Source of the DNA: Ilumatobacter coccineus YM16-304
GTDB lineage: Bacteria > Actinomycetota > Acidimicrobiia > Acidimicrobiales > Ilumatobacteraceae
Direction of reading: 5' to 3'
DNA: 64,000 bases
Assembly: GCF_000348785.1 (NCBI RefSeq)
Contig: NC_020520.1
Span: 124,001 to 188,000, forward strand
Positions within the stretch are counted from its first letter, which is position 1. Each line of letters begins with the position of its first letter. The notes below the pieces were generated by a model. It did not search any database. It was not told the DNA's origin and saw only the letters and a program-made list of their open reading frames with translations. The translations under genes and the position numbers were made by a program. Positions 1-64,000 of the stretch are shown here, in pieces.

Positions 1-2
1 GC

Positions 3-92
3 GAAGAACGACAAGCCCTCAGCTGGGTCCTCACCCGACTCCAGCAGAACCTCACCTCCGCCATCAACAGATCCACGTCACCCGGTACCTGA
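3..92 (+). CDS. C-terminal end of an unidentified protein (partial)
   Basis: A reading frame enters from the left edge and ends at TGA after 29 residues, finishing RSTSPGT. The visible piece is mostly one amphipathic helix rich in Leu and Gln. It recalls the last helix of MarR-type regulators, but nothing in 29 residues proves this. It stops 52 bases before the thiolase start and could be the preceding gene of the same transcript. Confidence 0.4.
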   Translation, partial: EERQALSWVLTRLQQNLTSAINRSTSPGT

Positions 93-144
93 CCGGACGA
101 CGCCACAAACCCACCACACATCTCAAACCAACAGGAGAACAGCA

Positions 145-1311
145 ATGACCGAAGCAGTGATCGTCGATGCAATCCGCACCCCGGGCGGCAAGCGCAACGG
201 ACAGTTCAAAGACCAGCACCCCGTCGACCTGGCGGCCCACGTGCTCAAGGCGCTCCAAGAGCGCAACAACCTCGACCCGGCACTGGTCGACGACGTCATC
301 ATGGGCTGCGTCATGCAGGTCGGTGAGCAGTCGCTCAACATCGGCCGCAACGCCGTGCTCTCGGCCGGTTGGCCCGAAGAGGTTCCCTCCACCACCGTCG
401 ACCGCCAGTGCGGCTCGTCGCAGCAGTCGATGCACTTCGCCGCACAGGGCGTCATCGCCGGTGCGTACGACGTCGTCGTCGCCGCCGGTGTCGAAGTCAT
501 GACCCGCACGCCGATGGGCGCGTCGATCGTCCAGGGCATGGGCTTCCCGTTCAGCCAGGACCAGCAAGACCGCTACGCCGAGACCGGCCTCCCGCCGCAG
601 GGCATCGGCGCCGACATGATCGCCGACGAGTACGGCATCACCCGAGAAGACCTCGACGCCTTCGGTGCCGAGAGCCAGCAGCGTGCGGCCACCGCCCGCG
701 ACGAAGGCCGCTTCGAGAACGAGATCGTTCCCGTCGAAGTCGAGATCGACGGCGAGACCGTCATCGTCAAGGACGACGAAGGCATCCGCGACGGCACCAC
801 CGCCGAGTCGCTCGCCAAGCTCAAGCCGGCCTTCAAGGAAGACGGCAAGATCACCGCCGGCAACTCCTCGCAGATCTCCGACGGTGCGTCCGCCGTGCTC
901 ATCATGAGCAAGGAGAAGGCCGAAGAGCTCGGCATGAAGCCCCGCGCCAAGTTCCACAGCTTCGCCCTCGCCGGCACCGACCCGGTCACCATGCTGAAGG
1001 GCCCGATCCCGGCCACGAAGAAGATCCTCGAGAAGACCGGCCTCAGCATCGACGACATCGACCTGTTCGAAGTCAACGAAGCGTTCGCCTCGGTCGTCCT
1101 CGCCTGGCAGAAGGAGACCGGCGCCGACATGAGCAAGGTCAACGTCAACGGCGGCGCCATCGCACTCGGCCACCCGCTCGGTGCATCCGGCACCAAGCTC
1201 ATGGCCACGCTCCTCAACGAGCTCGAGCGCACCGGCGGCAAGTACGGCCTCCAGGTGATGTGCGAAGGCGGCGGCATGGCCAACGCCACCATCATCGAAC
1301 GCCTCGACTGA
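145..1311 (+). CDS. Acetyl-CoA C-acyltransferase (thiolase)
   Basis: This 388-residue protein is a full-length type II thiolase, which either cleaves 3-ketoacyl-CoA with CoA or condenses two acyl-CoAs. The nucleophilic cysteine is Cys89 in VDRQCGSS. FEVNEAFA, the histidine loop GHPLGASGTK and the C-terminal MCEGGGMA cysteine loop are all present, so it should be active. A Shine-Dalgarno-like AGGAG sits about ten bases before the ATG. A strong hairpin follows the gene at 1372-1408. The sequence does not separate fatty-acid from steroid side-chain degradation, because no other beta-oxidation gene is adjacent. Confidence 0.93.
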   Translation: MTEAVIVDAIRTPGGKRNGQFKDQHPVDLAAHVLKALQERNNLDPALVDDVIMGCVMQVGEQSLNIGRNAVLSAGWPEEVPSTTVDRQCGSSQQSMHFAAQGVIAGAYDVVVAAGVEVMTRTPMGASIVQGMGFPFSQDQQDRYAETGLPPQGIGADMIADEYGITREDLDAFGAESQQRAATARDEGRFENEIVPVEVEIDGETVIVKDDEGIRDGTTAESLAKLKPAFKEDGKITAGNSSQISDGASAVLIMSKEKAEELGMKPRAKFHSFALAGTDPVTMLKGPIPATKKILEKTGLSIDDIDLFEVNEAFASVVLAWQKETGADMSKVNVNGGAIALGHPLGASGTKLMATLLNELERTGGKYGLQVMCEGGGMANATIIERLD

Positions 1312-1371
1312 GCGGCTGAGCGGCGCCAGATTCCTTCTGATCACCGCTCAGCACTGCTGAAGCATTGAAAT

Positions 1372-1408
1372 GCAGCGGCCGGACTCGTTCGACGGGTCCG
1401 GCCGTTGC
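1372..1408 (+). terminator. Strong hairpin between convergent genes
   Basis: A 13-base stem, GCAGCGGCCGGAC against GTCCGGCCGTTGC with one G-U wobble, closes an 11-base loop. It lies 60 bases after the thiolase stop and could also act on the converging methyltransferase gene. No clear T-run follows, so the mechanism is uncertain. Confidence 0.6.
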
Positions 1409-1419
1409 GCGTTCCGGAT

Positions 1420-1485
1420 GTTTCCTTTGGACCGGGACCGAGGGAAACAAGCGGATGTTTCCTTTGGACCGGGTCGAAAAGAAAC
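1420..1485. repeat. Two 29-base palindromic repeats, 37-base period
   Basis: Two imperfect palindromes of exactly 29 bases occupy 1420-1448 and 1457-1485. Both begin GTTTCCTTTGGACCGGG and end GAAAC, and are separated by the 8-base spacer AAGCGGAT. Each can fold on itself (GTTTC against GAAAC outside, a GACC/GGTC-type core inside). They fill the gap just before the stop codon of the minus-strand methyltransferase. Unit length and spacing match the unrelated-sequence arrays at 34288 and 58857. Confidence 0.75.
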
Positions 1486-1492
1486 AAGCGGG

Positions 1493-2341
1493 TCAGGACG
1501 GTTTGGTGGCGGCCATCGTGTACATCATCGGACACCGGTCGATCTGATGGTCGGGGAGGAAGAACAGCTCGTCGCGTTCGATCTGATTCGGGAGCATTCG
1601 CCAATCGAGGCGTCGGTGCTCCTCGAGCGTCGTCACCGTCAGACCAGCCGAGGTCAACGCCGTGAACACCTCGCCGATTCCGTGGTTCCACTCGTGTGAG
1701 CGGGTGTTCGTCAGCTGCTCGCCGGCGGTGTCGACGTACGTGTCGGCCTCGTCGAACGTGAGCGGTTCGACCGTTTCGAAGTAGGGGTACTTCAACCGCA
1801 GCCCGGCGTCGGTCTCGTCGGCCGACATGGTGTCGTCGAGCGCATACGCGATCGGATGGCACTCCCGGAGATGGAACCGGCCGCCCGGCTTCACCAGCGC
1901 CGCGCACACCTCACCCCATCGGGCGATGTCGGGCAGCCAGTTGAGCGCGCCGACGCCGGTGTAGACGAGGTCGAACTGCTCGCCGCCGAGCGCGTCGACC
2001 GCGTCGTACACGTTCGACTCGACGAACGTTCCGGGGGTGTCGACCGACGCGAACAACTCCCGGGCCGCGTCGAGCGACGCTTCCGACTGATCGAGCCCCA
2101 CGACGTCGGCGCCGAGCCGGGCCAACGACAACGTGTCGGTTCCGATGTGGCACTGCAGGTGCACCGCGCGCAGTCCGGCGATGTCGCCGAGGTACTGCCG
2201 ATCGAAGTCGACCACGTCGCTGAGCAACGCCCGATCGTCACGAAAGCGATCGAGGCGATACCCGGTCGACCCTCGCGCGTGCAATCGAGCCCGGTCGTCC
2301 CAGTTCAGCCGGTTCGCCTCGATGTACCCCTCGTTCGCCAT
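1493..2341 (-). CDS. Class I SAM-dependent methyltransferase
   Basis: This 282-residue protein carries the class I S-adenosylmethionine signature. Motif I is VHLQCHIGTDTLSLARLGA near residue 55, followed by the acidic VVGLDQS that binds the ribose of SAM. YTGVGALNWLPDI and the VKPGGRFHL loop are typical of the UbiE/methyltransferase-11 and -25 group. The substrate cannot be told. The ATG at 2341 is preferred over an upstream in-frame start because GGTGG directly precedes it. It is monocistronic and converges on the thiolase. Confidence 0.85.
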   Translation of the reverse strand: MANEGYIEANRLNWDDRARLHARGSTGYRLDRFRDDRALLSDVVDFDRQYLGDIAGLRAVHLQCHIGTDTLSLARLGADVVGLDQSEASLDAARELFASVDTPGTFVESNVYDAVDALGGEQFDLVYTGVGALNWLPDIARWGEVCAALVKPGGRFHLRECHPIAYALDDTMSADETDAGLRLKYPYFETVEPLTFDEADTYVDTAGEQLTNTRSHEWNHGIGEVFTALTSAGLTVTTLEEHRRLDWRMLPNQIERDELFFLPDHQIDRCPMMYTMAATKPS

Positions 2342-2470
2342 CCACCACGTTCGCACACCACTTCACCCGCTTTGCCCCTCGATTCCGTCACCGATGACGG
2401 ATCTGAGGGGCAAAGCAGTTCAGACGGGTTTCTTTGGGGGGCGGTGAGGAGTGGTCTCGGTCACATGTCG

Positions 2471-2510
2471 TTGCGACGTAGCGATATGTCGCTATAGTAA
2501 CGACATATCG
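2471..2510 (+). promoter_or_regulatory. Promoter of the padR gene overlapped by a long palindromic operator
   Basis: A -35 box TTGCGA (2471-2476) lies 16 bases from a -10 box TATAGT (2493-2498). The -10 is embedded in an inverted repeat with arms CGATATGTCGCTA (2482-2494) and TAACGACATATCG (2498-2510), matching at 12 of 13 positions around a 3-base centre. PadR family proteins typically bind ATGT/ACAT dyads, which this contains. Autorepression by the adjacent PadR protein is the natural reading. Confidence 0.75.
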
Positions 2511-2549
2511 ATAATGAAATCGATAGTCTGTACCGAAATGGAGACCTGA

Positions 2550-3197
2550 ATGGGACAGCACCACACCGCTCCCGAACGAGGAGCGTTCTCAGAACGAGGA
2601 ACCGGTCGAGGCCGCGGACGCCGAAAGATGCGTCGCTGGAACGACTCGGACCACGAACGAAAGGGGGGCCACATGCGCCACCACGAACACTCACCACACA
2701 GCCGAGGCGGACGCCATCGGGCCCGTCGGGGCGCGATCGTGACCGCTGCGCTGCTGCTGCTCGACGAGCGGCCGATGCACGGCTACGAACTCATCACCGA
2801 ACTCGAGGCACGCAGCGACGGTCGCTGGCGGCCCAGCCCCGGCACGATGTACCCCGCACTCAACCGGATGGAAGAGCGAGGCCTCGTCGACGTCGAAGAG
2901 ATCGACGGCAAGCGACAGTTCAGCCTCACCGAGGCCGGCCGAACGCGGGTCGCCGAATACCGCGACGCCAAGAGCGACGATGAGCCGGCGCCCTGGGACG
3001 ACAACGGACACGGCGAGCGCGGCGATCTCCGCGGCGCCATGGCCGAACTCGTCGGCCAAGCACGTCAGATCGGCCGCTTCGGCACGCCCGAGCAGGTCGA
3101 GCAGGCGAAGTCGGTACTGGCCGACACCAAGCGCAAGCTCTACGCCATCCTCGCCGCCGAGCCCGACGAGCCGGCCGAGCCGGGCGACGCCGAGTGA
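2550..3197 (+). CDS. PadR family transcriptional regulator
   Basis: This 215-residue regulator has the PadR winged helix at about residues 60-140: AALLLLDERPMHGYELITELE, then PSPGTMYPALNRMEERGLV and a wing ending KRQFSLTEAG. A C-terminal helical part (LRGAMAELVGQARQIGRFG) resembles the dimer helices of Vir-type PadR proteins. The first 50 residues are rich in Arg, His and Gly and are not part of the usual fold. The start at 2550 is chosen because GGAG lies six bases upstream; an internal Met before HHEHS would give the usual length. A promoter with a 13-base-arm operator lies directly upstream, so it probably represses itself. Its other targets are unknown. Confidence 0.9.
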   Translation: MGQHHTAPERGAFSERGTGRGRGRRKMRRWNDSDHERKGGHMRHHEHSPHSRGGRHRARRGAIVTAALLLLDERPMHGYELITELEARSDGRWRPSPGTMYPALNRMEERGLVDVEEIDGKRQFSLTEAGRTRVAEYRDAKSDDEPAPWDDNGHGERGDLRGAMAELVGQARQIGRFGTPEQVEQAKSVLADTKRKLYAILAAEPDEPAEPGDAE

Positions 3198-3201
3198 ACG
3201 A

Positions 3202-3234
3202 CCGGACGGTTTGTCTCTGAGACAAACCGTCCGG
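3202..3234. repeat. 33-base perfect palindrome (copy 1 of 3)
   Basis: Arms of 16 bases, CCGGACGGTTTGTCTC and its exact reverse complement, flank a single central T. It fills nearly all of the 39-base gap between the convergent padR and DsbA-like genes, so it may serve as a two-way terminator. The same element recurs at 7028 and 52952. Confidence 0.9.
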
Positions 3235-3236
3235 GG

Positions 3237-3890
3237 TCAGACGGGGTCGGGACGCGCGCCGGGGTTGGGGCCCTCGGTGCGCGTCTTCTTCAATTCGAAG
3301 AAGCCGTCGACGTCCATCATCGCCACCAGCGCATCCCACATCTTCAGCGAGTCGTCGCCGGTCGGCACCTTCGTGATGACCGGGCCGAAGTAGCCGACGC
3401 GCTCGCCGCGCGAGTTCTTCATCGCGATGATCGGCGTGCCGACGTCGTTGCCGACGAGGCCGAGGCCGTCGTCCATCGCCGCTTGGATCGCCGGGTCCCA
3501 CTGCTCGTCGGTGGCGGCCGATGCGAACGACGTGTCGAGCCCGACGGCCTCGAGTGCCTCGGCGACCTCGAAGTCGCGGTTGCCGTCGTGGTGGAGGCGT
3601 GCGCCGAGTTCCCAGTAGAGCTTGAACACGTCGTGGTTGCCCTGCTCGGGCGACTCGGCGGCCGCTCGCATGGCTTCCATCACTCGCAGGTGGCCGTGGG
3701 TCTGCTCCGCCGCCGTGCGGTACTCCGAACCCTCGGGCGGGTCGTTCTTGAACAGCAGGCTGATCGAGCGCCACGTGACGGAGATGTCACGGTGTGGCAC
3801 CACCTCGTCGACGACCCAACGGGCCGTCGCCCAGCAGAACGGGCAGGCGGGGTCGATCCAGAACTCGATCTCGGTCGTCGTGTCACTCAT
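3237..3890 (-). CDS. DsbA-family mycothiol-dependent reductase, Rv2466c-like
   Basis: This 217-residue thioredoxin-fold protein has the active site DPACPFCW near residues 13-20, where the first cysteine is the redox residue. The late segments GTPIIAM (cis-Pro loop), YFGPVITKVPTG and FFELKKTRTEGP closely match mycobacterial Rv2466c (mycoredoxin-2), which uses mycothiol to reduce disulfides and activates nitro drugs. This implies the host makes mycothiol. A -10-like GAGGCT ends six bases before the ATG. It converges on padR across a palindrome. Confidence 0.85.
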   Translation of the reverse strand: MSDTTTEIEFWIDPACPFCWATARWVVDEVVPHRDISVTWRSISLLFKNDPPEGSEYRTAAEQTHGHLRVMEAMRAAAESPEQGNHDVFKLYWELGARLHHDGNRDFEVAEALEAVGLDTSFASAATDEQWDPAIQAAMDDGLGLVGNDVGTPIIAMKNSRGERVGYFGPVITKVPTGDDSLKMWDALVAMMDVDGFFELKKTRTEGPNPGARPDPV

Positions 3891-3995
3891 GCGTCGAGCC
3901 TCGCAGCGTGAGTCGGCGGTGCAAACGGTCGAGCTTCGAAACTTCCTCGAACGGCCTTCCGCCCTCAGCCCGAGCCCGGCGGTCGGGCTCGCTCG

Positions 3996-4541
3996 TCACC
4001 GACGTTTGCGGGCCCGGTGGTCGGCCGTGTGTGTGCGGCTCGCGCAGCGCGGATCGGAGCAGAAGCGCTTCGATCGGTTGCGCGTGGCGTCGTAGAAGAG
4101 TCGTTCGCAGTCGTCGGCGCCGCATCGACCGAAACGGATGGTGCCATTGTCGCAGATCTCCTGCGCGAGCGCCATGAGCAGGTCGGCCATCACCTGGTCG
4201 TCGAACTTGGCGGTGGCCGGCGTCCAGTGGATGTGATGTCCGACGCCTCCGTGGTCGACGATCGACGGGGTGATCGGGATCTCGATCAGTTCCTCGGTGA
4301 CCTTCGCAGCCGCGGTGTCGATGTCGAGATCGGGCAGCTCGGTGAGGAACGGGGTCATCGCCGCGATGCGCTGCGTGACGCGCTGCACCGATGCTTCCGA
4401 GGCCTCGGCGGCACGGCTGAAGCCGGCGTCGTCGAGCGTCGACCGGGTGTCGGACGACTCGTCGGTGAGTCCGTTGGAGAGTTCGAGCAGCGTCTCCAGG
4501 GTGATGCGCGCTTCCGACTCTGTGACCGATGCGACGTACAT
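3996..4541 (-). CDS. CGNR zinc-finger protein, putative regulator
   Basis: This 181-residue protein ends in a CGNR-type zinc finger: GRCGADDCERLFYDATRNRSKRFC and then DPRCASRTHTADHR, giving the expected four-cysteine pattern with an Arg-rich tail. The N-terminal 130 residues correspond to the stress-induced ABATE-like domain usually paired with this finger. Such proteins are presumed DNA-binding regulators, but their targets are generally unknown. The hexamer TAGAAT ends six bases before the ATG, which fits a leaderless transcript. It is divergent from the SWEET-like transporter gene. Confidence 0.8.
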   Translation of the reverse strand: MYVASVTESEARITLETLLELSNGLTDESSDTRSTLDDAGFSRAAEASEASVQRVTQRIAAMTPFLTELPDLDIDTAAAKVTEELIEIPITPSIVDHGGVGHHIHWTPATAKFDDQVMADLLMALAQEICDNGTIRFGRCGADDCERLFYDATRNRSKRFCSDPRCASRTHTADHRARKRR

Positions 4542-4584
4542 GCCTGCATTCTATGCCCGAATGATGTTGCGTGCGGAGCTAAAA

Positions 4585-4621
4585 CGCGTTAGACCCTTAC
4601 GAGTTGTAATGACCTAACGCG
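4585..4621. promoter_or_regulatory. Inverted repeat between divergent genes
   Basis: CGCGTTAG (4585-4592) and CTAACGCG (4614-4621) form a perfect 8-base dyad with 21 bases between the arms, in the gap between the CGNR gene and the SWEET-like gene. It could be an operator, possibly for the CGNR protein, or a leader hairpin of the transporter. No function is proven. Confidence 0.4.
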
Positions 4622-4649
4622 GTAACGCTCATCACAAGGAGTTCCCAAC

Positions 4650-5273
4650 ATGACGATCCTGATCATCACCCTCGTCGTGATCGCCAACATTCTCGGGTCT
4701 GCCATGGCGTACCCGCAGGCGGCGAAACTGCTGCGTACTGGCAACCCCGAAGGCGTGTCCGCCATCTGGGCGGGCGTGAGCGTGTCGATGAACCTCTGGT
4801 GGCTCGTGTACGGCATCGCCAACTCGCTGTGGGGTCTCGTCCCGACATCTGCGATCGCCACCGCGCTGTACGCGGTGATCGTCGTGGCCTTCGTCCGTTC
4901 GGTCGGCCGGAGTGCCTTCGGCGGCTTGGCCTTCGGTGCCCTCGTCTTCGGCCTGGTGCCGCTGCCCGTGCTGCTCGTCGCCGGGTGGAGCGCCGCAGGC
5001 GTCACCATCGGCCTGTGCTACGGCATGCAGCTCTTCCCGGCGGTGGTCGCGGCGTTCCGCACGACCGATCTGTCCGGCGTCGCCGCCGGCACGTGGATCA
5101 TGGCCTGGATCGAAGGAGCGATCTGGGGCGCGTACGGTCTGTTCGTCGTCGACGGGGCCCTGCTGATCGGCGGCGTGGCGGGCGTGCTGATGGCGTCGCT
5201 GATGCTCGCTCGCCTCACGATGACCGGCCACCGTCCGCTGGATTTGCGCCGGGCGAGCCTCGTCTCGGCCTGA
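4650..5273 (+). CDS. SWEET/PQ-loop family transporter with two repeats
   Basis: This 207-residue hydrophobic protein has about seven predicted membrane segments. It contains two MtN3/SemiSWEET-like units: the first has YPQAAKLLRTGNPEGVSAIW and the second FPAVVAAFRTTDLSGVAAGTW, each with the Pro/Phe-rich turn and Gly-Val-Ser-like end of the PQ loop. Most bacterial SemiSWEETs are single units of about 90 residues that dimerise, so this duplicated form resembles eukaryotic SWEETs. Passive sugar transport is likely but the substrate is unknown. AAGGAG lies upstream of the ATG. Confidence 0.75.
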   Translation: MTILIITLVVIANILGSAMAYPQAAKLLRTGNPEGVSAIWAGVSVSMNLWWLVYGIANSLWGLVPTSAIATALYAVIVVAFVRSVGRSAFGGLAFGALVFGLVPLPVLLVAGWSAAGVTIGLCYGMQLFPAVVAAFRTTDLSGVAAGTWIMAWIEGAIWGAYGLFVVDGALLIGGVAGVLMASLMLARLTMTGHRPLDLRRASLVSA

Positions 5274-5404
5274 CCCCGTAAGGGTTCGAGCAAATCGCAA
5301 CAGCTGCTGACACATCGACGCGACGCGCGGTTCGCGCAATCCCTGACTAGGCTGATTTGGGTCAACGTGAGTCAATAGAGGGCTCCAGAACACAAGGAGC
5401 CGGA

Positions 5405-5608
5405 ATGGCTACAGGCATCGTGAAGTTCTTCAATGACGAGAAGGGCTTTGGTTTCATCACTCCCGACGAGGGCGGCAACGACGTCTTCGTTCACTACTCC
5501 AACATCGTTGGATCAGGCCGTCGGTCGTTGAACAACGACGCGAAGGTCGAGTTCGAAGTAGCCCCCGGCCGCAAGGGTCCAGAAGCCGTCGACGTCAAAG
5601 AAATCTGA
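5405..5608 (+). CDS. cspA: Cold shock protein (CspA family)
   Basis: This 67-residue single OB-fold protein has both RNA-binding motifs, KGFGFI at about residue 15 and VFVHY at about residue 31. It binds single-stranded nucleic acid and acts as an RNA chaperone. The ATG at 5405 follows AAGGAGCCGGA; an in-frame extension to 5357 is not plausible for the family. The leader between 5274 and 5404 may carry post-transcriptional control, as is common for csp genes. A small gene follows after 21 bases and probably shares the transcript. Confidence 0.95.
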   Translation: MATGIVKFFNDEKGFGFITPDEGGNDVFVHYSNIVGSGRRSLNNDAKVEFEVAPGRKGPEAVDVKEI

Positions 5609-5629
5609 TCTGAGAGGAGGCGGTTCTGC

Positions 5630-5935
5630 ATGGCATCAAGCCCGCAGAGTTACCAGAAACGCCAGCGTGAACTTCGCAAGAAGGAGCGCAAGGCAGAGAA
5701 GCAGGCAATCCGACATGGTCGCAGCGCGGCCAAGAAGGAAGAGGGCGATGATGGCCCCGACGAAGATGCGCTGCTCGAGGAATTTCGCATTCTCAACGAG
5801 AAGTTCGCCGCAGGTGAAGTCGTCGAAGAAGACTTCGAATACCGCAAGGCGGAGATCTTCCACCAGATGGGTCTCGGCGAAGCGCCGGAGCCCCGCGAAT
5901 CTGACAGCGAGGAAACTGCCGACGTAGAGGCCTAG
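5630..5935 (+). CDS. Small charged protein with a SHOCT-like segment
   Basis: This 101-residue protein begins with a very basic helix (residues 8-37, KRQRELRKKERKAEKQ) and continues with an acidic patch. The segment EEFRILNEKFAAGEVVEEDFEYRKAEIF resembles the short SHOCT motif found at protein ends. A good Shine-Dalgarno, GAGGAGG, precedes the start. Its place 21 bases after the cold shock gene and before a strong terminator marks a two-gene unit. Function is unknown; the basic helix could bind nucleic acid or ribosomes. Confidence 0.75.
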   Translation: MASSPQSYQKRQRELRKKERKAEKQAIRHGRSAAKKEEGDDGPDEDALLEEFRILNEKFAAGEVVEEDFEYRKAEIFHQMGLGEAPEPRESDSEETADVEA

Positions 5936-5970
5936 CCACTACGAAGTCAGCGCCCGCGCTCGACATCGAA

Positions 5971-6010
5971 ACGAAGGCCTCCGGTTGCGACCGGGGGCCT
6001 TCGTCGTTTT
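5971..6010 (+). terminator. Rho-independent terminator after the csp operon
   Basis: ACGAAGGCCTCCGGT pairs with ACCGGGGGCCTTCGT (one G-U wobble) around a TGCG loop, followed by CGTTTT. This is a textbook intrinsic terminator 36 bases after the small SHOCT-like gene. Confidence 0.9.
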
Positions 6011-6072
6011 CGGCCCTGCGCCCGCGCGCGCTGACTCGACACGGCACCGCGCCGAGCCTCTACGTTGCCCAC

Positions 6073-7023
6073 ATGTCTGCTCCCGAGTTCGGCGCCACTT
6101 CGACCACCGACGAGGTCCTTGCCGACGTCGATCTCTCCGGCGAGGTCGCCGCGGTGACCGGGGCATCCGGTGGCCTCGGGCTCGAGACGGCTCGCGCCTT
6201 GGCCGCTCGGGGAGCGCACGTGGTGCTCGCCGCCCGCAACCCCGACAAGCTCGCCGACGCCGTGGACACCATCACGGCTCAGCATCCCGGTGCGTCGCTC
6301 GACACGATCGTGCTCGACCTGGCCGACATCGGGAGCTGTCGCCGGGCGGCCGTCGAGCTGCTCACCCGTGTCGACCGACTCGATCTGCTCGTCAACAACG
6401 CCGGTGTGATGTGCACGCCGTTCGGACACACGGCCGACGGTTTCGAGATGCAGACCGGTACGAATCATCTGGGTCACATGGCGTGGACGATCCCGCTGAT
6501 CGACCTGCTCACGCGGTCGTCTCCGGCCCGGATCATCAACCTCTCGTCGGCGGGTCATCGCTTCGGTGATGTCGACCTCGACGACCTGAACTGGGAGTCG
6601 CGGGAGTACGACGAGTGGGCGGCGTACGGACAGTCGAAGACCGCCAACGTCTTGTTCAGCGTCGAGCTCGAGCGTCGCTTCGGCCCGATGGGCGTGCACG
6701 CCGTTGCGGTCCATCCGGGTGGCATCCACACCGACCTCGGTCGGCACATGACGCCAGACCTGCTCGCTGAGATCGGTGCGAAGATCGAGCAGAGCAACCC
6801 GGGTGGTTTCGACTGGAAGACCATCCCACAGGGGGCGGCCACCACGGTGTGGGCGGCCACCACGCCGGAGTTCGCCGAGCGGGGCGGCGTGTACTGCGAG
6901 GACTGCCACGTCGCCGCGATCGATGACGGAGGCGGCAGCGAGGGAGTGCTCGGCTACGCGCTCGACCCGGAACGCGCCGCTGCGCTGTGGGACCGGTCGA
7001 TGCAGCTCCTCGCCACCGTCTGA
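6073..7023 (+). CDS. Short-chain dehydrogenase/reductase
   Basis: This 316-residue SDR binds NAD(P) through TGASGGLG (residues 33-40) and has NNAG, the catalytic Ser in INLSSAG and the YGQSK catalytic pair. The arrangement and the conserved HPGGIHTDL resemble the retinol dehydrogenase/WWOX-like branch. The substrate is unknown. TACGTT ends six bases before the ATG, suggesting a leaderless transcript. The gene is alone, and its stop is five bases from a 33-base palindrome. Confidence 0.9.
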   Translation: MSAPEFGATSTTDEVLADVDLSGEVAAVTGASGGLGLETARALAARGAHVVLAARNPDKLADAVDTITAQHPGASLDTIVLDLADIGSCRRAAVELLTRVDRLDLLVNNAGVMCTPFGHTADGFEMQTGTNHLGHMAWTIPLIDLLTRSSPARIINLSSAGHRFGDVDLDDLNWESREYDEWAAYGQSKTANVLFSVELERRFGPMGVHAVAVHPGGIHTDLGRHMTPDLLAEIGAKIEQSNPGGFDWKTIPQGAATTVWAATTPEFAERGGVYCEDCHVAAIDDGGGSEGVLGYALDPERAAALWDRSMQLLATV

Positions 7024-7027
7024 CCCA

Positions 7028-7060
7028 CCGGACGGTTTGTCTCAGAGACAAACCGTCCGG
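7028..7060. repeat. 33-base perfect palindrome (copy 2 of 3)
   Basis: Same element as at 3202, with a central A instead of T: arms CCGGACGGTTTGTCTC and its exact reverse complement. It lies in the 44-base gap between the convergent SDR and DUF389 genes. Confidence 0.9.
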
Positions 7061-7067
7061 TCGGGGC

Positions 7068-8801
7068 TCACGGGGTCGTGGTGGTCGTCGTCGGGACCGT
7101 GGTCGTCGTGGTCGTGGTGGTGGTTGTCGTCGTCGTGGTGGTGATGTCGAGGCGCTCGATGAACAACACGGTCACCTGATCGCTCGGGTCGATGATCTCC
7201 TCGATGCCGTCGACCAGATCGGTCGCGTCGGGCAGCGTCGGGCCGGCGACTTCGATGACGGCCTGTTCGCCGTCGAAGGAGGTCGACAGGATCGTGACGT
7301 CGGCGACGTCGGCCCACGCTCGGGCGAGCACGTCGATGCTGTTCGCCACCTGCTCGTCGGGGGTCGGCGGTGACTCGACGTCGACGGTCTCGCGGGCGAC
7401 CCAGGTGAGCGTGACGCTGAGGGTCTCGTCGAGGCGTTCGTCGAGCAGCAGCGTCAGCGACTCGAGCGGCGGCGCACTGCCCACGCCACTCGCATCGAGG
7501 AACACGACACCGTCTTGGATCGAGAGCGCGTCGCGGCGGCCCGACACGGCGTCGGCCTCGGACAACCAGTCGTCGACGATTGCCTCCACCTCGCTCAGCA
7601 GGCGTTCTTCGTCGGACACGATCGTGGTGGTCGGGGGCAGCGTGGTGGTGGTGACCGCACGCTCCACGCGGTCCCATTCGACCGACACGACCTGGTCGGC
7701 GCCGAACTCTGCTTGCAGGTCGTCGGCGAGGCTCTGTGAATCGATGGCGGTCTCGAAGCTGCGCACTCCGACGGTGATGCGTTTGTTCTCCTCGTCGAAG
7801 CTGATCGTCGGGTCGGATCGAACGTCGACCGCGTCGAGCCACTCGTTGACGATGTCACGAGCCTGGATCTCGCGCTCGGATGCTTCGACGGCCGTGGTCG
7901 AGGCCTGGTACAGCGGAATCGCAATGGCGATCACCACCGCTCCGACTGCGGCAGCGGCGAGCGAACTGCGTCGGATCGTGTTGGCCAGCCGTCGTGGTGG
8001 CACGAAGCCGGTGATGACGAAGACGATCGCCCCGGCGAGGATGATCGCCGCGAGGTTGGTCGTGTAGAGCAGCATCGCTCCCCGTGCGAACGTGGCGTTG
8101 CCGTCTTGCAGGGCGATGCCGACGGTGCCCAGCGGCGGCACGAGGGCCACGGCCACGGCGACGCCCGGCAGCGACGACGACGCGTCCTTGCGAACCGTGG
8201 CGTACGCACCTGCGGCGCCCGCGCCGAGCGCGACCACGAGGTCGCGGATGTCGGGCGCGACGCGACTCGTCACCTCGTTCGGGAGTTCGCCGCGCACGAA
8301 CATCGCAGCCAGCACGTACGACAATGCGATCGAACCGGCGGTGGCCAGGCCGACGATCGCGAGGGCTCGGAGCGACTTCTTGAACAGCGCCATCGCGAGG
8401 CACGCGGCAGCGGCGAGCACCGGCTGCATCAGCGGCGCGAGCAGCATGGCGCCGATCACAACGGCGGCGGAGTCGGCCGAGAGCCCCATCACGGCGACGA
8501 TCACCGACAGGGTCAGCATGGTGGAGAAACGGAAACCCCAGTGCTCCTGCTTCTTGATCGCCAGTTCGCCCATGATGCGCTGACGTTCCTCGGAGTCGAG
8601 GTGGCGGTGCCACCACGCTCGCGTGCGCTGCCGGAGTACACCGAGGCTCGGGTCGTCGGTGGTGTCGGTGACGCGCTCCTCGGCGACTCGCTTGGCCTCT
8701 TCGATCTTGGCGCTGCGGTCGATCTCGCGTGTCGGGTCGTCGGCGTCGTCGATCGTGCCGCTCCGCGAGGAGTCGGGGAGCAGAGGGTCGCCGCCGGTCA
8801 C
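7068..8801 (-). CDS. DUF389 family membrane protein with Thr-rich tail
   Basis: This 577-residue protein has a cytoplasmic N-terminus, then the DUF389 membrane core at about residues 90-300 with the family hallmark SAAVVIGAMLLAPLMQPVLAA and further hydrophobic helices. The C-terminal half is a hydrophilic region of repeated BON-like alpha/beta units, ending in a run of about 15 threonines and TVPTTTTTTP. The tail is coded by a near-perfect triplet repeat (7071-7145), which may be length-variable. DUF389 proteins have no firmly known role. The GTG start at 8801 follows TAAGAT by six bases. Confidence 0.85.
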   Translation of the reverse strand: MTGGDPLLPDSSRSGTIDDADDPTREIDRSAKIEEAKRVAEERVTDTTDDPSLGVLRQRTRAWWHRHLDSEERQRIMGELAIKKQEHWGFRFSTMLTLSVIVAVMGLSADSAAVVIGAMLLAPLMQPVLAAAACLAMALFKKSLRALAIVGLATAGSIALSYVLAAMFVRGELPNEVTSRVAPDIRDLVVALGAGAAGAYATVRKDASSSLPGVAVAVALVPPLGTVGIALQDGNATFARGAMLLYTTNLAAIILAGAIVFVITGFVPPRRLANTIRRSSLAAAAVGAVVIAIAIPLYQASTTAVEASEREIQARDIVNEWLDAVDVRSDPTISFDEENKRITVGVRSFETAIDSQSLADDLQAEFGADQVVSVEWDRVERAVTTTTLPPTTTIVSDEERLLSEVEAIVDDWLSEADAVSGRRDALSIQDGVVFLDASGVGSAPPLESLTLLLDERLDETLSVTLTWVARETVDVESPPTPDEQVANSIDVLARAWADVADVTILSTSFDGEQAVIEVAGPTLPDATDLVDGIEEIIDPSDQVTVLFIERLDITTTTTTTTTTTTTTTVPTTTTTTP

Positions 8802-8890
8802 GCCCGGATCTTATGGCTCGCGCTTGCCCGGTTGTGGCCGTCTGTCGGATTGGTGTGCAGCGTCATGACGGCTGCGCCGGTCGCTCCTGG

Positions 8891-9709
8891 TCAGCGAGGG
8901 CGGGCGATCGCGGCGAAGGTGATCGCCGCGGCGTGGCCGACGTTGAGCGAGTCGACCTCGGGATGGATCGGGATGCGCACGCGATGCGTCGTGGCGCGCA
9001 TCGTGGCGTCGGTGAGACCCGGCCCTTCGGCGCCGACGACGATCGCCAGTCGCCCGTCGGGTGGGCGCGACGCGGCGGCTTCCCAGAGGTCGACCGAGTC
9101 GGCGGCGGGAGTCATCGCCCAGGTCGTGAAGCCGGCCGCGTGGAGGCGCTCGAGGTCGTCGGGCCACGTCGTGGCGCGGGCCACCGGCATGTGCAAGACC
9201 TCACCCATCGACACCCGAACCGTGCGGCGGGAGTAGGGGTCGGTGCAGGTCGGGTCGAGGACGAGTGCGTCGATGCCGAGCGCTCGCGCGGCACGCGCGA
9301 TCACACCGACGTTCTCGGCGTCGTTGAGACCTTCGAGCACGGCGACGGTGTTCCAGTTCGAGGCGGCGACGTCGTCGATGCTCGCGACCGGTCGACGTTG
9401 CGCCGACGCGACCACACCGCGGTGCAGGTCGAAACCGACCGCGGAGGCCATGAGGTCGCGGGTCATCACGTACAGCGGTGTGTCGCCGTCGGCGAGTCCG
9501 GGCACGCGTTCGGTGATCCGCTCGACGCGCGATGGGGTGACGAGCACCGAGCGGAGCTCGTGGCCGGAGTCGACGACGCGGTCGATCGAGACGTATCCCT
9601 CGGCGATGAAGAACTCGTCGCCTTCACGGTTGCGGCGCGCGGCCTGATCGTTGAGCAGGCAGTAGTCGTCGAGCCGTGGGTCGGCCGGGTCGTCGATCTC
9701 GATGATCAC
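8891..9709 (-). CDS. TrmH/SpoU family RNA 2'-O-methyltransferase
   Basis: This 272-residue protein has an N-terminal substrate-binding domain and a SPOUT-knot domain with the three family motifs: NAENVGVIARAARALG, AIVVGAEGPGL and IPIHPEVDSLNVGHAAAI. It should methylate a ribose 2'-OH in rRNA or tRNA. The GTG at 9709 is chosen because TATCGT lies seven bases upstream; longer frames run into the CoA transferase promoter. It is divergent from that gene. Confidence 0.88.
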   Translation of the reverse strand: MIIEIDDPADPRLDDYCLLNDQAARRNREGDEFFIAEGYVSIDRVVDSGHELRSVLVTPSRVERITERVPGLADGDTPLYVMTRDLMASAVGFDLHRGVVASAQRRPVASIDDVAASNWNTVAVLEGLNDAENVGVIARAARALGIDALVLDPTCTDPYSRRTVRVSMGEVLHMPVARATTWPDDLERLHAAGFTTWAMTPAADSVDLWEAAASRPPDGRLAIVVGAEGPGLTDATMRATTHRVRIPIHPEVDSLNVGHAAAITFAAIARPR

Positions 9710-9794
9710 GAGCGTGACGATACGGCACGGTTGATCGATCAATGTTGACGGCGATCCTCCTGACGTGGTGGTGGGTGCTGGATACGTTCCGAGC

Positions 9795-11171
9795 ATGAAC
9801 GTGGATGCCGACCTCGCCGTGATCTCCCACCTCGTCGACGGCGACGACCAGCCACTGCCGCGTGTCGAGGTCACAGGCCCGCCGAGCATGGCCGCGAGTG
9901 CGTTCGACGTCGACCGAGCACTCGCCGCGTCGGCCGCGTACGCGGTGGCTGCGGCCGATCGCGTCGGCGGTCTCCGCGGAGGACCGGTGCCGACGCGGTC
10001 GATCGACCTCGAGCATCTCCTGGCGTTCTGCACCACGCATGTCGAGGTCGACGGCGAAGCGGTTCCGGCGTGGGCCGACCTGTCGGGCGTGTACGAAACG
10101 ACCGATGGCCGCCACCTCCAGATCCACTGCAACTTCGATCATCACGCGACGGGCGTGGTGCAGCGACTCGGCTGTGCGTCGACGCGCGAGTCGGTGGCAG
10201 CTGCAATCGGCGAGCGCAACGCGTTCGAGTTGGAGGCGGCGTTGATCGCCGACGGCATGATCGCGGCGGTGGTGCGAACGCTCGACGAGTGGGCGGACCA
10301 TCCGCATGCTCGGGCCACCGCAGACCTGCCGCTCGTGTCGGTCGAGCAGATCGCCGACGCGCCGCCCCGCGCGCTCGCCACCGGTTCCGATGCCGACGCG
10401 CCGCTGCGCGGCGTTCGCGTCGTCGACTGTTCGCGAGTGCTCGCCGGGCCGGTCGCCGGGCAGATGCTGGCCGGGGCAGGTGCCGACGTGATTCGTATCG
10501 GGGCCGAGCATCTGCCGTCGGTGCCGATCGGTGTGATGGCGACCGGATTCGGCAAGCGAAACGCCTACGCCGACATCGAAACCGACGCTGGACGGACCGC
10601 GTTGTGGGAGCTGCTGAGTGAGTCCGACGTGTGGATCGACGCATATCGACCCGGCGCGTTGGCGTCGCACGGTTTCACGCCGGAGCGAGTCGCGGCGGCT
10701 CGCCCCGGCATCGTCATCGTGCAGGTCTGCGCGTTCGACTGGGTCGGGCCATGGGCGGGGCGACGTGGCTTCGATTCGATCATCCAGTCGACGACCGGCG
10801 TGCGCGCGGCCGGCGGTGAATGGGCGGTCGGTGACGACGGTGAACCGGCAGGGGTTGGGCCGATCGGTCTGCCGGTCCAGGCGCTCGACTACGCGACCGG
10901 ATTCCTCGCTGCAGGCGTGGCGAGCCAACTCGTGGCGCGCCGCGCTGCCTCCGGTGGCTCGTGGCTGGCGCGACTGTCGCTGCTCCGCACGCGCGACTGG
11001 CTGCTGTCGATGGGTGGGCCGACCGCGTTCCGGCCGTCGCCCGTTGCGGTCGACGATCGGTTCCTCGACGAGATCGACTCCGACTTCGGTCGCATCCGTT
11101 CGGTCCGTCCGTTCGTCGGCGCCTGGCCGGGGCCGCCGACCCGTCTCGGCTCGTCGTCACCGACATGGTGA
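9795..11171 (+). CDS. Class III CoA-transferase (CaiB/BaiF family), halves in reversed order
   Basis: This 458-residue protein is related to CaiB/BaiF CoA transferases. The segment normally at the start of the fold, PLRGVRVVDCSRVLAGPVAGQMLAGAGADVIRI, begins only at about residue 213 and runs through DVWIDAYRPGAL and GFDSIIQSTTG. The segment normally in the second half (SGVYETTDGRHLQIHCNFD, then RTLDEWADHPHARA) comes first, at residues 85-190. This looks like a circular permutation or fusion of two half-units. TACGTT six bases before the ATG marks the start. The substrate is unknown. Confidence 0.75.
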   Translation: MNVDADLAVISHLVDGDDQPLPRVEVTGPPSMAASAFDVDRALAASAAYAVAAADRVGGLRGGPVPTRSIDLEHLLAFCTTHVEVDGEAVPAWADLSGVYETTDGRHLQIHCNFDHHATGVVQRLGCASTRESVAAAIGERNAFELEAALIADGMIAAVVRTLDEWADHPHARATADLPLVSVEQIADAPPRALATGSDADAPLRGVRVVDCSRVLAGPVAGQMLAGAGADVIRIGAEHLPSVPIGVMATGFGKRNAYADIETDAGRTALWELLSESDVWIDAYRPGALASHGFTPERVAAARPGIVIVQVCAFDWVGPWAGRRGFDSIIQSTTGVRAAGGEWAVGDDGEPAGVGPIGLPVQALDYATGFLAAGVASQLVARRAASGGSWLARLSLLRTRDWLLSMGGPTAFRPSPVAVDDRFLDEIDSDFGRIRSVRPFVGAWPGPPTRLGSSSPTW

Positions 11172-11195
11172 CAGGCTGCGCGCTTCCGATGAGGT

Positions 11196-11768
11196 TCAGT
11201 CGACGAACGGTCCAGGGGTGGAGCCGGGTGGGGCGGGAGATCGTCGAGGGGGCTCGCGTCGGGGCGGTTCGCGCCGGATGTCGTCGCGCTCGTCGTCGTC
11301 ATCGCTCGTGTCGTCGGCATCGCTGAACTCGCTGAAGTCACCGAAACCACCGAATGGCTCGTCGTTGGTCGCCGACGTCGACGTTCGAGGGTTGGTCATC
11401 CCGGTCGCCGTCGCACTGAGTCGACCGACCGACGTGAAGAGCACCATCGGCCCCACGATGATCAGGCCGTGGATCGCGGAGATCAGGAGGAACGGCTTCA
11501 TGAACCCGTGGTCGGTGGCGTCGCCGCGCGGCCCCATGCAGTACAGGCTGAAGTTCGTGACCGTCTCGCCGGGATGGGGGTTGTAGGTGTCTGCGACCAC
11601 GAACGCGTCGGGTTGCGCGTCGGTGCAGAAGAACGGGGCGAGCAACTTGACCTCACCCGGCCAGATGCCGATGGTGATCACGCACGACGTGATCAGTCCG
11701 GCGAACGCGAACATGACGAGGATCGACACGAACCAACTCACGACCGTGGTCGGCTTGGCGAAACTCAT
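11196..11768 (-). CDS. Membrane protein of unknown function
   Basis: This 190-residue protein has two predicted membrane helices, at about residues 10-32 and 93-115. An extracytoplasmic loop between them has two cysteines (FFCTDAQPD and YCMGPRG). The tail is acidic, then rich in Arg and Pro, and probably cytoplasmic. I recognise no family. Its ATG overlaps the stop of the upstream lipoprotein gene by four bases, so the two are translationally coupled and probably act together in the envelope. Confidence 0.65.
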   Translation of the reverse strand: MSFAKPTTVVSWFVSILVMFAFAGLITSCVITIGIWPGEVKLLAPFFCTDAQPDAFVVADTYNPHPGETVTNFSLYCMGPRGDATDHGFMKPFLLISAIHGLIIVGPMVLFTSVGRLSATATGMTNPRTSTSATNDEPFGGFGDFSEFSDADDTSDDDDERDDIRREPPRREPPRRSPAPPGSTPGPFVD

Positions 11769-12331
11769 CGGAGCACCTCGATGAACGTGCCGTCGGCCTC
11801 GAATCTCGCGGTGGCGGTGCGCCGAGCCGAGCTGAGCGACATGGCCATCACCGGCTCGCCGTTGTTGAGCGTGATGGTGATGGCGTCGATGAATCCGTCG
11901 GTTTCACCGAACTCGCGCAGCGCCTCGTCGCCGACGCTTTCGATGTCGGAGAGGGCGACCTCGCCGACGGTGAAGGTCACCTCGTCGAGCGGGGCCCGGT
12001 CGGCGTTCTGAATCGGGGAGACGGCGACGACGTTGCCCTGGCTGACGACGACGGAGTCGGCGAACGACGGCTCGTCGCCGCGTCGGGCCGTCGCCGACAT
12101 GCTGCGGTTCGGCGGATTGATCGAGAGCGTCAGCAGCTGCATCTCGGAGGTCGGCGACACGCTGACCTCGGCGGCGACGAGGTCGAGTGCTTCGGCGATC
12201 CACGCGCTCGTCAGTCCGCCGCCGCGAGCGCGCACCTCGGCGTCGAAATCGGCCCGGTCGGTCGCGCCGATGCAACCGCTCATGGCGAAGGCGAGTGCGA
12301 TCGCTGCGAGGGCTCGGCTGATCCGAGGCAT
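11765..12331 (-). CDS. Putative lipoprotein
   Basis: This 188-residue protein has a signal peptide with the lipobox-like MSGC at residue 19, so it is likely lipid-anchored outside the membrane. The rest is predicted beta-rich, with a segment VVVSQGNVVAVSPIQNAD and no recognised domain. TAGTTT ends six bases before the ATG, consistent with a leaderless message. It is the first gene of a pair with the membrane protein at 11196. Confidence 0.7.
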   Translation of the reverse strand: MPRISRALAAIALAFAMSGCIGATDRADFDAEVRARGGGLTSAWIAEALDLVAAEVSVSPTSEMQLLTLSINPPNRSMSATARRGDEPSFADSVVVSQGNVVAVSPIQNADRAPLDEVTFTVGEVALSDIESVGDEALREFGETDGFIDAITITLNNGEPVMAMSLSSARRTATARFEADGTFIEVLR

Positions 12332-12408
12332 GCGCCGAAACTAATCGGATCTGCCGAAGGCCCCGGACGATTAACGGCCGACGCGGTCGGCGTGGTGCCG
12401 CATGATCG

Positions 12409-13050
12409 TCAGTCGCGCGAGCCGCGGGCGGCGAGGCTCGCGCCGGCGAGCGCAACGGCGGCCAGCGTGGAGAGCAGCGTGCGGGCGAGGTTGAGCAGGT
12501 TCCACGTCGACTCGAAATCGGCGCGGGCGATGGCAGCGGACGCAGCGTCGAGGTCGGTGTGAGTCGCCAGTTCGTTGTTGAGCGGGACGCTTCCGGCGAA
12601 CGTGATCGCGACGACGGCCACGATCAGCACCAGGCCGGTCGTTGCCAACCGTCGTACGACTCGGTCGCGCCGATGGAGTGCCACTGCGATCGCCGCGGCC
12701 GGGATCGATCCGAAGAACACGACCGCGAACGCGGGGTTGCGGATGGTGTCGTTGATCGCCTGGAACGAGCGGACGTAGGTGAGGTCGTCGACTCGGTCGA
12801 AGCCGAGCACGACCGACGCCGAGTAGGTGAAGAAGAAGCCGGCGAACATCCCGGTGAGCACCGTGCTGATCAGGAGCACGGCGAGCCCCGGCAGGCGAGC
12901 GGCGCCAGTGGTGACGGTGCTGCTGTTGGTGGCGGTGGTGGCGGCACCGTGGTCGGCCCTCTCGGCGGCGACCACGCCGAGGACGTCGGCACGGCTGCCG
13001 GGGTCGGCGTTGTTGGTCGCGGTGAGCGATGAATCGAGGGTGGTGGTCAT
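12409..13050 (-). CDS. DUF1772 (anthrone oxygenase-like) membrane protein
   Basis: This 213-residue protein has four predicted membrane helices after a 50-residue polar N-terminus. FAGFFFTYSASVVLGF, the following SFQAIN, PLNNEL and STWNLLNLAR match the DUF1772 family, which includes fungal anthrone oxygenases. In bacteria these genes are often next to regulators, as here. AGGAG precedes the ATG. Its promoter overlaps a perfect TetR-type operator, so the divergent TetR regulator at 13119 very probably controls it. Confidence 0.8.
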   Translation of the reverse strand: MTTTLDSSLTATNNADPGSRADVLGVVAAERADHGAATTATNSSTVTTGAARLPGLAVLLISTVLTGMFAGFFFTYSASVVLGFDRVDDLTYVRSFQAINDTIRNPAFAVVFFGSIPAAAIAVALHRRDRVVRRLATTGLVLIVAVVAITFAGSVPLNNELATHTDLDAASAAIARADFESTWNLLNLARTLLSTLAAVALAGASLAARGSRD

Positions 13051-13077
13051 GGAGATCTCCTGTAATCGAACTAATGG

Positions 13078-13118
13078 GTACGATTATGAATAATCGTACG
13101 CAGTGGTACGCTTGTCAA
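13078..13118 (-). promoter_or_regulatory. Promoter of the DUF1772 gene with TetR operator
   Basis: On the minus strand, TTGACA (13113-13118) and GATTAT (13090-13095) are separated by 17 bases. The -10 lies inside a perfect inverted repeat, GTACGATTAT and ATAATCGTAC with a 2-base centre (13078-13099). TetR bound here would block this promoter. The site lies between the DUF1772 gene and the tetR-type gene. Confidence 0.8.
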
Positions 13119-13766
13119 GTGGTTTCCGAGAAGTCGCCGGTCGAGTCGGCACCGTCACGCCGCGGCCGACCCGCCGACGGCGAGCAGGAGGAGCGCCGTC
13201 AGCGGGTGCTCGACGCGGCGTTCGCCGAGCTGATCGAACGCGGCGCCGACAAGGTCACGATGCTCGCCATCGCCCGCCGAGCCGGAGCTTCGAAGGAGAC
13301 GCTGTACTCGTGGTTCGGCAATCGCGAAGGCCTGTTCCGGGCGATGATCATCGAGAACGCCGACGCCACATCGGAGGGGGTGCGCCGAGCGTTGGGCGGC
13401 GACAGTGATCCGCAACACACGCTGGCCGCGTTCGGTCGCGGACTGCTCGGCCTGCTGACCGACGAGCGGTCGGTCGCGCTCAACCGGGCATCGATGGTCA
13501 ATCTCGCGCTCGCGGCCGATCTCCTGGAGCACGGCCGGCACCGGGTGGGCCCGATCGTGGAGGAGTACCTCGCCGGTCTCGACGGGAGCGGCGGCATGCG
13601 GGTGCCCGATCCGGCGGCGGCGTTCACCACGTTCTACGGGCTGCTGATCCGTGACACGCAGATCCGTGTGCTGTTGGGGGAGCCGGCTCCCACCGCCGAG
13701 CAGATCGGTGCGCGGGCCGACGAGGCGGCGCGTCAGTTCGTGGAGCTGATCAGGTCGGGCGCTTGA
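13119..13766 (+). CDS. TetR family transcriptional regulator
   Basis: This 215-residue regulator has a typical N-terminal TetR helix-turn-helix: RVLDAAFAELIERGADKVTMLAIARRAGASKETLYSWFGNREGLF, about residues 28-70. The ligand-binding C-terminal domain resembles the AefR-like group. A GTG start at 13119 is chosen because longer forms would translate through the operator at 13078-13099. It probably represses the divergent DUF1772 gene. Its last 17 bases overlap the convergent rhodanese gene. Confidence 0.88.
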   Translation: MVSEKSPVESAPSRRGRPADGEQEERRQRVLDAAFAELIERGADKVTMLAIARRAGASKETLYSWFGNREGLFRAMIIENADATSEGVRRALGGDSDPQHTLAAFGRGLLGLLTDERSVALNRASMVNLALAADLLEHGRHRVGPIVEEYLAGLDGSGGMRVPDPAAAFTTFYGLLIRDTQIRVLLGEPAPTAEQIGARADEAARQFVELIRSGA

Positions 13767-14169
13767 TCCACTTCGACGTCGCCTCGATGTTCTCGGTCTC
13801 GTAGCCGTCGGCCAACCACCCGGAGAACCCGGTCTCGAGGTGCGCGACGTTGTCGAAGCCGAGCTCGCCGATCACCTTCGCTGCGAGCGCCGACCGCCAG
13901 CCGCTGGCGCAGTGGAAGATGTAGCGACCGTCGAGCCTGAATCGCTCCTGGTGGTACGGGCTCTCGGGGTCGAACCAGAACTCGAGCATGCCGCGTGGTG
14001 CCGACACCGAACCGGGGATCACGCCCTGCTCGACGCGCTCGCGGATGTCGCGGATGTCGATGAGCATCGCGTCGCCGGCATCGAGCTCGGCTTTCGCTTC
14101 GGCCGAACTGAGTTCTTCGATCTCGGCTTTCGCTTCGGCGACGAGGTCATGAACGGTTCGGCGTGCCAT
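13750..14169 (-). CDS. Rhodanese-like sulfurtransferase
   Basis: This 139-residue single-domain rhodanese has MLIDIRDIRERVEQGVIPGSVSAPRG and the active-site loop FHCASGWRSA with Cys87 as the persulfide carrier. An extra N-terminal helix (residues 5-25) precedes the domain. It may detoxify cyanide or pass sulfur to a cofactor pathway, but no partner gene is adjacent. The ATG at 14169 was chosen because the upstream frame lacks homology. Its 3' end overlaps the TetR gene by 17 bases. Confidence 0.88.
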   Translation of the reverse strand: MARRTVHDLVAEAKAEIEELSSAEAKAELDAGDAMLIDIRDIRERVEQGVIPGSVSAPRGMLEFWFDPESPYHQERFRLDGRYIFHCASGWRSALAAKVIGELGFDNVAHLETGFSGWLADGYETENIEATSKWIKRPT

Positions 14170-14227
14170 GCGGTCACAGTACGCCGACCTCGGTCCGGCG
14201 TGTGAGTCGGCGTGGCGAGTCGGCGCG

Positions 14228-14752
14228 TCAGTCGGCGTGCGTGCTGACCGACAGCGCGGCGGCGGTGAGGGCACGCTCGGTCTCGGGGCCGACCACGCCG
14301 TCGACGATGAGGCCGTACTGGCCTTGGAAGTCGAGCACGGCCTGGTTGGTGGCTGTGTCGAACACGCCGGCGGTGTAACCGGGGTCGAGGAAGCCGACGG
14401 TCTCGAGCTTCAACTGGATCACCGCGATCTCGCCGCCTTCGTCGCCGCTTCGGTAGAACGGTCCGGCGGGTTCGGTGGCGACCGGTGCCTCGGTCGTGGT
14501 GGGCGCGGCCGTGGTGGTGGGCGCGAGCGTGGTGGGTGCCGCGGTCGTTGGCGGCGGTGTGGTCGGCGGCGTCGTGGGTGCAGGCGTGGTTGCCGGTTCG
14601 GCGGGCGCGGTGGTCGGGGTGGCCGTGGCGGGAGGGGCGGTGGCGGTCGGTTCGCCGGGCAGGCCCAGTTGATCGGAGGTGCCGTCGGACGTGCACGCAG
14701 CAACGCTGAGCAGCGCGATGGCGATGGCGGTGGAGCGGAGCGGTGTGTTCAT
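14228..14752 (-). CDS. Lipoprotein with peptidoglycan-binding domain
   Basis: This 174-residue protein has a signal peptide with lipobox SVAAC (Cys20), then about 70 residues of Thr/Pro/Ala-rich linker, then a PG_binding_1 domain at about residues 105-165: GEIAVIQLKLETVGFLDPG, FDTATNQAVLDFQGQYGLIVDGVVGPET. It is anchored in the membrane and should bind the cell wall through the C-terminal domain. The low-complexity linker is typical of wall-spanning actinobacterial proteins. It stands alone between the rhodanese and vapBC genes. Confidence 0.85.
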   Translation of the reverse strand: MNTPLRSTAIAIALLSVAACTSDGTSDQLGLPGEPTATAPPATATPTTAPAEPATTPAPTTPPTTPPPTTAAPTTLAPTTTAAPTTTEAPVATEPAGPFYRSGDEGGEIAVIQLKLETVGFLDPGYTAGVFDTATNQAVLDFQGQYGLIVDGVVGPETERALTAAALSVSTHAD

Positions 14753-14871
14753 GATCGAAGGCGTCGTCGCCCACCGCGAGAGTACTTCCCGGCTCGCCTG
14801 AGCCACGGCACCACGACCTCGAGTTCGAAACGTTCCACCGGCGCTCCGACCCGGCCTGTGGATCGGTTTGA

Positions 14872-15294
14872 TCACGTCGCGAGGGGGTCGGCGATGTGGA
14901 GACCCTGTCGTTCGGCTGCCTCGCACAGCGCTCGGTCCGCGCTGGTGAGTACCGATGCACCGACGAACACTGCTGCTGCGAGATGGACGGCGTCGTAACC
15001 CCTCAGCGACTCGGTCTCTGCGAGTTGCGCGGCTCGCTCGATGAGTTCGTCGGTCACTTCGACGAGATGGAGATCGTCGACGAATGCGGCCAACTCGATC
15101 TTGGCGTCGTGCAGTTGATCCGTCGAAAGCTGCTGACCTCGCGTGGCAGCAGTGAGCGCAGCGCGCGCTTCGACCACGATCAAGCTGACCGAGGCCACCG
15201 AATCAGCGGACTGCCAGATCAGTTCGGCGCGATCCGATCCCTGCTCATCGACGATGAGTTTGATCAGAGTCGAGGTGTCGACGTACGTGATCAC
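14872..15294 (-). CDS. vapC: PIN-domain toxin, VapC-like
   Basis: This 140-residue PIN-domain protein has the expected acidic residues: YVDTSTLIKL (Asp6), the mid Glu in VVEARAAL, and YDAVHLAAA and TSADRALCEAA near the end. VapC toxins are Mg-dependent RNases that cleave tRNA or rRNA. Its start overlaps the stop of the antitoxin gene by four bases, the classic toxin-antitoxin arrangement. Confidence 0.9.
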   Translation of the reverse strand: MITYVDTSTLIKLIVDEQGSDRAELIWQSADSVASVSLIVVEARAALTAATRGQQLSTDQLHDAKIELAAFVDDLHLVEVTDELIERAAQLAETESLRGYDAVHLAAAVFVGASVLTSADRALCEAAERQGLHIADPLAT

Positions 15295-15572
15295 CGACGC
15301 TGCTCAGCAACGAGATCGCTCACGCTTCCCTTCGGCTTGATTCGGGAGTGGGAGCGATGACGAGTGGTGCTCGCTGGTGGTCGAACCACGCCAGCCGCGA
15401 CCAGGTCGGCGAGGCGATCGTCCGATGAGTCGAGCGGAGAGAGTCGGGCGACCGGACGACCCCGATCTGTCACGATGACCTCTTCGCCAGCTTCCACGCG
15501 GTCGATGTACTTGCTGAGGCCATTCTTGAGGTCGCGGATGCCGACCTCCGATCGCGATGTGGCTACGTTCAT
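15291..15572 (-). CDS. vapB: Antitoxin, Phd/YefM or VapB type
   Basis: This 93-residue protein starts with a Phd/YefM-type DNA-binding segment (VGIRDLKNGLSKYIDRVEAGEEVIVTDRGRPVARL) and ends in a flexible basic tail that should wrap around the PIN toxin. The ATG lies six bases after the -10 box TACAAT, so its message is probably leaderless. The antitoxin gene precedes the toxin gene with a 4-base overlap. Confidence 0.9.
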   Translation of the reverse strand: MNVATSRSEVGIRDLKNGLSKYIDRVEAGEEVIVTDRGRPVARLSPLDSSDDRLADLVAAGVVRPPASTTRHRSHSRIKPKGSVSDLVAEQRR

Positions 15573-15606
15573 ACCACCATTGTAGCCACTTCGACAGAAG
15601 CGTCAA
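15559..15606 (-). promoter_or_regulatory. vapBC promoter and operator
   Basis: On the minus strand TTGACG (15601-15606) and TACAAT (15579-15584) are 16 bases apart, and the ATG follows the -10 by six bases. Inverted arms GTGGCTA (15559-15565) and TAGCCAC (15583-15589) flank the start site and should be the autoregulatory site of the antitoxin-toxin complex. Confidence 0.75.
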
Positions 15607-15711
15607 CGGGGGGGCGCCAGCCGTCCCTCGATGAATCGACGTCACTCGACGAATCGGCGGAGCGCGATCTCGCGCTTGACGAACGCCTGTTCGTTCGCGA
15701 GGATCGAACAC

Positions 15712-16326
15712 GTGTTCCGTCAAGCATCCCTCTTCGGCGCCGCCGAGCCCGACTTCGATCCGACCTTCGCCGAGGCGTCGCGCAGCGCGCTCGGCGGGAC
15801 GTCGTGGATCGAGTACGTGCCCGGCTGGCTGACCGGTTCCGATTCGCTGTTCGACGATCTCATGGAGCAGCTCGATTTCGGTCAGCGCACCGGCATCCCG
15901 ATGTACGACCGCCTGGTCGACGAGCCGCGCCTCACGGCGTGGTGGCACGAGGAAGACGGCGGCCCGATCGCGCATCCGATCCTCGACGACATGCGGGTGG
16001 CGTTGGAGGCCGAGCATCAGCGGCACTTCGACTCGATCGGCTTCAACCTGTACCGCGATCAGAACGACTCGGTGGCCTGGCATGCCGATCGGCATCGCCA
16101 TCACGTGACCGATCCGGTCATCGCGATCCTCAGTGTCGGCGAGAGCCGCCCGTTTCAGATGCGTCGCAACGAAGGTGGCGCATCGCTCACATGGGGGCTC
16201 GGCCAAGGCGACCTGTTCGTGATGGGAGGCGGGTGTCAGCACGAGTGGCAGCACGCCGTGCCGAAGCGTCGGCGTCATGCCGGGCCGCGCCTGTCGATCA
16301 CGTTTCGCCACGACGCTCGCCGCTGA
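15712..16326 (+). CDS. alkB: AlkB-like 2-oxoglutarate/Fe(II) dioxygenase
   Basis: This 204-residue protein belongs to the AlkB family, which removes alkyl groups from DNA or RNA bases using Fe(II) and 2-oxoglutarate. The metal-binding HxD is in SVAWHADRHRHH; the distal His is in HEWQHAVPK and the 2-oxoglutarate-binding Arg in GPRLSITFRH. NLYRD is the usual substrate-lid motif. A GTG start at 15712 with GAGG upstream gives the usual length. The gene is alone and converges on the LysM-BTAD gene. Confidence 0.9.
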   Translation: MFRQASLFGAAEPDFDPTFAEASRSALGGTSWIEYVPGWLTGSDSLFDDLMEQLDFGQRTGIPMYDRLVDEPRLTAWWHEEDGGPIAHPILDDMRVALEAEHQRHFDSIGFNLYRDQNDSVAWHADRHRHHVTDPVIAILSVGESRPFQMRRNEGGASLTWGLGQGDLFVMGGGCQHEWQHAVPKRRRHAGPRLSITFRHDARR

Positions 16327-16339
16327 GCGAGCACGCACG

Positions 16340-19300
16340 TCAGGGCTTGGGTGCGAGGAGTTCGCGGCGCAGTTCGAGCAGCTTCGGTGCGGGTTCGCCG
16401 TCCGACCAGGCGTCGGCGACGATGACCCGCTCGTAGCTCTCCCATTCCTGACGTACGCCGGCGAGGTCGCCGGTGCGTGCACGCGCCCGCATGCGTAGTG
16501 CGATCAGTTCCTCGTGGCCGGGAAGGACGCGCAGACCGTGGCCGGTCGCCCAGAAGACGGTCTCGGTGTCGCCGATCGACAGCGCGTGGGCGGCGAGTTC
16601 GGCGGTGACCGTGGTCGCGAGCAGGACGAGATTCGACGTGATGCCGTCGGCGTCGGGCCAGAGGTAGCTCGTTCCGGCGAAGGGCATGTCGCGGATCATT
16701 TCCACAGCGGGACGCAAGACATCGATCGCGTGTGCGGGGGCCGAGAGGCGGGCATGCTCGAGTCGCTGCTCGACCAGGTCAGCGTCGGTCACGACCCGCG
16801 GGTGGAGCGGGAGCGATTCGTTGAGCGTCCGGGCCAGCCACTCCTCGCCGTCGGGGGTCGGCACGAGGCGACCGAGCGCTCGACGGGCTTCGGAAACGAC
16901 ATTGGCGAAGGTGGCGTCGCGCACGTCGAGCTCCCACAGCGCGGTTCGCGCAGCCGAGCGGGTGGCGCGATCGCGGTGCGTCGCCAGCCACGCGATCAGC
17001 TCCACGGTCTTGGAGCGTTCGAACACGCCGAGCTCGCCGTTGGCACTCCGAATCTCGACGCCTCGCATGAGGCCGACGACGATGTCGTGAGGAACGGCCT
17101 CGAAGGGTTCGTCGACCGGATCGGCTGCCTCGGTGAAGGCGGGTTCTGGCAGCTCGGTGGGTGCCGCTGCGTCGGCGAGAAGGGCGGTCACGTCGTCGAG
17201 TCCCTCGGTGGTGAGACCGATCGGCGCGATCTCGGACAGTTCGTCGAAGGCATGAAGTTCCCACCGGTCCGCATGGGCGACGATGCGGGCACCTGCTCGA
17301 CCGTCGGCACCGTGCGGGGCGGCGCAGGTGATCGCGAGGCCGTGTCCGGGCTGCGGCAACGCTTCGCTGTCGAGTCGAGCGAACGCGTCGTCGTCGGTAT
17401 CGAGGAAGACGACAGCGGGCTCCCACGCTTCGCCGCTCGTTCGCAGGGCGCGGAGGTCGAAGGTCGATCGTTCGTTGGTCGCCGTCGAACCGGTGAGCGC
17501 CAGCGCCAGGTCGATGGCGGCGCGAACACTCTGGCGCCGATGCGCGTTCTGGTGGTCGAGCAGACACTCGGTGTTCATCGAAACCGTGACGAGGTGGGCC
17601 ACTTCGGAATGCAGCGACGAGGCGACCGCCATCGCGACGGCTCGGATCACTTCGTCGGCCTGGTCTCGACGGGCCTCGATGGCGGTGATGCCTGCCGCTT
17701 CGAGGTCGAGCAGCACGCTGCGCCCGAGCGCGTCGACGCCGATCTGGGCGAGCGCAACACACGGCGTGCCGGCTCGGCGAGCCGCTTCGGCGAGCAGCTC
17801 GATCGGGATCGCTGCGGGCAGTTCCCAGTCCTGCCCCATCCCGACCCACGGTGCGTCGAGTCGACCGGGGCGAGTGAGGCGGAGGGCGATGTGACCGTCG
17901 GGCGACAACCGGACGACGCCGATCTGTGCGCCGGTCTCAGCAAGCTCGTGTGCTGCGGCGCGGAGTGCGATGTCGAGCCGTGCCGCCCCTTCACCCGGCT
18001 CGATGGTGCGCAGCTTGCGCTCGGTTGCGGTCACGTCGGGCGACGGCACCGGCACGCGGGCGCGTGGCGTCGCCGCACGCAGGACCCGTGCACGACGGAC
18101 GCCGACCAGGGCAAGGATGCCGGCGGCGAGAAGTGCGCCGTGTTCGAGTCGGATCGGCGACGGCGCCTGCGGGCTCGGTTCGGGGCGACGCTGGTCCGCG
18201 GCGCCGCCTGCCGAGTCCGTGCTCGCTGGCGGGGTCGTGGTTGTGGTCGTCGTCGTGCTTGTCGTCGTGGAACTCGCCGGCGCGGTCCCGCTGGTCGCGT
18301 CGGGAGCCGTGTGCTCGCCGACCGGAGTCGTCGTGGCGTCGTGGGGAGTGGTGTCGTCGGCCGGAGTCGCGGTGTCGGTCGCCGGTGCTGTGTCGTCGGG
18401 CGTGCCAGCCTCGTCGACGGTCGTCGTGTTCTCGGTCGAGGGCGGCGACTCAGGCTCGGAGTCGGTCACGATGTCGACGTCGTCGAGCGCGTCGTCCGAC
18501 GCAGCATCGCCATCGTCCGGAAGGCTGTCCGGCACGAGCTCGGTCCCGTCGTTCACCGCGGCGTCGGTGTTCGATTCGGCGTCCGCGTCGATCTCGTCGC
18601 CCGGCCGGTCGCCGTCGGCCATCGGCACGTCGAGCTCCCAGCCGGGAAGCAGCAGATTCGGATCATCGAAGACGCGGCCATCAGACATGGTGGTGCCGTC
18701 GTTGGCGTCGAAGAGCAGCGGCCACTCGTCGTCGTCGCCCAGGAACTCATCCGCAACGGACGAGAGCGTGTCGCCCTCGACCACCACGTACGAATCCGGG
18801 GCGTTCTCTGGCGGCAAGGGTGTTGCGTCGGCCGACTCGGCGGGATCGGTGGTGTCGGTGCGCTCGACGACGGCATCGGGGTGGATCGTCTCGTCGACAG
18901 GGTCGACCGCCGGCGTCACAGCGGCCACGGCGGTCGGGATCTGGAGCACCCAACCGGTGCGAATCAGCGCCGGGTTCGTGAACCGGTGTCCGTCGGCCAT
19001 CAGCGTGCCCAGATTGGCGTCGAGAATGGCCTCGGCGATCTCCATCGTCAAGGCCTCCGTTCCGTCACCGAACTGTTCGGCGATCTCCCAGACCGACTCC
19101 CCTCGCTCGACGACGTGCGTCGAGCGGGTGGCTCCGCCGCTGCCGATCGGCGGTCGATCGTCGTCGTCGCCGCGGTCGGACGATCGGCCCGTCTCGTCGA
19201 CGGCTCCGATGAACGGTGTGGTCGATGCCGAGCGGGATCGAAGATCGAACGCGGCTCGGGGTGCAGCGTCGGGAGCGCTCGCCACGGTTGTCGGATCGCT

Positions 19301-19780
19301 TGGGGCGGTGAGGGTGCGCTCGAGCAGCGTGGCCCCAGCGGTGTGTCCTGGCGCCTCGGTGGCCGTGGCGAATCCGGAGGTGGGGAGCACGGCGACGAGT
19401 CCGATGGCGATGAACCTGGCGATCGACTGTGCCCAACCGACACCTCGTACCCGCGGCGTCGGCATCCCACGATGACGAGCCATGTGGACCACTTCGATGA
19501 TCGTCGTGATGGTCACGACTGCGACCGCCACCCACACCACGGTGAGCGCCCCTCGCACGATGAGATCGACGACCGCATCGTCGCGGAGCGGTTCCGACAC
19601 CGCGTCGCGGACGTCGTCGGCTGTCCATCGCCAGGGTCGAGAAACGCCCGACAGGGGGTTCGAGGAGCCGAAACGAGCTCGGGACGCGGCCAGCAGCAAC
19701 GCGGGAACGAGCACGACGAGGGCGGCGAGCGCGAGCAGCGACGACACGATCGTCGAGGTGTTGCGGACTCGCTTGTTCAT
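16340..19780 (-). CDS. Large membrane protein with LysM and BTAD-like domains
   Basis: This 1146-residue protein has membrane helices at about residues 12-33, 78-100 and 120-140. Two LysM-like units follow: residues 225-290 (STHVVERGESVWEIAEQFGDG, NPALIRTGWVLQIP) and 335-390 (YVVVEGDTLSSVADEFLGDD, LLLPGWELDVP). A 130-residue acidic and Thr-rich linker leads to another helix at about residue 560. The C-terminal 270 residues resemble a winged-helix-like segment (LGVFERSKTVELIAWLATH) plus the BTAD helical repeats of SARP regulators. Similar proteins accompany tad loci in actinobacteria. It lies 100 bases after the pilus operon, and a separate promoter is possible. Confidence 0.75.
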   Translation of the reverse strand: MNKRVRNTSTIVSSLLALAALVVLVPALLLAASRARFGSSNPLSGVSRPWRWTADDVRDAVSEPLRDDAVVDLIVRGALTVVWVAVAVVTITTIIEVVHMARHRGMPTPRVRGVGWAQSIARFIAIGLVAVLPTSGFATATEAPGHTAGATLLERTLTAPSDPTTVASAPDAAPRAAFDLRSRSASTTPFIGAVDETGRSSDRGDDDDRPPIGSGGATRSTHVVERGESVWEIAEQFGDGTEALTMEIAEAILDANLGTLMADGHRFTNPALIRTGWVLQIPTAVAAVTPAVDPVDETIHPDAVVERTDTTDPAESADATPLPPENAPDSYVVVEGDTLSSVADEFLGDDDEWPLLFDANDGTTMSDGRVFDDPNLLLPGWELDVPMADGDRPGDEIDADAESNTDAAVNDGTELVPDSLPDDGDAASDDALDDVDIVTDSEPESPPSTENTTTVDEAGTPDDTAPATDTATPADDTTPHDATTTPVGEHTAPDATSGTAPASSTTTSTTTTTTTTPPASTDSAGGAADQRRPEPSPQAPSPIRLEHGALLAAGILALVGVRRARVLRAATPRARVPVPSPDVTATERKLRTIEPGEGAARLDIALRAAAHELAETGAQIGVVRLSPDGHIALRLTRPGRLDAPWVGMGQDWELPAAIPIELLAEAARRAGTPCVALAQIGVDALGRSVLLDLEAAGITAIEARRDQADEVIRAVAMAVASSLHSEVAHLVTVSMNTECLLDHQNAHRRQSVRAAIDLALALTGSTATNERSTFDLRALRTSGEAWEPAVVFLDTDDDAFARLDSEALPQPGHGLAITCAAPHGADGRAGARIVAHADRWELHAFDELSEIAPIGLTTEGLDDVTALLADAAAPTELPEPAFTEAADPVDEPFEAVPHDIVVGLMRGVEIRSANGELGVFERSKTVELIAWLATHRDRATRSAARTALWELDVRDATFANVVSEARRALGRLVPTPDGEEWLARTLNESLPLHPRVVTDADLVEQRLEHARLSAPAHAIDVLRPAVEMIRDMPFAGTSYLWPDADGITSNLVLLATTVTAELAAHALSIGDTETVFWATGHGLRVLPGHEELIALRMRARARTGDLAGVRQEWESYERVIVADAWSDGEPAPKLLELRRELLAPKP

Positions 19781-19880
19781 GTCACCCCTCTCACGGCGTT
19801 CGACGATCGATCCCTCGTTCCGCCCGACCCTCCAGTGGGTGGTGAGATCACGAGAAGGGAAACGGATTTCACGTTCCTGT

Positions 19881-20333
19881 TCATTGGGTGCGTTCCGTGC
19901 TCACGATGCCGATGCCGCTCACGGTGATCGCACCGTCGGTGATGGTGACCTCGACCGTGACGCGCAGGCCGCTCGGGTCGACGACGCAACTCGACACCGA
20001 GCCGTTGACGCTGTAGGAGCCGAACAGTCGAGTGGCGGTCGACGCCGCAGACGCGCAGGCGAACGCCGGGTCGATCGCGACCGAGCCGGCGCGCGCGTCG
20101 GCCACCGAGGTCGTCTGGGCCGCGGATCGCGCGGCTTGAAAGGCGATCGACTGAGCGGTGGACTCGTTCGACAGTCCGCGGTCGACGTCGTGAGCAAGCC
20201 AGACCAAGCTCAGGAACGTGAACGAGAACATGATGGTGATCCCGGCGACGAGGCCACTGCCGCCCTCACCTCGGCATCGCCCCGGCGGGCTGCTCGCCAG
20301 CGCCTGAGTGGAGGTTTCGTTTGTTGCGGTCAC
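19881..20333 (-). CDS. TadE/TadG-like pilus-assembly pseudopilin
   Basis: This 150-residue protein has one hydrophobic helix after GEGGSGLVAGITIMFSFTFLSLVWLAHD, the TadE/G-like N-terminal pattern, and a short extracytoplasmic domain with two cysteines (FACASA and SSCVVD). The GTG start at 20333 overlaps the upstream stop as GTGA, which fixes the start and shows coupling. It is the third minor-pilin-type gene in the tad operon. Confidence 0.7.
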   Translation of the reverse strand: MTATNETSTQALASSPPGRCRGEGGSGLVAGITIMFSFTFLSLVWLAHDVDRGLSNESTAQSIAFQAARSAAQTTSVADARAGSVAIDPAFACASAASTATRLFGSYSVNGSVSSCVVDPSGLRVTVEVTITDGAITVSGIGIVSTERTQ

Positions 20334-20764
20334 GGTGTGACCCCGCGAAACGGATCGATCGTGGCGAACGCGACGTACGTTTGCGTCTCGGCCGAGGGTG
20401 GGTCGATCGCTTCGAGTCCGACGGTCGACGGTGAGCACGAGACCTCGACGCTGACGAAGGGTGCGGTGTCGGCGAGGAACGCGGACGTGTCGACCTCGAT
20501 CGTCGGCGACGAACAGGTGAGCTCGTCGACGAGCATCGCGAAGCCGACCGCACGAGCCGCCGCAACCGCAGCGGCCGGAGTTCGTTCCTGGGCTGCAGCC
20601 TGGGCGGCCGCTTCGGCTGCACTCTGCGCCGTGATCCGGCCATCGACCTGCCGACTGAGGAAGAGGATGACGAGCGCGAGCCCGATGGCCGCGGGAGCGA
20701 TCAATGCGAGGCCCAGCGCATCACTCGTCCCTCGGTCGTTGCGCCAACGTCCTCGGCCCCTCAT
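20330..20764 (-). CDS. TadE-like minor pilin
   Basis: This 144-residue protein has a short basic start ending NDRGTSDALGLALIAPAAIGLALVILFLSRQVDGR, a single membrane helix, then an extracytoplasmic domain with cysteines in LTCSSP and VSCSPS. The ATG at 20764 overlaps the previous stop by four bases. It is the second of three TadE/G-like genes. These proteins are minor pilins or assembly factors of Flp pili. Confidence 0.7.
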   Translation of the reverse strand: MRGRGRWRNDRGTSDALGLALIAPAAIGLALVILFLSRQVDGRITAQSAAEAAAQAAAQERTPAAAVAAARAVGFAMLVDELTCSSPTIEVDTSAFLADTAPFVSVEVSCSPSTVGLEAIDPPSAETQTYVAFATIDPFRGVTP

Positions 20765-21171
20765 CGCTCGGTCAGCTCCTCGACCGGCACCGCCTCGACC
20801 ACCCTCACCCGGCGAGACGTACCGAGCAGGATGCCGCGCGCGTTGCCCGAGACCTGCACCACGACCACACCGTCGCCAGGGGTGATGAGGATCTCGACGT
20901 CGTCGATGCCGGCGTCGGCGAGGTTCGCTGCGGCAGTGGCACGAGCGTCGTCGGCCGACGACCCTTGCCGCGCCACTTGGACGGCCGCCGACTTCGCCGC
21001 GACGCGTGCCTCGGTGCGGGCGTGACCCCACAGTGCGGCCTGCACCGCCGCGAACATCAGCACGACGAAGATGGGGGTGAGCAGCGCAACGGTGAGCGAG
21101 GTCGATCCGTCGTCGCCGTCGAGGCGCGCGCGGGTGAGCTCATCGTCGTGGTCGACGGCCGAGCTCATCAC
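20761..21171 (-). CDS. tadE: TadE family protein
   Basis: This 136-residue protein matches TadE: DGSTSLTVALLTPIFVVLMFAAVQAALWGHARTEARVAAKSAAVQVARQG. The polar N-terminus, hydrophobic helix and following Ala-rich helix are the family form. The C-terminal part (DDVEILITPGDGVVVVQVSG) is the usual small beta domain. It lies 13 bases after the Flp pilin gene and overlaps the next gene by four bases. Confidence 0.85.
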   Translation of the reverse strand: MMSSAVDHDDELTRARLDGDDGSTSLTVALLTPIFVVLMFAAVQAALWGHARTEARVAAKSAAVQVARQGSSADDARATAAANLADAGIDDVEILITPGDGVVVVQVSGNARGILLGTSRRVRVVEAVPVEELTER

Positions 21172-21184
21172 CGCGACGCGTCGA

Positions 21185-21412
21185 TTACGGAGCGGACGGA
21201 GCGTCGACCCCGGTCCCGGCAGTCGACTTGATCTGACTCCAGATGATCGCGGCGACGACTGCCACGCTCACGGCGGCCGCCGCGTACCAGAGCACCGTTT
21301 CGATCGAGACGGCGCCGCGATCGCGGTCGACGTCCGTCTCGGGCGTGACCGTTCGGAGCGTGCCCGAGATGACGTGCATCATCGAGGTGAGCCAGAGATG
21401 TGGATCGTGCAT
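21185..21412 (-). CDS. Flp-type major pilin candidate
   Basis: This 75-residue protein has a class III prepilin signal: basic residues, then DRGAVSIETVLWYAAAAVSVAVVAAIIW, with cleavage expected after Gly33 and the conserved Glu five residues on. Small size, position between tadC and tadE, and the prepilin peptidase gene in the same operon support a Flp/Tad pilin. It resembles the DUF4244-type pilins of actinobacteria. Confidence 0.8.
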   Translation of the reverse strand: MHDPHLWLTSMMHVISGTLRTVTPETDVDRDRGAVSIETVLWYAAAAVSVAVVAAIIWSQIKSTAGTGVDAPSAP

Positions 21413-21471
21413 GTTGTCGTGCCTTTCGTGGTGATGAGTGCAGAGGGGATGGTGTGCGGGGTGACGCTGAG

Positions 21472-22359
21472 TCAGCCGATGGTGAGAGCGGGGTAGATGA
21501 TCAGGGCCATGAACAGCAGGGCCATGCCGACGAGTGGAGGGGTGACCTTGTCGTTACGGACGCGGGCCTTTGCTTCCTGGTCCGCCGACAGGGTCGATCG
21601 CAGTGTCGAGCACTTCGCCGCGAGGGTCCGCGCGACCGGCGCTCCCTCGGCAGCCGAGAGTGCCGTTGCCGACGCGACCTGTTCGAGTTCGACGAGCTCG
21701 AAATCGTCGGCGACGAGCGCGAGCGCACCGACGAGGCTGTTGCCGGTGGTGGCGACTTCGCGCATGCGTCGTCGCAGCTCGCGGAACAGCAACCCGTCGC
21801 CGGCTGCCGCAGCCTGTTCGAGCGCGCCTTCGTGCCCGCTGTTGCCGGCGAGAAGCATCGTCACCATGTCGAGATACGCCGAGAGCTGATGACGCAGGTC
21901 GACACGAACCGCGTCGGCCTGCGACACGGCGGCACTGTGCACCGCCAGCGGTGCGAGCACGGCGCCGAGCAACGACAATCCGGCGGGAACGACCAAGCCG
22001 AGCGAAGCATCGGCCGTGATGACGAGCAGCGCCACCGCGAACGATGGTGCGACGAGCCCGAGCAGGGCGGCCACGACGAGATAGCCGACGTGTGTGTGCA
22101 CCGTCCGCCCGACGAGCCTCAGCGTGGTGAGAGATGCCAGCCGCCGCTGCACGAACGGGGTATCGGCGACGTAGGCCCCGATCCGGTCGACGCCGCGCGG
22201 CTCGTCGCCGACGCGGTGACCGGTGGTCGGAGGTCGGCGGCGGAGACGTTCGACTGCGTCGGCGAGGGACGGTCGTGGCTGACGCCAGCCGCTCACGATC
22301 ATCCAGCACGAGGTGACGGCGAGGAGGCTGAACACGAGCACGAATCCGGTTGTCCTCAT
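21472..22359 (-). CDS. tadC: Tad secretion inner-membrane protein TadC (T2SF fold)
   Basis: This 295-residue membrane protein has four to five hydrophobic helices and the GspF/T2SF domain at about residues 155-280 (LRHQLSAYLDMVTMLLAGNSGHEGALEQAAAAGDG). TadC pairs with TadB as the membrane platform of the pilus machine. Its start overlaps the tadB stop by four bases. Confidence 0.85.
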   Translation of the reverse strand: MRTTGFVLVFSLLAVTSCWMIVSGWRQPRPSLADAVERLRRRPPTTGHRVGDEPRGVDRIGAYVADTPFVQRRLASLTTLRLVGRTVHTHVGYLVVAALLGLVAPSFAVALLVITADASLGLVVPAGLSLLGAVLAPLAVHSAAVSQADAVRVDLRHQLSAYLDMVTMLLAGNSGHEGALEQAAAAGDGLLFRELRRRMREVATTGNSLVGALALVADDFELVELEQVASATALSAAEGAPVARTLAAKCSTLRSTLSADQEAKARVRNDKVTPPLVGMALLFMALIIYPALTIG

Positions 22360-23216
22360 CGCGGAACTCCCACCGGTCGAGCGGTTCGCCCACCAGCGCC
22401 CGTGAGGAACCGGCTCGGTCGGGGGAACCGGGCGAGGCGTTGCACCCGGAGCAACAACCCGGCGTAGATCGCGAGCACGATCGCCAGGAAGAGTTGTCCG
22501 CCGGGTGAGCTGTATGGAGCCAGGTACTCGGCTCGGCCGAACACGAGCAGCCCGACGACCAGTGCACCCATGATGAGTGTCAGCAGCAACACCTCGCGCT
22601 GGATCGGCGCTCGCTCGGCGTCGACGATCCGCCGTCGGTCGGCCTGCGTTCGGGCCTGCTCGGCGAGCGAGGTGAGCACGGCCACGGTGCGAGCACCGCG
22701 TTGCACCGCGATGAGGAGTCCGGCGGCGACGAGATCACCGAGCGGGTCGTCGAGTTCGTCGGCAAACCGCCGGAACGCCGTGTCGGGGTCCTGGTGGCCG
22801 AGTGCTGCCGAGAGTCGGCGGACGGCGGGGCGGATGACCGCGGGTGCGCTGGGAACGGTTGCCGCAATCGCTCCGATCGGCTGGTCGCCCGCGAGGAGGA
22901 CATCGCGGAGGTTCTCGATCCACGACGCCAATGCGTCGGTTCTCGCCACGTCGTCGCCACCCGTTCGCTCGCGCTGCTGCCAGCTGCGGACGGAGACGTA
23001 GGACGCGGTGCCGATCACGAGCGCGGGCACCAACCATCCCGACATGGCCACCACAGCGAGCGTCACGGCCAGCGATGCGCCGAGTCGGGTCGGAAGCCCC
23101 GGCTCGATCGGAGGACGCGGAGCGGTCCCGGCAGGGGACTCGGGGGCGACAGCGATCACGACAGCGGCGAGGAGCAGTGCAGTCGACCCGATGAGCACGA
23201 TGATGTCGAGGCTCAT
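22356..23216 (-). CDS. tadB: Tad secretion inner-membrane protein TadB (T2SF fold)
   Basis: This 286-residue membrane protein has two N-terminal hydrophobic helices and a T2SF domain at about residues 95-230 (LASWIENLRDVLLAGDQPIGAIAATVPSAP, LADELDDPLGDLVAAGLLIAVQRG-like core), then two C-terminal helices. It should form the platform with TadC and contact the TadA ATPase. The ATG at 23216 overlaps the tadA stop by four bases. Confidence 0.85.
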   Translation of the reverse strand: MSLDIIVLIGSTALLLAAVVIAVAPESPAGTAPRPPIEPGLPTRLGASLAVTLAVVAMSGWLVPALVIGTASYVSVRSWQQRERTGGDDVARTDALASWIENLRDVLLAGDQPIGAIAATVPSAPAVIRPAVRRLSAALGHQDPDTAFRRFADELDDPLGDLVAAGLLIAVQRGARTVAVLTSLAEQARTQADRRRIVDAERAPIQREVLLLTLIMGALVVGLLVFGRAEYLAPYSSPGGQLFLAIVLAIYAGLLLRVQRLARFPRPSRFLTGAGGRTARPVGVPR

Positions 23217-24613
23217 GCCGTTGCTCCGTTGACGCTGAACTCCTCGGTCGCGTAGCCCGACTGACGGAGTCGTCGTAGGTGTCGAGTCGACAACGGCGCG
23301 AGCTGGGTGAGTTGACCGACGTCGTCGAGACCCCACACCTCGGTGCTCGACACGCCGCCGGCCTCGCCGAGCCCACCGACCTCGATGATCGATGTGACCG
23401 TGCGGACGGGCGGTTGATCGGCGGCCGCGTTGCGCACCAGATCGATGTGAACGACGAAGTCGACGGTCTGGGCGATGAGGCTCCACACAGCGAACTCGGG
23501 CAGGTCCGTGTTCGACTTCGACACGTAGTACGCGAGGCGTTGCAACACGATGTCGGCGGTGTGCGCGTGGATCGTGGCGAGCGAACCGCGCTTGCACATC
23601 GATGCGACGTCGAGCATGTCGAGCGCTTCGTCCTCGACGAGTTCGCCGACGACGACGCGGTCGGGGTTGAGACGTCGCGTGAGCTCGACCAGTTCGCGGG
23701 TGGTGATCTCGCCTTCTCCCTCCGCGTTCGAGTGGCGCGTGAACAACGCCGGCGCATCCGGGTGCCGGGGATCGTCTTCGAGTCGCAGCTCGAGCAGGTT
23801 CTTCTCGACGGTGATGATGCGCTCGAGCGGTGAGACCTCGCCGAGCAGTTCGGTGAGGAGCGTGGTCTTGCCCGCTCCGGGCGGCCCCGACACGAGCATG
23901 GTGAAGCCGCATCGCACGAGCGCGCGCAATTGCGACACGAGGCTGCTCGGGAAGAGGCCGAGATCGGCGAGTCCGTCGAGGCCGACCTGGCGGACGACGA
24001 AGCGCCGGATGGCGATGCGCGGGTGCGTCGAGATGCCGTGCTCGGTCGATCCGCCGAGCACCATCACGATGCGAGAACCGTCGTTCGACTGCATGGTGAG
24101 CATCGGTGAGGATGTGTCGAGTCGACCCTCGCCGGTGCCACGCATGCGCAGGGCAAGCCGTTTCTGGAACGCGGTGAGGTCGGCGGTCGATGCCCAGAGG
24201 GCGCCGACGTCGACCTTGCGTCCGTCGGCGTAGGTGACCCAGGTGGACGAGGCGCTGTTGACGTCGATCTCCTCGACGCCGACGTCGGAGAGATACGGCT
24301 CGAGCGGCCCCGCTCCGGTGAGTTCGGCGACGACCCGCGATCGCACGTCGTGCTCGTCGTCGATCCCGAGTGGACCGATACCGGTGCGGAGACGGTCTTC
24401 GTTGATCGCCGCGACCTCGTCGCTGATCCACGCGCCGACCATCAGCTGCTGTCGACGTTCATCGGTGGCGAGGTGCGAGGGCGCGGCGCTCTCCTCGTCG
24501 CGTTCGATCGCGTCGATGAGGCGCACCGCGACTCGATCGGTGACGACCGCGACGACCGGGTCGAGAACGTGCGGCGCCCGCCCTCGCCTGGCCGCGCCCG
24601 TGTCGATGCTCAT
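23213..24613 (-). CDS. tadA: Tad secretion ATPase TadA/CpaF
   Basis: This 466-residue cytoplasmic ATPase powers Flp pilus assembly. The Walker A motif SGPPGAGKTTLLTEL lies at about residue 242. Upstream are VEEIDVNSASSTWVTYADG, GSRIVMVLGG and PRIAIRRF, typical of CpaF. Downstream are the Asp box (VEKNLLELRLEDD), Walker B region (NPDRVVVGELVEDEALDML) and His box (GSLATIHAHTA). All motifs are intact. Confidence 0.95.
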   Translation of the reverse strand: MSIDTGAARRGRAPHVLDPVVAVVTDRVAVRLIDAIERDEESAAPSHLATDERRQQLMVGAWISDEVAAINEDRLRTGIGPLGIDDEHDVRSRVVAELTGAGPLEPYLSDVGVEEIDVNSASSTWVTYADGRKVDVGALWASTADLTAFQKRLALRMRGTGEGRLDTSSPMLTMQSNDGSRIVMVLGGSTEHGISTHPRIAIRRFVVRQVGLDGLADLGLFPSSLVSQLRALVRCGFTMLVSGPPGAGKTTLLTELLGEVSPLERIITVEKNLLELRLEDDPRHPDAPALFTRHSNAEGEGEITTRELVELTRRLNPDRVVVGELVEDEALDMLDVASMCKRGSLATIHAHTADIVLQRLAYYVSKSNTDLPEFAVWSLIAQTVDFVVHIDLVRNAAADQPPVRTVTSIIEVGGLGEAGGVSSTEVWGLDDVGQLTQLAPLSTRHLRRLRQSGYATEEFSVNGATA

Positions 24614-25455
24614 CGAGTCACCTGCGGATCGGGGGCGGGCTGACCCGTGGAGGTCTGGTTACGGGTGCGACGGCGGTCGGTGACGAGCCGGGCGAGGTCG
24701 TCGGCCACGTCGGCAGCGCCTCGCATGAGCGGGAGTCGGGCGAGTCGCCTCGCCGACACGCCGCGGCGACCAGCGAGGACGGCCGCGGCGAGCGGGTCGA
24801 CCGGGAGCAACCAACCGGTCGACTCCGGTGCGGCGAACGCGATGACTTCGTCGAGCGCGAACGGCTCGTCGCCGACGAGCGCGATCGCCACGCGATGGCC
24901 GGCGCTGGTGAGCGCGTCGGCTTGTTCGACAAGTCGATCGATCCGGGCGGCCGACGCAGCCGCCGACGCAGCTTCCTGTCGGTGGCACAGGACCACCACG
25001 TCGGCAAACCGAAACGCGTGCGAGGGGCGTGCGATGTCGAGGGCGCCGGTGTCGACCAGCGCGACTGATCGATCGTGTTCGGCGAGCACCGGGAAGAGCG
25101 AGTGCGCAGCTTCGTGCACGGCGGTGCGAGCTTCGCGAGATCGCGTCGGGGCGGGGATGAACCGCGGCCCCGCCGACGAGCGCTGAACGAGCGGGTCGAT
25201 CGTCGCCCATCGCTGCCCACTGGACCGATGGGCGTCGTCGGCCGAGCCTCCGGCCTGGTGCAACGCGGTCACCACGGTCGACAGCGAGGGTGTGGCCGGC
25301 GTGTCGAACCACGCGCTCAGCGACCCACCGCGCGGATCGGCTTCGACGAGGAGCGCCTCGAGATCGTGCGCTGACTCGGTCGGTGTCGGCCACCCGGCGG
25401 CCAACGCGACGATCGTGGTGGTCACGCAGTCGCCGGTCACCGCGATGATCGCCAC
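24610..25455 (-). CDS. TadZ/CpaE-like protein with degenerate P-loop
   Basis: This 281-residue protein has the MinD/CpaE fold order: a start strand VAIIAVTGDCVTTTIVALAAGW, then LLVEADPRGGSLSAWF and VALVDTGALD. The usual Gly-Gly-x-Gly-Lys-Thr is replaced by TGDCVTTT, without the Lys, so ATP hydrolysis is doubtful. TadZ localises the pilus machine at a pole. The GTG start follows the cpaB stop by one base, and its end overlaps tadA by four bases. Confidence 0.75.
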   Translation of the reverse strand: MAIIAVTGDCVTTTIVALAAGWPTPTESAHDLEALLVEADPRGGSLSAWFDTPATPSLSTVVTALHQAGGSADDAHRSSGQRWATIDPLVQRSSAGPRFIPAPTRSREARTAVHEAAHSLFPVLAEHDRSVALVDTGALDIARPSHAFRFADVVVLCHRQEAASAAASAARIDRLVEQADALTSAGHRVAIALVGDEPFALDEVIAFAAPESTGWLLPVDPLAAAVLAGRRGVSARRLARLPLMRGAADVADDLARLVTDRRRTRNQTSTGQPAPDPQVTR

Positions 25456-25456
25456 C

Positions 25457-26140
25457 TCAGCCGTCCTCTCCCGCGGCGGCCGCAATGTCGTCGGCGGCGT
25501 CGTCGTCTGGGACCACGACCGGATCGGCACCGTCGGTTGGATCGAGCAAGACGACTCGGACGTCGTCGGCGGCAGCGACCGTCGGAGCGTCGGCGGCGTC
25601 GACTTCGACCGACAGGGTGGTCGTCGACAGCGCCGAGTTCGACGCGACCGGCAATCCCACGGTGTGACCGGTCACGACTCGCGGCGCTTCGGCCGACGAC
25701 GTGGGCGGTGGAATCACCAGTTGGACACGTGATCGCTCGCGCAACCCGGTCGGCAGCGAACCGTCGGGCACCCGGACCGCGACCACGGAGCGACCGGCCG
25801 TGACGAGCGGCTCGGATTGCAGTACGAGGTTGCTCAACAGCGACCCCGACACCACACGGACCTTGGCGTAGCGTCCCGGAATCAGATCGAGTTGCCCGCC
25901 GGGGATGACTTCGACAGTGCTGTCGACATCGGCGTCGACGGTCCGCAACATGTCGGCCGTGATCTGGGTGCCGGCGGGAATGTCTCGAACGGCCTGCACG
26001 ACCGCGGTCGAATCGTCGAGCGACGAGTAGACGAGAACGTTGCCGCCGATCGCGACCGCTCCGAGTGCGACGCCGGCCGCGATTCGATTGCGACGACGAG
26101 CGCTCGGGCGGAAGCGGCGACGTTCGATCTCTTCGGTCAT
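25457..26140 (-). CDS. CpaB/RcpC-like SAF-domain pilus protein
   Basis: This 227-residue protein has a cytoplasmic basic start, one membrane helix (AAGVALGAVAIGGNVLVY), and an SAF domain with AVRDIPAGTQITADML, about residues 49-110. A beta-rich part and an acidic tail follow. CpaB/RcpC proteins work in the envelope during Flp pilus assembly. Its ATG overlaps the prepilin peptidase stop by four bases. Confidence 0.8.
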   Translation of the reverse strand: MTEEIERRRFRPSARRRNRIAAGVALGAVAIGGNVLVYSSLDDSTAVVQAVRDIPAGTQITADMLRTVDADVDSTVEVIPGGQLDLIPGRYAKVRVVSGSLLSNLVLQSEPLVTAGRSVVAVRVPDGSLPTGLRERSRVQLVIPPPTSSAEAPRVVTGHTVGLPVASNSALSTTTLSVEVDAADAPTVAAADDVRVVLLDPTDGADPVVVPDDDAADDIAAAAGEDG

Positions 26141-26826
26141 CGCCCGATCTCGATCTGCTCAGCGGTCGATGCTGCCGGCTCTCCCGACTCTTGCGGCGTG
26201 AGCACCAGGGGGCTCAGGAGCAGCGCGACAGCGGTTCCGATGATGAGCCCTGGCCCGAACGGCAGGTGGCGTCGACGTCGTGCCAGTCCGATCGCGGCGG
26301 TGCCGGCGGAGGCAACGAAGAGCGCCACGAGCGCGAGCTGCGGTTCGACGATTCCGGCGCAGGCGCCGAGCACGACGGCAGCCTTGACGTCGCCGAAGCC
26401 CATCGCGGTCGGCGCTGCGAGGTGGAGCACGAGCAGCGGAGCCGTCATGAGCCCCGCTCCGATCGCGAGATCGCTCAGCCAACGGTCGGGCAAGGACGAC
26501 GGCAGCACGACGGCCGACACGGCGATCGCGAGACACGTCAGAGCGCCGGCCGCAGCGACCATACGGTTGGGGAGTCGGCGTTCGGCGAGGTCGACCAGCC
26601 CCGCGGGGAGGAGGGCGCCGACACCCACGATCGATACGAGGCCCACGTCGTCGTGCAAGATCGCAGTGGTCGCGAGGCCAACGAGGGTGAGCACGACGAC
26701 CCATTGCGCGGGGCGGCTGCTCGAACGCCAAGCTGACTGAGCGGTCGGATTCGATCGACGCTGTCGGCGCGCGGGCGAGTGGTGACCGCCGCCTTCGTCG
26801 ACTGTGTACAACGATGTCGCCGCCAT
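26137..26826 (-). CDS. Prepilin peptidase (A24 family, TadV/CpaA)
   Basis: This 229-residue membrane protease has the two catalytic aspartates in DLAERRLPNR and the GFGDVK motif (MGFGDVKAAVVLG). It lacks the N-terminal methylase domain of PilD, as expected for TadV. A 40-residue polar start rich in Arg and Ser precedes the helices. It cleaves the Flp pilin and the TadE-like proteins. It is the first gene of the tad operon, with GGAG just before the ATG. Confidence 0.9.
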   Translation of the reverse strand: MAATSLYTVDEGGGHHSPARRQRRSNPTAQSAWRSSSRPAQWVVVLTLVGLATTAILHDDVGLVSIVGVGALLPAGLVDLAERRLPNRMVAAAGALTCLAIAVSAVVLPSSLPDRWLSDLAIGAGLMTAPLLVLHLAAPTAMGFGDVKAAVVLGACAGIVEPQLALVALFVASAGTAAIGLARRRRHLPFGPGLIIGTAVALLLSPLVLTPQESGEPAASTAEQIEIGR

Positions 26827-27155
26827 GTCTCCGACCCCCAACTGTTGGCACAGTAGAGGCGATTGGTGTGTTGTGTCGAGAGGCACATCGTCGAGTGACA
26901 GTTCTTGGTCGTCCGGTTCCACAGTCCGACCAGTGGGTGGCGGCGACGGGAAAAGGGAAGCGCTGGCCGAACATCCCAGGTCAGCGCCTCGCGAAGTCTC
27001 CGGGCTCGACCGGCCAACGACGCGTTTCGGTACTTAACCAATCTTGTGGTTTCGCACGGGTTGCTCTGACCTCGGAGGCGTTGCATGGCATCCATCAACC
27101 AACGAGGTGCTCGACCCCGAGCACCACCTCCCAAGCACTCACCAGGAGCAACACC
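26827..27155. other. Divergent intergenic region, 329 bases
   Basis: This gap separates the tad operon and the secreted-protein gene and must hold both promoters. Visible elements are a palindrome CCAACTGTTGG (26838-26848) near the tad start, a hairpin with arms GCGCTGGCC and GGTCAGCGC (about 26970), and a perfect hairpin GGTGCTCG/CGAGCACC (27106-27125) in the leader of the secreted protein. No confident -35/-10 pair or known riboswitch was recognised. Confidence 0.5.
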
Positions 27156-27764
27156 ATGAACAAGCGCATCCGCACCACCCTCGTCTCCGCCGCCCTCGTC
27201 GGTGGCAGCATCCTCGGCGTCACCCAGGTCGGAGGCGTCGCCAACGCTCAGACCGACGACGAGACCGTCACCTCCGAACCGACCGACGACCCACCTGTCG
27301 ACGAGACGACCGACACCGAGGTCGACACCGACGCCGACGACGGGACCGACACCGACACCGAGCGTCCCGGACGACGCCGTGGCATGGGTGCAGCCCTCGA
27401 CGCCGTCGCCGAGGTGATCGGCATCGACGTCGACGACCTGCGCACCCAGGTTCGTGATGGCGCCACCCTCGGCGACGTCGCCGAAGCGAACGGTGTCGAC
27501 AGCTCCGAGGTCGTCGCCGTGATCGTCGACGCCAAGCAGGAGCGCATCGCCCAAGCCGTCGAAGACGGCCGGATCACCCAGGAACAGGCCGACGAACGCA
27601 CCGCCGAACTCGAAGACCGAGTCACCACCCGCGTCGACGAAGGCCGCCCGGAGCGCGGCGACGGCGAAGGACGCCCGGGCCGACGTGGCCCCGGCAACCG
27701 TGGCGGCGACGCCCCCGCCGACGTCGCCACGACCGACGCCGCCACCGACGACGCCGAGGGCTGA
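27156..27764 (+). CDS. Secreted acidic protein of unknown function
   Basis: This 202-residue protein has a clear Sec signal peptide ending near VANAQ (residue 29), an Asp/Thr-rich linker, and a helical domain at about residues 75-165: LDAVAEVIGIDVDDLRTQVRDGATLGDVAEANGVD, then RIAQAVEDGRITQEQADERTAEL. Such helical repeats are common in actinobacterial secreted proteins of unknown role. The tail is rich in Gly, Arg and Asp. AGGAG precedes the ATG. It is divergent from the tad operon and may share regulation. Confidence 0.75.
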   Translation: MNKRIRTTLVSAALVGGSILGVTQVGGVANAQTDDETVTSEPTDDPPVDETTDTEVDTDADDGTDTDTERPGRRRGMGAALDAVAEVIGIDVDDLRTQVRDGATLGDVAEANGVDSSEVVAVIVDAKQERIAQAVEDGRITQEQADERTAELEDRVTTRVDEGRPERGDGEGRPGRRGPGNRGGDAPADVATTDAATDDAEG

Positions 27765-28071
27765 TCGCTCACGGCGCCGGCAGAACTCCGCCGCCGATCG
27801 GTACCTCCCCCGATCGGCGGCGGCCGGCCACGCCGTCGAGCATCGGCCAGGCCGTCATGCATCGGCCGCCCGTTCGCGTCGTCGTCGGTCGAGCACCACG
27901 CTCGACACGACGACGGCTCGTCGCCCGGTCCGAGTCGATCCGTGCACGACTCGGGCCGGGCACCACCGCCACGTCATCCAGCGCCGCCCCGCACGGCCGG
28001 CACCGCACCCCGCACCGCTCACACCGCACGGACCACCCGCCGCACGAATCACTTAGATTGGGTCAGTCACC
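27765..28071. other. Intergenic region, 307 bases
   Basis: Apart from the terminator at 27788-27823, this stretch holds CG-rich sequence with repeated CACCGCA-like words near 27990-28040. A TAGATT hexamer (28053-28058) lies twelve bases before the response regulator start and may be its -10. Small open frames in it have no recognisable features. Confidence 0.45.
27788..27823 (+). terminator. Hairpin terminator after the secreted-protein gene
   Basis: CCGCCGCCGATCGG and its exact reverse complement form a 14-base stem around an 8-base loop, 23 bases after the stop codon. No T-run follows. Confidence 0.75.
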
Positions 28072-28770
28072 ATGAACGCCACCGACAACTCCTCCACCAT
28101 CCTCGTCGCGGAGGACGACAAACAGATCCGTGAAGCACTCGACCGCATCCTGCGCTTCGAGGGCTATCGCACGATCTGCGTCAACGACGGGGCGGCAGCG
28201 CTCGAGGCCGTGTCGGAGCAGCAACCCGACGCCGCGATCCTCGACGTGATGATGCCGTTCGTCGACGGCATGAGCGTGGTGCGTCGCCTCCGCGACAAAG
28301 GTGACCGAACCCCCGTGCTGATGCTGACCGCCCGGCAGACGACCGCCGACCGCGTCGAAGGGCTCGACGCCGGCGCCGACGACTACCTGCCCAAACCGTT
28401 CGACCTCGACGAACTCCTCGCACGCGTGCGAGCACTGCTCCGTCGCGGCGAGTCCAGCATCGTGGCCTCGGCCATGACGGTCGACGACCTCCTCCTCGAC
28501 TCCGCCAAGCGCACCGTCACCCGTGGCGATCGCGTCGTCGACCTCACCAAGACCGAGTTCGACATCCTCGAACTCCTCATGCGCAACGTCGACATCGTCA
28601 TGTCGCGCAGCCACCTCTACGAAGACATCTGGGGCTACGACTTCGAGTCGTCGTCGAAGTCGCTCGACGTGCACGTGGGCTACCTGCGCCGCAAGCTGGA
28701 GGAAGGCGGCGAGAGCCGGCTCGTACACACCGTGCGTGGCGTCGGCTACGTGATTCGCCCCGTTCGATGA
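28072..28770 (+). CDS. OmpR-family response regulator
   Basis: This 232-residue regulator has a receiver domain with phospho-acceptor Asp58 (AILDVMMPFVDG), acidic pocket Asp15-Asp16 and Lys108 (YLPKPFD). A winged-helix output domain at about residues 135-230 ends with the typical RRKLEEGGESRLVHTVRGVGYVI. It resembles the MprA/MtrA group of actinobacteria. The histidine kinase gene starts inside its stop codon, so the two form a classic two-component operon. Its targets are unknown. Confidence 0.93.
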   Translation: MNATDNSSTILVAEDDKQIREALDRILRFEGYRTICVNDGAAALEAVSEQQPDAAILDVMMPFVDGMSVVRRLRDKGDRTPVLMLTARQTTADRVEGLDAGADDYLPKPFDLDELLARVRALLRRGESSIVASAMTVDDLLLDSAKRTVTRGDRVVDLTKTEFDILELLMRNVDIVMSRSHLYEDIWGYDFESSSKSLDVHVGYLRRKLEEGGESRLVHTVRGVGYVIRPVR

Positions 28771-30128
28771 GCCTGCGCGCCAAGCTCGCGCTGCTCTTCG
28801 GAGCGATGGGACTGCTGGCGAGCGCCCTCGTCGGCGTGTTCGCGTTTCGCGCGACCGCAGGTGAACTCGTCGAGACCACCGATGCGTTCCTCACCACCCG
28901 CGCCGAAGAGATCGCCGGTGGATCGCGCCGTTCGCCCGGCAACCGTCCATCCGGCGGTCGCAACGGCGACGAGAACGTGGTCGTGTTGCAACAGCCGTTC
29001 GAGGAGGACGCGCTCGCGCAGACGATCACGGCCGACGGCGACGTCCTGCCCGCGTCGATGGCACTGCCGGTCACCGACAACACCGACGCGATGGCCGCAC
29101 TCGAACCCGGCCGCGTCTCGACCGAGAACGTCCGCTTCGACGACATCTCGATCGACGGCACCTCGTATCGGATGGTCTCGATGGCACTGCCCGACGGGGG
29201 AGCGGTACAGGTCGCCAGAGCGACGGGAGAAGACGACGACGTCCTGTCGGCGCTCACCCTCCGGATCGGTCTGATCGCCGCTGCGGTCGCAGTGGCCGGA
29301 GCGGTCGCGGGGTGGCTGATTGCCCGCCAGACCACCTCGTCGCTGCGCCGACTCGCCGGTGTGGCGAGCGACGTCGCCGAGACCGGCGACTTCACCACCG
29401 CCGTCGACGTGTCGAGCCGAGACGAGATCGGACAGTTGGCCACGTCGTTCCGCTCGATGCTCGCCGCGCTCGAGGAGAGCCGCGAGCAACAGCTCCGACT
29501 GGTCCACGACGCCGGCCACGAACTGCGTACGCCGCTGACGAGCCTGCGCGCCAACGTCGCGCTCCTCGACCGATTCGAACGGCTCGCTCCCGACGATCGC
29601 CGTGAGATCGTCGCCGCTGTCGAATCGGAGCTGGTCGAACTGAGCGACCTCTTCACCGAGTTGATCGAACTCGCCACCGACCAGCGCAGCACCGACATGC
29701 ACGTCGAAGCGATCGACCTGGCGGATCTGGCCGAGCGTGTCGCCGAGCGATGGGAACGGCGAACGAGTCGCGAGATCGTGCTCTCGACGACGAGCAGCCC
29801 GGTCGACGGCGACGCCGCCATGCTCGAGCGGGCGATCACCAACCTGCTCAGCAACGCGCACAAGTTCAGCCCCGAGGGTTCACCCATCGAGATCGTCGTG
29901 GCCGCCGGCCGACTCGCCGTCCGTGACAGCGGCCCAGGTGTCCCGGCCGCGGACCGAGCACGGATCTTCGACCGCTTCTACCGATCCGAACTGACACGGT
30001 CGATGCCCGGCTCGGGTCTGGGCCTGGCGATCGTCTCGCAGATCGTCGAACTCCACGGTGGCACCGTGTTCGTCGACGACGCCCCCGACGGCGGCGCCGA
30101 GATCGGCTTCACGCTGGCCGCGCGCTGA
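28767..30128 (+). CDS. Sensor histidine kinase, MprB-like
   Basis: This 453-residue kinase has membrane helices at about residues 8-28 and 164-188 with a 135-residue extracytoplasmic sensor between them. A HAMP linker follows, then the H-box GHELRTPLTSLRAN with His251 as phosphorylation site. The ATPase domain has NLLSNAHKFSPEG (N box), VRDSGPGVPAADR (G1) and GSGLGLAIVSQI (G2). All catalytic motifs are present. The gene overlaps the response regulator by four bases. Confidence 0.93.
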   Translation: MSLRAKLALLFGAMGLLASALVGVFAFRATAGELVETTDAFLTTRAEEIAGGSRRSPGNRPSGGRNGDENVVVLQQPFEEDALAQTITADGDVLPASMALPVTDNTDAMAALEPGRVSTENVRFDDISIDGTSYRMVSMALPDGGAVQVARATGEDDDVLSALTLRIGLIAAAVAVAGAVAGWLIARQTTSSLRRLAGVASDVAETGDFTTAVDVSSRDEIGQLATSFRSMLAALEESREQQLRLVHDAGHELRTPLTSLRANVALLDRFERLAPDDRREIVAAVESELVELSDLFTELIELATDQRSTDMHVEAIDLADLAERVAERWERRTSREIVLSTTSSPVDGDAAMLERAITNLLSNAHKFSPEGSPIEIVVAAGRLAVRDSGPGVPAADRARIFDRFYRSELTRSMPGSGLGLAIVSQIVELHGGTVFVDDAPDGGAEIGFTLAAR

Positions 30129-30161
30129 ACGGTTCGCCTCCCGTCGACAGCCTCGCGTCGC

Positions 30162-30214
30162 AGACGTCTCCAGGTGAAGACGGGTCTGGATGAAGAAGAC
30201 GTCTCTAGATGAAG
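30162..30214. repeat. Three tandem 18-base units at a convergent junction
   Basis: AGACGTCTCCAGGTGAAG (30162-30179) recurs as AGACGTCTCTAGATGAAG (30197-30214), with a degenerate middle copy between (30180-30196). The last unit runs into the final codons and stop of the RCC1-repeat gene. It lies between the kinase and RCC1-repeat genes. Confidence 0.6.
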
Positions 30215-32625
30215 TAGCCGGACGTGTCGGCGATGAGTTGTGCACCCGATTCGGTGTAGAGGGTCATCCGCCCCGACGGCTGCGTGAGCGGAAGGATCGC
30301 GAGGTTGGAGATGTTGGTCGTCGGATCGGGGACGTTGAGGCTCGCGGTGTCGGGCTGCGACTGATCGCTCGGATAGCCGGTCACGTAGCCACGTTCCCCC
30401 TTCGCCGCAGCGAGGTTGAACACCGCACCGTTGGCGGTGTCGGGAATGCCGATCTCGCCGGTCACCGCGAAGTCGATGGTGTCGTCGGCGGGGACCGCTC
30501 CGATCGTTTCGCGACTGTCGAGCAGTCGCGTCGGGAAGAGCGGGACGAACAGTCCGTCGTCGGTGTCGACGGCCGTGTCGTCGGTGAAGTAGCCGAACAC
30601 ATCGGCGACGAGGAAGGCTCCGGAGCTGGTGAACAGCTTGATCGTGCCGGCGTCGGAGACGGGCATGATCACGGTGTTGGGTCGCGTGAGGGTTCTCGTC
30701 GACACGTTGATGTTGGCGGTGCCCGGCTGCGGTTCGTCTCCGGGGAAGACGGTCACGAACCCGGGTCCGTTCGCCTGCACCGCGGTGACGTTGAGAATCA
30801 CGGCGCTCACTCCGTCGGCCGGGATGCCGTTGGTGTCGGTGACCTGCACCTCCATCGTGTCGCCGGCGCCGATCTTGCCCTTCGGGCCTGGTTGCGGCGT
30901 GCCGGGGCGCGTGTCGAAGATGCGTGACGGAGTCACACCGATCTGACGCCCGGACGTCGATGAACCGGTCTGTACGAAGTAGCCGAACGTGTCGACCACG
31001 AGGTGGCCGCCACCGCTCGTGTACAGCGAGACCTTGCCGTCGTCGCCGACGGGCACGATCACCGAGTTCGAGGCGTTGCCGTCCTGCACGTTGAGGTTGG
31101 CGGCCGTGGGACGCGAGCTGCCGGCGGGGTAGGCCGTGACGAAACCGAAACCGGTCGGACTGGCCATCGCGACGTTGAGGACGACGGCGTACACGTCGTT
31201 GTCGGGGATGCCGCCCTCGCCGGTGACCTGAACGTCGATGGTGCCGCCGGCTTCGACGGTGCCCTTCGGGCTGCCGGCCGGTGCGTCGAGGCCGGGTCGC
31301 GTGTCGGCGAGGCGCGCTGGCGAGAGCGGAACGTATGCCGCAGAGCCGGTGTAGTTGATGACCGGCACATCGCTCGGCAGTTCGTCGTCACCGACGTTGG
31401 CGTTGGTTCCTGTACCGATCGTGCCGCCCTTGCCCCAACAGCGGACGGTGAGGTTGTCGAGGAGCGCACAGGTGTTGGCCTGTCCGCCCGTCGCTGTGAG
31501 CACCGTGCGTCCGGCACCCACGTCGACGGCCCCTCCGCTCAGCGGTGGGTTCGGCGTGGCGACCGTGCCCAGACCGATGTCGTCGGTGTTGCCGTACCCG
31601 AGGCGACCGTCTGACCCTTCACCCCAGCACGACATGGTGCCGTCGGTGAAGACGACGCAGGCGTGCTCGAACCCGACGGTGATCGACGACGCGGTCTTCG
31701 CCCCGAGGTCCATCTTCGCGGGGCTCGTCAACGAGGTGTTCGTTCCGGTCGAGGCACGCGAGGCGAGGCCACCGCCCCAGCACCAGACGTCGCCGGACTC
31801 GACGATCGCGCAGGTCGAACCCCAGCCAGCGGAGATCGCGACGGCCTTGTTGCCGCCCAGGTCTTTGACGGGAGCATCCGACGCTGGTTCGTCGTCGCCG
31901 TACTTCGTTCCGGTGTTGTCGTTCCCCCAGCAGCGCACCTCTCCGGTGTCGAGGATGGCGCACGCGTGGAAGCGGCCGACGGTGATCGCGGTGGCGGTCT
32001 GGCCCGCGCCGATGTCGACGGGTCCGACGCTCGCCGGTGTCTCGTCGTCGCCGATGTCGTCGGTGTTGCCGTACCCCAGCGCACCTTGGCCACCTTCACC
32101 CCAGCAGCGAACGTCGCCGCCTTCGAGGATCGCGCACGAGCTGAAGTTGCCTGAGGCGATCGCCACCGCCGGGGCACCCAACTCGATGGGGTCGACCGTG
32201 GTCGGTTCGACCGATCGGCCGAGCCCACCTGGTGCATCCGGCACCCCGAGGACCGCGTCACCGCTGCCCCAGCATCGAACAGCGCCATCGTCGAGGAGCA
32301 CACACGTGAAGAGTTGGCCACCGTCGACCTCCTTCACCGTCCGTCCTGGCCCGACGTCGACGGTGCGGACCGAGTCGGGCGTCTCGTCGTCACCGATGTT
32401 TCCCGACCCTGGCACCCCGGTCCCGTAGAGGCTGCCGAAGCAGCGGACCTGCTCGTTGTCGAGAATGATGCAGGTGTTGCCGTGACCGCTCGAGAGTCGG
32501 CTGGCGACGGCGCGGTCGGGCCCCGGAGGCGCATCGGCGTGCTCGGCTCCGGCCGGGTTGGGGGCGATGCCGAGTCCGGCGAGAGCGGTCGCAAGGATGG
32601 CGAGCGCTGCGATGATCCGTTTCAT
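30205..32625 (-). CDS. Secreted RCC1-repeat surface protein
   Basis: This 806-residue protein has a Sec signal peptide (cleavage near PAGAEHA, residue 28). Residues 40-430 hold about seven RCC1-type propeller repeats, each with a cysteine-bearing core such as TCIILDNEQVRCFG, FTCVLLDDGAVRCWG or HACAILDTGEVRCWG. Residues 435-806 hold three copies of a roughly 120-residue beta module beginning ARLADTRPG, SRIFDTRPG and TRLLDSRET and ending FGYF or SGYF. The same module occurs once in the Tat protein at 53285. It is probably exported and surface-exposed. AGAGGGG precedes the ATG. Confidence 0.85.
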   Translation of the reverse strand: MKRIIAALAILATALAGLGIAPNPAGAEHADAPPGPDRAVASRLSSGHGNTCIILDNEQVRCFGSLYGTGVPGSGNIGDDETPDSVRTVDVGPGRTVKEVDGGQLFTCVLLDDGAVRCWGSGDAVLGVPDAPGGLGRSVEPTTVDPIELGAPAVAIASGNFSSCAILEGGDVRCWGEGGQGALGYGNTDDIGDDETPASVGPVDIGAGQTATAITVGRFHACAILDTGEVRCWGNDNTGTKYGDDEPASDAPVKDLGGNKAVAISAGWGSTCAIVESGDVWCWGGGLASRASTGTNTSLTSPAKMDLGAKTASSITVGFEHACVVFTDGTMSCWGEGSDGRLGYGNTDDIGLGTVATPNPPLSGGAVDVGAGRTVLTATGGQANTCALLDNLTVRCWGKGGTIGTGTNANVGDDELPSDVPVINYTGSAAYVPLSPARLADTRPGLDAPAGSPKGTVEAGGTIDVQVTGEGGIPDNDVYAVVLNVAMASPTGFGFVTAYPAGSSRPTAANLNVQDGNASNSVIVPVGDDGKVSLYTSGGGHLVVDTFGYFVQTGSSTSGRQIGVTPSRIFDTRPGTPQPGPKGKIGAGDTMEVQVTDTNGIPADGVSAVILNVTAVQANGPGFVTVFPGDEPQPGTANINVSTRTLTRPNTVIMPVSDAGTIKLFTSSGAFLVADVFGYFTDDTAVDTDDGLFVPLFPTRLLDSRETIGAVPADDTIDFAVTGEIGIPDTANGAVFNLAAAKGERGYVTGYPSDQSQPDTASLNVPDPTTNISNLAILPLTQPSGRMTLYTESGAQLIADTSGYFI

Positions 32626-32751
32626 TGCGGGTCCCCTCTTCGGGTGTCGACGTGACGATCGCCACCACCCTCGCGCGCCCGGAGCTTTCGATGTCGGGGA
32701 TTGCGCTCGTGCCGTGCCGTGCCGTCGGGTGGGGGTCGGGCTCGGGCCGGG

Positions 32752-33669
32752 TCAGGTCGTCGTGGCGGCCGTTGGCCGAGCCCGCGCGCGGCGACGGTCG
32801 ACGAAGCGCTGGACCGAATCGCCGTCGAGGAAGGTCATCAGCCCAGCCGCCATCGCGATCCCGAAGAACCCGACGAGCACGAATGTGTCGATCGTGAAGT
32901 GCAGCACGAGTCCGGCGACGATCAGCACCGGGCGAGCGGGTTTGTACCAGAGCAACACGGCGAGCGCGAGTTCGACCACGAGGGTCCCCCACGTGAGCAG
33001 GCCCGACACGAGAAGGTTGTCGGTCAGGATCCCGGGCGGGCCGAATCGGTGCAGGTCGGTCAGCCGGAACGCGGTCGACACGGCGGTGCCCTCGCGCCAC
33101 TGATCACCGGTCTTGCCCCAGAAGGCGAAGAAGTAGACGAGCATCATCTGGAGTTGGACGAAGCGCAGACCCCACGGCGCGACGAGGGGTGCGGTGCGCA
33201 GACCGTCACGCCCGAGTCGCCTCCACCGGTCGAACGACAGCGCAGCACTCGTCGGTGTGAAGGCGAGCAGCAACGTCAGGTTGCGCAGGATGATGTCGCC
33301 CGAGTTGAGGATGATCGGGGTGCGGCGCTGGACGGCGACGAGCAGGATGAACGCCACGACGAGAAAGATGGTCGGGCGGAATCCGATGATGATCGGGATC
33401 GATGCGAGCGTCAGCACGATCAAGGTGATCTGGACGCTTCCTGCCGAATCGAGCGTGATCCAACGGAAATCGCTGCTGGCGAAATCCGGTCCGACGAGCC
33501 CGTCGTCGGACATGAACGTCGAGACCTCGAACATCATCGACACGGCCCAGCCGAGGATGCCGATGCCGATCACGATGCGCGCGATCGCCATCGGCCACGC
33601 CGATCGAGGTGCGAACAGCAGGTGGTGGACGTGGCCGCGCACCGACGAGCGGAGTGTGTCGAGGCTCAT
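32752..33669 (-). CDS. HTTM-domain membrane protein
   Basis: This 305-residue protein has about seven hydrophobic helices and matches the HTTM family, related to vitamin-K-dependent gamma-carboxylase: LFAPRSAWPMAIARIVIGIGILGW near the start, then FVQLQMMLVYFFAFWGKTGDQWREG. Its ATG overlaps the stop of the upstream gene by four bases, and such pairs are common in bacteria. The reaction is unknown; the bacterial family is often proposed to act in membrane redox or carboxylation. Confidence 0.82.
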   Translation of the reverse strand: MSLDTLRSSVRGHVHHLLFAPRSAWPMAIARIVIGIGILGWAVSMMFEVSTFMSDDGLVGPDFASSDFRWITLDSAGSVQITLIVLTLASIPIIIGFRPTIFLVVAFILLVAVQRRTPIILNSGDIILRNLTLLLAFTPTSAALSFDRWRRLGRDGLRTAPLVAPWGLRFVQLQMMLVYFFAFWGKTGDQWREGTAVSTAFRLTDLHRFGPPGILTDNLLVSGLLTWGTLVVELALAVLLWYKPARPVLIVAGLVLHFTIDTFVLVGFFGIAMAAGLMTFLDGDSVQRFVDRRRARARPTAATTT

Positions 33670-34232
33670 GCGTCGCGCTCCCAGACGTAGAACTCGAACT
33701 CGTTCCAATCGCTGTCGCGAGGTGCCGGGCTACCGACGGGTTCGTGGTCGAGCCAACGTCGCACCAGGGTGATGCTCACGGGTTGCACGCCGTCGCGCGC
33801 GTACTGATCGGCGAGCCACAGCGCGGTCGGTCGCCAGTACTGCTCGCGGTTGTTGAGCCGCACGCGTTCTTGCCACTTGTGCCATCGGTACTGGCGGTAG
33901 GCGCCGATGACCGGGTCGAAGTCGGGGACGTCCCACACCTCGATGGTTCCGTCGTCGTGAACGATGCGCGCCTGGACGTCGAGCGACTCGCTCCGCGGGT
34001 TCGGGCTGAACACTCCCCAGTCCTGCAGCAGCCCCATCTTCGTGGCCGGACGCCACAGCCCGTCGAGGTCGGATTGCAGTTCGCCGCGAGGGATGTTCGG
34101 ACCGACGAGCCACACGGCCCCGACGATCATCGCGACGATCACGACCGCTCGACCGGCCGGCGACGTCACCAGCGCGCTGTGTCGGTCGACGTGCTCCCGA
34201 TCGAGGCGTGGCTCGTCGCCGGTCGTTTCCAC
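33666..34232 (-). CDS. Membrane-anchored partner of the HTTM protein
   Basis: This 188-residue protein has one membrane helix at about residues 31-50 (VVIVAMIVGAVWLVG) and a soluble domain with DWGVFSPNPRSESLDVQARIV, YRQYRWHKWQERVRL and WLDHEP. Genes of this kind are typically beside HTTM genes, suggesting one complex. The GTG start at 34232 is chosen because TACGGT ends six bases upstream; the frame could otherwise extend through the repeat array, which is not coding. Function is unknown. Confidence 0.72.
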   Translation of the reverse strand: METTGDEPRLDREHVDRHSALVTSPAGRAVVIVAMIVGAVWLVGPNIPRGELQSDLDGLWRPATKMGLLQDWGVFSPNPRSESLDVQARIVHDDGTIEVWDVPDFDPVIGAYRQYRWHKWQERVRLNNREQYWRPTALWLADQYARDGVQPVSITLVRRWLDHEPVGSPAPRDSDWNEFEFYVWERDA

Positions 34233-34287
34233 GTCACGACCGTAGCGGTCGACCCCCACACGGAAGTGGGAGTCCCAGACCCCAGAG

Positions 34288-34459
34288 GACGATTTCTGCC
34301 CAGGCCAAAAATCGTCGCGTGAGGGTGATATTTGCCCAGGCCGAAAATCCTCGCGTGAGGGTGATTTCTGCCAGGCCGAAAATCGTCGCGTGAGGGTGCT
34401 TTTTGCCCAGGCCAGAAATCGTCGCGTGGGGGTGATTTTTGGCCAGGCCAGAAATGGTC
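34288..34459. repeat. Array of five 29-base palindromic repeats
   Basis: Five imperfect palindromes lie at 34288-34316, 34324-34352, 34360-34387, 34395-34423 and 34431-34459, a period of about 36 bases. The core is TGCCCAGGCC with outer arms like GACGATTT and AAATCGTC; spacers are 7 bases of the form GCGTGAG. The array sits directly downstream of the minus-strand nitronate monooxygenase gene. A second array of the same family lies at 58857-58957. Spacers are too short and repetitive for CRISPR. Confidence 0.9.
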
Positions 34460-34465
34460 GCGAGG

Positions 34466-35605
34466 TCAGTTGGTGAGTTGGGCGGCGAGGGCTTCGGTTG
34501 CCTCGATGAACTCCTCGACCATCTCCATCACGACCTGGCCGGCCGACTTCGGCTGGTTCATCGTGCCGACGATCTGTCCGACGAAGTAGTTGGCGAGTTC
34601 GTTCGCACCCGAGCCCGGCGTGTTCGCCGCACGGTTGATCCGCTGCTGGGCGGCGCTGGTGAGGATCGGCTGCAGCGGCATGCCGAGCGGATCGGGGGTG
34701 TCGGGACGCTCCCACTCCTCGGTCCACTTCGACTTCAGCATGCGAGCGTGCTTGCCGGTCAGCGACCGTGAGCGGATCGTGTCGGCCGACGTGGCCGCCA
34801 GGAACTTCTCCTTCACCGCCGGGTGGGTCTCGGCCTCGTCGGTCGTGAGCCAGACCGAGCCGCACCACACGCCCTCGGCGCCGAGTGCCATCGCCGCGGC
34901 CATCTGTCGGCCGCGTCCGATACCGCCGGCGCCCAACACCGGGATGTCGACCGCGTCGACGATCTCGGGGATCAGCACCATCGACCCGATCTCGCCGGTG
35001 TGGCCACCCGCTTCGGAACCCTGGGCGATGATGAGGTCGACGCCGGCAGCCTGGTGCCGCTCGGCGTGCTGCGGCCGCCCGGCCAGCGCACCGATCAGCT
35101 TGCCTTCCTGCTTGCAGCGATCGATCAGGAACTGCGGCGGCGGGCCGAGTGCATTGGCGACGAACGCCGTCTTGTGCGCCAGCGCGATGTCGAGCTGCGG
35201 CATCGCGTTCTTCGCGCTGAACGGAGCGTCACCGCTGCTGCCGTACATGCCGCCGCCCGCATCGTTCGGATCGCTGAGCTCGGGCACGTCGTAGCGGGCG
35301 AGGATGTCGTCGACGAACTCGCGGTGCGTGTCGGGAATCAGCTTGCGGATGTCGTCCATCGTGTAGCCGCCGTCGCCGTCACCCGCGTACTTGGCCGGGA
35401 CGATGAGGTCGACGCCATAGGGCCGGTCGCCGACCTCGTTCTCGATCCAGTCGAGGTCGATCTCGAGCTGCTTGGTGGAGTGCGCGACAGCGCCGAGCAC
35501 GCCCATGCCGCCGGCTTTCGTGACCGCGGCCACGACATCGCGGCAGTGGCTGAACGCGAGAATCGGAAACTCGATGTCGAGGAGTTCGGTGGCGGCAGTC
35601 TTCAT
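34466..35605 (-). CDS. Nitronate monooxygenase / 2-nitropropane dioxygenase family
   Basis: This 379-residue FMN-dependent TIM-barrel enzyme has the family segments FPILAFSHCRDVVAAVTKAGGMGVLGA, GVDLIIAQGSEAGGHTG and PVLGAGGIGRGRQMAAAMALGAEGVWCGSVW. It could oxidise nitronates, though many relatives act on other substrates such as enoyl-type compounds. GAGACT ends six bases before the ATG. It is divergent from a hydroxyacid dehydrogenase gene and followed by a palindromic array. Confidence 0.87.
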   Translation of the reverse strand: MKTAATELLDIEFPILAFSHCRDVVAAVTKAGGMGVLGAVAHSTKQLEIDLDWIENEVGDRPYGVDLIVPAKYAGDGDGGYTMDDIRKLIPDTHREFVDDILARYDVPELSDPNDAGGGMYGSSGDAPFSAKNAMPQLDIALAHKTAFVANALGPPPQFLIDRCKQEGKLIGALAGRPQHAERHQAAGVDLIIAQGSEAGGHTGEIGSMVLIPEIVDAVDIPVLGAGGIGRGRQMAAAMALGAEGVWCGSVWLTTDEAETHPAVKEKFLAATSADTIRSRSLTGKHARMLKSKWTEEWERPDTPDPLGMPLQPILTSAAQQRINRAANTPGSGANELANYFVGQIVGTMNQPKSAGQVVMEMVEEFIEATEALAAQLTN

Positions 35606-35683
35606 GCTGCCAGTCTCGCCGCGCAACGACCTGCGTGACGAACCAACGCTCCGGACCAGCGCGTCGGCTGACAGACTCGCGGT

Positions 35684-36646
35684 GTGGTTGACGCACTGTT
35701 CTGTACCGATCGATTCGTGGCCGAGCACGGGGATCGACTCCGCGACATGGCTCCGGAGGTCGATCTCGTTCCCCTCGACGGCGACCAGCCGGTCTCGTCC
35801 ACCGACCTCGAACGAATCACGATCGCGTTCTTCTCGCACGATGCCTGGCCGGAGCGCGCCGCGAACTTCTTCGGCGCTGCGACGCGAGCGCCGAACCTGA
35901 AGTGGCTGCACACGATGTCGGCCGGTGTCGACAGCCCCGTGTTCGCCTCGTTCCTCGAGCGCGGCGTGGTGCTCACCAACTCGTCGGGCACCAGCGCGGC
36001 GCCGATCGCCCGGACGGCGATGATGTACCTGCTCGGGCTCACCCGAGGACTCCCCGAACTGATCCGAGCGCAAGACCGCCACGAGTGGGCGTGGGCCAAG
36101 TGGCGCGAGCTCGAGGATCGATCCGTCGCCGTCGTCGGCTGGGGTCCGATCGGCCAGGAGGTGGCGCGGTTGTCGGAAGCGTTCGGCATGTCGCCGACGA
36201 TCGTCCGTCGAGCAGCACACGGCGACGAGCCGTACCCCGTCCGTCGACTCGACGAGTTGGTCGACGTCGCTCGCGACCACGATGCGATGGTCGTGGCGCT
36301 GCCGCTCACCGACGAGACCGCGGGCATCGTGTCGGCCGACGTGATCGACGAACTCGGACCCGAGGGGTTGTTCGTCAACGTCGGTCGCGGCGAGTTGGTC
36401 GATCAGCCCGCGCTCGTGGCGGCGCTCGTCGACGGCCGACTCGGCGGCGCCGGCCTCGACGTCACGACGCCCGAGCCGTTGCCGTCCGACGATCCACTGT
36501 GGGACGCACCCAACCTGATCCTCACACCGCACAACTCCGGCTCGACCGACAAGACCGGCCGCCGCTCCGACGAGTTGTTTCTCGACAACCTCGCCAGATG
36601 GGTGGCGGGCGACGGCCTGGCGAACGTCGTGGCAGCGTCGCGGTGA
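35684..36646 (+). CDS. D-isomer-specific 2-hydroxyacid dehydrogenase
   Basis: This 320-residue NAD-dependent enzyme has the Rossmann motif VVGWGPIGQEVARL (about residue 148), the substrate-binding Arg in NVGRGELVDQ, Glu in PEPLPSDDPLW and the catalytic His in TPHNSGST. It should reduce 2-oxoacids or oxidise D-2-hydroxyacids. The GTG start follows CAGACT by six bases. A phosphatase gene begins within its stop codon. Confidence 0.9.
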   Translation: MVDALFCTDRFVAEHGDRLRDMAPEVDLVPLDGDQPVSSTDLERITIAFFSHDAWPERAANFFGAATRAPNLKWLHTMSAGVDSPVFASFLERGVVLTNSSGTSAAPIARTAMMYLLGLTRGLPELIRAQDRHEWAWAKWRELEDRSVAVVGWGPIGQEVARLSEAFGMSPTIVRRAAHGDEPYPVRRLDELVDVARDHDAMVVALPLTDETAGIVSADVIDELGPEGLFVNVGRGELVDQPALVAALVDGRLGGAGLDVTTPEPLPSDDPLWDAPNLILTPHNSGSTDKTGRRSDELFLDNLARWVAGDGLANVVAASR

Positions 36647-37149
36647 GCTGGCCGACAGGACGTTCGCTCGACGGCGGGCTCGATCAGATCGCGACCCCCG
36701 ACGGCACCGGAGAGATGTGGCTGTGCGGCAAGCACGTCGTCGGCCCCGACCCCGAAGCGGTCCGCTCGCGTGTCGGCGGCAACTGCACGATCGTCAGCTT
36801 CAACCGTCCGAACGACATCGCTCGCTACCCCGACTACGGACCGTGGCTGCGAACCTCGCCGCACGCGCTGTGGTTTCCGGTGCCCGACTTCCATGCACCC
36901 GCGCTCGACGACGCGCTGCCGGTGCTGGAGCAGATCGCCGACATCCTGCGACGTGGCGACAACGTCGTCATGCACTGTTCGGCCGGAATCGGTCGGGCCG
37001 GGACCATGGCCGTCGCCGTGCTGATGACGCTCGGCGTCGACATGCGCGATGCGCTCCGGCAGGTGTCGTCCGATCGCCCCGGTGCCGGCCCCGAAGTCGG
37101 TACGCAACGCGATCTGATCATGGCGCTCGCCGAACACCACGCAGATTGA
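36643..37149 (+). CDS. Dual-specificity/tyrosine phosphatase
   Basis: This 168-residue protein has the Cys-x5-Arg phosphatase loop MHCSAGIGRAGTMA and a WPD-like aspartate in FPVPDFHAP. It can hydrolyse phosphotyrosine or other phosphoesters. The GTG start overlaps the dehydrogenase stop as GTGA, so the two are coupled, although a metabolic link is not obvious. Confidence 0.85.
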   Translation: MSWPTGRSLDGGLDQIATPDGTGEMWLCGKHVVGPDPEAVRSRVGGNCTIVSFNRPNDIARYPDYGPWLRTSPHALWFPVPDFHAPALDDALPVLEQIADILRRGDNVVMHCSAGIGRAGTMAVAVLMTLGVDMRDALRQVSSDRPGAGPEVGTQRDLIMALAEHHAD

Positions 37150-37172
37150 CGGCGGCCCGACCCAACTACATT
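37146..37172 (+). promoter_or_regulatory. Predicted promoter of the DinB-like gene
   Basis: TTGACG (37146-37151), which includes the stop codon of the phosphatase gene, is followed after 15 bases by TACATT (37167-37172). The ATG lies six bases further on, predicting a leaderless transcript. The spacer is slightly short. Confidence 0.5.
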
Positions 37173-37178
37173 GAGCCG

Positions 37179-37742
37179 ATGTCGCAGCCAGAGTCACCGG
37201 AAATGCTGTCGATCGACGAGTTGCTCGACGAGTACGCGCTGGCCCGCGACCACAGCCTGGCGCTGATCGCCGACCTGGGAGTGGACGAGGTGGCGTGGCG
37301 GCCCGACGAGAACAGCAGCTCGATCGCCTGGCATCTCGGGCACCAGGCGGCGGTCAACCACTACATGGTGCGCAATCTGACGGCTGCCGAGGTGTCGTTC
37401 GACCAGCGGTTCGATGCGGTGTTCGACTCGGCGACCCCCGAACCGGCGCGGGGCGACCTGCCGCCACTCGACGCGATCGTCGACTACCGCGACAAGATCG
37501 CCGAGAGCACCGTCGCCACGGTCCGGAGGATCGCCGACGGGGACGTGGGCGCGCCTCGGCAACTCGCGTTGATCGCCGATGGCATGCTCCGAGCGATCAT
37601 CAACCACGAGTATCAGCACAGCACGTGGATCGAAGAGGTCCGCTCGACGATGACCGAGAGTCCGGCTCCGAAGCCCGAGAGTTCGCGTCTCGTCGTCGTC
37701 GACGGCTACCACCTGCTCGCGAACCCGACGGTCACGCACTGA
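37179..37742 (+). CDS. DinB-family protein
   Basis: This 187-residue four-helix protein fits the DinB/YfiT metal-binding fold, with the family histidines in SSIAWHLGHQAAVNHYM and INHEYQHSTWIEEVR. Relatives in actinobacteria include mycothiol-dependent enzymes, which would agree with the Rv2466c-like protein in this window, but the substrate is unknown. A -10-like TACATT lies six bases before the ATG. Confidence 0.8.
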   Translation: MSQPESPEMLSIDELLDEYALARDHSLALIADLGVDEVAWRPDENSSSIAWHLGHQAAVNHYMVRNLTAAEVSFDQRFDAVFDSATPEPARGDLPPLDAIVDYRDKIAESTVATVRRIADGDVGAPRQLALIADGMLRAIINHEYQHSTWIEEVRSTMTESPAPKPESSRLVVVDGYHLLANPTVTH

Positions 37743-37801
37743 GGCGCCACGAGGGCCGTCACGCAGGCGTGGCGTCGACCAGCGTCACGTCGGGCGTTGG
37801 G

Positions 37802-38098
37802 TCAGCCGGCGTCGTACTGCACGGCGGCGCGCGCCGAGATGCTGCCGGCGAGGTACTTCTCGATCAGCGCTTTGTGATCGGGGTGATCGCGGTAGACCGC
37901 GTAGTCGTCGACCGAGGCGTACTCGCCGACGATGACGTAGTCGTAGTTGCCGTCGGAGATCTGCAGGTCGGGGCCGTGGCGGAAGTCGCCGACCTCGGGC
38001 ACCGATGCTGCGACGGCTGTCAGCGTCTCGCTGAACTCGTCGATGTGCGCTTGGTCGACATCGTCATTCCACTTGAACATCACCACGTGCCTGAACAT
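37802..38098 (-). CDS. Dabb (stress-responsive alpha/beta barrel) protein
   Basis: This 98-residue protein starts MFRHVVMFKWNDD and contains DFRHGPDLQISDGNYDYVIVGEYASVDDYAVYRDHPDH, the full Dabb dimeric ferredoxin-like fold. These small proteins have varied or unknown roles. CACACT ends six bases before the ATG. It is separated from the thioredoxin-like gene by 30 bases and may have its own promoter. Confidence 0.88.
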   Translation of the reverse strand: MFRHVVMFKWNDDVDQAHIDEFSETLTAVAASVPEVGDFRHGPDLQISDGNYDYVIVGEYASVDDYAVYRDHPDHKALIEKYLAGSISARAAVQYDAG

Positions 38099-38128
38099 GT
38101 GGTCAGTGTGCCAGGCGCGGCCGACGAG

Positions 38129-38923
38129 TCAGGCGAACTGTGCGGCGAGTTCGAGGACCTCGCCTTCGGGGATGGCACCGCGCCAGCGACCGATCTCCTC
38201 GCCGTCGGGCGAGAACATGATCACCGTGGGCTGCCCGGTGATCTCGAAGGCCGTCCAACTCTCGAACGACGAGTCCCAGAGCATCGTGAACGACTCCGTG
38301 CCACGTTCGGCGACGAACTCGAAGGCTTCACCGAGGCTGTCCTGGGTGCCGAATCCGATCACTTCGACCTCTTGCAGATGATCTCGAGCGAACTGCTCGA
38401 CGTCGGGAGCCTCCCGACGGCAGGTGGGTCAATGCGGCGCCCAGGTCCAGAGCAGGACCGGTCGGTCGGACGGGAGGATGTTGCGAATGTTGGCCTCGCT
38501 GGCCCGTCCGACATCGTCGACGACGAGATCGGGGAAGGGATTGCCGTCGAAGTCGGCGGCGGGCTGAACGTCGGTGGCGAATGCTCGTCCACCGATCTCC
38601 GCGGGCGCAACGGCAGGCTCCGGTTCTGGTGCCGGTTCGTCGGCGTCGGTTGCGGTTTCGATTTCGTCGTCAACCGCGTCGATCACGGTCGTTGCCGGGA
38701 GTTCGGCCGGTGGTTCAGTGGCAACCGATTCGTCCGGGGCGTCGGCTTGAGCGTCGACGTCGGCGTCGGTTTCGGCGTCGGGGGCCGCGGTCGCCGGCGG
38801 TGCGTCGGACGCAGCGGGGCCGGATGTCGCGCTGTCGGAGCCGCTCGAACCTTCACCGCATGCGGCGAGCACGAGTGCTCCGGCGAGGATCGCGGCCGGG
38901 AGCACACGTCGTCGGGAGAGCAT
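38129..38923 (-). CDS. Thioredoxin-fold lipoprotein, probable selenoprotein (Sec at in-frame TGA)
   Basis: Read through one TGA at 38429-38431, this is a 264-residue protein. It has a lipobox (VLAAC, Cys22), an acidic Ala/Pro-rich linker to about residue 105, and a TlpA-like thioredoxin domain. The active-site segment is LLWTWAPH, then TGA (codon 165), then PTCRREAPDVEQF: the stop sits exactly where the first Cys of Cys-x-x-Cys belongs. Downstream the frame stays open for 99 codons and includes the cis-Pro loop ITGQPTVIMF. A hairpin with a G-rich loop begins nine bases after the TGA, as expected for a bacterial SECIS. CACAAT ends six bases before the ATG. The alternative is a nonsense mutation or sequencing error. 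Confidence 0.75.
38401..38419 (-). promoter_or_regulatory. Candidate bacterial SECIS hairpin
   Basis: On the minus strand CGTCGGG, loop AGGCT and CCCGACG form a perfect 7-base stem. It starts nine bases after the in-frame TGA, and the loop begins 16 bases after it, with G in the first two to three loop positions. This fits general descriptions of bacterial SECIS elements, which lie inside the coding region just after the UGA. Confidence 0.65.
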
Positions 38924-39200
38924 CTCTGCATTGTGGCAAACAATCCGTCTGAACTACCGCCGGTCTCAGATTGTTTTCAATCGAGCCGTGCGTCGAGCGA
39001 CACAGCAGCCCCACGGTCACCCTCCCGCAGACCGGTTCATCGTCGGGGGCCCTCCGACCGGCAGCGTTCCTCCTGGCCTGCGGCGCCGCCCTCGTCGCGC
39101 TCGCTCGACGTCCTCGCTTCGGCTGACACCGCCGCAGCGTCGCCGCCGCATCACGTGGAGGCGCGGTGCGGAATCTCGCAACAGACGCGACACTCGAGGG

Positions 39201-39836
39201 ATGAACTCGTCTCGACGAATCGCTGTCCTGCTCGTCATCGCGAGCTTCTCGCTCGCGGCCTGCGGGTCGAGTGATGATTCGAGCGACTCGGTACCGAGCG
39301 ACACGGCGGCGACCACTGACCCGGTGGCGACCGCTGACACCACGACGCCCGCCGCCGACTCGGCACCGGCGGCGACCACCGACGCTTCCTCCGATGACGA
39401 GAAGGACGAGAAGGACGAGGCGGGCGACTCAGCACCACCGAGTCGGCGCACCACGATCGACGACGTCTCGGTGTTCGACCCGTCGAGCCCCGACGGTGAC
39501 TTCCCACGGGCTGCGGTGCCGGTCGATGCGTACGCGGCCAGCGAGGTCCTGGACGAGCCCACCGACGGAGAGGTCGAGGCAACCGTGTCGGCGCTCGAGA
39601 CCGATGGTCACGTCGTGATCCCGGTCGTCATCGAGACCTGCACGCTGGTGGCGGTCTGGGCGCTGCCGCATCCCGGCGAACTCGTCGTCGGCTACGAGGA
39701 GCATCCGAACGTCGACTGCATCCGCTCGGTGCCGCGCACCGCCGTGTTCACCCTCCCGGTCGCGGGGGAGAACAGCGAAGGCGAGTGGGACTTCGCCGAG
39801 CCGTACGACGTCACCCTGCAGCGCCGAGTCGGCTGA
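39201..39836 (+). CDS. Putative lipoprotein, unknown function
   Basis: This 211-residue protein has a signal peptide with lipobox SLAAC (Cys21) and an Asp/Thr/Ser-rich linker with a charged DEKDEKDEAGD stretch. A C-terminal beta-rich domain of about 120 residues has two cysteines (IETCTLVAVW and NVDCIRSV) that may form a disulfide. No family is recognised. It is divergent from the selenoprotein candidate, which could act on such disulfides in the same compartment; that link is speculation. Confidence 0.7.
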   Translation: MNSSRRIAVLLVIASFSLAACGSSDDSSDSVPSDTAATTDPVATADTTTPAADSAPAATTDASSDDEKDEKDEAGDSAPPSRRTTIDDVSVFDPSSPDGDFPRAAVPVDAYAASEVLDEPTDGEVEATVSALETDGHVVIPVVIETCTLVAVWALPHPGELVVGYEEHPNVDCIRSVPRTAVFTLPVAGENSEGEWDFAEPYDVTLQRRVG

Positions 39837-39872
39837 CGGTCGCCCCGCCCGACCGCGCGTCGGCCGGGTCGG

Positions 39873-41417
39873 CTACGAGGCGGCGGTCACGCCCGACATC
39901 ATCAACCCGAGCGTGTTGATGTCGAAGTCCGCCCGGGCGACTTCGCCCATGATCTTTCCCTCGAGCAGGACGATGATGCGGTCGGAGAGCTGCATCACCT
40001 CATCGAGGTCCTCGGAGATGAGCAGGATGGCGGCGCCGTTGCTGCGCTGTTCGAGCAGTCGCTCGTGGATGTACTCCGCAGCGCCGATGTCGACGCCGCG
40101 AGTCGGCTGGGCGATCACGAACGCGTCGGCCCCCGATCCGAACTCGCGAGCGATGACGACTTTCTGGATGTTGCCGCCCGACAGGTTGCGCGTCGGCGTG
40201 TGTTGGCCGGGCGTCTTCACCCGGTAGTTGCGGATCAACTCCCGACAGCGCTCGCTGATCTTCGTCCGATCGAGCATGCCGCGCCGGGTGTAGGGAGGTC
40301 GGTGGTAGTCGCACAGCATCAGGTTCTCGGCCACGGTGAAGTCGCCGATGGCTCCGTGCACCATGCGCTCTTCCGGGACGTAGGCGAGTCCCATCTCACG
40401 AACTCGCCGAGGGTCCGGTGCGATCGTTCGAGTACCGGCGATCTCCACGCTCCCGGACGCGATCGGCCGCAGACCGAAGATGGCTTCGGCGAGCTCGCGC
40501 TGACCGTTCCCCGACACGCCTGCGACGCCCACGACTTCACCCTCGTGAACTTCGATCGAGAGGTCTTCGACCGCGAGTTGCCCGCGGTCGCCCATCACGT
40601 CGAGGTGTTCGACGACCAGCTTGGCCTGCCCTCGCTCCTGACTGCTGACCGTGCGAGTGAGTTCGACCGGGCGTCCGACCATCATCTCGGCGAGGGACTC
40701 GCGGGTGGCGTCGCTCGGACGGGTGTGTCCCGACACCTTGCCGTTGCGGAGCACCGTGATCTCATCGGAGAGCGCCATCACCTCGTGCAGCTTGTGCGAG
40801 ATGAAGACGAGGCCGCGTCCGTCGTCGGTGAGTTGTCGCAGCGTGGCGAACAGGTCGTCGACCTCGGGTGGGGTGAGCACGGCGGTGGGCTCGTCGAGCA
40901 CCAGCACCTGTGCGTCGCGGTAGAGGGCCTTCAGGATCTCGGCCCGCTGGCGTTCGCCCACCGCGAGTTGCCAGATGTACGCGTCGGGATCGACGTGCAG
41001 GCCGTACCGCTCCGACACGTCGGCCAGTTTCGCCTTCACGGGTCGCATGTCGGCGAGTCCTCGACGCCCACCGAGGCCGAGCGCGACGTTCTCGGCAACG
41101 GTGAGTGTGGGCACCAGCATGAAGTGCTGGTGGATCATCCCGATGCCTCGGTCGATCGCATCGGTCGGCGACGAGATGCGGATCTCCTCGCCGTTCATCG
41201 AGATGGTCCCCTCGTCCGGCTGGTACAGGCCGTAGAGGATCTTCATCAGCGTGCTCTTCCCGGCGCCGTTCTCGCCGAGAAGGGTGTGGACCTGACCCGG
41301 AAGCACCGACAGATCGACGGCGTCGTTGGCAACGACGCCGGGGAACCGTTTGGTGATGCCGCGCATCTCCAACATCGGAACCGTGCGATCGGTCGGTGTT
41401 CCCGGGTCAGGTGTCAT
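39873..41417 (-). CDS. ABC transporter ATPase, BMP/nucleoside importer family
   Basis: This 514-residue protein has two ABC domains in tandem, like YufO and RbsA-type ATPases. Domain 1 has LLGENGAGKSTLMKIL and a signature LAVGERQRAEILKAL; domain 2 has a degenerate Walker A (GVSGNGQRELAEAI) and signature LSGGNIQKVVIAREF. This asymmetry is normal for the family. It energises the importer encoded with the two permeases and the BMP protein. It follows the BMP gene by 32 bases. Confidence 0.93.
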   Translation of the reverse strand: MTPDPGTPTDRTVPMLEMRGITKRFPGVVANDAVDLSVLPGQVHTLLGENGAGKSTLMKILYGLYQPDEGTISMNGEEIRISSPTDAIDRGIGMIHQHFMLVPTLTVAENVALGLGGRRGLADMRPVKAKLADVSERYGLHVDPDAYIWQLAVGERQRAEILKALYRDAQVLVLDEPTAVLTPPEVDDLFATLRQLTDDGRGLVFISHKLHEVMALSDEITVLRNGKVSGHTRPSDATRESLAEMMVGRPVELTRTVSSQERGQAKLVVEHLDVMGDRGQLAVEDLSIEVHEGEVVGVAGVSGNGQRELAEAIFGLRPIASGSVEIAGTRTIAPDPRRVREMGLAYVPEERMVHGAIGDFTVAENLMLCDYHRPPYTRRGMLDRTKISERCRELIRNYRVKTPGQHTPTRNLSGGNIQKVVIAREFGSGADAFVIAQPTRGVDIGAAEYIHERLLEQRSNGAAILLISEDLDEVMQLSDRIIVLLEGKIMGEVARADFDINTLGLMMSGVTAAS

Positions 41418-41449
41418 CCACTACTGCTTTCTGTTCGGTCTGAACCCGA

Positions 41450-42577
41450 TCAGAGACCGGTCGACAACTCGCCGCTGCTCAGGGCGGCGATCGCCTCGTC
41501 GGCCGACGCCTTGACCTCCGGGTCGAGTTCGAAGCCGTCGTTGAACGCCATCTCGAGCCCGCCGTTCTCGAACGTCAAGACGAAGGATTCGCCGCCGAGT
41601 TGGCCGCCGGCGATCTTGTCGAGCACCTCGTCGAGCACGATCTCCCAGTGGTACACCTGCGAGGCGACGACTTCACCGGGTGCCAGGTCGGTCTGATCCG
41701 ACTGGGTGCCGAACCAGGGAATACCGGCCTCGGTGGCGACGCCTGTTGCTCCGACGACCATCTGGGCGGTGCCGGTCAGCACGTCAGCGCCGTTGGAGAC
41801 GTGTGCGTTCGCCGCTTCGGAAGCGAGGGCCACGTCGCTGAACGACTCGATGTAGTTGACGTTGACCGTCACGTCGGGATTCTGGGCGGCGACACCGGCG
41901 ACGAATCCGTCGACGTACAGGGCGGCGTCTCCGACTTCGATCGGGCCGACGACGCCGATCACGTTCGACGTCGTGAGCTGCGCAGCGATGATCCCGTTGA
42001 CGTACCCACCCTGGTCGGCCGACACCGTGTACGAGTAGACGTTGTCGAGACCGAACGTGTCGGCCGAGGTGCCCCACGCGAACGACGTCTCGGGGAAGTC
42101 GGGTGCGATCTCCTCGAGCGAGCTGCCGTACTGCGAGCCGTGAGCGATCACGAGATCGAAGCCGTCGTCCGCGTAGCCGCGAATCGCGGCCGCGGCGTCT
42201 TCGACGATGAACGTGCCATCGGTGGTGGCGACCTCGATGTCGCGGTTCTCGCTGACGCGCTCGACCGAATCGATGATCGACTGGGTGAAGGCGAGGTCGT
42301 TGCTTGCGCTCGGAGCGACGATGCCGATCTTGATCGGCTCGGCATCGGCCGTGTCATCCACGGTCTCCTCGACCGCTTCGGTCGCCTCGTCGACGGCCTC
42401 GGCGGCGTCATCCGCTGCATCGTCCGCTGCCTCGGTCGCGTCGTCGACGACTTCCTCGGCTGCTTCCGTTGCGTCGTCGGCATCGTCGGATCCACAGGCG
42501 CTCGCGACGAGCGCGAGGGTGGTGAAGGCTGCGAGCGCAGCCCGTCTGGTCACGGTGTTCTTGACGGTCTTCTTCAT
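41450..42577 (-). CDS. BMP family substrate-binding lipoprotein
   Basis: This 375-residue lipoprotein has a signal peptide ending LVASACGSDD, a 50-residue acidic Ala/Glu/Asp repeat linker, and a BMP domain: IKIGIVAPSASNDLAFTQSIID, VIAHGSQYGSSLEEIAPDFPETSFAW, GIIAAQLTTSNVIGVVGPIEVGDAALYVDGFVAG. Characterised BMP proteins bind nucleosides or purines. The neighbouring purine-type catabolic genes support a nucleobase-like ligand. It is third in its transporter operon. Confidence 0.92.
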   Translation of the reverse strand: MKKTVKNTVTRRAALAAFTTLALVASACGSDDADDATEAAEEVVDDATEAADDAADDAAEAVDEATEAVEETVDDTADAEPIKIGIVAPSASNDLAFTQSIIDSVERVSENRDIEVATTDGTFIVEDAAAAIRGYADDGFDLVIAHGSQYGSSLEEIAPDFPETSFAWGTSADTFGLDNVYSYTVSADQGGYVNGIIAAQLTTSNVIGVVGPIEVGDAALYVDGFVAGVAAQNPDVTVNVNYIESFSDVALASEAANAHVSNGADVLTGTAQMVVGATGVATEAGIPWFGTQSDQTDLAPGEVVASQVYHWEIVLDEVLDKIAGGQLGGESFVLTFENGGLEMAFNDGFELDPEVKASADEAIAALSSGELSTGL

Positions 42578-42695
42578 GGTGTTGGTCTCCCCCTGGAGGT
42601 GTTGTTCATGGTTGGTGCCCGTCCGGGAGGCCCGGACGGGTCGGTGTCGACGCCGAAAGCGACGCCGAGAACTTGGTCGGTGGGTGCGGCCGATG

Positions 42696-43670
42696 TCATG
42701 AGGCAGCTCGATCGAACGGTCTGGTCAACGCTGCCGGAGGTGCGATGCGGCGGCTGACGATGACGAGCACGACGATCGTCAGAACGGCGGGAGCCATCGC
42801 CATCAGGCTCGACGACGCTCCTTCGACGATGCCGAGCGTCTTCAACTGCAAGACCGTGGCCGACACGATGCCGAACAGCAGCGCTCCGGCCATGACCCCC
42901 CACGGCCGCCAGCCGCCGAAGTAGACGAGTGCGATGGCGATGAAGCCCTGACCGGCGGTGAGGTTCTGCTGGAAGATGCCGATCTCGAGCGCCAGCGCCG
43001 CGCCAGCCAGACCGGCGAGCATGTTGCTGATCAGGATCGTCTGCAGGCGCACGCGGTTGACGCTCACGCCGAGTGTGTCGGCTGCTTCGGGCGTCTCGCC
43101 GACGGCTCGGATGTCGAGGCCGAACGTCGTCTTGTTGATCACGAACCACACGATCGGCACGAGGAGGAACGCCACGTAGACGAACACGTTGTGCTGGAAG
43201 AAGATCTCACCGATCTTGGGGATGTCGGACAGCAGCGGGATCTCGAACTTGCTGATCCCGGTGATCGGACGCGGTGTGCCGACCTGCTTCTGGAACAGCA
43301 GGTCGGTGAACCCGAGGCCGAACAGAAAGATGCCGATGCCGCTGATGCCCTGTTCGGCATGCATGACGACGGTCATGAAGGCGTACACCAGGCCCATCAG
43401 CAGGCCCACGAGCAGCGCCACGACGACGCCGAGCAGCGTGTCGGGAACCCAGTCGATGCCCGGCACCGTGCTCTTGACCGACTCGGCCCGCAACACCGTG
43501 AAGTACGAGGCGAACGCACCGATCAACATCACACCCTCGACGCCGAGATTCAGCACCCCGCTGCGTTGACCGATCATCTCGCCGAGGGACGCGAGCAGGA
43601 ACGGAGTCGCCAGACGAATGCCGGACGCGAGCGTCGCCACGAGCACGGAGACCGTGAAGAACTCACTCAT
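42696..43670 (-). CDS. ABC transporter permease, BMP importer (YufQ-like)
   Basis: This 324-residue permease has about eight hydrophobic helices and the branched-chain/nucleoside permease signature SLGEMIGQRSGVLNLGVEGVMLIGAF. GISGIGIFLFGLGFTDLLF and LAGLAGAALALEIGIFQQNLTAGQGFIAIALVYFGGW are typical. It overlaps the first permease gene by eight bases. Confidence 0.92.
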   Translation of the reverse strand: MSEFFTVSVLVATLASGIRLATPFLLASLGEMIGQRSGVLNLGVEGVMLIGAFASYFTVLRAESVKSTVPGIDWVPDTLLGVVVALLVGLLMGLVYAFMTVVMHAEQGISGIGIFLFGLGFTDLLFQKQVGTPRPITGISKFEIPLLSDIPKIGEIFFQHNVFVYVAFLLVPIVWFVINKTTFGLDIRAVGETPEAADTLGVSVNRVRLQTILISNMLAGLAGAALALEIGIFQQNLTAGQGFIAIALVYFGGWRPWGVMAGALLFGIVSATVLQLKTLGIVEGASSSLMAMAPAVLTIVVLVIVSRRIAPPAALTRPFDRAAS

Positions 43671-44835
43671 CGTTCTGCTCCGCCGGCGCTGACGTGGGCT
43701 CGGATCGACGCTCGAACCACTGGTGGATGCGCGATCGCAGCTTCAGCGAGCTGACCACCACGATGACGATCACGCCGTTCAGCGCGACGATCAATGCGGC
43801 CGGCACCTGGAGTTCCCGCTGCAACTGGATCCCACCGGTCAGCATCCCGCCGAAGAAGAACGACGCGGGGATCGTGGCGATCGGGTGGAGCGCGCCGAAC
43901 AGCGCGGCGACGATGCCGTTGAAACCGGCGTTCTGCGTGAACGCGGTGGGTCCTCCCTCGCCGATGAGTCGATGCGACTCGCTGCCGAACACGAGGATCG
44001 CGCCGGCGACTCCGGCACACGCACCGCTGAACGCAAGGGCCTGCACCACGCTGCGCTTCACGGCCATGCCGGCGTACTCCGAAGCGTCGGGGTTGTGGCC
44101 GACCGCCCGGAGGCGCACACCGAGTGCGCTGCGGAACAGGAGGAAGAAGCCGAGCACGGCGACGAGGACGGCGATCACGACGCCGAGGTGGAGTCGGGTG
44201 CCGCCGGGAAGCAGCGGCAGATGCGAGTTGTCGGTCAGGCGCTCGGTCTGCTGGATCTTGATGGCGCCTTCCTCGATCAGCAGGTCTTGGAGCAGGAAGC
44301 TGAGGAACTGTCCGGCGACGATGTTCATCATGATCGTCGAGAGGATCTCGCTGACCCCGGCGTACGCCTTGAGCGCGCCGGCCAGCGCACCCCAGCACGC
44401 GCCGCCGATGCCGCCGGCGATCAGGACGAGCGGAACGAGGATGAGGCGCGGCGTTCCGGGAATGGCGAGGGCGACCGTGGTCGAGAGGATCGCGCCGGCG
44501 ATGATCTGACCTTCGCCGCCGAGGTTGATCACGCCGGTACGGAAGGCGATGCAGATGCCGATGCCGACGAGCAGCAGCGGCATGGCCTTGATGCTGGTGT
44601 CGGCGAGCTGATCCCAGCCGCCGAACGCACCGTCGAACAGGGCGATGTACCCGTCGATCGGGTTCGCGCCGAGTGCCCGCAGCATGACCGCCCCGACCAG
44701 CAGAGCGACGACCACCGCGGCGATCGGCACGCTCAGCCCGGCGATCGGCTTGATCAACCGGAACGCGAGGCTCGGAGCGAGCTCAGGGGTCGTGTCGACC
44801 GGTGGCGGTGGCTGCTCGTTGTCGACGAGCGTCAT
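43663..44835 (-). CDS. ABC transporter permease, BMP importer (YufP-like)
   Basis: This 390-residue permease has about nine hydrophobic helices with FRTGVINLGGEGQIIAGAI, YAGVSEILSTIMMNIVA and GHNPDASEYAGMAVKR, the pattern of the first permease in BMP importers. It is the first gene of the importer operon, 108 bases after the ygfK-like gene, and may be co-transcribed with the catabolic genes upstream. Confidence 0.92.
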   Translation of the reverse strand: MTLVDNEQPPPPVDTTPELAPSLAFRLIKPIAGLSVPIAAVVVALLVGAVMLRALGANPIDGYIALFDGAFGGWDQLADTSIKAMPLLLVGIGICIAFRTGVINLGGEGQIIAGAILSTTVALAIPGTPRLILVPLVLIAGGIGGACWGALAGALKAYAGVSEILSTIMMNIVAGQFLSFLLQDLLIEEGAIKIQQTERLTDNSHLPLLPGGTRLHLGVVIAVLVAVLGFFLLFRSALGVRLRAVGHNPDASEYAGMAVKRSVVQALAFSGACAGVAGAILVFGSESHRLIGEGGPTAFTQNAGFNGIVAALFGALHPIATIPASFFFGGMLTGGIQLQRELQVPAALIVALNGVIVIVVVSSLKLRSRIHQWFERRSEPTSAPAEQNDE

Positions 44836-44943
44836 CGCGCGCCGTCACCGAGTTCAGCACGCGAGCGCGCTCCGACAACAGGGTTCGTAGCTATCAGAGC
44901 CCTCAGCCAAGCTGGGGGAGGTTTCGGCGGTGTTACCGAAGCG

Positions 44944-46761
44944 TCAACGGTCGCCGATTGTGTCGCGCCCCGCGGTGGGGACCGGCAGTCCCTCGGCGGC
45001 GGTGAGTACCGAACGGAGCGTCGGAACCTGGTCGTCGCCGCCGTCGGCCGCTGTGATGTCGAGTTCGCCTGTCAGGTCCAGCAGGAAGCGGGTTCCTTCG
45101 GCCGCTGCGAACCGATCGGCGTCGAGATAGAGGCGCGGTTTGATCTGCGCGGGGTCACCGTTCTCGGGGCAGAACGTGAGGCAGTTGCCGCATTCGTTGC
45201 AGAGTTCGCTGAACACGAGGTACTGCTGACGTCCCGAGACGGCGTCGTCGCCGTCGCTCAACGCGTCGGGTGTGGGCACCTTGAAGAAGGCGTCGTTCGG
45301 GCACACGGTGACACAGAAGTTGCAGGCCACGCAGCCCCACATCTCGAGGTCGTGGTCGACCGAACGGGGCAGCTTGGAGTTGCCGTCGAGGTGATAGCTC
45401 GACAGATCGGCACCCGTCACGTGCGCGAGGTGCGCGGCTGCGGTGTTCCGGCTGCCGGCGGCGGTCGCCGCGTCACCGGCTGCCGCTCGAAGGCCGGCCA
45501 GGTCGGTCGAACCGCTGTCGGCGACGGCCTTGCCGAGCGCCTTGAGCATCGGAGCGAGCCGACCGTATCCACCCGGCTTGAGGAGGTCGGAGCAGACCGT
45601 TGCGGGTTGCACGCCCATCGCGATCGCGTCGGCGAGGTTGTCTTTGGTGATGCCGGCCGAGAACGACACCATGATGTCGCCGCCCTGCTTCTGATGACCC
45701 GGAATCATGAACCGTCCGGGGAGCGCCGTGGCGAGTTCGTCGAGCACCGCGGTGGCGAGCACGTGCAGGGGTGCGCCCGACAGGTACATCGTCTGGTCGG
45801 GCATCCACTGCTTGTGGTTGTTGACGACCAGCGTGTTGGTCAGCTTGATGCCGAGGCGGTGACCTCGCTCCTTGGCGAAGTCGTTGAGCTCGTCGATGAG
45901 CGTGATCGCCCGGTCGAACGGGAGGTCGTCGTCGAACGCGGTCGGGACGAGCTCGACCTCCTGGTAGCCGAGTGTGTCGTGCACGATCTGCGACACGCGC
46001 TCCGGGCCGAGCAGCGTCGGGTTGAGCTTGACGATCACGTCGATGTCGTGGTCGGCGATCAGGTGCTTGACGATGGCCTCGATCTCGTCGGGTGGGCACC
46101 CGTGGAACGTCGACAGCGTGATCGTGTCGGAGATCGCGGTCGGGAACTCGAGGTCGCGGAACTCGGCGAACGGCGAGTCGTCGGGGATCTGCGCACGGAG
46201 CCGCTCGATCTCGTCACCGGCATCGGCCATCGAGCGGATGAACCCGGCGACCTTCTCCGACTGGATGCCCGCGAGGTCGTAGCCGACCGACATGTCGAAC
46301 ACGTGCGGACCCGGCTCGGGTCCGACCAGCTCGCGAATCGGTTCCCACCGCTTCAGCATCTCGATGATCATCCACGCTTTGACGTACTCCTCGAGGCTGT
46401 CGGCGATGAGCAGTTCCTGGCTCCACTCGATGTTGTAACCGATCGTCTCCATGTCGATGCACGGGCGAGCGATGTCGAGGTCGTCGATGACCTGCACCGT
46501 CTTCAGCTCGAAGAGTCGAGAGCCACCGAGCCACGACAGGATGATGTTCTGCGCCATCTGGCTGTGCGGACCAGCGGCCGGGCCGATGGGTGTTGCCGCG
46601 GGTCGACCGAGGAATTCGAACGAGAGGTCGATGTCGGGATCGGGCTTCCAGAACCGAGCGGTTGGCAGGTCGAAGATCCGCTTGCGCGTTTCCCATTCGT
46701 GGGCGATTCGCTCCAGCAGCATCGGGAGCGACATCGGGGTGAGCGGTGGTGTCTGGTCCAT
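44944..46761 (-). CDS. ygfK: YgfK-like iron-sulfur oxidoreductase, short form
   Basis: This 605-residue protein matches the YgfK family, called putative selenate reductase subunit in databases and related to dihydropyrimidine dehydrogenase. The TIM-barrel-like part has FEFLGRPAATPIGPAAGPHSQMAQNI, TITLSTFHGCPPDEIEAIVKHL and VIVKLNPTLLGPERVSQIV. Two 4Fe-4S motifs follow at about residues 460-530: CVACNFCVTVCP and CNECGNCLTFCP. E. coli YgfK is about 1030 residues and includes a GltD-like FAD/NADPH domain, which is absent here, so another electron carrier is needed. The ATG at 46761 skips a short upstream extension. It lies 119 bases after the ssnA-like gene. Confidence 0.85.
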   Translation of the reverse strand: MDQTPPLTPMSLPMLLERIAHEWETRKRIFDLPTARFWKPDPDIDLSFEFLGRPAATPIGPAAGPHSQMAQNIILSWLGGSRLFELKTVQVIDDLDIARPCIDMETIGYNIEWSQELLIADSLEEYVKAWMIIEMLKRWEPIRELVGPEPGPHVFDMSVGYDLAGIQSEKVAGFIRSMADAGDEIERLRAQIPDDSPFAEFRDLEFPTAISDTITLSTFHGCPPDEIEAIVKHLIADHDIDVIVKLNPTLLGPERVSQIVHDTLGYQEVELVPTAFDDDLPFDRAITLIDELNDFAKERGHRLGIKLTNTLVVNNHKQWMPDQTMYLSGAPLHVLATAVLDELATALPGRFMIPGHQKQGGDIMVSFSAGITKDNLADAIAMGVQPATVCSDLLKPGGYGRLAPMLKALGKAVADSGSTDLAGLRAAAGDAATAAGSRNTAAAHLAHVTGADLSSYHLDGNSKLPRSVDHDLEMWGCVACNFCVTVCPNDAFFKVPTPDALSDGDDAVSGRQQYLVFSELCNECGNCLTFCPENGDPAQIKPRLYLDADRFAAAEGTRFLLDLTGELDITAADGGDDQVPTLRSVLTAAEGLPVPTAGRDTIGDR

Positions 46762-46880
46762 GTCGGTCTCCAACGAGCAGTGCCCTGACGGCACGTGGCG
46801 GCTGCCCGCAATCTAACAAATTGTAAAGAAACGGCGATGAACACCGTGTGACGACATCGTGGCGAGATCGCGCGATCGCG

Positions 46881-47927
46881 TCACGCCATGTCGGCGAGCA
46901 CCGCGTGCAGTCGGGCGGCCTGTTCGCGCGCTTTGGCGCGGATCTCGTCGGCGTCGACGCGAGTGGCGACGCCGTCGCGCAGTGCCGGCTCGCCGTCGAT
47001 GTCGACGTCGATCGCCCTGATCGTCGGCGTGTACGCGAGGTGCCATGGGTCGATCGGGTCGTACGACCACGTGACGCGATCCGACTCGACCTCGGGGAAC
47101 AGCGCTCGGTTGTGGTCGAGCCACGACCACGCCGTGTCGGCGACGCATTCGAGGTCGTGCGCGCGGTTGGCGACGAATGCCAGTTGGAACTCGGCGATCA
47201 TGTCGGCGCCGATGCCGTCGGTGCCGAGCCCGATCGGGTTGGCGAACCGGGATGGGTCCGCGTAGCCCACCGAGTTGTTCATGTTCGAGCGCGGGTTGTG
47301 CACGATCGTGCCGCGCAGCCCGTGGTCGTCGGAGAGGAACACGCCGTGGATGAGCATCCAGTCGTCGCGGGTGAGGTCGCGGATGCGGTCGGCGGCGTCG
47401 ACGTCGTCGGGCCCTTCGGCCACGTGGATGTGCACACCGACGTCGTGCTTCGCAGCGAGTTCGGCGGCCGCCGCGAGCGTGTCGTCGGAGCAGGTGAACG
47501 CCGCGTGCACGCCGACCATCGCTCGGCGACCGGTGTCGGCGCAGTCCGTCAGGTAGCGGTCGTTCTCGGCCAACCCGCGCGCCGCCCCGTCGGCACCGTG
47601 ACGATCGGTGACGCCGTAACAGGTGCTGACGCGGACCCCGACCTCCTCACACGCATCGGCGATGACCGACATCGACCCCTCGATCGCGTTCGGCGACTCG
47701 TGGTGGTCGATGATCGCCGTGGTGCCGGCTTCGAGCGCTTCGAGCGCACCGAGCTTGGCCGACCACTCGATCATCTCGAGGTCGAGCGCCCGGTCGAGTC
47801 GCCACCACACGTTCTCGAGCACGCCGAGGAAACTGGTGGGGTCGTTCGGCGGCGGCGGCATCCCGCGAGCGAGCGCCGAGTAGAGGTGATGGTGTGCGCA
47901 CACCATCCCAGCGGTCACGGCGCTCAT
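46881..47927 (-). CDS. ssnA: SsnA-like aminohydrolase, N-terminally short
   Basis: This 348-residue amidohydrolase resembles SsnA and guanine deaminase-type chlorohydrolases. Metal ligands are visible in VCAHHHLYSALARG, HIHVAEG, the IHG/HNPRSNMN region and GLGTDGIGADM. Relatives of about 440 residues begin with a 50-60 residue beta-sandwich piece that is missing here; the frame starts right after the xdhD-like stop (one base between). Either the short form is functional or the front part was lost. It probably deaminates a purine-like ring. Confidence 0.82.
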   Translation of the reverse strand: MSAVTAGMVCAHHHLYSALARGMPPPPNDPTSFLGVLENVWWRLDRALDLEMIEWSAKLGALEALEAGTTAIIDHHESPNAIEGSMSVIADACEEVGVRVSTCYGVTDRHGADGAARGLAENDRYLTDCADTGRRAMVGVHAAFTCSDDTLAAAAELAAKHDVGVHIHVAEGPDDVDAADRIRDLTRDDWMLIHGVFLSDDHGLRGTIVHNPRSNMNNSVGYADPSRFANPIGLGTDGIGADMIAEFQLAFVANRAHDLECVADTAWSWLDHNRALFPEVESDRVTWSYDPIDPWHLAYTPTIRAIDVDIDGEPALRDGVATRVDADEIRAKAREQAARLHAVLADMA

Positions 47928-47928
47928 G

Positions 47929-50571
47929 TCAGGTCCAGGCGCTCGCTCGTTCGCGGTTGGCCTCGTTGCGCATCGGCAACTCGTTGTGCCACTCGCCCGA
48001 CTGCTTGCGGATCGCACCGGCCACCGCGCCGGCCGTGGGGACGAGTCCGATCTCGCCGACGCCCTTGATGCCGTACGGCGAGTCGGGCTGCGCCGACTCG
48101 ACGAGGATCACATCGACCGGCGGCATGTCCTTGGGGCGGATGATGTCGAGGCTGCGCAAGGTGGTGTTGACGGGGAACCCGGTCTCGTCGCACGGGAAGC
48201 CCTCGCTCAGCGCGTAGCCCAACCCCATGTGCACGGCGCCTTCGATCTGGCCTTCGCACAGCATCGGGTTGACCGCCTTGCCGACGTCGTGCGCGGCGAT
48301 GACGTTCTCGATCTCTCCCGTCTCGGGGTCCATCACGACGACCTGCGCCGCGTAGCCGAACGTGGAGTGGATGATCGGGTTGTCGATCGCGTTGCCGGCG
48401 GCCTTCGCCTCCTCGATCTGGCCGAGCGAACTCGTCCAGTCGACGCGGTACTCGCCTTCGTAGTCGACACCGACCTTGCACCCGTCGGCGCGAGCAGCCT
48501 CGCACGCCGCCTTCACCGAGCCCGCACCCATCAGCGTGCCGCGCGACCCGGTGGTCTGGCCGGCGCCGAGTTCGCGAGTCGAGTCGACGATCACGTCGAT
48601 GCGCTCGGCCGGGATGCCGAGTTCTTCGACGGCAACCTGGAGGCACACGGTGTGCACGCCCTGGCCCATCTCGGTCCAGCAGTGCCGCACCTCGACGCGA
48701 CCCGGCTCGCCGTCGACGGGTTCGAGGAAGTGCACGACGGCCTTGGCGATCTCCTTGAAGCCGTTGCCGAGGCCCGAGTTCTTCAACCCGAGGCCCATTC
48801 CGACCGCCTTGCCCGCCGCCATCGCTTCGTCGTACGCGGGCTTCACCGCGTCGAGGCACATGCGCGCGCCCTTGCAGCCGTCGTCCATTTTCTGGCCCGG
48901 CCCCCAGACGGTTCCGGGCGTCACCACGTTGCGACTGCGGATCTCCCAACCGGTGATGCCGACCTGCTCGGCGAGACGTTCGAGCACACCTTCCATCGCG
49001 AACTGCGCCTGGTTGGCGCCGAACCCGCGGAACGCTCCACACACCGAGTTGTTCGTGCGCACGGCGACGGCCTCGACGTCGACGTTGCCCACGAGGTACG
49101 GCCCGGTGGCGTGCCCTGCCGCTCGTTCGAGCACCTTCATCCCGACCGAGGCGTAGGGACCCGAGTCGCCGATCATGCGGACCTTGATGGCGGTGAGCTT
49201 GCCGTCGGCATCGCACCCCGCTTGGTAGTGCATGCGGATCGGGTGCCGCTTCGGATGCATCAGCAACGACTCTTCGCGTGACAGCGTGATCTTGACCGGT
49301 CGTCCGGTCTTCCACGCGGCCAGCGCGGTGTGCGCTTGGTTCGACATGTCTTCCTTGCCGCCGAAGGCGCCGCCGTTCGAGACGAGTTCGGTGGTGACCC
49401 GGTCGGTGTCGATGCCGAGCATGGCCGCGATGTCGTTGCGGTCGTCCCAGATGCCCTGGCCGCCGGAGTAGACGTACAGCGACTCGGGCTCATCGCCCGA
49501 TCCGTCGGCGGGCATGGTCGGCACCGCAAGGGTCGATTCGGGTTCGAGGAACGCGTGCTCGATGCGCTGCGTCTGGAACACCTCGTCGACCGTGAAGGCC
49601 GACTCGGCGAGGGCGGCGTCGACATCGCCACGTGAATACGTCGACGTCGACAGCGTGTTGCCGTCGAGTTCCCACACCGCAGGATCGTCGCTCTCGACGA
49701 CGCGCACCGGGTCGACCATCGGTTCGAGCACGTCGTAGGTGACCTCGACGAGTTCGACCGCGTCGCGTGCGATCTTGCGGGTGTCGGCCACGACGATGGC
49801 GAGCACGTCGCCGCGGTACGAGGTGCGACCACCCACCGGGATCATGACCGGCCAGTCCTTGTGGATGATGCCGACGCGCTGGGCGGCAGGAATGTCGGCG
49901 GCGGTGTAGACCGCGTGCACGCCCTCGATCTCCAGCGCCTTCGACGCGTCGATGCCGACGATGTCGGCTCGTGCGTGATCGGTCAGGCGCAGCGCGCCGT
50001 GGAGCATCCCGTCGGGGCGCATGTCGTCGATGAAGTCGCGCACGCCGACCGAGAGTTCACGGCCTTCGTACTTCACGCCGCGCGAGCCGACACCGCCGGG
50101 TTGCACGACGACGGGGACGTTGTCGTGGGCGAGTGCTTCGACGGCATCGAGGACCTTGATGTAGCCCGTGCATCGGCAGAGGTGTGCGCCGAGGTGGCGC
50201 GACGCCTGCTCGCGAGTGAGGTCGGCACCGTTCTTGTCGATCAACGCCTTGGTGCGCACGACGATGCCCGGCGTGCAGAAGCCACACTGCAGCGCGCCGC
50301 ACGCAGCGAACGCGTCGGCCATCCGGTCGACCTCGGCCTGGTCGAAGCCTTCCAGCGTCACGACCTCCGAACCGGCGATCTTCTCCATCGACGTCTGGCA
50401 CGACACGCGGGCCTTGCCATCGATCAGCACGGTGCAACACCCGCACTGTCCGGTCGGCGAGCAGCCGTCCTTCGGCGAGGTGATGTCGAGTTCCTCACGC
50501 AGTGCTGCGAGCAGGTGCGGGTGGTCGTCGCGGACCTCGACCTGCTCGCCGTTGACGGTGAATTCGGTCAT
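47929..50571 (-). CDS. xdhD: XdhD-type molybdenum hydroxylase (2Fe-2S and Mo domains fused)
   Basis: This 880-residue protein fuses an iron-sulfur domain and a molybdopterin domain. Residues 1-150 have two 2Fe-2S sites: CSPTGQCGCCTVLIDGKARVSC (Cys37, 43, 46, 58) and CGFCTPG with LCRCTGY. The Mo part has GGAFGGKED, GAFRGFGANQAQFAMEG, EMGQGVHTVCLQVA and the catalytic Glu loop KGVGEIGLVP. No FAD domain is present. This layout equals E. coli XdhD, placed in the selenium-dependent xanthine dehydrogenase group. It hydroxylates purines or similar rings. Its start overlaps the amidase gene by four bases. Confidence 0.9.
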   Translation of the reverse strand: MTEFTVNGEQVEVRDDHPHLLAALREELDITSPKDGCSPTGQCGCCTVLIDGKARVSCQTSMEKIAGSEVVTLEGFDQAEVDRMADAFAACGALQCGFCTPGIVVRTKALIDKNGADLTREQASRHLGAHLCRCTGYIKVLDAVEALAHDNVPVVVQPGGVGSRGVKYEGRELSVGVRDFIDDMRPDGMLHGALRLTDHARADIVGIDASKALEIEGVHAVYTAADIPAAQRVGIIHKDWPVMIPVGGRTSYRGDVLAIVVADTRKIARDAVELVEVTYDVLEPMVDPVRVVESDDPAVWELDGNTLSTSTYSRGDVDAALAESAFTVDEVFQTQRIEHAFLEPESTLAVPTMPADGSGDEPESLYVYSGGQGIWDDRNDIAAMLGIDTDRVTTELVSNGGAFGGKEDMSNQAHTALAAWKTGRPVKITLSREESLLMHPKRHPIRMHYQAGCDADGKLTAIKVRMIGDSGPYASVGMKVLERAAGHATGPYLVGNVDVEAVAVRTNNSVCGAFRGFGANQAQFAMEGVLERLAEQVGITGWEIRSRNVVTPGTVWGPGQKMDDGCKGARMCLDAVKPAYDEAMAAGKAVGMGLGLKNSGLGNGFKEIAKAVVHFLEPVDGEPGRVEVRHCWTEMGQGVHTVCLQVAVEELGIPAERIDVIVDSTRELGAGQTTGSRGTLMGAGSVKAACEAARADGCKVGVDYEGEYRVDWTSSLGQIEEAKAAGNAIDNPIIHSTFGYAAQVVVMDPETGEIENVIAAHDVGKAVNPMLCEGQIEGAVHMGLGYALSEGFPCDETGFPVNTTLRSLDIIRPKDMPPVDVILVESAQPDSPYGIKGVGEIGLVPTAGAVAGAIRKQSGEWHNELPMRNEANRERASAWT

Positions 50572-51596
50572 TGCGCTTGCTCCTTCGTCGATGCGGGTAT
50601 CACGGCGTCCTCGGGTGTCAGCTTGGTCGACTCGGTCTCGATGGCGGCGACGACCAACGATGGCGGCCCGTCGGTGATGGCGGTGTACATGTCGGGTCGC
50701 CGGTAGCGGTCGAAGTCGAACAGAGTCTTCTTGTACCGATCGCACATGTCGAGGTCGCAGCGCGCCATGACGAGTTCGTCGTCGATCGTGGTGGCCTGAG
50801 CGACGATCTGACCCGACGGCGCGATGATGACCGTCTGGGCCAGCGACTCGACGCCTTCCTCGACACCGCCCTTCGCGACGCCGATGACCCAGGTGCCGTT
50901 CTGGTAGGCGCCCGCCTGCATGACGAGGTGGTTGTGGAACGCCTGCAGCGGATTCTGCGACGGATCGGGCGCGTAGTCGAGCGGCGTGTTGTAGCCGATG
51001 AGGATCATCTCGGCGCCCTGCAATCCCATCACCCGGTACGTCTCGGGCCAGCGGCGGTCGTTGCAGATCGCCATGCCGATCGTGCCGCCGAACGCTTCGT
51101 GCACTCGGAAGCCGTCGGGTGACTCCTCGAAGTACCGACGCTCGAGGTGTTGAAACTTGCGCCACGGCTCGTGTCGTTCGTGGCCGGGAATGTGGACCTT
51201 GCGGTACTTGCCGACGACCTCGCCTTCGCGGTCGACGAGGATGTAGACGTTGTAGCGGTGGCCGTCGGGCGTGAGTTCGGCGTAGCCGAGACAGAAACCC
51301 ACGGCGAGTCGCTTCGCCTCGTCGAACAACCGCTGCGTCGCCGTGTTGGGCATCTCGATCTCGTAGTACGAGTCGAGTTCGGTCGTGTCGCCCTCGATCT
51401 CGTCGCCTTCGCCGTCGTCGAGATGCCAGCGGGGGAAGAAGGTGGTGAGCGCGAGTTCGGGGAACACGACGAGTTCGCAGCCGCGAGCCGCGCCCTGGTG
51501 GAGGAGCGCGATGAGTCGGTCGACGACCTGCTCGCGGGTCTCGTCGCGGGCGATCGGCCCGAGCTGGGCGGCTCCGACGTCGATGAAACGGGTCAT
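50568..51596 (-). CDS. N-carbamoyl-D-amino-acid hydrolase-like amidase (nitrilase family)
   Basis: This 342-residue nitrilase-fold enzyme has the Glu-Lys-Cys triad: VVFPELALTTFFPRW, KYRKVHIPGH and AICNDRRWPETYRVMG. The last segment is the hallmark of N-carbamoyl-D-amino-acid amidohydrolases, which release CO2 and ammonia from carbamoylated amines. In this cluster it could open ureido products of purine, pyrimidine or hydantoin breakdown. It overlaps both neighbours by four bases, proving an operon. Confidence 0.88.
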   Translation of the reverse strand: MTRFIDVGAAQLGPIARDETREQVVDRLIALLHQGAARGCELVVFPELALTTFFPRWHLDDGEGDEIEGDTTELDSYYEIEMPNTATQRLFDEAKRLAVGFCLGYAELTPDGHRYNVYILVDREGEVVGKYRKVHIPGHERHEPWRKFQHLERRYFEESPDGFRVHEAFGGTIGMAICNDRRWPETYRVMGLQGAEMILIGYNTPLDYAPDPSQNPLQAFHNHLVMQAGAYQNGTWVIGVAKGGVEEGVESLAQTVIIAPSGQIVAQATTIDDELVMARCDLDMCDRYKKTLFDFDRYRRPDMYTAITDGPPSLVVAAIETESTKLTPEDAVIPASTKEQAQ

Positions 51597-52864
51597 GTGG
51601 AGAACTCCATGCTGGTGAGGGTCAGCATCACGTCGAGCAGCACGTTGGCACCGGCCTCGAGGTCGGCTGGCTCGGTGTATTCGGTGACGTTGTGGCTGAT
51701 GCCGTTGACGCTCGGCGTGAAGATCATCGCGGTCGGGCAGACCCGAGCGAACATCTGCGCATCGTGACCGGCTCCCGACGGCAGTCGACGCGACGACTGT
51801 CCGGTCCGTTCGGCCGCCTGCTCGACGATGTCGATGACGCGGGGGTCGAACTCGACCGGCTCGAACCGGGCGAGCGTGCGCGAGTCGACCGACACGCCTT
51901 CGCGCTCGGCGGTCTGCTCGACGAAGGCGCGGAAGCGGGCTTCGGCCTCTTGCAAGGTCGCTTCGTCGGTGTTGCGCAGGTCGATGGTCATGGTGGCGAC
52001 CGACGGCACGACGTTGACGAGATTGGGGGTGAGGTCGAGCCGGCCGACGGTGGCGACCTGCGACCCGCCGAGCTCGCGAGTGAGATCGCGGACGAACGTG
52101 GTGATCGCCGCAGCGACGTAGCCGGGGTCGTGGCGCAGGCGCATCGGGGTGGTGCCGGCATGGCACGACTGACCGGTGATCGTGAGCTCGGTCCACGAGA
52201 TGCCCTGCACGCCCTCGACCACACCGATCGTGATGTCTTCGTCTTCGAGGATCGGGCCCTGCTCGATGTGGAGTTCGACGAACGCGTGCGGCACGCGACC
52301 CGGTGTGGGGGCCGCACCGCGATAGCCGATTCGGTCGAGTTCGTCGCCGACGACCGCGCCATCACGGTCTTCGATCTCGAGCGCGTCTTCGAGCGGGAGC
52401 CCGCCGACGTAGACCAGACTGCCGAGCATGTCGGGCGGGAAACGAGCGCCTTCTTCGTCGGTGAACCAGCCGACGGCGAGCGGACGTTCGAGTTCGATGC
52501 CTGCCGCGAGCACCGTCTCGATCACTTCGAGTCCGGCGAGCACGCCGAGGTTGCCGTCGTAGCGGCCTCCGGTGGCGACGGTGTCGATGTGCGACCCGGT
52601 CATCACCGGGGCGAGCGACGGGTCGAACCCTGGCATGGTGGCGATGACGTTGCCGATGCCGTCGATCGAGATGTCGAGACCGAGTTCCTCCATCCAGGTA
52701 CGAACGAGGTCGCGCCCGGCCTTGTCGTCGTCGGTGAGCGCGAGCCGAGCGCAGCCGATCGTGCCGGGGATGGCACCGATCTGACCCAGTTCGTCGAGTC
52801 GCGCAGTGAGCCGGGTGGGGTCGATGGAGAGCTCGCGGCGATCCGCGCCTGTTGTCCCTGGCAC
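51593..52864 (-). CDS. M20-family Zn-dependent amidohydrolase (N-carbamoyl-L-amino-acid hydrolase / allantoate type)
   Basis: This 423-residue metalloenzyme has the expected ligands: GSHIDTVATGGRYDGNLG, FTDEEGARFPPDMLGS, ELHIEQGPILE, CHAGTTPM and SGAGHDAQMFA. The family includes N-carbamoyl-L-amino-acid hydrolases, beta-ureidopropionase and allantoate amidohydrolase, which cannot be separated by eye. It is the first gene of the catabolic operon. The GTG start lies just after a predicted promoter. Confidence 0.88.
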   Translation of the reverse strand: MPGTTGADRRELSIDPTRLTARLDELGQIGAIPGTIGCARLALTDDDKAGRDLVRTWMEELGLDISIDGIGNVIATMPGFDPSLAPVMTGSHIDTVATGGRYDGNLGVLAGLEVIETVLAAGIELERPLAVGWFTDEEGARFPPDMLGSLVYVGGLPLEDALEIEDRDGAVVGDELDRIGYRGAAPTPGRVPHAFVELHIEQGPILEDEDITIGVVEGVQGISWTELTITGQSCHAGTTPMRLRHDPGYVAAAITTFVRDLTRELGGSQVATVGRLDLTPNLVNVVPSVATMTIDLRNTDEATLQEAEARFRAFVEQTAEREGVSVDSRTLARFEPVEFDPRVIDIVEQAAERTGQSSRRLPSGAGHDAQMFARVCPTAMIFTPSVNGISHNVTEYTEPADLEAGANVLLDVMLTLTSMEFST

Positions 52865-52872
52865 GTGCCGAC

Positions 52873-52901
52873 ATTACCACTGGGCCTTAACAAAACGTCA
52901 A
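52873..52901 (-). promoter_or_regulatory. Predicted promoter of the catabolic operon
   Basis: On the minus strand TTGACG (52896-52901) and GGTAAT (52873-52878) are separated by 17 bases, and the GTG start lies eight bases further. The -10 is imperfect. TTAACAAAACG overlaps this region, and a 33-base palindrome lies about 50 bases upstream. Confidence 0.45.
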
Positions 52902-52951
52902 GCAACTCGGGACCTCGAACAGGCCGTGAATCCCGTCACGCCCCGCCCCGC

Positions 52952-52984
52952 CCGGACGCTTTGTCTCAGAGACAAACCGTCCGG
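52952..52984. repeat. 33-base palindrome (copy 3 of 3), at a divergent promoter region
   Basis: Same element as at 3202 and 7028, with one arm mismatch (CCGGACGCTTTGTCTC). Here it lies upstream of both flanking genes, 87 bases before the M20 hydrolase start and 18 before the small gene at 53003, so terminating two genes cannot be its job here. Confidence 0.88.
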
Positions 52985-53002
52985 TGGGCGTAGTCTGGGC
53001 GG

Positions 53003-53242
53003 GTGAGCAACGCCCGTCTCGAAGTCCTGGTCGAGCCGTTCAAGGAGAACGAGCCCGGTCCGCACGTCGACGCCGCTGTCGCCGCGATCGAGGCCGCTGG
53101 CCTCACCGCCGACATGGGTCCGTTCGCCACCACGGCCGAAGGCGATGTCGACGCGGTGGTCGCAGCAGCATCGACACTGTTGCGTGCCAGCCTCGACGCC
53201 GGCGCCACCGCCATCCAGTTCCGCCTCGAACGCTGCGACTGA
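53003..53242 (+). CDS. Small thiamine-binding-like (YkoF/MTH1187) protein
   Basis: This 79-residue protein has the ferredoxin-like beta-alpha-beta pattern of the YkoF/MTH1187 group: LEVLVEPFKENEPGPHVDAAVAAIEAAGL and DVDAVVAAASTLLRASLDAGATAIQFRLER. Such single domains bind thiamine-like ligands as dimers, but this copy is short and the assignment is moderate. TAGTCT ends six bases before the GTG start, predicting a leaderless message. Confidence 0.65.
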   Translation: MSNARLEVLVEPFKENEPGPHVDAAVAAIEAAGLTADMGPFATTAEGDVDAVVAAASTLLRASLDAGATAIQFRLERCD

Positions 53243-53284
53243 ACGCCGGCGCGGCTCGCGCTCGGGGTCGGCGTCCCGGAAGGG

Positions 53285-54376
53285 CTACTCGTAGTAGCCG
53301 ACGATGTCGAGGATGAAGTCGGCGCTGCCGTTGCCACCGCAGAACACGCGCTGCAATCGGTCGCCGTCGACCTTCACGGTGCTGCCGTTGTTGACCGACT
53401 CGTCGGCGACTCCCCAGTTGAGGCTCGCCGCGGTGACCTCGGCGACGCCCGACGGTGCGATGAACAAGAACCCGCTCCCCGTCGTGTTGGTGACGGCGAG
53501 GTTGTAGGCGACCGCGGTGACGCCGACCGGAATCGCGCCGACATCGATGACGGTTCCCGTGCGGACGTCGCGTGCGTCGGCGATCGAGACCAGTCGCTGA
53601 TCGCCCGAGCGGATCGGCCCCTCGGCGGTGAACCGACTGTCGTACACCCTCGTCGGAGCGATCGGGACGAACGCACCGGCCGTCCGGAACCCACTGATGC
53701 GTCGCCACTCCCCGGGCGTGCCCCGGTCGACGCAATACCAGAGTTCGCCGTTGGTGTCGGCGACGAGTTCGCCGGGGGTGTGCTCTTTCGTGTCGCTGCG
53801 CGGGTCGTCGAGCAGCGGCCGCACCCAGATGTTGGACCGGGGCGCCTGCTTGCCGGGCACGGTCTGGGGATACGCGACCAACGCATGACCGCTCTCGACG
53901 CTGGTGGTCGACGTCTCGGTGTGACCGACCACGCCGTTGTAGACGTCGGAGCCGGTGGCGAACCCGCCGATCGCGGCCTCGATGTCGATCTCCTTCGGCT
54001 CGTCGGCCACGGAGAGGACGCTCGTGTTGGGTTGCGTGGTTCCGCCGAAGAGCAACGTCGCTTCCGTCGCGGAGTTCTGGGCCCCGGCGACGAGGGCGTC
54101 GCCGTCGGCGGCAGCGACGGGCCGAGCGATGAGCGGCGCAGCGATCGCGGCTCCCGCTGCGGTCGCGCCGAGTCGCTGCAGCATCTTGCGGCGGCTCGAC
54201 GAGATCTCGGTGGCGGCGGCCGTTGGCGCTCGGTCGGGGACGTCTCGGTGCTCGTCGAAACCGTCGACACGACGTCGAAGCGACTCGATCTCTCGGCGCT
54301 GTTCGACGAGCAGTGCGAGGAGTTGCTCGGTCGTCGGCTCGGTGGTGGTGCGGGTGGGATCAGTTGTCGGTTCCAC
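53285..54376 (-). CDS. Tat-exported surface protein with one beta module
   Basis: This 363-residue protein has a polar start with a short coiled-coil (EQLLALLVEQRREIESLRRRV). A twin-arginine signal follows at about residue 60 (SSRRKMLQRLGATAAGAAIAAPLIARPVAAA). The exported part ends with a module beginning FVPIAPTRVYDSRFTAEG and ending ILDIVGYYE, the same fold type as the three modules in the protein at 30205. It is likely cell-surface. A GTG start at 54376 is chosen to avoid the divergent phosphatase promoter. Function is unknown. Confidence 0.75.
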   Translation of the reverse strand: MEPTTDPTRTTTEPTTEQLLALLVEQRREIESLRRRVDGFDEHRDVPDRAPTAAATEISSSRRKMLQRLGATAAGAAIAAPLIARPVAAADGDALVAGAQNSATEATLLFGGTTQPNTSVLSVADEPKEIDIEAAIGGFATGSDVYNGVVGHTETSTTSVESGHALVAYPQTVPGKQAPRSNIWVRPLLDDPRSDTKEHTPGELVADTNGELWYCVDRGTPGEWRRISGFRTAGAFVPIAPTRVYDSRFTAEGPIRSGDQRLVSIADARDVRTGTVIDVGAIPVGVTAVAYNLAVTNTTGSGFLFIAPSGVAEVTAASLNWGVADESVNNGSTVKVDGDRLQRVFCGGNGSADFILDIVGYYE

Positions 54377-54466
54377 ATGTTGGGACTGCCCGGCGTGGGC
54401 GCCGTTCAAACGCGCGCCGGCCCCGATCCGAGCGACGAACCGCCCTGCGGTGCGAGGATGATGCCC

Positions 54467-55075
54467 ATGAGCTCGGCGCAACTCCTCGTCATCCGACACG
54501 GCCAGACCGAGTGGTCACGGATGGGGAAACACACCGGGCGCACCGACATCCCGCTGACCGACGTCGGACGCGACGAAGCCCGAGCCGCGTCACGCACGTT
54601 GGCCGGGTGGAACCTCGAACGGGCGTACAGCAGCCCGCTGATCCGAGCACGCGAAACCGCCGAGCTGGTTCGGCCTGCGTGCGGCCTCGAGATCGACGAC
54701 CGCCTCGTCGAATGGGATTACGGCGTGTACGAAGGCGAGACCACGCCAGAGTCGCGCGAGCGCATTCCCGACTGGTCGGTGTGGACCCACGAGATCATCG
54801 ACGGTGAGTCGGTCGACGAGGTCGGCGCTCGCGCCGATGCGTTCATCGAGCGCTTCGACGCCGAGGTCCCCGACGGCAACGGTGTCGTCTTCGCGCACGG
54901 TCACTTCCTCGCGATCCTCATCGCTCGGTGGTGTGGCCTGCCAGCGGTCGAAGGTCGCCGGTTTGCGCTCGCCACGGCAACGGTGAGCCTGCTCGGCAGC
55001 CACCGCGAAGACCGCGTGATCCGGGCGCTCAACCATCGCTGCGGCGACGCCCTCGACCCGCCCTCGCGCACCTGA
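54467..55075 (+). CDS. Histidine phosphatase (phosphoglycerate mutase-like)
   Basis: This 202-residue protein has the phosphohistidine motif VIRHGQTEWS at its start, SSPLIRARETAE, and the second catalytic His in VFAHGHFLAIL. It hydrolyses a phosphate ester; mutase, cobalamin-pathway and small-molecule phosphatase roles cannot be separated. Three candidate ATGs lie at 54458-54467; GAGG gives the best spacing to the last. Confidence 0.87.
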   Translation: MSSAQLLVIRHGQTEWSRMGKHTGRTDIPLTDVGRDEARAASRTLAGWNLERAYSSPLIRARETAELVRPACGLEIDDRLVEWDYGVYEGETTPESRERIPDWSVWTHEIIDGESVDEVGARADAFIERFDAEVPDGNGVVFAHGHFLAILIARWCGLPAVEGRRFALATATVSLLGSHREDRVIRALNHRCGDALDPPSRT

Positions 55076-55136
55076 CCGGAGTTGGTTACGTCGCTCCGGG
55101 AGCGATGTCATCAACTCGCTACGCGAGACTGGCGGC

Positions 55137-56876
55137 ATGCATGATCTCGTGATCCGCAACGGCCGACTCGTCGACGGAACCGGTGCCGCGCCGGCCGATG
55201 GGATGAGCGTCGCGGTCGACGGCAACGTCATCACCGCCGTCGCGCCCGATGCCGAAGTCGGCCCCGGAACACGAGAGATCGACGCGCAGGGCAAGATCAT
55301 CACGCCAGGCTTCGTCGACATCCACACGCACTACGACGGCCAGGCCACCTGGGACAGCGAGCTCGAACCATCGACCCCGCACGGCGTCACCACCGTCGTG
55401 ATGGGCAACTGTGGCGTCGGTTTCGCCCCGGCCAAGCCTGACGAGCACGACTTCCTGATCGAGCTGATGGAAGGTGTCGAAGACATCCCGGGTGCCGCGT
55501 TGAGCGAAGGCATCTCATGGAACTGGGAGAGCTTCCCCGAGTACCTCGACGAACTCGAACGCGGTGAGTACGCCGCCGACATCGCGGCGATGATCGCCCA
55601 CGGTCCGCTGCGCGCGTACGTCATGGGCAAGCGTGGCGCCGACAACGAACCGGCCACGTCCGACGACATCGCCGAGATGGCGCAACTCGTCAACGAGGCC
55701 GTCGAGGCCGGCGCGATGGGCTTCTCCACGAGTCGCACGATCGGGCACCGCGCGATGAACGGCGAACCCGTGCCGGGCACGTTCGCGGCCGAAGACGAGT
55801 TGTTCACGATCGGGCGCGCGATGGCGCGCGCCGGCAAGGGCGTCTTCGAAGTGGCACCCGCCGGGCTCGGCGGCGAAGACCTCGTCGCACCCAAGAAGGA
55901 GATCGACTGGATCTGCCGTCTGGCCGACGACATCGGCCGACCGGTCACGTGGCTGATGCTGCAGAACATGGTCGAGCCCGACGAGTGGAAAGAGCTCATG
56001 GAGCGCTCGCAGGAAGCGCAGGACGCCGGCCATCAGGTGATCCCGCAGGTGGCCGGCCGTCCGTTCGGCATCCTCATCGGCCTGTCGACCAAGCACCGCT
56101 TCAAAGACATGCCGTCGTTCGCACCGTTGCGCGACCTCTCGTTCGCCGAACAGGCGGAAGCAATGGGTGACCCCGAGTTGAAGGCGCGTCTCATCGCCGA
56201 GTCGACCCAGGTGATGGAGAGCATCAAGGACTCCCAGCCGATGGCGTACCAGGTGGTCAGTTCGTACGAGCGCCAGTACCTGCTCGGCGATCCGGTCGAC
56301 TACGAGCCCACCCCCGATCGCAGCATCGCCGCGCTGGCCGAGCAGCACGGCGTCGAGCCGATCGAGGAACTGTACGAACGCCTCCGTGACCGTGAAGGCC
56401 GAGCGCTGATGATGATGCCGTTCCTCGGCTACGCGCACGGCAACGGCGACGCGCTCCATGAGATGCTCACCCATCCGGCGGCCGTGCTCGGCTTGGCCGA
56501 TGGCGGCGCTCACGCCAACTTCATCTGCGACGCGTCGACGCCGACCTGGATGCTGACCCACTGGGTGCGTGACCGCGAGCGGGGCCCGCGTCTGCCGCTC
56601 GAACACGTCATCAAGAAGATGACCGCCGACACCGCTGCGTTGTTCGGCTTCACCGATCGCGGCGTGGTCGAGGTCGGCAAGCGCGCCGACCTCAACGTGA
56701 TCGACTTCGACAACCTGCAGCTTCGCGAACCACACCTCGTCGCCGACCTTCCGGCCGGCGGTACTCGGCTGCTCCAGGCCGCCGAGGGCTACACCGCCAC
56801 GATCGTCGGCGGCCAGGTGACCCGCGAGAACGACGCCTTCACCGGCGCCCGCCCCGGCCGCCTCGTCCGCAGCTGA
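55137..56876 (+). CDS. N-acyl-D-amino-acid deacylase-type amidohydrolase
   Basis: This 579-residue metal-dependent amidohydrolase has the N-terminal beta-sandwich (DLVIRNGRLVDGTG), the HxH site GFVDIHTHYDGQATWD, the D-aminoacylase-type cysteine in MGNCGVGFAP, and the late Asp in LADGGAHANF, followed by KRADLNVIDFDNL. D-aminoacylases free D-amino acids from N-acyl forms; other substrates are possible. GAGACT ends six bases before the ATG. A Lin0512-type gene and a hydrolase gene follow on the same strand. Confidence 0.87.
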   Translation: MHDLVIRNGRLVDGTGAAPADGMSVAVDGNVITAVAPDAEVGPGTREIDAQGKIITPGFVDIHTHYDGQATWDSELEPSTPHGVTTVVMGNCGVGFAPAKPDEHDFLIELMEGVEDIPGAALSEGISWNWESFPEYLDELERGEYAADIAAMIAHGPLRAYVMGKRGADNEPATSDDIAEMAQLVNEAVEAGAMGFSTSRTIGHRAMNGEPVPGTFAAEDELFTIGRAMARAGKGVFEVAPAGLGGEDLVAPKKEIDWICRLADDIGRPVTWLMLQNMVEPDEWKELMERSQEAQDAGHQVIPQVAGRPFGILIGLSTKHRFKDMPSFAPLRDLSFAEQAEAMGDPELKARLIAESTQVMESIKDSQPMAYQVVSSYERQYLLGDPVDYEPTPDRSIAALAEQHGVEPIEELYERLRDREGRALMMMPFLGYAHGNGDALHEMLTHPAAVLGLADGGAHANFICDASTPTWMLTHWVRDRERGPRLPLEHVIKKMTADTAALFGFTDRGVVEVGKRADLNVIDFDNLQLREPHLVADLPAGGTRLLQAAEGYTATIVGGQVTRENDAFTGARPGRLVRS

Positions 56877-56975
56877 GTCTCGCTAGATCGTTCGTCGCCG
56901 GCCGGCACGACGGTCGGCGACCGGCCGCGACGACCGAGGAGATGGGGCGGCAGGTGCGTGGTTAGTGTCGGCGCC

Positions 56976-57329
56976 ATGGCGTTGGTGCGTTGGGTGACCG
57001 AGATGGGCATGGGCGTCGACGTCCATGGCGGCGACTACACGAAGGCGGCGCGTCGAGCGGTGTCGGATGCGATCCGGCACAGCAGCCTCAACTTCTTCGA
57101 CGCCGCCGGCAAGACGCCACACGACATGCAGATCGAAGCGATCATCGCGGTGAATGATCCCGACGCGCTCGACATCGAGGCGATCGCCGCAGAGCTTCCG
57201 TACGGAACGGTCACCGTGTCGCCTCGCTCGGGCGGCGTCGACGTGCCCGGCCCCACACGCGCCGACGGGACCCACGACCTGATGGTCGTCGCCAACGCGG
57301 TGATCCTCGTGAGCTTCCCGGAGGACTGA
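56976..57329 (+). CDS. Lin0512 family protein
   Basis: This 117-residue protein matches the Lin0512 family: EMGMGVDVHGGDYTKAARRAVSDAIRHSSL and MVVANAVILVSF. The fold is distantly related to ring-opening amidohydrolases. Function is unknown. TAGTGT lies seven bases before the ATG. It sits between two hydrolase genes, six bases before the next start, suggesting a joint role in degrading a cyclic amide. Confidence 0.82.
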   Translation: MALVRWVTEMGMGVDVHGGDYTKAARRAVSDAIRHSSLNFFDAAGKTPHDMQIEAIIAVNDPDALDIEAIAAELPYGTVTVSPRSGGVDVPGPTRADGTHDLMVVANAVILVSFPED

Positions 57330-57335
57330 TCGGGC

Positions 57336-58145
57336 ATGGCGGTCGTGACGCTGAACGGCATCGACATCCACCACGAGGTGTACGGCGATGTCGGCGACCC
57401 GTGGGTGCTCAACATCGGTGGGAGCGGCGGCGATCTACGTCGCACCTTCCCGGATCGGTCTCCGCTCAACAAACACTTCCGAGTCGTCCACTACGACCAG
57501 CGCGGCCTCGGCCAGACGACCTCGCCGGTGACCGACTACACGATGGCCGACTACGCCGACGATGCCGCCGCGCTCATCGCGGAGGTGGCCGGTTCGCCGT
57601 GCCACGTGGTCGGGACGAGTTTCGGTGGCATGGTCGCGTTGAACCTCGCGGTTCGGCACCCGCACCTCGTCGACAAGCTCGTGCTGCTGTGCACCTCGCC
57701 GGGCGGCGACCACCCGTCGTACCCGCTGCACGAACTCGCCGCGATGGACGTCGACCAGTCGTTCCCGATCCGAATGCGGAACATGGACACTCGGTGGGAT
57801 CCCGACGCCGACGATCCGATTCCCGGACTCGGCGTCGTGTACGACATCGTCGCCGAGCAAGCGCGGAACCCGGCGACGGGTGCTGAGGCCGACGGCGCAC
57901 GTCGACAGTTGGAGGCTCGCAGCCACCACGACGTGGTCGATCAACTCGGCACGATCGGGCACGACACGTTGATCTGCGCTGGCCGTTTCGACGGAACGGC
58001 CCCGCTCGCCAACGCCGAGTTCACGGCCGAACGTATGCCCTCGGCTCGTCTCGAGGTCTTCGACGGTGGACACCTGTTGATGTTCCAGGATCGCCGAGTG
58101 TTCCCGACCGTCATCGAGTTCCTCCAGGGCTCGCCCACGACGTGA
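57336..58145 (+). CDS. Alpha/beta hydrolase
   Basis: This 269-residue hydrolase has the catalytic triad: nucleophile Ser in VVGTSFGGM, Asp in CAGRFDGTAP and His in GGHLLMF. The oxyanion-hole segment is LNIGGSGGDL and YDQRGLGQT is typical. The substrate is unknown. It starts six bases after the Lin0512 gene and shares its transcript. Its stop codon lies inside a strong terminator stem. Confidence 0.9.
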   Translation: MAVVTLNGIDIHHEVYGDVGDPWVLNIGGSGGDLRRTFPDRSPLNKHFRVVHYDQRGLGQTTSPVTDYTMADYADDAAALIAEVAGSPCHVVGTSFGGMVALNLAVRHPHLVDKLVLLCTSPGGDHPSYPLHELAAMDVDQSFPIRMRNMDTRWDPDADDPIPGLGVVYDIVAEQARNPATGAEADGARRQLEARSHHDVVDQLGTIGHDTLICAGRFDGTAPLANAEFTAERMPSARLEVFDGGHLLMFQDRRVFPTVIEFLQGSPTT

Positions 58146-58180
58146 CACGGCCCCGGTGACGAATCACCGGGGCCGTGTCA
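58143..58180 (+). terminator. Perfect 17-base stem terminator
   Basis: TGACACGGCCCCGGTGA and its exact reverse complement flank a CGAA loop. The first three bases are the stop codon of the alpha/beta hydrolase. No T-run follows, but the stem is unusually strong. Confidence 0.8.
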
Positions 58181-58237
58181 GACCGATTGCTCGGCCGGGG
58201 GAAAGGGTGTGTCGAGTTGCGTCGAGCGACGTCGTCG

Positions 58238-58786
58238 TCAGGCGGGGGCGACGACCTGGACGTCGAGTTCGAGTGCGACGTTGTCGGAGATCATCACCTT
58301 GTCGCCGCCGAGCGGCATGTTGAACTCGATGCCGAAGTCCTTGCGTGACAGCGACCCGGTCGCCGAGAAACCGGCCCGGGTGGACTGGTCGGCGGGGTTC
58401 GGCGACGTGCCGAAGAACTCGACGTCGAGCTCGACCGGCTGCGTGTGACCGTTGAGGGTGAGGTCGCCGGTCATCGTGTAGTTCTCGCCGTCGCCGGTGA
58501 TCGCGGTGGAGGTGAAGGTCATCTTCGGGTTGGTCTCGGTGTTGAAGAAATCGCTCGACTGGAGGTGCCCGTCGCGGTCGGTGTTGCCGGTGGCGACCGA
58601 GGCGAGACCGATCTCGGTGCTGACGGTGCTCGATGCCAGATCGTCACCGACGACGAGGGCGCCGCTGACGTCGTCGAAGCGTCCACGGACCTTCGACAGA
58701 CCGAGGTGGCGGACGGTGAAGCCGACCGTCGTGTGAGCGGGGTCGATGGTCCAGGTGCCGGCGGTGAGGGGAAGATTGGTTGTCAT
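58238..58786 (-). CDS. YceI family protein
   Basis: This 182-residue lipocalin-like protein matches YceI: GTWTIDPAHTTVGFTVRHLGLSKVRGRFDDVSG, SDFFNTETNPKMTFTST and LTLNGHTQPVELDVEF. There is no signal peptide, so it is cytoplasmic here. The family binds isoprenoid-like ligands. The ATG at 58786 follows TAGAAT by seven bases; the upstream frame through the palindrome array is not coding. Confidence 0.9.
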   Translation of the reverse strand: MTTNLPLTAGTWTIDPAHTTVGFTVRHLGLSKVRGRFDDVSGALVVGDDLASSTVSTEIGLASVATGNTDRDGHLQSSDFFNTETNPKMTFTSTAITGDGENYTMTGDLTLNGHTQPVELDVEFFGTSPNPADQSTRAGFSATGSLSRKDFGIEFNMPLGGDKVMISDNVALELDVQVVAPA

Positions 58787-58793
58787 GTCAATC

Positions 58794-58821
58794 ATTCTAC
58801 GTGCATTAGTTGCGACCACAA
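58794..58821 (-). promoter_or_regulatory. Predicted yceI promoter
   Basis: On the minus strand TTGTGG (58816-58821) and TAGAAT (58794-58799) are separated by 16 bases; the start codon follows seven bases later. A small dyad, GTTG and CAAC, overlaps the -35. Confidence 0.5.
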
Positions 58822-58856
58822 CAAATGACTGAGTGTCACCGGTCACGCCCCCTCGC

Positions 58857-58957
58857 GACGACATCTGGCCTGGGCAGAAATCATCCTCTGGCGACGACAT
58901 TTGGCCTGGGCAGAAATCATCCCCTCGCGACGACATTTGGCCTGGGCAGAAATCGTC
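58857..58957. repeat. Array of three 29-base palindromic repeats
   Basis: Units at 58857-58885, 58893-58921 and 58929-58957 have a 36-base period and core GGCCTGGGCAGAAATC, the reverse complement of the array at 34288. Spacers are 7 bases of the form CCTCGC. The array lies between the start of yceI and the stop of the LPXTG protein gene, again directly downstream of a minus-strand gene. Confidence 0.9.
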
Positions 58958-58995
58958 GCGTCCGGCCGCCGATTCCTCGGCGGCCGGACGACGGG

Positions 58996-60819
58996 TCAGA
59001 GTGAGCGGCGGCGGCTGGCGGCGAGCACGCCGGTGCCGCCGAGGACGAGCGCCAGTGCGGCGAGCGCCAGGTTGCCGGTCGAATCCTGCGAGCCCGTGGC
59101 GGGAAGCTCGCGAGTCGGGACCACCGTCGTCGTGGCCGGCACCGTCGTCGTGGCCGGCACCGTCGTGGTGGGTTCGACCGTCGTCGCCGGTGCCACGGTG
59201 GTGGTCGGGGCCGCGGTCGTGGGCGGCACGGTCGTGGTGGTCGGCGCCGTCTGCACGTCGATGCCGATCAGCCGGCTCGTACCGCTGACCTCGAACGACA
59301 CGGCGAGCATCGGTTCGCCGGTCGGGCTGTCGGCGGCGCTGATGAATGCAATGCCTTCGGGAGCGACGTCGCCGCCACCGGTCACCAGAGCCTCTGCTCC
59401 GTCGGGCACGGTCTCGGCGGTGTTGACGTAGTCGATGAACTCGGGAGCGGTGGGGTCGGAGATGTCGTACATCATCACGCCCCCCGAACGCTCGAGGCCG
59501 ATGAAGGCGAACGTGCGGCCCTCGACGACTCCGACCGCCAACGCTTCGGGCTCGGGACCCTTGTCGTCGCTGCGTCCGTCGGTCTCGTCCTCGTCGAGGT
59601 TGAAGAAGTCGGTGCCGACGAGCTGCTGTTCGAAATCGTCGCCGCTGTCGAACACGATCGTTCCGTCGGTGGTGCGGATCGTGAACGATCGAGCACCGTA
59701 GGCGTAGACCTGCTCGACTTCGTCGTCACCGTTGAGTTGCGTCGGGAATGCCGTGGTCGTCTTGAGGCGGCCGAGGTTCTCCTCGTCGCCATCGGTGGCG
59801 GCGTACGGCGGCGAGGCGAGATCGAAGTCCTCGACTCGCGCTTCCTCCGAGTAGCAGTCGTAGTCGCGTGCGTCGCCTTCGTTGGCCGACACGGTGTAGA
59901 TCGTGCCGTCGATCTCGACTGCGGCGATCGCGTCGGGCTGATACATGCCCAACACGTTCCAGGTGGCGATCGCTTCGGCGTCGTCTCGGTTCGACGGGTC
60001 GATTCCGTTGCCGTCGATCGAGTGGTCCTTGAAGCCGAGCGGCACCAGGTCGGTCACCGTTGCCGTCGCGATGTCGACGACCGCGATGGCGTTGTTCTCC
60101 TGCAGCGTGACGTGGGCGGTCGTGCCGTCGGGCGTGATCGCGACGTACTCGGGCTCGAGGTCCTGCGACACCGACGATCCGGGGAAGAAGATGCGAATGC
60201 CCTCGGCGGCGAGCGCCGCCTCGGTGCCGTCGAACGCATTGAAGTCGGCGGTGGCGACCGAATCGTTGGTCGTGTCGATGACCGAGATCGTGCCTTCGGG
60301 GTCGACGTCGAGCACCGATTCGTCGTCGTCGGTGCACACCGGCTCGGCCTCGTTGGCCACGACGATGTAGCGCCCGTCGGGCGTGAACGCGATCGAGTCG
60401 GGAAGCACGCCGACCGTGTAGCTGGTGTCGAACACACCCGCCGTGCTGAACAGCACGACCGTGCCCGCCCCGGCGCCGTCGGCGTGCTTGACCGCTGCGG
60501 CGATGACGCCGTCACCGACCGCGACGCTCTGGATGCCGTCGCCGTACGACGACACGTCGAGCTGGGTGACCAGCGACGGAGCCGACGGGTCGGAGATGTC
60601 GATGACGTCGATCGTCTGGTCGGCGCCGTTGGTGGTGAACAACCGATCGGTCGCCGGGTCGAAGGCGATGATCTCGGAGCCGCCCTCCTCACCGGTGTCG
60701 TAGACGCCGAGTGGGGTCAGCCCTTCCTCGTCGGTCTGTGCGGACGCGCCCAGCGAGAGCACTCCGAGCGTTGCGGTGGACGCCGTGACGGCGGTGGCGG
60801 CGAGATGTCGAATTTTCAC
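58996..60819 (-). CDS. Choice-of-anchor I family protein with LPXTG anchor
   Basis: This 607-residue exported protein has a signal peptide (to about GASAQTD, residue 28) and a beta-propeller body of about 480 residues with repeated blades such as IIAFDPATDRLFTTNG, SIAFTPDGRYIVVANE and YVAITPDGTTAHVT. A Thr/Pro/Val repeat linker leads to the sorting signal LPATGSQDS, a hydrophobic helix and RRRSL. It should be linked to the wall by a sortase, which is not in this window. It starts at GTG. Confidence 0.85.
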   Translation of the reverse strand: MKIRHLAATAVTASTATLGVLSLGASAQTDEEGLTPLGVYDTGEEGGSEIIAFDPATDRLFTTNGADQTIDVIDISDPSAPSLVTQLDVSSYGDGIQSVAVGDGVIAAAVKHADGAGAGTVVLFSTAGVFDTSYTVGVLPDSIAFTPDGRYIVVANEAEPVCTDDDESVLDVDPEGTISVIDTTNDSVATADFNAFDGTEAALAAEGIRIFFPGSSVSQDLEPEYVAITPDGTTAHVTLQENNAIAVVDIATATVTDLVPLGFKDHSIDGNGIDPSNRDDAEAIATWNVLGMYQPDAIAAVEIDGTIYTVSANEGDARDYDCYSEEARVEDFDLASPPYAATDGDEENLGRLKTTTAFPTQLNGDDEVEQVYAYGARSFTIRTTDGTIVFDSGDDFEQQLVGTDFFNLDEDETDGRSDDKGPEPEALAVGVVEGRTFAFIGLERSGGVMMYDISDPTAPEFIDYVNTAETVPDGAEALVTGGGDVAPEGIAFISAADSPTGEPMLAVSFEVSGTSRLIGIDVQTAPTTTTVPPTTAAPTTTVAPATTVEPTTTVPATTTVPATTTVVPTRELPATGSQDSTGNLALAALALVLGGTGVLAASRRRSL

Positions 60820-60982
60820 AGTCGAGACCTGACCACGAGGATGTGGACGTCAACTGACGACCGGTTGAACGACGGTCGAGCGCAACGTGAACATCACCTG
60901 AACCACGCCGGCCGTGCCACCTGCACCGCGTCGAGGCGCGCTCGGCCCGACCGGCAGTGGCCGCCGCGGCGTCGGGCTCCGA

Positions 60983-62149
60983 TCAGTTCTCGGCGGCGGA
61001 CTTGATGCCGGCGACCACGGCGTTCATGTTGTCGCGGAGACCCGACATGCGTCCGGTGATCCCCTGGGCGGCACGATCGGGATTGCTCTCGACGAAGCGC
61101 TTCAAGCCCGACGGGCCGGGCCCGATGACCACGCTGTGACGGAGCCGGGTGGAGCCGGCGAGCGGTTCGAGTTCGTAGCGCCAGGTGGCGCCGGGATCGT
61201 CGGGGCTGACGGTCGACCAGGCGAAGCATCGGTCGGCCTCGTACTCGACGACGTGGCAGGTCACGTCCCACTCGCCCATGTAGGAGTTCTCGTTCGATCC
61301 GGTGAACGTCGCGCCCACCTCGGGTTCTCCGTCGACGTCCCACGCGGCTCGTTGGAGTTCGCGGCTGAACTTGGCGGCGAAGTTCACGTCGGTCACGTAC
61401 TGCCAGATCTCGTGTGGCGGGGCATCGATGTCGATCTCGACGACGGTTCCAGGGCCGTCGAGCAGTGACGGTGGGTTGCTCGGACCGCTCGCCCACGTGT
61501 GGCCGTATCGGTCGATGAACGCGATCTCGCGGGCGGGCCGTCGCGGTGCGGGGCGGAAGTCGGTTCCGATCGTCCACGCCACGGGGATCATCGCGATCGG
61601 CGTGTTGTCGGCCGGTATCCCGAGGAGATCGCTCAGTTCGTCGCCTCGTTCGAGGATCGCGGTCGTCCAGGTCGTGCCGAGGCCGCGGGCGCGCAGCGCC
61701 ACGCAGAGGCTCCACGCGGACTGGATGACCGAGTCGAAGAGCCCGGGTCGGCCGCTTCCGTCGTGGAGGCCGATGATCGTCGGGATCACGATCGCCGGAA
61801 CCTCGGCCAGATGTTCGGCGAGATGCGCTGCTGAGGCCATGACCCTCTCCCGCGGGTGGCCGGTGCCGGCGAGCCGGTCGCGGGTGTCGATCATCCACTC
61901 GCCGCCCGACGCCAGGTAGAGGTCGGCGAGCCGGGCCTTGAGTTCGGGGTCGCGGACGATCACCCAGCGACGGCTGCTCTGGTCGCCGCCGGTCGGGGCC
62001 TGCTCGGCGATGTCGATGCAGTCGAAGATGATGTCGTCGTCGACCGGGCGCTCGAGGTCGAGGCGGCGCCGAACCGCTCGGGTGGTGGTGAGCGCGTGGT
62101 CGACCGCCGCGGCGTCGAGCGGGGGACTGGCGTGCTGATCGGCGCTCAT
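60983..62149 (-). CDS. Nitroreductase fused to an SRPBCC domain
   Basis: This 388-residue protein joins two domains. Residues 15-215 are a nitroreductase: TTRAVRRRLDLERPVDDDII, APTGGDQSSRRWVIVRDPE and LFDSVIQSAWSLCVALRARGLGTTWTTAI, an FMN enzyme of the BluB/FMN-reductase type. Residues 235-385 are an SRPBCC/polyketide-cyclase-like pocket: TVVEIDIDAPPHEIWQYVTDVNFAAKFSREL and GATFTGSNENSYMGEWDV. The pocket may bind a hydrophobic substrate for the flavin domain. GGAG precedes the ATG. Confidence 0.85.
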   Translation of the reverse strand: MSADQHASPPLDAAAVDHALTTTRAVRRRLDLERPVDDDIIFDCIDIAEQAPTGGDQSSRRWVIVRDPELKARLADLYLASGGEWMIDTRDRLAGTGHPRERVMASAAHLAEHLAEVPAIVIPTIIGLHDGSGRPGLFDSVIQSAWSLCVALRARGLGTTWTTAILERGDELSDLLGIPADNTPIAMIPVAWTIGTDFRPAPRRPAREIAFIDRYGHTWASGPSNPPSLLDGPGTVVEIDIDAPPHEIWQYVTDVNFAAKFSRELQRAAWDVDGEPEVGATFTGSNENSYMGEWDVTCHVVEYEADRCFAWSTVSPDDPGATWRYELEPLAGSTRLRHSVVIGPGPSGLKRFVESNPDRAAQGITGRMSGLRDNMNAVVAGIKSAAEN

Positions 62150-62289
62150 CTCCAGATCTTCGCAGGCGTGACGAGCATTGCGCGCCGATCTGGCGTCGGC
62201 CGCGAGGCGCGCCCGGCGACGTCGATGCTGATCCTGCCGCTCGACCTCGACGACTCGTTCCGTCTCGCCTGCGAGTCGTAGCGCGATCG

Positions 62290-63237
62290 TCAGGCGGCGT
62301 GAACGGCGACGGCAGCGGCTCGACGGGGAAGGTGGATGCCCGCGAGCATGCAGCGCATCGATCCGCCGGCCAGTTCGATGGTGGGGAGATCGACGGCGAC
62401 GATCCGTGACGAGGCTTCGATTCGCGCGACCTGGTCGTCGGTGAGCGATCGGCGGGCCCGGCCCGACATCGCGGTGATCGATCCGTGACGTCCGGTCAAC
62501 TCGAACGCGTTGCCGGCGAACTCTCCGAGTTGGGCGTTGCTGAGGGCGATCACGTCGCGGCCGGACTCGGTGAGTCGTTCGACGATCTCGTCGCGTCGTC
62601 GGCGGTCGCTGATCGTGTCGAGTCCGATCAACGCGAACGACGTGCCCACCGTCATCAAGACGTTGGTGTGGTAGATCGGAACGCCCGAGTCGTCGATGGC
62701 GTCGAAGGCCATCGGCTCGAACCCGAAGTTGGTGCAGAACCGTTCGAGGATGATCGGGTCGGCTCGATGCGACCGGGCGACGTACGCGACTCGGTCGAGG
62801 TGATCGAGTACCATCGCGCCCGTTCCCTCCAGAAAGAGGTCGTCGTGCTCGAGGCCGGAGTAGTCGATCACGTCTTGGACGCGAAACTCCGACTTGAGCA
62901 TGTCGATCACGTCGTACCGGCGTTCGAGGCGACGGTTCGGAGTGCACATGGGGTACACGGCGACGTGTCCGCCGTGATGGGTCGAGAACCAGTTGTTCGG
63001 AAACACGCTGTCGGGTGTGGCGGTACCGGCGTCTTCGAAGAGGTGGACGTCGATGCCTTCGTGGCGAAGCGCGTCGACCACCGCGGTCACTTCGTCGAAG
63101 GCGAGCGCGGCGACCCGATCGGCGCGGAGATCGGCGGGCACGTCGGCCTGGAACACGTTGTCGACGACGGTTTCGACGTTCGGGGTGAAGTGGTGCGGCC
63201 GGACCATCACCACCACGGACGGCGCCTGGAGCGACAT
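62290..63237 (-). CDS. ctlX: CtlX-like arginine deiminase-family hydrolase
   Basis: This 315-residue protein belongs to the guanidino-group-modifying superfamily: MVRPHHFTPNVET, TPDSVFPNNWFSTH, LEGTGAMVLDH, YHTNVLMTVG and the catalytic Cys in GGSMRCMLAGI. CtlX and DDAH-like enzymes hydrolyse citrulline, arginine or methylarginines. Its ATG shares one base with the stop of the ornithine cyclodeaminase gene (TGATG), so the two enzymes form one pathway step pair around ornithine. Confidence 0.87.
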   Translation of the reverse strand: MSLQAPSVVVMVRPHHFTPNVETVVDNVFQADVPADLRADRVAALAFDEVTAVVDALRHEGIDVHLFEDAGTATPDSVFPNNWFSTHHGGHVAVYPMCTPNRRLERRYDVIDMLKSEFRVQDVIDYSGLEHDDLFLEGTGAMVLDHLDRVAYVARSHRADPIILERFCTNFGFEPMAFDAIDDSGVPIYHTNVLMTVGTSFALIGLDTISDRRRRDEIVERLTESGRDVIALSNAQLGEFAGNAFELTGRHGSITAMSGRARRSLTDDQVARIEASSRIVAVDLPTIELAGGSMRCMLAGIHLPRRAAAVAVHAA

Positions 63238-64000
63238 CAGGACCCTGCGAGCGGGACGAGTTGGCGGAGCTGGTCGATCGCGGCTCCAGCAACATCGGAG
63301 GTATCGGTGGCCAGCGTGGAGCCGAGCAGTTCACCGAAGAGGTTCTTCGGGTCGGCGGGCTCGGCGACGAGGTCGATCTCGTCGTAGTAGTCGGTGCCCG
63401 TGATCGACTCGTTGAGGAACCGGAGCGCGCAGAAGTCCTCGATCGCGAAGCCGACGGAGTCGAACACGGTGAGCTCGTCGTCGGACTGTCGGCCGGGACG
63501 TTCGCCGGTGAGCACCTGCCACAGTTCGGTGATCGGCCAGTCGTGCGGGAGGAACTGGATCTCGCCTTCGATGAACGACTGCTCGGGGAACTCGACGAAC
63601 GTCGACGCGCGCTTCACCAACTCGATGTCGAGCTCGGTCTTGCCGGGGCAGTCGCCGCCGATGGCGTTGATGTGGAGCCCGCGGCGTGGACCGCGCGACG
63701 CCTCGGTGCTGCGGACCATCTCGTCGGTCAAGACGGTGGCGTTTCGCTTGTCGGCGGTGCAGGTGGTGACGATGTGCGCGCCGGTGATCGCCTCCTCGGC
63801 GCTGCGGCAGATCGTGACGTCGAAGCCCAGCGCCGTCGCATTGCGCTCGAACTTGGTCATGGCCGCAGGATCGGTGTCGAACACGCGCAGCGTCTCGATG
63901 CCGAGGTTGGCGCGGAACGCGAGCGCCTGGAACTCGCTCTGCGCCCCCGAACCGATCATGCCCATCACGGACGCGTGTGCAGGGGCGAGCACCTTGGCGG
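63237..64000 (-). CDS. Ornithine cyclodeaminase/mu-crystallin family protein (partial)
   Basis: At least 254 C-terminal codons are present; the start lies beyond the right edge. The NAD-binding loop GMIGSGAQSEFQALAFRA is followed by TLRVFDTDP, and INAIGGDCPGKTELD is the family segment near the substrate. Ornithine cyclodeaminase converts ornithine to proline and ammonia. It is coupled by TGATG to the CtlX-like gene, suggesting conversion of a guanidino or ureido amino acid to ornithine and then proline. Confidence 0.87.
   Translation of the reverse strand, partial: AKVLAPAHASVMGMIGSGAQSEFQALAFRANLGIETLRVFDTDPAAMTKFERNATALGFDVTICRSAEEAITGAHIVTTCTADKRNATVLTDEMVRSTEASRGPRRGLHINAIGGDCPGKTELDIELVKRASTFVEFPEQSFIEGEIQFLPHDWPITELWQVLTGERPGRQSDDELTVFDSVGFAIEDFCALRFLNESITGTDYYDEIDLVAEPADPKNLFGELLGSTLATDTSDVAGAAIDQLRQLVPLAGS

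Follow-up and report, generated by a model that had tools for sequence, protein, structure and literature searches.

The probable selenoprotein gene and its surroundings

We analyzed a 64,000-nucleotide stretch of the genome of the marine bacterium Ilumatobacter coccineus YM16-304 (hereafter the window), whose minus strand carries, at 38129..38923, a coding sequence (ATG at 38923, terminal stop TGA at 38131-38129) with an in-frame TGA at 38429..38431. Read as selenocysteine (Sec), this codon is residue 165 of a 264-residue protein and the first residue of a UPTC motif, as placed by translation and by aligned homologue DNA. The original prediction, which did not state the strand, had located the TGA at the first active-site cysteine of a TlpA-like protein; the minus-strand frame bears this out with the sequence WAPH-U-PTC, and the plus strand gives no such protein. 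Standard ORF calling stops the protein at His164, so that ordinary annotation breaks the gene, as had been foreseen.

The read-through product begins with a predicted signal peptide (38858..38923), whose lipobox LAAC at residues 19-22, read from the translated sequence, fits a lipoprotein with Cys22 (38860-38858) as the predicted lipidation site; a loose lipobox-like motif is found upstream in 22 of the 28 sites of the gene's own group of homologues (group A, below). A low-complexity linker of ~100 residues leads to a thioredoxin-fold (TlpA/ResA/DsbF-like) domain (residues 126-264; 38132..38548), recognized by Pfam, AlphaFold2, and Foldseek. Within it, Cys168 (38420..38422), the second (resolving) residue of UPTC, is invariant in the 23 rows of alignment A2, and Pro232 (38228..38230), a presumed cis-proline, belongs to a Q231-P232 pair invariant in 23/23 rows; the cis-proline has a well-known role in the thioredoxin fold. 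Two hairpins lie just past the UGA on the same strand, H1 at 38401..38419 (nt 10-28 past the UGA) and, abutting it, H2 at 38384..38400 (nt 29-45).

A gene for a 98-residue Dabb (stress-responsive A/B barrel) protein (37802..38098, minus strand; PF07876, 60 bits) starts 30 nt downstream and is possibly co-transcribed with the selenoprotein gene. Among the loci compared, a Dabb neighbour was seen next to the Sec gene only in three closely related species, and no Pfam family was found in more than 3 of 60 neighbouring proteins (3 from the window and 57 of 140 ORFs; 16 loci). The neighbourhood is not conserved and therefore gives no hint of the substrate. Neither Rfam at gathering scores nor ARAGORN reported anything in the 64-kb window.

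Conservation of the in-frame UGA

At the family level, 165 of 221 genomes contained a match at E ≤ 1e-6, and each of the 24 matches at E ≤ 1e-30 (the Ilumatobacter gene included) held exactly one TGA. In an evenly sampled set of 248 genomes of the order, 133 had a match at E ≤ 1e-12; among the matches listed, counted by eye, 49 reached E ≤ 1e-40 (two of them from the own genome), 47 with one TGA and 2 with none. Homologues in larger number came from a genome scan seeded on the motifs EAP[DGE]VEQF and L[VLI]WxWAPHC; this seeding is biased towards those residues, though not towards particular synonymous codons. One set of loci (L022-L091) provided 72 distinct sites, namely 28 of group A, 36 of a second Sec group (group B), and 8 with Cys codons. 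Another (L092-L179) provided 91 sites, some repeating the first set, with TGA in 81 and TGC or TGT in 10. After merging and deduplication, group A and L092-L179 comprise 93 distinct sites, 83 with TGA and 10 with a Cys codon at residue 165.

In the aligned homologue DNA the codon for residue 165 is always TGA, TGC, or TGT, in line with the expectation that homologues would carry Cys or TGA at this position; as far as alignments tell, the in-frame UGA is conserved and Sec exchanges with Cys. Group A forms a clade with 100/99 support (25 rows; 3 of the 28 sites were too short and were omitted). In 25/28 group A sites the frame continues for 96-103 codons, the UGA included, before it reaches a stop; two others run off their contig and the third (L040) meets an early TAG. 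Sec forms recur across the order Acidimicrobiales and are not peculiar to one actinobacterium. The original prediction had regarded a Sec lipoprotein as unusual in this phylum, a view to be corrected in the light of this recurrence and of the Sec-UxxC thioredoxin-fold proteins already known (see below).

Several sites deserve separate mention. The L040 copy (G120:C79) combines the TGA with an in-frame TAG and a frame change, and its H2 stem is still compensated. The homologue at L059 (G107:C184) has two in-frame TGA codons and a U-P-F-U active site. The codon immediately 5' of the UGA (38432-38434 in the window) is CAT in 71/83 TGA sites vs 2/10 Cys sites, the commonest codon at the latter being CAC (6); a context effect on the UGA is a possible explanation of this bias.

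Selenocysteine machinery and other Sec-type genes

The host genome, a single contig (C1) of 4,830,181 bases, contains a tRNA-Sec gene scoring 66.5 bits (gathering score 47), which ARAGORN also calls as tRNA-SeC with anticodon tca. SelA (413.8 bits) and SelB (291.1 bits) both exceed their curated cut-offs and are encoded by adjacent genes, and the SelB winged helix (PF09107) was found. SelD (375.4 bits) also passes its cut-off, and its own gene (L019/L021, C1:2441028-2441951) requires read-through of an in-frame UGA. By gene content, the Sec machinery is complete, and the sel genes that the original prediction called for are all there. A gene for an AhpC peroxiredoxin (L017:5427-6041) lies ~1.3 kb from the tRNA-Sec gene.

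Of the 221 family genomes, 147 have a tRNA-Sec match. We examined co-occurrence in 40 of the 248 order genomes, picked by eye from visible matches, 28 with the TGA form and 12 in which no TGA was seen; several of the latter have weaker matches only, and one of them (G238; L166) was confirmed to carry a Cys codon. A tRNA-Sec was detected in 25/28 TGA-form genomes vs 3/12 of the others (Fisher p 1.3e-4). The three TGA-form genomes lacking a match are G393, G385, and G336 (88, 83, and 95% complete, respectively), and the three with tRNA-Sec and no visible TGA form are G238, G344, and G269.

The own genome also encodes a paralogue (L054, C1:213249-213743), which shares 49% identity in the aligned region and likewise has an in-frame TGA followed by both hairpins, and a second kind of Sec thioredoxin-like protein (L180, C1:3305358-3305771), which matches group B and has one in-frame TGA. 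A covariance model (R1) searched against this genome gave two strong matches, with the third dropping to E 6e-4; since both strong matches belong to the training set of the model, they add only that there is no third strong copy. The third match is antisense to an apparent universal-stress-protein frame. Inspection of the weaker loci L216, L217, L218, L220, and L221, three of which were translated, revealed no Sec-type reading frame.

Two hairpins follow the UGA

The stem noted in the original prediction (CGTCGGG/CCCGACG with loop AGGCT, stem starting 9 nt and loop 16 nt past the UGA) is present as described and corresponds to H1, for which RNAfold gives 8 bp and the triloop GGC. The 50-nt stretch taken alone is only mildly unusual (z -1.92; 9/200 shuffles as stable), and the evidence for RNA structure comes from comparison and not from the fold of a single sequence. 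Bacterial SECIS (bSECIS) elements have been described as a stem of 4-16 bp and a loop of 3-9 nt with G in one of its first two positions, located 16-37 nt after the UGA and with a minimum free energy at or below -7.5 kcal/mol (PMC13188914). H2 (UCGAGC-AGUUC-GCUCGA) conforms to these rules with 6 bp, the loop AGUUC (38394-38390) starting 34 nt past the UGA, and -8.8 kcal/mol. It thus agrees with the bSECIS consensus in stem, loop, G position, spacing, and energy, whereas the Ilumatobacter gene departs from that consensus by an extra conserved hairpin, H1, between the UGA and H2.

Synonymous codon use was analyzed in 26/28 group A sequences (two short ones dropped) over 43 conserved codons. Constraint reached the simulation floor (5e-5) at U-1 (CAT, 24/24), U+10, U+14, and U+15, with lower significance at U+11 (6e-4) and U+12 (0.03); U+13, inside H2, was unconstrained. 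Nominally low values elsewhere among the 43 codons tested were those of U-38 (0.002), U-2 (0.003), and U+30 (0.008). Compared with synonymous shuffles, the 28 group A sites gave Z -12.1 for nt 8-28 and Z -16.3 for nt 28-48, values that must be inflated, the null being imperfectly calibrated, because a control stretch (nt 60-108) also exceeded its shuffles in stability, both in group A (Z -4.2) and in group B (Z -3.3). The 8 Cys homologues showed no effect in either stretch (Z 0.6 and 0.2, respectively).

At the TGA sites, all 6 pairs of H2 are kept in 64/83 and 5 of the 6 in 19/83, and none of the 17 Cys sites keeps more than 4. Positions 30 and 44 pair as C-G in 75/83 sites and as U-A in 8/83, with no half-changed case, and at all 8 U-A sites the 3'-side substitution replaces Arg with Gln. 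On a quick tree including 7 of these 8 sites, the change at this pair takes 5 steps, only 2 of which are forced by well-supported branches. The covariation of a fixed two-helix model over 23 rows was no better than that of shuffled alignments (147/500 as high), a result explained by the near-invariance of H2 and by register shifts in H1. Taken as comparative evidence, these data show both H1 and H2 to be under selection. The diverged group A paralogue at L029 (second copy, around 3330), which sits on a very long branch, has lost the G of the H2 loop (AAUUC).

The first stem had been proposed as the SECIS element itself. That it is real and selected is upheld by the comparison; the invariant G-U loop, however, is found in H2. 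H1 could nevertheless be the SECIS bound by SelB, with H2 acting as a helper or being a second, independent conserved feature. The H1 of the Ilumatobacter gene agrees with the published bacterial model (loop GGC, 17 nt past the UGA, -12.8 kcal/mol), it is selected as a stem, and it is the more stable of the two, reaching -7.5 kcal/mol in 78/83 TGA sites vs 65/83 for H2 alone; Sec-type selD genes have it too (see below). Its loop, however, follows the pattern N0-1-G-[G/U] in only 19/83 TGA sites, compared with 81/83 for H2, so that the stem is kept and the loop sequence is not. Constraint on H1 codons is weak (U+4, p 0.04; U+8, p 0.006), whereas most H2 codons hardly vary, and the RNAalifold consensus of 23 sequences contains H2 only. 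Moreover, only one hairpin is conserved in sister group B, with the loop GGUC 26 nt past the UGA in 35/36 sites, and nt 8-28 of that group fold less stably than shuffled sequences. We consider it unlikely, on this balance, that H1 is what SelB recognizes; it is part of the signal and probably not the SelB-binding part, a role for which H2 is the preferred candidate. The stem of the group B hairpin shows compensatory changes in L058 and L059.

The same arrangement in selD

In the Sec-type selD of the own genome, the UGA is followed by an H1 hairpin (GCTCGCC-CCG-GGCGAGC) and then by a hairpin with the loop GUC starting 33 nt past the UGA. With each stretch folded separately and a threshold of -5 kcal/mol or better, both hairpins were found in 8/8 UGA-type selD genes (including L190-L196), sites that are not independent since all but one are 76-99% identical to the query, vs 0/17 Cys-type genes. 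The second loop starts with GU in 7/8 UGA-type genes and is CGUGA in 1/8. Mean folding energies for the two stretches are -12.4 and -10.3 in UGA-type genes vs -3.9 and -2.5 in Cys-type genes, several of which do carry a hairpin at the place of H1.

Fold, family, and known relatives

The frame had been described as open on both sides of the TGA and as encoding two halves of one domain; in agreement, five thioredoxin-fold families of Pfam match the read-through protein above their gathering scores. The segment that follows the UGA, taken by itself, still matches positions 42-137 of the Redoxin profile (E 8e-4, below the gathering score). An AlphaFold2 model based on 23 aligned sequences is confident from about residue 131, beyond which each 10-residue block averages a pLDDT above 90, and is not confident before it. 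As judged from sequence and fold model, the active-site helix starts with XxxC and the presumed cis-proline is conserved, the features of a TlpA/ResA/DsbE(F)-like protein.

The best sequence relatives in the PDB are DsbF (3ios; profile E 3e-22) and MPT53 (1lu4; 2.7e-18) of Mycobacterium tuberculosis, which have the same fold, with Foldseek TM-scores to the target of 0.83 and 0.77, respectively. DsbF reads WAPWCPTC where the Ilumatobacter protein reads WAPHUPTC; both relatives have Cys, whereas the Ilumatobacter protein would have Sec first and belongs to a clade that has recoding hairpins of its own. By fold, ResA and, further down, CcmG rank after DsbF and MPT53. ResA, CcmG (DsbE), and TlpA share with the Ilumatobacter protein the thioredoxin-like fold and the XxxC active site; it differs from them by the predicted Sec in place of Cys and by the lack of a recurring neighbour family among the 60 proteins above. 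NCBIfam scores (dsbE, 30.9 of 123.15 bits; ResA, 26.4 of 170) make the protein a relative that is filed as neither. The own-genome paralogue also falls below the TlpA cut-off of NCBIfam, in which neither the selenoprotein nor the genome's two further Sec thioredoxin-like proteins reached the cut-off of any model.

Among Pfam families, Redoxin and AhpC-TSA score narrowly highest, and peroxiredoxin Q is present among the Foldseek matches, as expected if the protein were a genuine selenoprotein of peroxidase or peroxiredoxin-like function. The spacing of the UxxC motif and the best matches in both sequence and fold (DsbF, MPT53, ResA, CcmG) argue instead for a disulfide exchanger, and we regard a peroxidase as distinctly improbable.

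Proteins of this general kind have been seen before. A 2026 review counts 119 families or subfamilies of prokaryotic selenoproteins, several of them Sec-UxxC thioredoxin-fold proteins (PMC13188914). Those catalogued include thiol-disulfide isomerase-like proteins (cd02966), a Prx-like thiol:disulfide oxidoreductase (PF00578), a Redoxin family protein (PF08534), and a thiol:disulfide interchange protein (PF13098); compared by their descriptions in Table 1 of the review, they are the same kind of protein with the same UxxC motif, and a shared subfamily is possible (PMC13188914). Trx-like and Prx-like UxxC families were included in the GOS survey (PMC2398784), and in 2006 selenoproteins were reported from actinobacteria (PMC1794560). 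Selenoproteins are described as rarely retained in aerobic bacteria (PMC13188914). Ilumatobacter coccineum YM16-304 is described as aerobic in its genome paper, the main text of which holds no word beginning with 'seleno' (PMC3910706). Among the open-licence papers listed we found no description of the subfamily, of its spread in Acidimicrobiia, or of the tandem hairpin, which does not imply their absence from print. The Sec-UxxC thioredoxin-fold kind is thus already known, and the SECIS layout is possibly new.

Other readings of the UGA

Decoding of the UGA as an ordinary amino acid (Cys or Trp), through a suppressor or an altered code and with no selenium involved, would likewise explain its conservation and the open frame. 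However, the same gene uses UGA as its own terminal stop, the genome contains tRNA-Sec(UCA), selA, selB, and selD, residue 165 alternates with Cys while the TGA forms track tRNA-Sec, and the SECIS-like element accompanies TGA sites only; together these make ordinary decoding highly improbable. A pseudogene, a sequencing error, or two short separate genes, as might be read from the ORF call ending at His164, can be dismissed with near certainty, since the same TGA recurs at one codon in many genomes, which removes sequencing error, since the break would fall within the UxxC active site, and since dN/dS 3' of the UGA is 0.21-0.47 in six comparisons.

Proposed function and significance

The gene very probably encodes a selenocysteine-containing, membrane-tethered thiol-disulfide oxidoreductase, for whose decoding we propose that SelB acts at H2. 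In the mechanism that we infer, SelB carrying Sec-tRNA-Sec(UCA) would bind the invariant G-U loop of H2 and decode the UGA by Sec insertion, while H1 probably stacks on H2, shortening the path to the ribosome, or pauses the ribosome. The full-length lipoprotein would be exported, lipidated at Cys22, and tethered to the outer face of the membrane by its long flexible linker. There, Sec165 would be the nucleophile that attacks the disulfide of a substrate and Cys168 the thiol that resolves it, and the exchange may be fed by a membrane reductase of the CcdA/DsbD type. By gene presence, such a reductase is available: the own genome has one DsbD_TM/CcdA-like protein over the Pfam cut-off and one below. 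The gene for the one below the cut-off (C1:4344297-4345291) adjoins a TlpA-like gene without TGA, and the pair is a possible sulphur-only counterpart.

With moderate confidence, we favour a broader reading in which Acidimicrobiia possess an order-wide, multi-copy, extracytoplasmic Sec redox system in aerobes, served by a tandem-hairpin SECIS that is shared with the unrelated selD and in which the RNA dictates the VEQFAR stretch of the protein (Arg to Gln forced by pairing). This tandem element would consist of a sequence-variable helix beside the UGA, followed by a helix with the invariant G-U loop.

On these grounds, a genus with an aerobic type strain, together with many genomes of its order, keeps Sec redox genes that annotation truncates at the active site, and with Ilumatobacter in culture the selenoprotein claim is directly testable. 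The tandem hairpin, which two unrelated gene families share and their Cys forms lack, would provide a clean system for studying the position and spacing of bacterial SECIS elements. The compensatory changes, in altering the protein, clearly illustrate how an RNA signal shapes the sequence of a protein.
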